From: a virus
Strand: one strand, 5' to 3'
DNA length: 20,778 bases
IMG/VR virus record: IMGVR_UViG_3300045118_000160
Span: 1 to 20,778 of that record
Shown: piece after piece, positions 1-20,778 of the stretch
How the letters are laid out: every line of letters starts with the position of its first letter
Position numbering within the stretch: position 1 is the first letter of the stretch
Position numbers and translations under genes: made by a program
Notes under the pieces: generated by a model
What the model saw: the letters and a program-made list of their open reading frames with translations, nothing else
Told to the model about the DNA's origin: nothing
Database searches by the model: none

Positions 1-103
1 CCGCGCGGTACCCGCGGTCAACGATCCCGCCGGAAGGACCCGACCGGGCCCGCCCCTCGCACGCGCGCCCGATCCCGCACGCGCAGATCGGGTTAGCTCC
101 CAT
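1..103 (-). CDS. Possible N-terminal fragment of a small Cys-containing protein, cut by the left edge
   Basis: An ATG at 103-101 opens a reading frame without stops to position 1, starting MGANPICACGIGRAC. It lies 9 bases after the stop codon of the neighbouring gene, which fits the close packing of this operon. Against it, the bases just upstream (AACCACCTC on the coding strand) are not a good ribosome site, and 34 codons are too few to judge codon use. The early CxC...C spacing might be metal binding, but this is weak. No function is assigned. Confidence 0.3.
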   Translation of the reverse strand, partial: MGANPICACGIGRACEGRARSGPSGGIVDRGYRA

Positions 104-112
104 GAGGTGGTT

Positions 113-652
113 CTAGGACTCACTCTTGTCACCCCTGATTGCGCCGCCGAGTCCGCGCCCGACCGACTGTCCGTCGATCGCGCCTGGACGTGACCCGTAG
201 TGCGCTTCGGTCATGGCCCGCGCTCGACACTCGGGTTGGGCGCAGACCTCGCGCGCCGTGCCCCGCTGCGTCAGGGCGCTGTTGCGATGGCCTCGTGGAC
301 AGACCCACTCGCCGCCCGTGAACCGATGCGCCCTTGAACGGCGCTGTCGTTGCGCTGCGGCCGAGTCGTGGTCCCTTGTCGTGGTGACGGTGCGGGGGCG
401 CAACCTGCCCGTGCTCGTGTGGTAGTCGCACGCCCGGTCGGTGGCCGCGTCGGTCCTGATCCAGGTGTGTCCCGTGGCCTCGCGGTACAGTGTGCGCGGC
501 TGCTCGACCCACGCTCCCGAGTGGTCGATGCCGCCGAGGTAGGGTCGTGTTGTGACGTCCGGCTCGATGTTGTTCAGGTCGCAGCAGACGTAGTTGGACA
601 GCTCGCGGGCGCCGATGTGGTAGTGGATGCAGCCACGGTGACCGCGCTTCAT
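113..652 (-). CDS. Hypothetical protein with a C-terminal Cys/His cluster
   Basis: This frame encodes 179 residues. The ATG at 652-650 overlaps the TGA of the RusA gene (ATGA), so the two are probably translationally coupled; the ribosome site is weak (GGGGAAGCAGG), as expected for a coupled start. The N-terminal third is rich in Cys and His (MKRGHRGCIHYH, YVCCDLNN) and the C-terminal third has a CPRGH...CAQPEC arrangement that could bind zinc. The middle is Arg/Thr-rich and looks poorly structured. I do not recognise the family. It is last or second-to-last in the leftward replication operon within this window, so a DNA-metabolism role is plausible but only inferred from position. Confidence 0.6.
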   Translation of the reverse strand: MKRGHRGCIHYHIGARELSNYVCCDLNNIEPDVTTRPYLGGIDHSGAWVEQPRTLYREATGHTWIRTDAATDRACDYHTSTGRLRPRTVTTTRDHDSAAAQRQRRSRAHRFTGGEWVCPRGHRNSALTQRGTAREVCAQPECRARAMTEAHYGSRPGAIDGQSVGRGLGGAIRGDKSES

Positions 653-1170
653 GCCTGCTTCCCCACGATCCGCGTCACGATGACCTCCGTGTGCGCCTCC
701 TCGCCAACCGCCGCGTAGACCCGCCGCGACCCGTCCCAGTTGTCGATCCGGCAGTCGTCCGTCCAGAGCCCCGCCTTCGTGCAGCCGTCCGCGACCGCCT
801 TTAGCACGTTGTCGAGGTCCGGCTTCGACTCGTATCGCATCCGGTGTTCGCTCGCGTGCAGGAGCGCCCCGGTGCGCTTCGACCGTTCCAGTAGTCGCTT
901 CGGTCGCGGGAATACGGCCAGGACCAGCACGGAGTAGAGCGCGTCCATCGGCCAGTCGTGCGGACGGGCCAAGGACGCCAGGTGACAGACGAGGTTCTGG
1001 TATGAGGCGGTCGCGGGCGTGTTTCTGGCGGACGCATGACCGCAGACGGTGGACAACTTGACCGCCTTGCCCACGGGTGGCCCCGGGACGCGGAAGCAGA
1101 TCGAGACGGTCGCGTCGTAGAGGGTCGATTCGTCCGCGGGGGTGAACAGGGGTTGCCCGGTGTCGGTCAT
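649..1170 (-). CDS. rusA: RusA-like Holliday junction resolvase
   Basis: The product of 173 residues resembles RusA-family endonucleases, dimeric Mg-dependent enzymes that cut Holliday junctions and branched DNA made during phage replication and recombination. The N-terminal strand has the family look (FRVPGPPVGK, residues 26-34). The catalytic acidic motif is PDLDN at 117-121 (D118, D120), followed by a third acidic site in WTDD at 136-139, where RusA needs its last aspartate. The length is somewhat above the roughly 120 residues of E. coli RusA because of an extended N-terminus. The ATG follows an AGGAG ribosome site and overlaps the stop of the preceding gene. It is placed downstream of initiator and helicase, a common phage arrangement for processing replication intermediates before packaging. 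Confidence 0.88.
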   Translation of the reverse strand: MTDTGQPLFTPADESTLYDATVSICFRVPGPPVGKAVKLSTVCGHASARNTPATASYQNLVCHLASLARPHDWPMDALYSVLVLAVFPRPKRLLERSKRTGALLHASEHRMRYESKPDLDNVLKAVADGCTKAGLWTDDCRIDNWDGSRRVYAAVGEEAHTEVIVTRIVGKQA

Positions 1171-1406
1171 GGCTTAGGCTCCTCTGCACTCTTGTTCCAG
1201 TAGTCGCACCGTAGGTCGTTGTCTCTCCACGGGTCGGTCCTCAGATATGCGCGACAGACCTCCCGCGCCTTGTCGATGGCTCCCACGAGGGCGATCATCG
1301 CTCCCACCCGCTCGCCCTGTAGCGCCTCGCGTGAGTTGACAGCTACCGACAACTCCATCGCCGCCTCTTCCCGTACACACTCTAGTCGTTCAAGCAATTC
1401 GTTCAT
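1167..1406 (-). CDS. Small hypothetical protein, mainly helical
   Basis: This gene encodes 79 residues and starts MNELLERLECVREEAA. The first 55 residues look like a continuous amphipathic helix or coiled coil (repeated E, R, L and A), followed by RTDPWRDNDLRCDYWNKS and the tail AEEPKP. Start and stop both use ATGA overlaps, with the DnaB gene upstream and rusA downstream, and an AAGGAG site lies 8 bases before the ATG. The C-terminal EPKP codons also supply the SD of rusA, and the upstream helicase ends with the same EPKP and nearly the same DNA. The family is not recognised; position in the replication operon suggests an accessory to helicase or resolvase. Confidence 0.75.
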   Translation of the reverse strand: MNELLERLECVREEAAMELSVAVNSREALQGERVGAMIALVGAIDKAREVCRAYLRTDPWRDNDLRCDYWNKSAEEPKP

Positions 1407-2743
1407 GGCTTCGGCTCCTTCTCCACCTGTAGGATCTGCTGCAACGCACGGTTGAACCGCAACTCCACACGCCCCGTAGGACCGTTCCGCTGCTTCCGCA
1501 GGAACAGCGTCATCTCCGACAACTGCGTCTTCTCCTCCTGCCAGTCCTTGCGCCACAGCATCATCACGTTGTCCGCGTCGTTCTCTATCGCCCCAGACTC
1601 GCGCAGGTCCCGTAGCGTCGGCTCCGGGTTCTTGTTTCCTGACTTCGGAGCGCGGGACAACTGCGACAGGGCGAGAACGTGGACCCGCAGGTCCATCGCA
1701 AGGATCTTCAGTGCCCGGGAGATAGCCGCGACCTCCCGCTCCCGCGACTTGTCCCGCTCGTCCGGGGTCACGAGTTGGAGGTAGTCGATCATCAGCAGGC
1801 CGTTCCCGCGGGGCAGCGACTTCGCCAACCCGTACAACTCCCGCGGCTTGACCCCCGGCTTCTGCACGAAGTCGAGCGGCAGGGTCCGCAGCAGGTTCGC
1901 GTGGCCCTCCAACGCTTCGATCTCGCCCGCGCCTAGTACCCCCGACCGCAACCGGGACGCCTCGATACCCGCGATCATCGCCAAGATCCGATCGCTCAGT
2001 TGGTCGTTGCCCATCTCCAACGAGGCGACCTGGACGCAGGCTCCCGTCCGCGCCGCATGGATCGCCATCGTCAGCCCGACCGCGGACTTCCCCACGCTCG
2101 ACTGCGCCGCGAGGATGGTTACGTCCCCGGCCCGCAACCCGCCGGTCAAGTAGTCGAGCAGGGGCCAAGGCGTGCCGATGCCTTGGAACCGCTCGCCGCG
2201 GTCTTTCTTCTCACGGATGGCCTGGACGTGGCCTGCCACGACTGCCCCGATCGCCTCCACGGGTAGCTCGCGGTCGGCGCTCTTGACCGCCTTTTCCATG
2301 GCCTCGCGCATCTCGCGGATGTCCAACCCCGAGGTCCCGAGCAGCATCAACGCCTGCTGCGCGTACCGGCGTCGGGCCGCGGCGTCCCGCACGAGGCGGG
2401 AGTAGTAGGGGATGGACGACGCGGACCCCGGCCAGTCCTCGCACAGCACTTTCGCCAAGTAGGGGTAGCCGCCGATCTCCTGCAACTTAGACCCGAGCGC
2501 GGTTGCGACCGCCGGGGGTTGCGGCACTCCCTCGGGGTCTTTCAGCACCGTTTCAAGCGCATCGTAGAGGATCTGGTGCTTGGGGTCGTAGTAGTCGGCG
2601 CGGGCCGTGAGGGACAGGATCTTTTCGGCGTCCTCGCGGGGTCCGAGCAGGGCCGCGCCGAGCAGGGAAAGCTCCGCGTGGGGCGCGGTCACGTCCTCGA
2701 CGGCCACGAGGTCGAACAGGCCGACCGACTTCATGCGGGGCAT
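1403..2743 (-). CDS. dnaB: Replicative DNA helicase, DnaB family
   Basis: The 446-residue product is the ring helicase that unwinds DNA at the phage fork. The N-terminal DnaB domain covers about residues 18-125 (PHAELSLLGAALL near the start), then a linker, then the RecA-like ATPase from about 185. Walker A is AAQSSVGKS at 212-220, Walker B is LLMIDYLQLV at 316-325, the ALSQLSR segment at 358-364 matches DnaB motif H3, and KQRNGPTG at 418-425 corresponds to the arginine-finger loop. A start at 2743 is preferred over ATG 2734 because a strong GGGGAGG site lies 5 bases before it, although 2734 would give the usual ATGA overlap with the initiator stop. The gene directly follows the initiator/loader gene, so loading of this helicase at the phage origin is the natural reading. 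Confidence 0.95.
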   Translation of the reverse strand: MPRMKSVGLFDLVAVEDVTAPHAELSLLGAALLGPREDAEKILSLTARADYYDPKHQILYDALETVLKDPEGVPQPPAVATALGSKLQEIGGYPYLAKVLCEDWPGSASSIPYYSRLVRDAAARRRYAQQALMLLGTSGLDIREMREAMEKAVKSADRELPVEAIGAVVAGHVQAIREKKDRGERFQGIGTPWPLLDYLTGGLRAGDVTILAAQSSVGKSAVGLTMAIHAARTGACVQVASLEMGNDQLSDRILAMIAGIEASRLRSGVLGAGEIEALEGHANLLRTLPLDFVQKPGVKPRELYGLAKSLPRGNGLLMIDYLQLVTPDERDKSREREVAAISRALKILAMDLRVHVLALSQLSRAPKSGNKNPEPTLRDLRESGAIENDADNVMMLWRKDWQEEKTQLSEMTLFLRKQRNGPTGRVELRFNRALQQILQVEKEPKP

Positions 2744-3753
2744 GACGCCTCCCCTTGCTGTAGGGACTCGTACCTGCGGATCCATTGGGCGCAGGCGCGG
2801 TCGCGGAGTTCCTGTCCGTACTCGCGGATGGCGCGGAGCGCGCGTTCTGGGTCGGGGTCGATGGCTTCTAGGCAGACCTTCGCGCGGAAGTCGTCGTCGA
2901 TCAGGATCGTGACTCCTGCGGAGCGGGCGTCTTCGTCGTCGTTGAGGGCGAGTTTCAAGGCTTTGTTCCATGACTCAGTTGAGTTGCCATTCGCTTTGAT
3001 GCCGTTGGTGACGGGCGCTTGACCGAACGAACGATCGTACTTCCCGTCCATCAGCGAAACGTGGTTGTCTGCCCCGTTCTTGTTCGTGGCCCACAGCCAC
3101 ACGAAGTCGCACCACTTGCCCTCGATGCAAGCCGGGGCGGTTCGCAGTCGCTCCATCACGCTACGCCAGTAGCCAAGGTCCGGTTGTTCCAACCAGCGGG
3201 TCTTGATGCGGGTGGCAAGCCGGTCGTTGACCTTGCGGACGGCGGGTTTCCCGAGGGATACTCCGATCTCGTTCCAGATCGCCACGAGTTCCTCGACAGG
3301 TACTTCCAGTTTCGGTTCGTTGGGCGCTTCGACATCCTTTTCTTTCGGTGAACCTACGCGATGTTGTTCACGAAACTTGCGTTGGCGGTTGCGATTGGCG
3401 ACACCATGACGGACCTTCCACCGCGTTACTGTAACGGTTACTGTAACGCCCGATGTAACGCCTAGCGTAACGCTTTCGGGTGCAAGTACCTCCCCACCGA
3501 CCCCGACCGTCATCCACCCCCACTTGACGAACAACCCGAGGTTGTAGACCGTCAACTCAGATGGCAGAAGTGCAAGCGCTGACAGCGTTCCCAGGTCGGT
3601 TGACGCCTCCCCTTCACCCTCCTCGACTACATCAAGGACGGCTGCCCACGCGGAAAGCAGTCCGTGACCTCTTGAGGCGACTTCGGCGCGGACTTTGGCA
3701 TCGCCTGTCAACTCCGAAAACCACCATTGGATCCACGGCCTTGTGCGTCTCAT
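2731..3753 (-). CDS. Phage replication initiator / helicase loader-like protein
   Basis: The protein has 340 residues. The N-terminal 90 or so (WIQWWFSELTGDAKVRAEVASRGHGLLSAWAAVLD) resemble the winged-helix-like N-terminal domain of phage replisome organisers. The C-terminal half has the pattern typical of phage helicase loaders, IWNEI...RKVND...WLEQPDLGYWRSVMERL...WCDFVWLW...LMDGKYDR. Between them is a low-complexity linker with a four-residue period (VTLG VTSG VTVT VTVT, about residues 93-108) whose DNA is a 12-bp iteron-like array. An origin inside the linker of the initiator gene is the organisation known from lambda O. The ATG overlaps the stop of the preceding small gene and dnaB follows with a 13-base overlap. 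Which domain binds DNA is inferred, not seen. Confidence 0.82.
   Translation of the reverse strand: MRRTRPWIQWWFSELTGDAKVRAEVASRGHGLLSAWAAVLDVVEEGEGEASTDLGTLSALALLPSELTVYNLGLFVKWGWMTVGVGGEVLAPESVTLGVTSGVTVTVTVTRWKVRHGVANRNRQRKFREQHRVGSPKEKDVEAPNEPKLEVPVEELVAIWNEIGVSLGKPAVRKVNDRLATRIKTRWLEQPDLGYWRSVMERLRTAPACIEGKWCDFVWLWATNKNGADNHVSLMDGKYDRSFGQAPVTNGIKANGNSTESWNKALKLALNDDEDARSAGVTILIDDDFRAKVCLEAIDPDPERALRAIREYGQELRDRACAQWIRRYESLQQGEASCPA
3422..3477. repeat. Iteron-like array of 12-bp repeats, candidate phage origin
   Basis: TGTAACG occurs at 3430, 3442 and 3454, and CGTAACG at 3466, exactly 12 bp apart, so four tandem 12-bp units fill 3430-3477. The first is preceded by CGTTAC, making CGTTACTGTAACG (3424-3436) a perfect palindrome with one central base, and the second sits in GGTTACTGTAACG. 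A fifth TGTAACG lies at 3785 just upstream of the initiator gene in almost the same 15-bp context. The array lies inside the initiator coding sequence and encodes its linker. By analogy with lambda O and oriLambda this is a likely initiator-binding origin, but no AT-rich unwinding element stands out beside it. Confidence 0.6.
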
Positions 3754-3890
3754 TGAGAAGTACCTTTGAACAACAGCGCGTTATTGTAACGCGCACTTGT
3801 CTTAAGATCTTGTAGCTCTCTTAAGATCTTGTAGCTCTCTAGGAGCTTCTTGATCTCTTGGAGCCGTCTGTACTGGATCCCACGGTTCAT
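3750..3890 (-). CDS. Small basic helical protein, 46 residues
   Basis: This short gene has a convincing ribosome site, AGGAGATCTCCT directly before ATG 3890, and its TGA overlaps the ATG of the initiator gene. The product begins MNRGIQYRRLQEIKKLLE and continues as a charged amphipathic helix before a short tail ending GTSQ. No family is recognised. Its DNA carries two exact 19-bp direct repeats (3801-3838) and a 19-bp palindrome (3776-3794), so the segment may serve as a regulatory site as much as a gene. The upstream gene also ends in an ATGA overlap with this start, which supports translation. Confidence 0.6.
   Translation of the reverse strand: MNRGIQYRRLQEIKKLLESYKILRELQDLKTSARYNNALLFKGTSQ
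3776..3794. promoter_or_regulatory. Perfect palindrome matching the iterons, candidate operator or origin site
   Basis: GCGCGTTA at 3776-3783 and TAACGCGC at 3787-3794 are exact reverse complements around TTG. The inner 15 bases CGCGTTATTGTAACG (3777-3791) differ at one base from CGCGTTACTGTAACG at 3422-3436 in the iteron array about 355 bp away. It lies 23 bp upstream of the initiator start codon. The shared core suggests the same protein binds both places; autoregulation by the initiator or loop formation is inferred. Confidence 0.55.
3801..3838. repeat. Two exact 19-bp tandem direct repeats
   Basis: CTTAAGATCTTGTAGCTCT occurs at 3801-3819 and again at 3820-3838 with no mismatch. Each copy contains the palindrome AAGATCTT. 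The unit length is not a multiple of three, so within the 46-residue gene the two copies are read in different frames; selection on DNA rather than protein, or a very recent duplication, would explain exact identity. The repeat begins 6 bp from the iteron-like palindrome and is more AT-rich than its surroundings. Confidence 0.75.
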
Positions 3891-4138
3891 AGGAGATCTC
3901 CTACCGGCACCGTGAGGACCATCACCCGAACGGTTCCGAAAGGGCACTTGGGATGACGGATGGGGAAAGGGCAGTGACGATCGATCGGGAGGATGTCCAT
4001 CATGTAAGTGCAGGCCCGCTGCCCTTCTCGCATGGACAAGTAGCGGCACTCCCCAACGTCGCTGGTGTTGCGGCAGTAGTTGTCGTCCAAGAAGAAGCGA
4101 TCGAACTTGATCCGCGGTTTCCGACTGCGAGGTTTCAT
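3887..4138 (-). CDS. Small Cys-rich protein
   Basis: The product has 83 residues and starts MKPRSRKPRIKFDRFF behind a strong AGGAGG site 5 bases from ATG 4138; its TGA overlaps the next ATG. Five cysteines follow (YCRNTSDVGEC, then RAC, RHC and KCPFG) with two histidines near the last pair, suggesting a zinc- or iron-sulphur-binding fold. The C-terminus (VRVMVLTVPVGDLL) is hydrophobic. No family is recognised. It lies between the switch regulator and the replication genes, the position where phages often encode small host-takeover proteins, but this is inference. Confidence 0.7.
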   Translation of the reverse strand: MKPRSRKPRIKFDRFFLDDNYCRNTSDVGECRYLSMREGQRACTYMMDILPIDRHCPFPIRHPKCPFGTVRVMVLTVPVGDLL

Positions 4139-4176
4139 GCGTCCTCCTACCAAGCCAAGGGCCGGGATCGAGGACG

Positions 4177-4410
4177 CTACGCCGCAGGAGCCGCCCGGTG
4201 TTCCTTGTAGATCGTCACGAGGTCGTCGGGCTTGATCCCGAGCGCAGCCGCGTACCCATTGAACCGCAGGCCGGACGGCACGCTGCCCTCCTCCCACGCG
4301 CGGATGTTGTGGATCTCGACTTTCAGGTCGCCGTCCAGACGCATCGCACGGGCGATGTCAGCCTGCGAACGGTTCCCACGCAGCTCGACCAACTTCTGAA
4401 CGGTCGCCAT
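4177..4410 (-). CDS. XRE/Cro-like helix-turn-helix regulator
   Basis: The 77-residue product is almost entirely one lambda-repressor-type DNA-binding domain. SQADIARAM (residues 15-23) fits the first helix of the HTH, followed after an insertion by IRAWEEGSVPSGLRF with the W-E-x-G turn typical of XRE proteins, then YAAALGIKPDDLV. There is no cleavable C-terminal domain, so it is Cro-sized rather than CI-sized. It is the first gene of the leftward operon, starting about 33 bases after the predicted transcription start with a GGAGGTTGAA ribosome site. It probably binds the inverted repeat between the two divergent promoters and so controls its own operon and the rightward one; that binding is inferred. 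Confidence 0.85.
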   Translation of the reverse strand: MATVQKLVELRGNRSQADIARAMRLDGDLKVEIHNIRAWEEGSVPSGLRFNGYAAALGIKPDDLVTIYKEHRAAPAA

Positions 4411-4449
4411 TTCAACCTCCGTTTGACGGCACGCGCCGCCCTGACTTGT

Positions 4450-4478
4450 AAGATACGCGGTGCGGCGGCCGTTGTCAA
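4450..4478 (-). promoter_or_regulatory. Leftward sigma70-type promoter of the replication operon
   Basis: On the minus strand, TTGACA (4478-4473) and TATCTT (4455-4450) are separated by exactly 17 bases, a near-consensus sigma70 promoter. Transcription should begin near 4443, leaving a short leader before the regulator ATG at 4410. No other consensus pair as good lies near the operon start. Confidence 0.85.
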
Positions 4479-4495
4479 ATAAAAAAACTTGACAA
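4472..4495. promoter_or_regulatory. Inverted repeat between divergent -35 boxes, candidate operator
   Basis: TTGTCAA (4472-4478) and TTGACAA (4489-4495) form exact 7-bp arms around an A-rich 10-base centre. The arms contain the -35 hexamers of both divergent promoters, so one dimer of the adjacent XRE regulator bound here could shut off both directions. Because -35 hexamers placed head to head create such symmetry by themselves, the operator role is a hypothesis. Confidence 0.5.
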
Positions 4496-4517
4496 GGGTT
4501 TTGAACCGCGCTACATT
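4489..4517 (+). promoter_or_regulatory. Rightward sigma70-type promoter of the recombination/accessory operon
   Basis: TTGACA (4489-4494) and TACATT (4512-4517) are separated by 17 bases. The predicted start near 4524 gives an untranslated leader of about 200 bases before ATG 4727. This is the only strong promoter I see for the long plus-strand gene series. Confidence 0.85.
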
Positions 4518-4523
4518 CCCCTC

Positions 4524-4726
4524 AGACACCGCGAAAGCGGCCTCTTTGGAAACCCGAAGCCCGTAACCGGCAGGGACGGCTAGCACCGCGTCGGCACCGC
4601 AGCCCTCGCAACGCAACGCCGCCCCACGGCATCGCCGACGCTGGAGATGTAGGGCAGCGGGGAGCGGACGGGGACGCGCGCGGGTCGGGCGGCAACAGGA
4701 TCGTTCCATGTGGCGGGGAGGGTGAC
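4524..4726 (+). promoter_or_regulatory. Structured 5' leader of the rightward operon
   Basis: About 200 bases hold no convincing gene. At the very start, CCGC-GAAA-GCGG (4529-4540) forms a 4-bp stem capped by a GNRA-type tetraloop. A second possible hairpin pairs AGCCCGT (4558-4564) with ACGGCT (4576-4581) with one bulge. A five-codon frame (MWRGG) at 4708-4725 overlaps the ribosome site of the first gene and is probably accidental. The placement would suit an antitermination or RNA-stability element; no known riboswitch was recognised. Confidence 0.4.
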
Positions 4727-4921
4727 ATGGCGCAGGTCCAGATTTTCAACCACTTCGGATCGAAGCGAACCCGCTGGTACGCCTGCGAGGTGATCGGCCG
4801 GCGCCCGCCGCCCCGGTCCTTCGTTGCGGCCGGGCTGACGGACGACTGGTACGACGTCCGGCTCGCGGACGGCACCGTCTACGAGTGCTGCAACCCCGAG
4901 TGTGTGCGGGGTGCGGCATGA
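4727..4921 (+). CDS. Small hypothetical protein with a C-terminal Cys cluster
   Basis: This is the first gene of the rightward operon and encodes 64 residues. The start is supported by GGGAGGGTGAC before ATG, and the TGA overlaps the next ATG. The sequence looks like a small beta-rich domain (WYACEVIGRR, DDWYDVRLADGTVYECCNPEC). The CCNPEC ending could bind metal together with the earlier Cys. The family is not recognised. As the first product after the promoter it should be made early and abundantly, so a host-interaction role is possible but unproven. Confidence 0.7.
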   Translation: MAQVQIFNHFGSKRTRWYACEVIGRRPPPRSFVAAGLTDDWYDVRLADGTVYECCNPECVRGAA

Positions 4922-5109
4922 AGAAGCCCACCCCAACCGAAGTCGCGGCGATGGCCGCGCGGTATCGGCAGGCGTTCAACTTCGCGGCACGGACGACGCT
5001 CGCGCATCGCATAGGCGACAGCGTTCTTGCCGCACGTATGTCCGCGCGGAGCCGCGCGGCGTGGGATGAAGCCGAGGCGCTGCGCGTCCAGTCGCCGCAG
5101 CCGAAGTAG
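4918..5109 (+). CDS. Small helical hypothetical protein
   Basis: The product has 63 residues, starts MKKPTPTEVAAMAARYRQAFN and is predicted almost wholly helical and basic, with many Ala and Arg. The start uses an ATGA overlap with the preceding gene. I see no catalytic motif. A DNA- or protein-binding helical bundle is the most that can be suggested. Confidence 0.65.
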   Translation: MKKPTPTEVAAMAARYRQAFNFAARTTLAHRIGDSVLAARMSARSRAAWDEAEALRVQSPQPK

Positions 5110-5150
5110 CGCGCGGGTCGATGGTCCGGGGACGAGACGTAGGTGACAGC

Positions 5151-5435
5151 GTGAGCGAGAGTAGCCCCAAGAACGCCCCGGCTTCCTCTGCCGGGACGTG
5201 TTCCTCCCCACAGCCGCCGCGGGTGCAAACCCCGCCCGGACAGCGCCCGCGGCGGCGTCCATTCATCTTGATCGCGTTCGGGTGGTTCCTGTTCGGCGGC
5301 GGCGCGGCGTTGGTCCTCGCGGGCATCCTGTCCCTCGGGGTGAACCTGGACGGCGCGGCGTGGTGCTTGCTCTGTGGCGGCGTGTCGTTCGCGGTCGGGA
5401 TGCTGCTTCTCGACCTTGCGGACAGGAGGTGGTGA
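5151..5435 (+). CDS. Small membrane protein with two transmembrane segments
   Basis: A Ser/Pro-rich, basic N-terminal region (to about residue 37, ending QRPRRRPF) precedes two hydrophobic spans: ILIAFGWFLFGGGAALVLAG and, after a short loop, AAWCLLCGGVSFAVGMLLL. The basic residues before the first span favour a cytoplasmic N-terminus, with both ends inside. GTG 5151 is chosen because an AGGTGA element precedes it; ATG 5121 in the same frame has no ribosome site but would add 10 residues. The function is unknown. Its place in the early operon argues against the main holin; superinfection exclusion or membrane remodelling are options. Confidence 0.65.
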   Translation: MSESSPKNAPASSAGTCSSPQPPRVQTPPGQRPRRRPFILIAFGWFLFGGGAALVLAGILSLGVNLDGAAWCLLCGGVSFAVGMLLLDLADRRW

Positions 5436-5436
5436 C

Positions 5437-5706
5437 GTGGCCGAGCGCAACGTGACCGTGCCGCCGGAGCCGACGCGCCTTGAGGTGTTCCGGCGTCTGG
5501 TGGACGCGGGGGACAGGGTGATGAATGTTGCCGATCACGGCCCCACGCTGACCGTGGTAGCGGGACGCCTCCACGGCGCGATGAGGGAGTTCGAGGCGGC
5601 GATGGATGAGGCGCGGCTCGAAGTCAGGGAGTGGATCGCGGAGGACGCCGACCGCGAAGACTCCCCCGAGGACACGATCGAGTTCGCTCGCAGGAGGGTG
5701 GGATGA
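5437..5706 (+). CDS. Small acidic helical hypothetical protein
   Basis: The 89-residue product starts at GTG 5437 behind a strong GGAGG site, one base after the previous stop, and its TGA overlaps the bet start. It is acidic and mostly helical ([44 protein letters not shown]). It directly precedes the single-strand annealing protein, so a link to recombination is possible, but no family is recognised. Confidence 0.7.
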
Positions 5707-6761
5707 ACGAGCAAGCACTCGCAACGCAGCAGTCCCTCGACGTGGACCTCATCAAGCGGATGGTCTGCAAGGGTTCGTCCGACGACGAACTCGCCCTCTT
5801 CGTCCAGGTCTGCAAGCGCACCGGACTCGATCCCTTCGCACGCCAGATCTACGCCGTGCAGCGGAACGAAAAGGACGACGCTGGCAACTGGTCCAAGAAG
5901 ATGTCCATCCAGGTCAGCATCGACGGCTTCCGCCTCATCGCGGAGCGGTCGGGCAAGTACCAGGGGCAGGACGGCCCGCTGTGGTGCGGAGACGACGGCG
6001 CATGGAAGGACGTGTGGCTCGCGTCCAAGCCGCCTGCGGCGTCCAAGGTCGGCGTCTGGAAGGACGGGGCGAAGGAGCCGACGTGGGGCGTTGCGCTGTG
6101 GAACGAGTACGCGCAGCGGAAGCGCGACGGTGGCCTGATGGGGATGTGGGGCAAGATGCCCGCCCTGATGCTGGCGAAGGTGGCCGAGGCGCTGGCGCTC
6201 CGCAAGGCGTTCCCGCAGGAGCTGTCGGGCCTGTACACCGGGGACGAGATGGATCAGGCGCGGAGCGAGGACGTGGAGGTCGAGGTGCGGGCCGCGCCGA
6301 AGCCGCGTGCGGTTCGCGGAGCGCCGGCCCTTCCACCGCCCTCGCACCCCGACGACCCGGGCATTCTCGACAGCGCCCCGGAGTGGATCGCGGGGGACGC
6401 GACCGGCAAGCCGGAAGTCTCGCGCAAGATCGAGCCTGAGTACGACCCGAGGGACGCGCAGCGGCGCTTCTTCGCGAGGCTCCCCGACTGCGGGTTTGTG
6501 TCGCCCGACGAGAAGGCGGCGGCGCAGGCTCTCTCAAAGAAGGTCGCTGGGAAGGCGTCCTCCAAGGACTTCACGGTCGCGGACTGGGAGCGTGTCCACG
6601 AGGCGCTGGACTTCCGCTGCGACTGGCTTGTGCATTGCGCGGACAAGAAACACCTCGACACCGAAGAAGCCATCCGTTGGGCATCGGAGAACGGGTGTGC
6701 GTGGGGAGAGGCGTGGGACAAGACGAGAACCGACGCACTCCGCGCGATCATGGCGAGGTAG
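5703..6761 (+). CDS. bet: Phage recombination protein Bet / RecT-type single-strand annealing protein
   Basis: The product has 352 residues. The N-terminal 185 or so match the Red-beta/Bet group: [23 protein letters not shown] (about 31-53), then [25 protein letters not shown] (68-92), [13 protein letters not shown], and [32 protein letters not shown] (152-183). These proteins anneal complementary single strands during phage recombination and form rings on DNA. After a Pro-rich linker (about 215-225) there is a C-terminal domain of roughly 110 residues ([10 protein letters not shown]...[10 protein letters not shown]) that may bind a partner such as SSB or the exonuclease. An ATGA overlap joins it to the previous gene, and an exonuclease gene follows 10 bases downstream. 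Confidence 0.9.
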
Positions 6762-6771
6762 GAGGTAGGTC

Positions 6772-7470
6772 ATGGCACACATCGTCGCTCTGGACATCGA
6801 GACGATCCCTGACGAGGCGCAGATCGCGGAGTTCATTCGCCGCGGTCCCGACAAGCCGATCGAAGCGCCCTCCAACTACAAGGACCCGGCGAAGATCGCC
6901 GAGTACGTCAACGCCAAGGTCTACGAGTGGCAGGCTGGACTCGTCAAGGTTTGCTCCCTCGACCCCGCCTACGGGCGTATCGCCTGCGTGGGCATCGGGA
7001 CGGACGAGTTGGTGACGACGACCGACCTGGACACCGAGGGGAGCGAGGAGGCGCTGCTTGCGGCGGCGTGGGACAGGCTCTCGACCGTGGACGGGATCGT
7101 GACGTTCAACGGCATCGGCTTCGACTGGAGGTGGCTGATGATCCGGTCGGCCATCCTGCGGGTGAAGCCGTCGCGGGTGTTCCACGCGGTGCGGTATCGG
7201 CATTGGCCGGTGTGCGACATCATGGCGATCCTCGCGGACTGGCAGCCGGACAAGTGGCGGAAACTGGGGGAGTGGTGCCGCGTGTTCGGCGTGCGGTGCG
7301 AGGGGAAGGAAGCGGGGATCGACGGCTCGCAAGTATGGCCGATGATCCAGCGTGGGGAGTGGGGCGCGGTGCGGGACTACTGCGCCGGGGACGTTCGTGC
7401 GACATGGCGGCTGTACCGCGTTCTGGAGGAGTACGGCATCGTGATGCCGATGCCGGAGGTGGGGAAGTGA
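6772..7470 (+). CDS. DEDDy-type 3'-5' exonuclease (PolB proofreading-like)
   Basis: The 232-residue product has the RNase-H-like exonuclease pattern. Exo I is DIET with D8 and E10, Exo II is TFNGIGFDWRWL with D118 (and N113), and Exo III is YCAGD with Y203 and D207, giving the complete DEDDy set for two-metal 3'-5' hydrolysis. There is no polymerase domain; such stand-alone proteins are common in phages. An AGGAGGTAGGTC site precedes the ATG. Its position just after bet suggests it works on DNA ends for annealing, in the place of lambda Exo, although lambda Exo degrades the 5' strand, so polarity and role would differ. RNA or single-strand clearance is an alternative. Confidence 0.85.
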   Translation: MAHIVALDIETIPDEAQIAEFIRRGPDKPIEAPSNYKDPAKIAEYVNAKVYEWQAGLVKVCSLDPAYGRIACVGIGTDELVTTTDLDTEGSEEALLAAAWDRLSTVDGIVTFNGIGFDWRWLMIRSAILRVKPSRVFHAVRYRHWPVCDIMAILADWQPDKWRKLGEWCRVFGVRCEGKEAGIDGSQVWPMIQRGEWGAVRDYCAGDVRATWRLYRVLEEYGIVMPMPEVGK

Positions 7471-7709
7471 AGACCGGCCAATGCGAGGGTTGCGGTCGTC
7501 GGATCCACGTCGAAGCCGGGGACCGATCGGAGTCGCCGGAGTTCGAGTGCGACTGCGTGGAGTGCGATCGGTGCGGGCGGTTCACGCACCCGGATGATGT
7601 CTGCGAGTCGTACCAGAGCAAGGGCGACGGCATCTGGTACTACGTCTGCGTCGAGTGCGCGGGCGAGCGTGACCGGCGGCGGGTCGTGACGTTGGAGGAT
7701 GCACCGTGA
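7467..7709 (+). CDS. Small multi-zinc-ribbon protein
   Basis: The 80-residue product starts at GTG 7467, which overlaps the exonuclease stop (GTGA) behind GGAGGTGGGGAA. Cysteines come in pairs: CEGCG at 6-10, CDCVECDRCG in the middle, and CVECAG near the end, with a histidine in FTHPDDVC. This is enough for two treble-clef or zinc-ribbon sites. No enzyme motif is seen. A role as a nucleic-acid or protein adaptor is inferred only from the fold type and from the neighbouring recombination genes. Confidence 0.75.
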   Translation: MKTGQCEGCGRRIHVEAGDRSESPEFECDCVECDRCGRFTHPDDVCESYQSKGDGIWYYVCVECAGERDRRRVVTLEDAP

Positions 7710-7915
7710 AGGTCCACACCCAGACCCGCCCCGCCTGCCGTGGCAAGCGCAAGGTGGCCGTCTACGTCCACCGCCAAGTCTCCAACCGCGACGGCGGCAG
7801 TTGGGCGCACGTCAGGCAGTTCGAGCTATGCCCCGAGTGCGAGGGGACAGGTCGTGTCGTGGTGATGGACGCCGGGGAGGTCCCGGCGCGTGAAAACAAG
7901 GAGGTCCAGCCGTGA
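7706..7915 (+). CDS. Small protein with a DnaJ-like CxxCxGxG motif
   Basis: The product has 69 residues. GTG 7706 overlaps the preceding TGA. A single CPECEGTG motif (residues 42-49) resembles one half of the DnaJ central zinc centre, and an earlier PACRGK could add a ligand. The remaining sequence is basic (KVHTQTRP, GKRKVAVYVHRQ). The function is unknown. It is the second of two consecutive zinc-ligand proteins. Confidence 0.68.
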   Translation: MKVHTQTRPACRGKRKVAVYVHRQVSNRDGGSWAHVRQFELCPECEGTGRVVVMDAGEVPARENKEVQP

Positions 7916-8175
7916 AGTCGCTTCTGACGCAGGGTGCCCAGATGGACGTGACCGAGTTCAAGAAGATCGAGAAGCCCCGCAAGATGACCGTCTACGAAGC
8001 CGCGATCCGCGCCGTCATCGAGTCCGCGGGTGCGGTCAAGTACCCGACGGAGGGTGACGACCACGCGCGGAAACTCGGGGCGAAACTGCGGTCGGCGGCG
8101 AAGGGGTTGGGCGTGACGGGGCGGGTCGAGGTGAAGGTGGTGGGTACGGACGTGTACCTCGGGGCGGTGGTGTAG
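7912..8175 (+). CDS. Small hypothetical protein with helix-strand C-terminal domain
   Basis: GTG 7912 overlaps the previous stop and follows AAGGAGG by 6 bases; ATG 7942 in the same frame lacks a good site. The 87-residue product has an N-terminal TVYEAAIRAVIESAG helix, then HARKLGAKLRSAAKGLGV, then alternating valines ending TDVYLGAVV. This helix-helix-strand layout could be a small DNA- or RNA-binding domain, but no family is recognised. Confidence 0.7.
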   Translation: MKSLLTQGAQMDVTEFKKIEKPRKMTVYEAAIRAVIESAGAVKYPTEGDDHARKLGAKLRSAAKGLGVTGRVEVKVVGTDVYLGAVV

Positions 8176-8234
8176 ACGGAGGCTCGCCCTGTGCGGTCCG
8201 AGTGTGGAGGGTTCCTGCGTGGAGGAATAGCAAT

Positions 8235-8822
8235 ATGAAGCGCCCAGACTGGTTGCCGGAAGCATGGATCTCGATGTGCGACCTAGTGGACGAACTCGGC
8301 GGGGGATGCGCGTCATGGATGTCGCGCTCCCTTCAACGGGGATCGTGCGTCAAGATCGGGAGCAGCATTTTTATTTCGCCAGAGGAGGCGGACCGGCTCC
8401 GTGTGAAGCGAGGCAAGGTTCTCCCGCGCGTCGTCGCTACAACTTCACCAATTCCGACTGATTCCTGGGTCCCAGCGATGGTGGACTTGGCGCGAGAGGG
8501 TTTCGAGGGAACTTGGCGCTCCGTTGTTCGTCGCTTGAAAGCCAGGCACATAGATTGTCCGCCCCCCTTGGCGTTCGTGCTCTCGAAAGCCATCATTGAG
8601 GCATTCACTGCGGCGGGCGTGTGTGTGACCACCGTCGTCCCCCCGCGTGAACACAAGGCCACAATCGTCCGCCTGTCTCTATCCGAAGGAGACTCATGCG
8701 GCGTGATGCCCCCCCTAGTGAAGACGGAGCATCCAATTGCTCTACCCGAGACCCCCGAGATCGTCTTGCTCCTGAAGAACATCGATGCTCACCTGGCCGA
8801 ACTCGTGCGAGTGTGGAGGTAG
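8235..8822 (+). CDS. Hypothetical protein, composition unlike its neighbours
   Basis: The 195-residue product is read from ATG 8235 with a GGAGG site 9 bases before it; an earlier in-frame ATG at 8202 has only a weak site and would add 11 residues. The N-terminal part (WISMCDLVDELGGG...VKIGSSIFISPEEADRLR) has the feel of a small winged-helix or excisionase-like domain that ends by reading a flag residue set, but I cannot confirm it. The middle (WRSVVRRLKARHIDCPPPLAFVLSKAIIEAFTAAGV) looks helical. The gene is less GC-rich at third positions than its neighbours and is preceded by a 59-base gap in an otherwise overlapping operon, which suggests a later insertion. Confidence 0.68.
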   Translation: MKRPDWLPEAWISMCDLVDELGGGCASWMSRSLQRGSCVKIGSSIFISPEEADRLRVKRGKVLPRVVATTSPIPTDSWVPAMVDLAREGFEGTWRSVVRRLKARHIDCPPPLAFVLSKAIIEAFTAAGVCVTTVVPPREHKATIVRLSLSEGDSCGVMPPLVKTEHPIALPETPEIVLLLKNIDAHLAELVRVWR

Positions 8823-8828
8823 GGTCTG

Positions 8829-9053
8829 ATGCTGTCCCCCCACGCCGAGGCAGTCCGCACCCGCGCCCGCGTCACTTCGGCGGGGGTCCGCGCGAGGATG
8901 GCTGCGGCGAAGGGCATGGAGACGGTCCGGCGTCGGGCGCTGTCGGCGGGTCTGATGCTGGCGTGCGTGGACGGTCCGGGGACGGTGCTGAGTACGGAGT
9001 CGCGGAGGATGCTGGAGCGGGCGATCGAGGTCGTGGCGGGGTTGGGGAGATGA
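8829..9053 (+). CDS. Small Ala/Arg-rich helical protein
   Basis: The 74-residue product starts at ATG 8829 with GGAGGTAGGG upstream and ends in an ATGA overlap with the methylase gene. It is predicted helical throughout (AVRTRARVTSAGVRARMAAA, ETVRRRALSAGL, SRRMLERAIEVVAGL). No motif is recognised. Coupling to the methylase suggests the two are made together. Confidence 0.62.
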   Translation: MLSPHAEAVRTRARVTSAGVRARMAAAKGMETVRRRALSAGLMLACVDGPGTVLSTESRRMLERAIEVVAGLGR

Positions 9054-10204
9054 CGGTGGGCAGCCTCGCATCCCCCTTCCCCTGGTTCGGCGGTAAGCGC
9101 CGCGCCGCGGCCGAAGTGTGGCAGGCGTTGGGCGACGTGGACCACTACATTGAGCCGTTCGCCGGTTCGCTCGCTGTCCTATTGAACCGCCCGACCGCGC
9201 CCAAAGTCGAGACGGTCAACGACCTCGACGGATACATCTGCAACTTCTGGCGAGCGATCCAACGCGACCCTGACGCCGTGGCCGATTGGTGCCTGTCGCC
9301 CGTCAACGAAATCGACCTGACCGCGCGGCACCGATGGTTGTGCGAGCGCGAGCGTAAGACCGCGTTCCTCGCCCGGATGCACGAAGACCCTGACTACCAC
9401 GACGCGAAGATCGCGGGCTGGTGGGTGTGGGGTATCTCGGCATGGATCGGGTCGAATTGGTGTACGGGCTGGTGGGATGGCGGGACCGGCGGCACGGACG
9501 TTCACCGCAAATTGCCCCACCTCGGGGACGGCGGCACGGGCGTTCACCGCAAATTGCCCCACCTCGGGACCGGCGGGAAGGGCGTTCACCGCCAGTTGCC
9601 CCACCTCGGGGACGGTGGGAAGGGCGGCACCGCCAGTTGCCCCACCTCGGGGACGGCGGGCTTTGGCGGGAAACTGCCGCGCATCGGAACCAACGGCGGC
9701 GGTGGAATCCATCGCAAAGAGCCGCACATCGGCGAGGCCGGAACCGATCCGTCCGACCTCACGAACGTCCGCCCCTACCTCCGCGCCCTCTCCGCTCGCC
9801 TGCGTTACGTCCGGGTCTGCTGCGGCGATTGGTCGCGAGTCTGTACCGAGGCGGTGTGGACCGACCTCGCGAAAGGCAACAAGCGGGCCGGCGTCTTCCT
9901 CGACCCACCTTACACCGTCGGCACCAAGGCTGACGACCTCTACGCTGCAGGCGGGGCCGGAGTCGCTGAGGCCGTCGCGGCATGGGCCTTCGCGAACGGA
10001 GACAACCCGCGCCTGCGAATCGTGCTCTGCGGGTACGAGGGCGAGCACGTCATCCCTCCGACGTGGCGGACGATTGAACGCAAGGAGAAAGGCGGCTACG
10101 CGAACACGGGCAAGGGCGAGAACGCGAACCGGCACCGGGAACGCCTGTGGTTGTCGCCGTCGTGTCTCGTCACGGAACGGGAACGGCAGGGGGTGATGTT
10201 GTGA
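9050..10204 (+). CDS. dam: Dam-type (D12) DNA adenine N6-methyltransferase with a Gly-rich repeat insert
   Basis: The 384-residue product has the D12-class order of motifs: SPFPWFGGKRRAA (8-20) for SAM binding, YIEPFAGSLAVLLNR (33-47) as motif I, NDLDGYICNFWRAI (57-70), and VFLDPPY (282-288) as catalytic motif IV. Family members usually have about 260-290 residues; the excess is a Gly/His-rich insert (about 143-232) encoded by tandem 42-bp repeats where the target-recognition region should lie. The family methylates adenine in short duplex sites, often to evade host restriction; the site here is unknown. ATG 9050 overlaps the preceding stop, but GTG 9056 has the better-spaced GGGGAG site and is equally possible. 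Confidence 0.88.
   Translation: MTVGSLASPFPWFGGKRRAAAEVWQALGDVDHYIEPFAGSLAVLLNRPTAPKVETVNDLDGYICNFWRAIQRDPDAVADWCLSPVNEIDLTARHRWLCERERKTAFLARMHEDPDYHDAKIAGWWVWGISAWIGSNWCTGWWDGGTGGTDVHRKLPHLGDGGTGVHRKLPHLGTGGKGVHRQLPHLGDGGKGGTASCPTSGTAGFGGKLPRIGTNGGGGIHRKEPHIGEAGTDPSDLTNVRPYLRALSARLRYVRVCCGDWSRVCTEAVWTDLAKGNKRAGVFLDPPYTVGTKADDLYAAGGAGVAEAVAAWAFANGDNPRLRIVLCGYEGEHVIPPTWRTIERKEKGGYANTGKGENANRHRERLWLSPSCLVTERERQGVML
9482..9648 (+). repeat. 42-bp minisatellite inside the Dam-like methylase gene
   Basis: Four head-to-tail units run 9482-9523, 9524-9565, 9566-9607 and 9608-9648, with lengths 42, 42, 42 and 41. The first three encode variants of GG-x-G-x-VHR-x-LPHLG-x. In the fourth, GTT before the CACCGCC block is reduced to GG, so its conserved DNA is read in another frame as TASCPTSG. 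A diverged continuation to about 9730 restores the original frame (GGKLPRIG, then IHRKEPHIG). Near-identity at DNA level with frame change points to duplication by slippage or recombination. Confidence 0.85.
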
Positions 10205-10620
10205 CCCTGGCAACGATCATCCTCGCGCTCGCAATCCCGCACGCGCCCGCGTCGGTGGAGATCGCGGCGTGGTCGATCCTGCGCGGGGTCGATCCGACGC
10301 TGACCCTCGCGATCTGCCGCGTCGAGTCCGGCCACGTCCCCGAGCATCGGCGCGACCGCGTGCGGGGTCCGGGCGGTATCGGCCGAATGCAGGTCCACCC
10401 TCAGTGGCAGTCCCGTTTCGGGTGCGACCTGTACGAGCGGCGCTGCAACGTGGCGGTCGGGACGGCGCTGCTCCGTTCCGCCCTGGTGTCCGCGGGCGGG
10501 GACTGGCGGGGCGCTGCGGCGATCTACAACGACGGCAAGCGCGGGACGGTCAAGGGCCAAGCCTACGCCGCCCGAGTCATGCGCGAGGTGCGGCGGATCA
10601 GGCCAGGGAGGACTTCGTGA
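10201..10620 (+). CDS. Lytic transglycosylase-like (SLT) muramidase with N-terminal hydrophobic segment
   Basis: The 139-residue product starts at GTG 10201, overlapping the methylase stop. Residues 2-15 (TLATIILALAIPHA) are hydrophobic and could be a signal or anchor segment. The SLT fold is shown by AICRVESG (37-44, catalytic E42), GPGGIGRMQVHPQW (57-70), and AAAIYNDGK (106-113), the usual motifs of enzymes that cleave peptidoglycan between MurNAc and GlcNAc. It lies in the early/accessory operon rather than with the late membrane genes, so it may be a lysis enzyme, or a virion-associated wall-degrading enzyme. Four cysteines could form disulphides in the periplasm. Confidence 0.8.
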   Translation: MTLATIILALAIPHAPASVEIAAWSILRGVDPTLTLAICRVESGHVPEHRRDRVRGPGGIGRMQVHPQWQSRFGCDLYERRCNVAVGTALLRSALVSAGGDWRGAAAIYNDGKRGTVKGQAYAARVMREVRRIRPGRTS

Positions 10621-11216
10621 AGACGGTCGCCGCCCTCTACGTCGCGACCAACGGGTGCTACTACGGCCTGCCCGACGTGGACCCGTGGGATAAGGCCCGG
10701 GACGCGCGGTTGTACGAAGGACCGCATCCGGTCGTGGCGCATCCGCCGTGCGGTCCCTGGGGACGGTACGCGAAGATCCACGGCACGCTCGGTCAGGACG
10801 ACGGCTGCTTCGCGGCAGCGTTCCGGGCCGTCAACGACTTCGGCGGCGTCATCGAACACCCCGAAGGCTCGCACGCCTGGCGCGCCTTCCGCATTCCCGA
10901 CCCGCCGCGGGGGGGGGGATGGATTCTGGCCGCGTCATCCCCCGGTGTCTGGACCTGCTGCGTCGCGCAAGGCAACTACGGCCACCGTGCTCGCAAGTTG
11001 ACGTGGCTTCTCTTCGTCGGAACGAACCCGCCGCCGTCCCTGGATTGGTCGAAGTGTATCCGGCGCGTACCGGGCGCGGACCAAGCGACAGGAATGGAGC
11101 GGCGGCGGCTGATCCGTACAGGGGTCTGTCAACGTCTGTCGCATCGCCAACGCGCCGCGACACCGCTCCCGTTCCGGGACCTGCTGCTGTCACTCGCGAG
11201 GATGGCCGGTAGATGA
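10617..11216 (+). CDS. Phage protein with PPC and EHP motifs, C5-methyltransferase-like in part
   Basis: GTG 10617 follows AGGGAGG and overlaps the previous stop; the product has 199 residues. It matches a phage family I know by pattern: VVAHPPCGPWGRY (about 39-51), then FGGVIEHPEGSHAW, then GNYGHRARKLTWLLFVG. The PPC and E-x-P elements resemble motifs IV and VI of cytosine-C5 methyltransferases, but the glycine-rich SAM motif I is missing, so methylase activity is doubtful. A run of ten G (10909-10918) lies in the middle and encodes RGGG. The C-terminus from about 160 is Arg-rich and less convincing. Confidence 0.68.
   Translation: MKTVAALYVATNGCYYGLPDVDPWDKARDARLYEGPHPVVAHPPCGPWGRYAKIHGTLGQDDGCFAAAFRAVNDFGGVIEHPEGSHAWRAFRIPDPPRGGGWILAASSPGVWTCCVAQGNYGHRARKLTWLLFVGTNPPPSLDWSKCIRRVPGADQATGMERRRLIRTGVCQRLSHRQRAATPLPFRDLLLSLARMAGR
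10909..10918 (+). repeat. Ten-G homopolymer tract inside a coding region
   Basis: Ten consecutive G residues lie about halfway through the PPC-motif gene. With this length the frame stays open; gain or loss of one base would truncate the protein. Such tracts are known contingency sites in bacteria, and they are also common places for sequencing error. Confidence 0.85.
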
Positions 11217-11545
11217 CCCCAACCTGCCCCAACTGCGGCGCGACGGTCGGGAATGGGTATTGCCCATCCTGCGGCGACTCCACCGTGACCAGGGCGGTGC
11301 GGGCTCTGCACCCTGAGACAGCACCCGCAGAGACTCCCGACGCCTTTCCGACGCCCGCCAAGGTGCCGCCCTACCCGCAGACAGACAGCGAGGCCAGGGA
11401 CGAGGCGTTGCACAGGGAAGCGGTCAAGCGTGCGATCGACTCCGGCATGACCGACCGCGGCGAGATCCTGTCCGCTCTGCGCGGGGACAGGCGGTTCAGC
11501 CTCGGGGTCGCGGCGAGGGTGCTGGACGATGAGGGGATCGGGTGA
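11213..11545 (+). CDS. Zinc-ribbon protein with a helical C-terminal domain
   Basis: The 110-residue product begins with a clear rubredoxin-like zinc ribbon, CPNCG at 5-9 and CPSCG at 17-21, then a Pro-rich linker (about 34-56), then a charged helical domain (SEARDEALHREAVKRAIDSGM...LSALRGDRRFSLGVAARVLDDEGIG). The C-terminal part could be a small HTH, since DRGEILSAL...SLGVAARVLDDEG reads like two helices around a turn. The start overlaps the preceding TGA (ATGA). A nucleic-acid-binding adaptor is the best guess. Confidence 0.72.
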   Translation: MTPTCPNCGATVGNGYCPSCGDSTVTRAVRALHPETAPAETPDAFPTPAKVPPYPQTDSEARDEALHREAVKRAIDSGMTDRGEILSALRGDRRFSLGVAARVLDDEGIG

Positions 11546-11585
11546 CTTGTAGCCCGTCCCGTTCGCGGGCGGGGGGAGGGTAGTC

Positions 11586-12452
11586 GTGAGTAAGTCGCTG
11601 CTTCTGGTCGGTGCCGTGCCGGATGGCGAGACGTGCCTTGGCTGCTGGCTCTACTCGTTGACAGCAGCGGACGGATACTGGAAGTGCAGGCCGTTCAACG
11701 CCTACACCAAGGACAAGCCGTGTCCTGAGTGCCTCGCCGCCCGCCGCGCCGCCGAGGATGCGGGGAGGGCGGTCAGGGCGTGGGAGTGGATGACCTCCGA
11801 AACGGACCTGCACGTCTACTACAGCGGCGACCGAAACGGGCACGTCGGTTGGTACTGCACGCACGATAGCGAACCCACGAACGCACGCGGACCATTCGAC
11901 ACCCCCCTTGCGGCCGTCGAAGCCGCGATGAAGGAGGCCGACATGGCAAGTGACCGCGACCTGACCCTGGACGAGATCCGCGAGGCGAGGGCGCTCTGCG
12001 ACGGGGCCACGCCGGGACCGTGGTACGAAGACCTGCGCGTCGGGATGCTCCGAGTTGCTACGACGCCGAAAGACAACGCCTGTCTCTCGGAGTGCCGCAC
12101 AGATCCAGCAACGATCTACTATCGAGTCTTCAAGAAGTCGAGCGACGGAAACGAGTGGTACGCGCCGCCACACGCGGACGCCGACGCCCGCTTCATCGCC
12201 GCGTCCCGCACGCTGCTCCCCCGCGCGCTCGACATGGCGGAACGGGTCGCGAGGGCCGAGGCCGACAAGCGATTCCTGTTCCGCCTGCTCTGGATACTCG
12301 CGCGTCGCGAGGCAGATCATGCCCTGACCATCTACGCCCGCGACCTGATTGACTCACCGGACGACCCCGTTCTGGAGCGTACTGATCGTGTGGGTGGGGA
12401 CACAACCTTCCGGGCCGTCGAAGCCGCCATGAAGGAGGCCGACCGTGACTGA
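11586..12452 (+). CDS. Composite protein: Cys-rich N-terminal part fused to an Ea22/Ead-like domain
   Basis: GTG 11586 follows GGGAGGGTAGTC; the product has 288 residues. Residues 1-119 carry a zinc-type set (CLGC at 17-20, then C34, CPEC at 46-49) and end in AAVEAAMKEAD. From M120 (ATG 11943, itself behind AAGGAGG) a second unit begins with DLTLDEIREAR...ATPGPW and contains DADARFIAASRTLLPRALD, the pattern of phage Ea22-like accessory proteins. The protein then ends again in AVEAAMKEAD. Two genes seem to have been joined in frame, and ATG 11943 may still be used. The 40-base gap before the GTG holds a small GC hairpin (GCCCG/CGGGC). Confidence 0.7.
   Translation: MSKSLLLVGAVPDGETCLGCWLYSLTAADGYWKCRPFNAYTKDKPCPECLAARRAAEDAGRAVRAWEWMTSETDLHVYYSGDRNGHVGWYCTHDSEPTNARGPFDTPLAAVEAAMKEADMASDRDLTLDEIREARALCDGATPGPWYEDLRVGMLRVATTPKDNACLSECRTDPATIYYRVFKKSSDGNEWYAPPHADADARFIAASRTLLPRALDMAERVARAEADKRFLFRLLWILARREADHALTIYARDLIDSPDDPVLERTDRVGGDTTFRAVEAAMKEADRD
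11912..11942 (+). repeat. 31-bp repeat copy A (gene-end/SD cassette)
   Basis: This segment matches 12413-12443 at 30 of 31 bases. It encodes AVEAAMKEAD and carries the ATGAAGGAGG ribosome site that serves the internal start at 11943. See the second copy for comparison. Confidence 0.8.
12413..12443 (+). repeat. 31-bp repeat copy B (gene-end/SD cassette)
   Basis: This copy lies at the real 3' end of the composite gene and supplies AAGGAGG for GTG 12445 of the next gene. Its offset from copy A is 501 bp, and similarity extends weakly into TGACCGCGA a few bases further in both places. It suggests that recombination at shared gene junctions shuffled small genes here. Confidence 0.8.
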
Positions 12453-12720
12453 CCGCGAACGCTGCAAGGTGTGCAACAGGCCCGTGGCGGCTGACGACAA
12501 GGTTTGGATCGCGTTCCCGACAAAGGAGGAAGTGCTGGCCGGGGCTGGCAGGGTAGTCATCGAAAATCACGACGAACCCGGGACGTGCCCTCTTGAGGAT
12601 GGGCGGGATTGCAGGGCGGCTGTCGAGGCCGCGAGTGGGAACGTACCCCACCGCCGAAGCCGCCCTCGACGCCGCCGTGACCGCCCTCCGCGACGCGGGG
12701 CTGATGGAGGAACGCCATGA
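12445..12720 (+). CDS. Small zinc-type protein, probably frameshifted near its 3' end
   Basis: GTG 12445 overlaps the preceding gene by 8 bases and follows AAGGAGG. The first 64 codons read well: CKVCNRPV at 6-13 is a zinc half-site, with C53 and C61 later, ending RAAVEAAS. After GGG at 12637-12639 the annotated frame turns into an Arg/Pro-rich tail (RRSRPRRRRDRPPRRG), while the +1 frame gives GTYPTAEAALDAAVTALRD and ends at 12724 with typical high GC3 codon use. Loss of one G there would join the two into a smooth product of about 92 residues. The frame as given still ends in an ATGA overlap with the next gene. Confidence 0.6.
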   Translation: MTDRERCKVCNRPVAADDKVWIAFPTKEEVLAGAGRVVIENHDEPGTCPLEDGRDCRAAVEAASGNVPHRRSRPRRRRDRPPRRGADGGTP

Positions 12721-13442
12721 GTGACCACGGCGATCTGGTCCGCGTCGAGATGACCTTCGCGGACGGGTACAAGCAGGAACTTGTCGGGGCTGAAGCGCAG
12801 GCGTGGCTCGAAGACTGCAACGGGGCCGTCGAAATGGGCCGCATCCACGGTCGGGGGATGTTCCATCACGAGTGGCGCGAGGTTCCGGCCTCCGTCCCGC
12901 CCGCGACGCAGTACCCGCGATGCCCGCACTTCGGAGGAGGGTGTTGGGGGCCGTATTGGCCCTGTACGCGCCCAGCGGCGACGGCCTGCCAATGGCAGAT
13001 CCCCGAGTGCTGCCCGTCCACGTTCGGGGAGGCGCTACCGAACTGCCCCCGTCCCGCCCGTGCCGCAGTACCCGAGTGCCCGCAACCACACAAAAGGAGA
13101 TTTCTGATGGAACCGCGTTACCTGAACAACTGGAATCGCGAGCAAATGATCGCCGACTTCGATATCGCAGGGGCCGACCTGGACGGCTGCGAAATCTTGC
13201 TGGCGTCATACACCATTGAAGGCTACGAGGGTGAAGCATTCGTCTTATTCCGCAAGGGCGGCGAACTGTACCAAGTCAGCGGCTCGCACTGTTCCTACAT
13301 GGGTCTTGAGGGTCAGTGGTCGCCGGAACGCACCGTCGTCGCGGCGCTTCGTGGGTACCTGGACAAAGGTGGTTACGGCGTCCGCTATTACGCCAACGAA
13401 CTGCGCGCAGTTCTGGACGCGCTCGACGCGGAGGCAGTATGA
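12717..13442 (+). CDS. Hypothetical protein, probably two units joined in frame
   Basis: The 241-residue product starts at ATG 12717 behind GGAGG. Residues 1-60 form a small domain (VRVEMTFADGYKQELVG...HHEWREVPA). Residues 60-130 are Pro/Cys-rich with no clear fold (CPHFGGGCWGPYWPC, then more CP pairs). From M131 (ATG 13107) begins a compact unit that resembles a widespread phage hypothetical family: DGCEILLASYTIEGYEGEAFVLFRKGGELYQVSG is followed by SHCSYMGLEGQW and RTVVAALRGYL. The function of that family is unknown. The TGA overlaps the rtcB start. Either one long protein or two products are possible. Confidence 0.65.
   Translation: MSDHGDLVRVEMTFADGYKQELVGAEAQAWLEDCNGAVEMGRIHGRGMFHHEWREVPASVPPATQYPRCPHFGGGCWGPYWPCTRPAATACQWQIPECCPSTFGEALPNCPRPARAAVPECPQPHKRRFLMEPRYLNNWNREQMIADFDIAGADLDGCEILLASYTIEGYEGEAFVLFRKGGELYQVSGSHCSYMGLEGQWSPERTVVAALRGYLDKGGYGVRYYANELRAVLDALDAEAV
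13092..13109 (+). promoter_or_regulatory. Strong internal ribosome site and start for the C-terminal unit
   Basis: AAAAGGAGATTTCTG stands directly before ATG 13107, a better ribosome site than that of the full-length start. The product from here would be 111 residues, which fits the usual size of the recognisable phage family by itself. This suggests independent translation of the second half, whether or not the long form is also made. Confidence 0.6.
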
Positions 13443-14575
13443 CCCCCAAGACGTTCACTGGTTCGCAGGCTTCCTGCAAGGTGTTCGCGACCGACCTGGA
13501 ACCGACTGCGGAGACGCAGATCGCGACGTTCCTGGACTGCCCCGCCTTCGCGGGGTGCCAGATCCGCATTATGCCCGACGTCCATGCCGGCGCCGGAGCC
13601 GTGATCGGGTTCACGTCGCCAGTCGGGCCGGGCGTCTGCCCGAACGTGATCGGAGTGGACATCGGGTGCGGGGTGCTGGCGAACCGTGTCGGGATTGGCG
13701 ACGTGGTTTTCGCCGCTCTGGACGCCTACATCCGTAGGTACGTCCCGTCGGGGTTTGCGATCCATCAGCACCCACACACACTGACCGCCGAACTCGAACC
13801 CCTGCTTGAGGCCACGGGCGAGATCGCAACCCGCATTGGCGCGGACCCCGACAAGGTACGCCGGTCGCTCGGTACGCTCGGGGGCGGGAACCACTTCATC
13901 GAAGTCGGGCGCGCGGACTCGGACGGTGCCTTGTGGTTCGCCATCCATTCGGGGTCGCGCAACTTCGGTCTCCGTGTCGCAAAATGGCATCAGGACATCG
14001 CGAAGCGCGAGCGTCCCGAGTATGGACAGCTTGCGTACCTGACCGGCGACGCGGCAGACGCATACCTGCGCGACATGCGGATTGCGCAGAAGTTCGCGGA
14101 GGCCAACCGCACCATCATGGCGGCCACCCTTGCGGGATTCGACGGCTGGCCGCACGGCGCTAGCGACCCCCACGTGCAGGTGGAGTCGGTCCACAACTTC
14201 ATCGGCGACGACGGCATCATCCGCAAAGGCGCAATCCAGGCGCTCCCCGGACAGTGGGTCGTGATTCCCTGGAACATGCGAGACGGGATGATTCTCGGAA
14301 CCGGCTTCGGGAACGCCGACTGGAACTATTCGGCCCCGCATGGCGCCGGGCGCGTCATGGGCCGCAAGGAGGCGAAGCGGTCCCTGAGTGTGGCCGACTT
14401 CAAGACCACGATGCGCGACGCTGGCGTGTGGTCATCCTGCATCGGAGCCGACACGCTGGACGAGGCCCCGGTCGCGTACAAGCCTCGCGAGACGGTCGAG
14501 GCATGGTTGACGGAGACGGTCAGGATCGAGGATCGGATTCGACCCGTCTACAACTTCAAGGCGACGGGTGATTGA
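13439..14575 (+). CDS. rtcB: RtcB-type RNA ligase
   Basis: The 378-residue product carries the full RtcB signature. MPDVHAGAGAVIGFT (45-59) and IGVDIGCG (71-78, D74 and C77) start the metal site; GTLGGGNHF (145-153, H152), HSGSRNFG (170-177, H170) and SVHNF (250-254, H252) complete it. APHGAGRVMGR (299-309) holds H301, the residue that takes GMP. The family joins 2',3'-cyclic phosphate or 3'-phosphate RNA ends to 5'-OH ends using GTP and Mn, in tRNA splicing or RNA repair. All key residues are present, so activity is likely. In a phage the natural substrate would be tRNA or rRNA cut by host anticodon or toxin nucleases. The start overlaps the previous stop (ATGA). Confidence 0.95.
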   Translation: MTPKTFTGSQASCKVFATDLEPTAETQIATFLDCPAFAGCQIRIMPDVHAGAGAVIGFTSPVGPGVCPNVIGVDIGCGVLANRVGIGDVVFAALDAYIRRYVPSGFAIHQHPHTLTAELEPLLEATGEIATRIGADPDKVRRSLGTLGGGNHFIEVGRADSDGALWFAIHSGSRNFGLRVAKWHQDIAKRERPEYGQLAYLTGDAADAYLRDMRIAQKFAEANRTIMAATLAGFDGWPHGASDPHVQVESVHNFIGDDGIIRKGAIQALPGQWVVIPWNMRDGMILGTGFGNADWNYSAPHGAGRVMGRKEAKRSLSVADFKTTMRDAGVWSSCIGADTLDEAPVAYKPRETVEAWLTETVRIEDRIRPVYNFKATGD

Positions 14576-14576
14576 C

Positions 14577-14714
14577 GTGAGTCTCCAACCCCGACCCCGA
14601 CCCCCCTGCCACCGCTCCGGCACGGGCGCGACGTGCAGGGTCGGAGCACCCCCCGACTGCGAACGCGCGGCGGACGAGTGCGGCAGGCTCGTGAAGGTGG
14701 GGGAGAAGACATGA
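14577..14714 (+). CDS. Very small Cys-containing protein
   Basis: GTG 14577 opens one base after the rtcB stop and the 45-codon frame ends with a TGA that overlaps the next ATG. It fills the otherwise empty interval between the two genes, and it has four cysteines (PPCHRSG, ATCRVG, PDCERAADEC) that could bind one zinc. The ribosome site is weak (GGGTGATTGAC), though coupling to rtcB could compensate. No family is recognised. Confidence 0.5.
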   Translation: MSLQPRPRPPCHRSGTGATCRVGAPPDCERAADECGRLVKVGEKT

Positions 14715-15319
14715 CCGAGCGACCGATCCTGTTCTCCGGCCCGATGGTCCGCGCGATCCTCGACGGCCGCAAGACCATGACGCGGAGGGTGGTCCGTCTG
14801 GCCGTCGAGTTCGCTGACTCTCACTGCACCTTTCCGTGGTTCACCAAGGTCGCGGCGCGTTTCCTGCGGTCATTCACGAATCGGACGGTCGAGAGAGTTG
14901 TAGACTGTCCCTACGGTTCCCCCGGCGACATCCTTTGGGTCCGCGAACGGGTCTGGACGCGACCCCCGCGAACGCCCCGCTCGATGCGCGAGGGTGCCGA
15001 CACTTGGCCGCCCTACGAGTACGACGCGGACCAGCACGACGCCGACCGCGAGCAACTCCGCGAGTGGGGGTGGAAGCCGCGCCCGTCGATCCATATGCCT
15101 CGCGAGGCGTGCCGACTCCGGTTGGAGGTCGCCGATGTCCGGGTCGAGCGGTTGCAGGCGATCACGGACGAGGACGCCATCGCGGAGGGGATCGAGGTCA
15201 CGCCGACCATGACGCCCCGCGCTTCATTCGCCGCCCTCTGGGACGCCATCAACGGTAAGCGCGCGCCGTGGACCGACAACCCCTGGGTCTGGGTCGTGAC
15301 GTTTCGGAGAGTGCCATGA
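14711..15319 (+). CDS. ASCH/YqfB-like phage protein
   Basis: The 202-residue product has the layout of a widespread phage family related to ASCH (PUA-like) domains. It opens with ILFSGPMVRAILDGRKTMTRRVV (about 6-28), then CPYGSPGDILWVRERVW (about 65-81), SIHMPREACRLRLEV, VERLQAITDEDAIAEGI, and ALWDAINGKR with WVWVVTFRRV at the end. ASCH domains have an RNA- or nucleoside-binding pocket; the precise job in phages is not known. A GGGGGAG ribosome site lies before ATG 14711. Its place next to rtcB would fit RNA metabolism, but that is inference. Confidence 0.8.
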   Translation: MTERPILFSGPMVRAILDGRKTMTRRVVRLAVEFADSHCTFPWFTKVAARFLRSFTNRTVERVVDCPYGSPGDILWVRERVWTRPPRTPRSMREGADTWPPYEYDADQHDADREQLREWGWKPRPSIHMPREACRLRLEVADVRVERLQAITDEDAIAEGIEVTPTMTPRASFAALWDAINGKRAPWTDNPWVWVVTFRRVP

Positions 15320-15501
15320 CCGCCGCCGAAAGACACCGCGAGTTAGATGATCGGCTGATGCAGGGCCGGCGCGATGGCACCCTGACCGAAATCGAAGACG
15401 AGAAGTTATGCGAAGAAATGGATGACTGCTGGTGGAAGATGACCGAGGAGGAGCGTCGGGCCGAGACTCGGCGCGTAGCACGAGAAACGAGGCAGCCATG
15501 A
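15316..15501 (+). CDS. Small charged helical protein
   Basis: The 61-residue product starts and ends in ATGA overlaps. It is strongly charged and helical, with ERHRELDDRLMQGRRDG, then EDEKLCEEMDDCWWKMTEEERR. The second half resembles the short MTEEERR-type tails of phage hypothetical proteins but has no motif that sets a function. Confidence 0.7.
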   Translation: MTAAERHRELDDRLMQGRRDGTLTEIEDEKLCEEMDDCWWKMTEEERRAETRRVARETRQP

Positions 15502-15734
15502 CCCCCTCCACGCGCCGCGCACTTGTCCGGCTCGCTATCAGGGCGGCTGTTTCGCCTACACCTAACTGGTCGCCCGTTTCGTCGTTCGATGTTGATGCGG
15601 TCACTGACTTGACGACGCGGGGGTTGGCGACGATCGAGCGAGTCGGGCTTTGGGATGGCGTTGAGTGCCTGCGCCTCACCCCCGCCGCCGTGGACTCGGT
15701 GCTGGATGCGATCGGGGAGTTGCTGAAGGAGTGA
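15498..15734 (+). CDS. Small hypothetical protein, winged-helix-like
   Basis: The 78-residue product begins MTPSTRRALVRLAIRAAVS and continues AVTDLTTRGLATIERVGLWDGVECLRLTPAAVDSVLDAIGELL. The helix pattern followed by two short strands and a final helix looks like a minimal winged helix of the kind seen in small phage regulators. No direct family match is recognised. It overlaps the genes on both sides and precedes a methylase. Confidence 0.68.
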   Translation: MTPSTRRALVRLAIRAAVSPTPNWSPVSSFDVDAVTDLTTRGLATIERVGLWDGVECLRLTPAAVDSVLDAIGELLKE

Positions 15735-15736
15735 CC

Positions 15737-16411
15737 GTGGACGACTGGCGGGCGGTGCTGGATGGCAGCAGGTCGTGGGCGGTCGAGTGCGGGGACTGTC
15801 TCGAAGTGCTGCCGTTGCTCCCAGATGACTCCGTGCAGCTCGTCTACGCCGACGCTCCGTACAACGCGGGGATGGACTACGGGGAGGGTTTCGATGATTC
15901 CCGCCCGTGGCCAGAGTGGGTCGAGTGGATGGATCGCGTCGTGACCGAGTGCGAGCGCGTGTCGTCGGGACTCGTGCTTTTGTCGCTTTCGGTAACGGCG
16001 ATGCTTCACATGGTCGCGCGACGGCGACCGCTCTGGGTTTGCGTGTGGAACAAGCCGATGTCTTTCTCGCATCGCGCCGGCGGGTCGCCTTGGCTTCCGC
16101 ACTGGGAACCGACCCTAGTCTACGGGCGGCGGCATGGCGATGGCGGCAGAGTGCCCCCGTGGGCGCTATCGGATGTGTGGTCGTTCAACACGGCCACCCG
16201 AAACGGCCATCCGTGTCCGAAGCCGATCCCGCTCCTGCGGCACTTGGCGCGACATATTCCGTTCGATGTCGTACTCGATCCGTTTGGTGGGTCAGGAACA
16301 ACGGCGATAGCAGCTCTGGCCGAGGGCAAGCGGGCGATACTGATAGAGCGGTCGGCCGACTACTGCGAGATCGCAAGGGCGAGGATCGAACCGAAGGGGA
16401 CGATGCTGTGA
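15737..16411 (+). CDS. DNA N6-adenine or N4-cytosine methyltransferase (beta-type motif order)
   Basis: The 224-residue product has the catalytic motif before the SAM motif. Motif IV is DAPY at 39-42, followed by NAGMDYG; the HPCPKP segment is at 158-163; motif I is LDPFGGSGTTAIAA at 180-193, followed by GKRAILIERSADYCEIARARI. The second residue of the usual DPPY is Ala, a change also seen in some active beta-class enzymes. GTG 15737 is chosen since AAGGAG lies 5 bases before it; GTG 15731 overlaps that site. This is a second methylase unrelated in type to the Dam-like one. It is the last gene of the plus-strand operon. Confidence 0.88.
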   Translation: MDDWRAVLDGSRSWAVECGDCLEVLPLLPDDSVQLVYADAPYNAGMDYGEGFDDSRPWPEWVEWMDRVVTECERVSSGLVLLSLSVTAMLHMVARRRPLWVCVWNKPMSFSHRAGGSPWLPHWEPTLVYGRRHGDGGRVPPWALSDVWSFNTATRNGHPCPKPIPLLRHLARHIPFDVVLDPFGGSGTTAIAALAEGKRAILIERSADYCEIARARIEPKGTML

Positions 16412-16981
16412 CTACCGCGGAACCGGCACCAACTCGCACGCATCACTCGGAGGCATCTCCGGGCACCGAGACTTGAGCGCAGGATCGCCCCTCTCCAACT
16501 TCGGCCCGTTCGCGCAGTACAGCGTCGCGTACCACCGGAGCGTGTCGAAACCCCCGCTCAAGTCCCGGTCCCCGATCTCGGCCACGACGCAACCCTGCCC
16601 GCGGATCTTGCTGCCGTCCGGCTTGCGGAAACCGACCTCGCCGGAACCCTGCACGCTCGCGTAGGCACCGCCGCAGCCGACCGGGGACAGGATTGCGCCG
16701 AGGACGGCGAGCGCACCCGACCCGACCCGGGACAGGACCGAAACAGGTGCCGCCTGCGCGTCCGGCTGCCCCGCTGGCAGGCTTTCGGGGGTCGGGGTGC
16801 CCTCCGGTAGCGGCTCGACCACCTCGGGGCTTGCAGGGGCGGAAACCGCGTCGGGGGCCTGCGGCGCAACCGACCCCGTGCACGACAGCGACCAACCCGG
16901 CCCGCTGTACGAGAACGCGAACGCACCGGCCAACCCGAGTGCGCCCACCACCGCGAGGATCGTCCAGATCGTCTTGTTCAT
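16412..16981 (-). CDS. Membrane-anchored Cys-containing protein of unknown function
   Basis: The 189-residue product has a single N-terminal hydrophobic span (TIWTILAVVGALGLAGAFAFSY, about 4-25) with one Lys in front, so a type-II anchor or signal peptide. It continues with a Pro/Ala-rich linker (about 42-85) and a C-terminal domain with six cysteines (GCGGAY, GQGCVVAEIGD, LYCANG, SRCPEM, DACELV) likely oxidised outside the cytoplasm. An AAGGAG site precedes ATG 16981. It closes the late operon after other small membrane proteins, so a spanin-like or other lysis accessory role can be considered; no lipobox is present at the anchor. Confidence 0.72.
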   Translation of the reverse strand: MNKTIWTILAVVGALGLAGAFAFSYSGPGWSLSCTGSVAPQAPDAVSAPASPEVVEPLPEGTPTPESLPAGQPDAQAAPVSVLSRVGSGALAVLGAILSPVGCGGAYASVQGSGEVGFRKPDGSKIRGQGCVVAEIGDRDLSGGFDTLRWYATLYCANGPKLERGDPALKSRCPEMPPSDACELVPVPR

Positions 16982-17000
16982 CTTGTCTCCTTCCCCCGGC

Positions 17001-17108
17001 CTAGCCGGTCGCAACGCGGTACACGTCCCGCGCGCCCTCGTAGGTCTTGACCACCGCAAGCAGTCCGAGCGCCAGGACGCACAGCACGGCGTACCCGAGC
17101 CGCTTCAT
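17001..17108 (-). CDS. Tiny membrane protein, 35 residues
   Basis: ATG 17108 overlaps the stop of the preceding gene (ATGA) and follows GGCGAGG by 5 bases; an in-frame ATG at 17126 is an alternative. The product is MKRLGYAVLCVLALGLLAVV followed by a short charged tail, so one transmembrane helix with a basic start. It is one of a run of small membrane genes. Holin or antiholin-like function is possible. Confidence 0.55.
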   Translation of the reverse strand: MKRLGYAVLCVLALGLLAVVKTYEGARDVYRVATG

Positions 17109-17257
17109 GCCGACCTCGCCGCGCATAGGCCCGTCAGCAGCGCCCCGCCGATCAACCAAGCGGCGGGCGTCAGGCAGAGGGCCAGCAGTCCGAGCGGCAC
17201 CGCCACGGGCAGGACCGCATCGAGAAGGCGCGCGAGTACGGTTGTCAGCAGGATCAC
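17105..17257 (-). CDS. Small hydrophobic protein, probable holin-module member
   Basis: The frame of 50 residues begins at GTG 17257, overlapping the stop of the previous gene and following GGGAGG by 5 bases. It has two hydrophobic spans (LLTTVLARLLDAVLPVAVPLGLL split by a Pro, then TPAAWLIGGALLTGLCA). Size, hydrophobicity and location fit a class II holin or a related membrane protein. The identity of the real holin among these genes cannot be settled by sequence alone. Confidence 0.6.
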   Translation of the reverse strand: MILLTTVLARLLDAVLPVAVPLGLLALCLTPAAWLIGGALLTGLCAARSA

Positions 17258-17490
17258 AGGTGCCTCCCGATCCACGTCCCGAGGATGGTTGCCCCGAGAC
17301 TCACGAGACCGACGATGGCCAGGTACGCGCCCGTCATCTTGTTCCTCCACGCCGCGATCTGCGTCACGTCATCCTCCACACCGTCGAGTCGTTCCACGAC
17401 GTCCTTGATCCGGCCGTGGAGGGAGCGGATCCTGTCGTCGCAAGCGTGTTGGCAGTCCGTGATCCGCTGGTTCACGCCCTCGATGTCCAC
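17254..17490 (-). CDS. XhlA-like holin/haemolysin candidate: coiled coil plus C-terminal membrane span
   Basis: The 78-residue product has a heptad-like helix (CDDRIRSLHGRIKDVVERLDGVEDDVTQIAAWRNK cut short by one basic residue set) followed by GAYLAIVGLVSLGATILG as a single span and a short basic end, GRHL. This is the layout of XhlA proteins, which act with holins to permeabilise the membrane. It starts at GTG 17490 behind AGGCGG. The 78-base gap upstream holds only a short GC palindrome (ACCCC-GGGCC-GGGGT, 17520-17534) without a T run. Confidence 0.7.
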   Translation of the reverse strand: MDIEGVNQRITDCQHACDDRIRSLHGRIKDVVERLDGVEDDVTQIAAWRNKMTGAYLAIVGLVSLGATILGTWIGRHL

Positions 17491-17568
17491 TGTCGAAACC
17501 GCCTGTCACGACCGCCCTCACCCCGGGCCGGGGTCCTCCCACCGAACCGCCCCGACGCCAATCGGGGG

Positions 17569-18009
17569 CTAGACCTCGAACGGATCGACGTACCCGAGCA
17601 GGTCCCCGCGCGTGCCGGAACCGCCGATCTGCCTCATTCGAATGTAGGCGTTCTGCTTGATCGCCGCGGCCAGGTCCACGGTCGTGCTCCCGCCGCCACC
17701 CGCCTCGATGATGTAGACCGCCTCGCCGTAGACGCGGGTCACCCAGGCCACGTGCGTCGCGCGCTCCTTCGACCCGAACAGGGCGAGACACCCGCACCTC
17801 GGGACCGTGACGCGCAGGTACTTCCGCCACAGCCCGTCCGCGGTCGTGTCGCTGCCGTGCGGGAACAGACCGACGCCCTGCAAGACCTCGATGCACAGCC
17901 CGGAGCAGTCGAAGCCCGCGATCGGGTCGTCGCCGCCCCACAGGTACGGCAGGCCCAGGAACGAACGGGCGTACTCGTCGGCGATCAGGGCCAAGGAGTC
18001 ACGGCGCAT
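17569..18009 (-). CDS. NlpC/P60-family cysteine peptidase
   Basis: The 146-residue product is a compact NlpC/P60 domain. PYLWGGDDPIAGFDCSGL (about 21-38) contains the catalytic Cys35, ATHVAWV (about 84-90) the catalytic His, and a polar third residue should follow in the YIIEAGGGG strand. The family cleaves D-Glu/L-diamino-acid bonds in peptidoglycan peptides. In phages of this kind such genes are placed either as the tail-tip peptidase that lets DNA through the wall or as the endolysin. It has no signal peptide. Three bases separate its start from the gp10-like gene and the XhlA-like candidate follows, so both roles remain open. Confidence 0.85.
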   Translation of the reverse strand: MRRDSLALIADEYARSFLGLPYLWGGDDPIAGFDCSGLCIEVLQGVGLFPHGSDTTADGLWRKYLRVTVPRCGCLALFGSKERATHVAWVTRVYGEAVYIIEAGGGGSTTVDLAAAIKQNAYIRMRQIGGSGTRGDLLGYVDPFEV

Positions 18010-18012
18010 GGT

Positions 18013-18618
18013 CTACCTCGCTGTTCGCAACGCCCGCCCGATCGCGTTGGTCGCGTTCGTCGGCCAACGTGTGCGGACGACCGTTTCCACTTCCGCGAGC
18101 AGGGGCCATCGCGGCTTGACCTCCACCGAGGGTCGCAGCCAGTAGAGCAGTCGCAGGCGGGGCTTGCCGTCCACCTTGACGCGCTGCCACACCCCGGGCC
18201 GGCCAGCGACCGACCCCGCGAACACGGTCGGTCTGCGTAGTTGCGCCTTGGGCCACTTCGCAGGGCGGGTGGCGGACTTGATCGTTGTTCGAGGCCGGCC
18301 GCGACCGACCTGCGGGATCGCGACCGCCCCCGACTTCGCCGTCTTCTCGCCGCCGACCGCCTGCCGTTCCATGAAGGGATCGACCGACCCGACCGCAGCG
18401 GCGAGGGTCGTCTTGGTCGCAGGCGTGATGCGGATGCCCTTCGCGACCCAGGGCGAGCGGATGGTGAACGACTCGGCCAACTTGCCGCGGACGAACTTCT
18501 GCGCGTCGATGACCGTCTTCGTGAGCGCGGACGCGATGGCAAATGGTATCTGCTTCTCCCCCTGCACCCGTCGGAGGGCGGCTTCGATCTCGGTCGTGTC
18601 CACCTTCACGCGGAGCAT
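18013..18618 (-). CDS. Phage morphogenesis protein, gp10/minor-tail-like
   Basis: The product has 201 residues. The N-terminal half (VDTTEIEAALRRVQGEKQIPFAIASALTKT, then DAQKFVRGKLAESFTIRSPWVAKGIRITPATK) matches the pattern of phage tail-completion and virion-morphogenesis proteins. The C-terminal part is Arg/Pro/Trp-rich with a conserved-looking YWLRPSVEVKPRWPLL. It lies between the tail fibre and the peptidase, an unusual site for a head-tail joining protein, which normally sits upstream of the tail genes. A structural or tail-tip function is inferred by pattern and context. Confidence 0.65.
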   Translation of the reverse strand: MLRVKVDTTEIEAALRRVQGEKQIPFAIASALTKTVIDAQKFVRGKLAESFTIRSPWVAKGIRITPATKTTLAAAVGSVDPFMERQAVGGEKTAKSGAVAIPQVGRGRPRTTIKSATRPAKWPKAQLRRPTVFAGSVAGRPGVWQRVKVDGKPRLRLLYWLRPSVEVKPRWPLLAEVETVVRTRWPTNATNAIGRALRTAR

Positions 18619-18621
18619 GGG

Positions 18622-19791
18622 TCACCCGATCGAGGCCAACTTCTCGGTCACCTCGCAACCGGAGACGCCCGCCCTGGTCGGCTCGGCTGGCATGGTCGCG
18701 GTCGCGACATAGACCTTGACGTAGTAGACGTAGCCGGTGGCGGTCGTGATGTCGGCCGCTGGCGTCAGGTCCTTGGTGCCTTGGCTAGCGTTCGTGTATT
18801 CGACTTCGGCGGCGAGAAGCGCCGTTTCCGCCCCTGCCGCGCCGACCGCGCGCCTGTAGATGCCAGCGGTGATCTTCCCGGTTTCGGCACCGCCGGTCCA
18901 CAGGTCGCAGGTCAGCGTCACCTTCACGATCTTGCGGCCGATGACGCCGTCGAGGGGGATGTAGAGGGTGTTCGTGCCGCCGTTGTCCCACGGCGTCCAC
19001 GCTGGCGCTGTTCCGCCCGTCAGGTTTGCGACCATCTTCCACTGCTGGGTCACGTCCGGGTTGTATAGGGGCGCGGCAGACCAGAGCGGGACGAAACGGG
19101 CATGGGTCTTGTCGGTGCCCAGAGTGAGGTCGCTTTCAGTGAGCGTCGCGCCATCCATCCGTGTGTTCGCGTTGCCGCCGACCTTGATCGTCTGCGCGCG
19201 GTACTCGCCCGTCGAGGCGTCTTCGTAGCCGAGCATGTTCTGGTTCGCGCCGGTCTTGGAGATCCCCACGAGCGAGTATCCGAATGCGCGTGTGAAGGGA
19301 TCGACGCACTCCACGTTCTTCGAGTTGCCGACCTTCGTCGCCTCGCCGCCCGCGTATTGCGTCATCCCGCACTCGGTCGCCGACTTTGATCCAGACGCCT
19401 CGCTGGTGCCGCAACTGCGAACCGATGAATACGCACCCGATGCCTGCGACAATGCGGACGCCTCGACCACGGATCGGTCGCCAGTCGCCCTGCTCAATTC
19501 AGAAGCGGCTACGACCCGACGATAGGCTGTAGTGACGAACCCCGTGTCCGCGCTCGCCGCGTAGATCCCGTCCACGCGCGGCTGCAGCAGGCCCCACATC
19601 TGCCCCGATTCCGTGCCAGAGAGGGTGCCGCCGAGACCCTCAATTGTCTCTGTGGTGGCCTCCTGCATCCCCTCGCACCATTCGGCGTCGAACTGCGTCG
19701 CGCCGGTCGGGTCGGTGTCCTGAAAGTGCCCAGTCCCGCCCGCCGCGCCCTGAAATGCGTTGGCCGCCCGTGACGTGTCGATTCGTTTCAT
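18622..19791 (-). CDS. Tail fibre / receptor-binding protein with YadA-like beta-roll repeats
   Basis: The 389-residue product begins with a region typical of phage fibres (DPTGATQFDAEWCEGMQEATTETIE, about 27-51) that likely attaches to the baseplate. Residues of about 95-152 have a loosely 14-residue repeat of Ser/Ala/Gly (ATGDRSVVEASALSQASG, then SVRSCGTSEASGSKSAT, then GGEATKVGNS) like the left-handed beta-roll of YadA heads and trimeric adhesins. The C-terminal portion from about 235 (FVPLWSAAPLY...) looks like a beta-sandwich (VKVTLTCDLWTGG, AGIYRRAVG, YVYYVKVYVATA) and probably binds the host surface. The start directly follows the YmfQ-like gene. Confidence 0.8.
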   Translation of the reverse strand: MKRIDTSRAANAFQGAAGGTGHFQDTDPTGATQFDAEWCEGMQEATTETIEGLGGTLSGTESGQMWGLLQPRVDGIYAASADTGFVTTAYRRVVAASELSRATGDRSVVEASALSQASGAYSSVRSCGTSEASGSKSATECGMTQYAGGEATKVGNSKNVECVDPFTRAFGYSLVGISKTGANQNMLGYEDASTGEYRAQTIKVGGNANTRMDGATLTESDLTLGTDKTHARFVPLWSAAPLYNPDVTQQWKMVANLTGGTAPAWTPWDNGGTNTLYIPLDGVIGRKIVKVTLTCDLWTGGAETGKITAGIYRRAVGAAGAETALLAAEVEYTNASQGTKDLTPAADITTATGYVYYVKVYVATATMPAEPTRAGVSGCEVTEKLASIG

Positions 19792-20400
19792 CTACGGTCC
19801 CTCCCAGAAGATGCGCGTTCCCGCCGGATGGTAGTGGTCGATCACCCGAGCCGCCCGGGTGCCGTCGGACGTGAACTCCACGAGCGCCGCGTCGCAGTCC
19901 GAGGTGCAGGTCGCCCGCGTGCAGTCGGTCCCGAGGTCAACCGTGAACTCTAGGACGTGCGGCCCGTCGGTCACGTCCACGCTGGCGACGCCGTACTGGG
20001 TCGCAACGAACTCCCACCAGGCGCAGGACTGCCCGCCGGGCGCGAGCGCCAACTTGCCCCGGAGCGTTTCGCGCCGCTCGTCGTCGGTTCCGGGCGGCAC
20101 GGGCGGATAGCCGAACTCCGGCAGTCCCGCGACCTCCTCCCAGTCGTCGAGCAGTTCCGAGGTCTCCATCGGGAACGCCTCGGCCACGAGGTCGTTCGCG
20201 CGACCGTGGATCCGCGCGAGTTCGTCCGCGATGCCGAACAGGAACTTCCCGAACGAGGTCAGCGGCACGGGCAGGCCGTCGCCGTAAGCCGCCCCCGACA
20301 GGACCGCCTGCTGCAACCAGAGGATGCCCCGGGGCAGTTTCCGCAGCAGCATCCGCCAGTAGTCGTAGGCGGTCAGGTCCGGGAAACGCGCGCGAGCCAT
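19792..20400 (-). CDS. YmfQ/Mu gp48-like tail protein (DUF2313 type)
   Basis: The 202-residue product matches the family located just after the baseplate J protein in Mu-like and P2-like phages. It has a helical N-terminus (YDYWRMLLRKLPRGILWLQ), an L-x-x-FGKFLFGIADELARIHGRANDLVAEAFPMETSELLDDWEEVAGLP core (shown in part here), and a C-terminal domain with NLRGKLALAPGG-type spacing and GVASVDVTDGPHVLEFTVD. It is a baseplate or tail-tip component. The short C-terminal CTRATCTSDC segment is a Cys cluster that could be metal-bound. It is three bases from the preceding gene. Confidence 0.8.
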   Translation of the reverse strand: MARARFPDLTAYDYWRMLLRKLPRGILWLQQAVLSGAAYGDGLPVPLTSFGKFLFGIADELARIHGRANDLVAEAFPMETSELLDDWEEVAGLPEFGYPPVPPGTDDERRETLRGKLALAPGGQSCAWWEFVATQYGVASVDVTDGPHVLEFTVDLGTDCTRATCTSDCDAALVEFTSDGTRAARVIDHYHPAGTRIFWEGP

Positions 20401-20403
20401 CGG

Positions 20404-20778
20404 TCAACTCCAGGTGATCGTGCTCAGAACCGGGAACTCGTAGGCGGTCAGGATCACGTCCGACGTGCCCACGCCGCCCTCCACCACGTCCAGCGTGTAG
20501 TAGTCGATCCCCGAGGCGCGGTTGATCGCCGCGTGCAGGTCGCTGTTGCGGACATAGGTCGTGGACGTGGACAGGGCGTGCTCCGCGAACAAGGCCCGCA
20601 ACTCGGCCTGGATGTCGGCCTTCACGTCCGCAAGCACGTAGTCGGACAGGATGTGCAGCGTGATCGTCATGGTCACGTTTTCGACCGTGGGTATCTTAGC
20701 GGTCACGGTTGTGCCCGCGGGTTTCTGCAATTCAAGTTCAGCCTGTACGAGATCCTTTTCGGGCGTGGTTGGAACCCG
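20404..20778 (-). CDS. C-terminal part of a baseplate J-like protein, cut by the right edge
   Basis: The frame is open to the window end; 124 codons are visible. VQAELELQKPAGTTVTAKIPTVENVTMTITL is the family pattern of the last domain of baseplate J/gp47-like proteins, followed by ADVKADIQAELRALFAEHALS and SDLHAAINRASGIDYYTLDVVEGG. These proteins build the wedge of contractile-tail baseplates. The gene order J then gp48 then fibre, as seen here, supports this call. The N-terminal majority lies outside the window. Confidence 0.82.
   Translation of the reverse strand, partial: RVPTTPEKDLVQAELELQKPAGTTVTAKIPTVENVTMTITLHILSDYVLADVKADIQAELRALFAEHALSTSTTYVRNSDLHAAINRASGIDYYTLDVVEGGVGTSDVILTAYEFPVLSTITWS

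Follow-up and report, generated by a model that had tools for sequence, protein, structure and literature searches.

Origins of replication that lie inside the gene of the phage's own initiator are already known in kind from lambda, SPP1 and 80alpha; for most phages the origin is, to our knowledge, not known. In the annotated record of lambda the binding array of ori-lambda falls within the coding sequence of its initiator O and is adjoined by AT-rich DNA; the iterons are about 18 bp long and of the ATCCCTCAAAACGAGGGA type. For replication, lambda relies on loader P and the host DnaB. The record of phage 80alpha annotates a putative rep_origin inside the gene for gp20, and the TP901-1 replication protein gene (Rep) contains repeats of the CCAGATGTGG type. 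Members of Phage_rep_org_N (PF09681), including the proteins of Listeria phage A500 and Streptococcus phage SM1, combine a winged helix, a basic helix, a GTAACG array and a DnaD-like C-terminal part. The replisome organizer G38P of SPP1 exemplifies the in-gene origin of a Gram-positive phage, oriL being located in gene 38 (PMC5499656). In P1, synonymous recoding has been applied to repL (PMC9948254).

The stretch analysed here, referred to as the window, is an IMG/VR viral record of 20,778 bases which represents a fragment of a genome. Judged from its sequence, the region 3422-3473 is very probably the initiator-binding array of a phage replication origin, situated in the gene for a DnaD/O-like replisome organizer that the phage itself encodes. 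The genes and sites concerned are:

649-1170, minus strand (the initiator's direction): RusA-like resolvase (Pfam RusA, E 2e-12)
1403-2743, minus strand: DnaB-type replicative helicase, downstream of the initiator (Pfam DnaB_C, E 5e-64; PHROG 19, E 1e-78)
2731-3753, minus strand: initiator or replisome-organizer gene, 340 amino acids (PHROG 345 and PHROG 5810 matches)
3364-3420, minus strand: segment coding for the predicted basic helix (residues 112-130), with the core N120-R-N-R123-Q124-R-K-F127-R128
3422-3473, plus strand: putative in-gene iteron array, six GTAAC/GTTAC half-sites in a 12-bp phase, coding for residues 94-111
3422-3448, plus strand: two divergent GTTAC-n-GTAAC palindromes within the array, half-site starts 6 bp apart
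3750-3890, minus strand: 46-amino acid ORF holding the palindrome and the 19-bp repeats, with an ATGA overlap at the initiator start
3776-3794: candidate palindromic initiator box GCGCGTTATTGTAACGCGC, a near-copy of the array's first unit and a possible RNA hairpin
3795-3844: 50-bp stretch of lowest stability in the entire window (z +4.69), bordering on the palindrome; putative DNA-unwinding element
3800-3837: two perfect 19-bp direct repeats TCTTAAGATCTTGTAGCTC, inside the unstable stretch
4450-4478, minus strand: promoter-like site of the leftward operon, TTGACA-17-TATCTT (2 sites in the region versus 0.3 expected)

The window shares with lambda the position of the array in the initiator's own coding sequence and perhaps AT-rich DNA beside it. 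It differs in that the lambda array contains neither GTAACG nor GTCACG, and in that this phage encodes its own DnaB where lambda uses P and the host helicase. The combination of a strong O-like match and lambda-type iterons, which would place the window in the Lambda O family proper, was not found. The likeness to SPP1 is that of an in-gene origin and is taken from the published description. Both 80alpha gp20 and TP901-1 Rep resemble the window in the location of their origin or repeats, but the former has other repeats and no GTAACG, while the latter gene also lacks GTAACG and its product differs in N-terminal sequence. As to PF09681, the window protein has no match to this family, and its array precedes the basic helix, whereas in PF09681 it mostly follows.

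The array reads CGCGTTACTGTAACGGTTACTGTAACGCCCGATGTAACGCCTAGCGTAACGC. Three copies of TGTAACG (3430, 3442 and 3454) and one of CGTAACG (3466) had been described in exact 12-bp steps, and direct reading bears this out. The half-sites are CGTTAC at 3424, GTAACG at 3431, GTTAC at 3437 and GTAACG at 3443, 3455 and 3467. GTAACG or its complement CGTTAC occurs nine times in the 20.8 kb: five copies in the array, within 49 bp, one in the palindrome and three scattered. Two such words within 52 bp never arise in second-order Markov sequences and, when synonymous codons are shuffled with the protein kept constant, five or more sites in the array have a p of 0.0016. The initiator gene thus carries five phased GTNACG sites, where at least three delimit the group of genes considered below, and they are direct repeats at the DNA level inside the initiator's own gene. 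The sequence-only reading had taken the array to encode a VTxx-repeated linker; the repeat is indeed encoded (SVTLGVTSGVTVTVTVTRW), but the segment is predicted to form the wing loop and last strand, leaving no free linker.

The initiator matched PHROG 345 ("replication initiation O-like", E 2e-6, residues 136-201) and PHROG 5810 ("replication initiation protein", E 1e-4). There was no match in Pfam, and hence the PF09681 gathering score was not reached. No close homologue was found in viral contigs or genome contigs, and none above noise in annotated phages; a DnaB scan for relatives gave one remote locus and a genome scan with alignment A5 one locus. The comparison therefore had to draw on distant relatives of like architecture. 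AlphaFold2, using 44 remote sequences, predicted with modest confidence (mean pLDDT 66) a winged helix at about residues 12-110, the basic helix at 112-130 and a helical C-terminal part; a fold search with this model returned nothing under E 0.001. For one relative (L219, 79 sequences) the mean pLDDT was 83, and a winged helix is followed by a continuous helix, residues 106-133, which contains the basic segment (pLDDT about 90), then by the array-encoded linker 134-167 and a DnaD-like C-terminal domain (2zc2, DnaD). In most relatives the array lies after the helix, not before it. R123 and R128 of the window protein are among the most conserved columns of the 44 initiators. The basic helix of the window, NRNRQRKFRE, is of the type that accompanies GTAACG: the core R-[VQT]-x-x-[YFH]-R appears in the predicted helix as R123-Q124-R-K-F127-R128.

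In its core, NxxRQxxFR, and in the phage half-site GTTAC, this helix recalls the bZIP proteins Pap1 and Yap1. The Pap1 basic region (N86-A89-Q90-R94) reads TTAC half-sites in TTACGTAA (PMC3111461). The phage helix differs in being attached to a winged helix, and no leucine zipper was identified; a continuous basic helix is predicted for both L219 and the window protein. A bacterial bZIP-like repressor, RptR, has been proposed (PMC12255303). We regard the likeness as an analogy and do not claim common descent.

A raw search for the DNA pattern was rejected as a sample because it mixed origins with protein repeats of the GNVT type (GNVTGNVT in tail-fibre-like ORFs); all statistics are therefore from initiators sampled by protein only (alignment A1, 55 viral loci; A2, 80; 82 non-redundant genes). 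The A1 search peptide and one of the two A2 peptides lie in the basic helix, so that these samples are conditioned on the helix but not on the DNA word; the A3 and A8 search peptides cover the winged-helix domain only. In the 82 genes GTAACG ranks first among 2080 canonical hexamers, with 336 copies against 16.3 expected from the flanks; some 23 of the 336 (frame RY) may be helix codons themselves. It is present in 72 of the 82. In a third family, A8, obtained with other peptides (79 new loci, 39 non-redundant genes), GTAACG again came first (143 versus 10.3). It sits in the linker, and its density is about 17 per kb at 300-500 bp of the gene and about 0.25 per kb elsewhere. Spacings of 4 bp (GTAACGTTAC), of 7-8 bp (CGTTACnGTAACG, which the window also has) and of 10-12 bp predominate among relatives, and the divergent 7/8-bp hexamer spacing is common. 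Named phages with the array are Listeria A500, Streptococcus SM1 and Bradyrhizobium ppBjS10J-1. As a negative control, two or more sites were found in only one of 29 top PHROG 345 genes from 398 genomes. In A8 (L379-L457) there is also a second GTAACG cluster 100-200 bp from the initiator start, in winged-helix codons, which accounts for 60 of the 143 sites.

In most relatives the array is directly followed by an unstable stretch. Over 69 loci the 50 bp directly after it are the least stable around, with a mean z of +1.91 compared to -0.4 to +0.4 in other bins, and the 95th percentile of instability is reached there in 91% of cases versus 34% of control positions. The corresponding value for A8 is +1.71. 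This succession of array and unstable stretch in the relatives is the lambda-type plan at the level of sequence. In the window instability is slight over the 50 bp that follow the in-gene array (z +0.93), while the maximum of z +4.69 abuts the palindrome. The 15-bp sequence CGCGTTACTGTAACG at 3422-3436 recurs with one mismatch at 3777-3791, as the sequence-only reading had noted, and a match of this quality occurred in none of 100 shuffles; GCGCGTTATTGTAACGCGC is likewise a perfect 8-3-8 palindrome, of which 0.01 are expected even with up to two mismatches. To judge from these sequences the palindrome resembles an origin box with an unwinding element at its side. As the stretch of greatest instability starts at 3795, immediately past the palindrome, a split origin is favoured, consisting probably of the array and, about 320 bp away, the box 3776-3794 at the unwinding element 3795-3844. 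A cluster of GATC near 3800-3900 proved to be ordinary, 49 of 100 simulations having as much.

For the palindrome alone, a role as an RNA hairpin (attenuator or translational control) in place of a protein site is unlikely, though it is the alternative that fares best. The predicted 8-bp stem with a 5-bp extension (z -2.1) would stand about 20 nucleotides upstream of the initiator start codon, and the palindrome is listed as terminator-like; however, chance alone would give about one terminator-like site in the stretch, and a hairpin does not account for the 15-bp near-copy of an array unit.

It is less probable still that array and palindrome are transcriptional operators of a protein which is mainly an autoregulator and represses by looping. 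Palindromic sites would suit such a role, as would the pairs of sites that two relatives, L192 and L161, have shortly before the initiator start. The palindrome, however, is not in an untranslated leader but inside the 46-amino acid ORF, and no promoter-like site was found between it and the initiator. The sole good leftward promoter-like site, at 4478-4450, is some 660 bp upstream, and the genes between it and the initiator are closely packed as an operon, with ATGA overlaps at 3887-3890 and 3750-3753. Paired upstream sites occur in only 2 of 66 related genes, so that an operator is not a general feature, and the arrays of the relatives lie well inside the gene, next to unstable DNA. The earlier suggestion that the palindrome serves as a promoter operator was accordingly not upheld. 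L192 is unusual in that an array of three GTAACGTTAC palindromes, spaced by 19 bp, precedes the initiator start by 16-59 bp, which is not the case in most relatives.

Several other features of the window deserve mention. Back-to-back promoter-like sites at 4450-4517 (TTGACA-17-TATCTT leftward, TTGACA-17-TACATT rightward) lie near the cumulative GC skew minimum and are probably the early control region, beside an HTH gene at 4177-4410. The skew minimum itself, at about 4.25-4.5 kb, is confounded by gene direction, and the contig is a fragment. A 42-bp in-frame tandem repeat at 9482-9660 (4.3 copies, score 251, peptide GGTGVHRKLPHLGD) is part of ORF 8696-10204 on the plus strand, which resembles a DNA adenine methylase; by eye, the ORF at 13316-14575 resembles an RtcB-type RNA ligase. 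Rfam and tRNA searches gave no matches.

What reads the word in the array is suggested by its variation. Staphylococcus prophage phiPV83 has a like array in which GTCACG replaces GTAACG and, because of this, 80 more initiators were sampled with winged-helix peptides only. In all 106 classifiable genes the iteron can be predicted from the residue that comes after a conserved arginine of the basic segment, V, Q or T occurring with GTAACG and K or N with GTCACG/GTGACG. On a finer count K accompanies GTCACG in 21 of 24 genes (the other three have fewer than two sites) and N accompanies GTGACG in 13 of 14; the exceptions are L132 (AERMRRHRDK) and L151 (AERMKRHRDK) with GTGACG, L158, which is a mixed case, and certain genes that have no more than one site. 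On a winged-helix tree there are at least 18 changes of DNA class, the helix always changing too; strongly supported branches leave only four independent pairs, all agreeing, which alone give a p of 0.125. In eight disjoint pairs with winged helices 86-99% identical, helix and iteron both differ. L309/L277 and L250/phiPV83 each combine a GTAACG-type and a GTCACG-type initiator whose winged helices are almost the same. Since the iteron changes in step with the basic helix, it is probably this helix that recognizes the word. Within a family, joint exchange is to be expected, because helix and array adjoin in most relatives, but linkage does not explain the recurrence of the same pairing across families: V/Q/T-type helices go with GTAACG in A1, A2/A3, A8 and the window, and GTGAC accompanies K-type helices both in A2/A3 and in A8 (L383, L385). 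Some K-type helices pair with GTCCGG, and the pairing is thus not set by one residue alone.

Two further observations were made among these genes. The A8 linkers (L379-L457) contain arrays of GTTGC, GTGGC, GTCCGG, TGCGGA or GTGAC, each with its own basic-helix type, and those with alternative words are mostly followed by purine-rich DNA. An HNH-like insert (CxYCG...LDH...ENCVAC) is found directly after the basic helix, the usual start of the array, in L289, L295, L297, L327, L166, L170, L383 and L385; several of these initiators (e.g. L295 and L297) keep iteron-type sites in the gene.

We tentatively propose a portable code by which, in a large class of phage initiators, a bZIP-like basic helix recognizes the in-gene origin. 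Helix and array would form an exchangeable cassette that changes replication type. To this idea as a whole we give slightly less than even credence. As deduced from the sequences, the code would pair R-[VQT]xx[YFH] with GTTAC, R-K with GTGAC (in two families), R-N with GTGACG-type words, R-MxxS with GTTGC or GTGGC, and others with GTCCGG or TGCGGA. By analogy this resembles the specificity of the eukaryotic bZIP proteins, Pap1 and Yap1 recognizing TTAC and C/EBP the word TTGC. The clear shuffling of winged-helix and basic-helix/array parts among phages might also be expected of a host-factor site or a site of recombination between phage modules; this is very improbable, given that the same word is found across loci of about 32-71% GC, in phages of both Firmicutes and Proteobacteria, and follows the helix of a phage protein.

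GTAACG is used in five combinations of reading frame and strand (VT, xN, NVT, TL/AL and RY); the sixth would give an in-frame TAA. The word is thus read in every stop-free frame, from which it follows that what is conserved is the DNA rather than the peptide. Homologues keeping the peptide repeat and losing the DNA repeat had been named as the finding that would speak against an origin, and the opposite was seen, the DNA word being kept while the peptide changed. That the linker was selected as a protein, the DNA repeat being a by-product of codon use, can be dismissed almost entirely: the window array does code for VT repeats, and some genes of the DNA-pattern search are protein repeats (GNVTGNVT), but synonymous shuffling with the proteins kept yields 87 +/- 8 copies of GTAACG (maximum 111 over 200) against the 336 seen, relatives use the five frames, and the L219 linker is disordered according to the model.

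An iteron-type origin inside the initiator gene, as the sequence-only reading had it, is therefore well supported by the comparison, that is by the word, its frames, its position, the flanking unstable DNA and the coupling to the basic helix. In such an origin the basic helix after the winged-helix domain (residues 112-130, core NRNRQRKFR) would probably be the part of the initiator that reads the GTAAC half-sites. A number of initiator molecules could line up along one side of the double helix, as the 11-12 bp phase would allow, open the unstable DNA nearby and recruit the DnaB helicase of the adjacent gene. In the window the bound initiators may also bridge the array and the palindrome, for which the sequence-only reading had envisaged a possible loop of about 355 bp.

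In the open literature searched we did not find a word shared across families, its independence of frame or the coupling of helix and iteron, nor a phage origin paper dealing with the palindromes GTAACGTTAC, GTTACGTAAC, GTTACAGTAAC and their relatives; single arrays may have been mentioned earlier. A word that marks the origin in several families of initiators would allow origins to be read from sequence, and its coupling to the helix names the residues that probably read it. Replication-type specificity is known for lambdoid phages, and the coupling makes it directly testable. One stretch of DNA would here be origin and coding sequence at once, the frame being free to change while the word stays constant.
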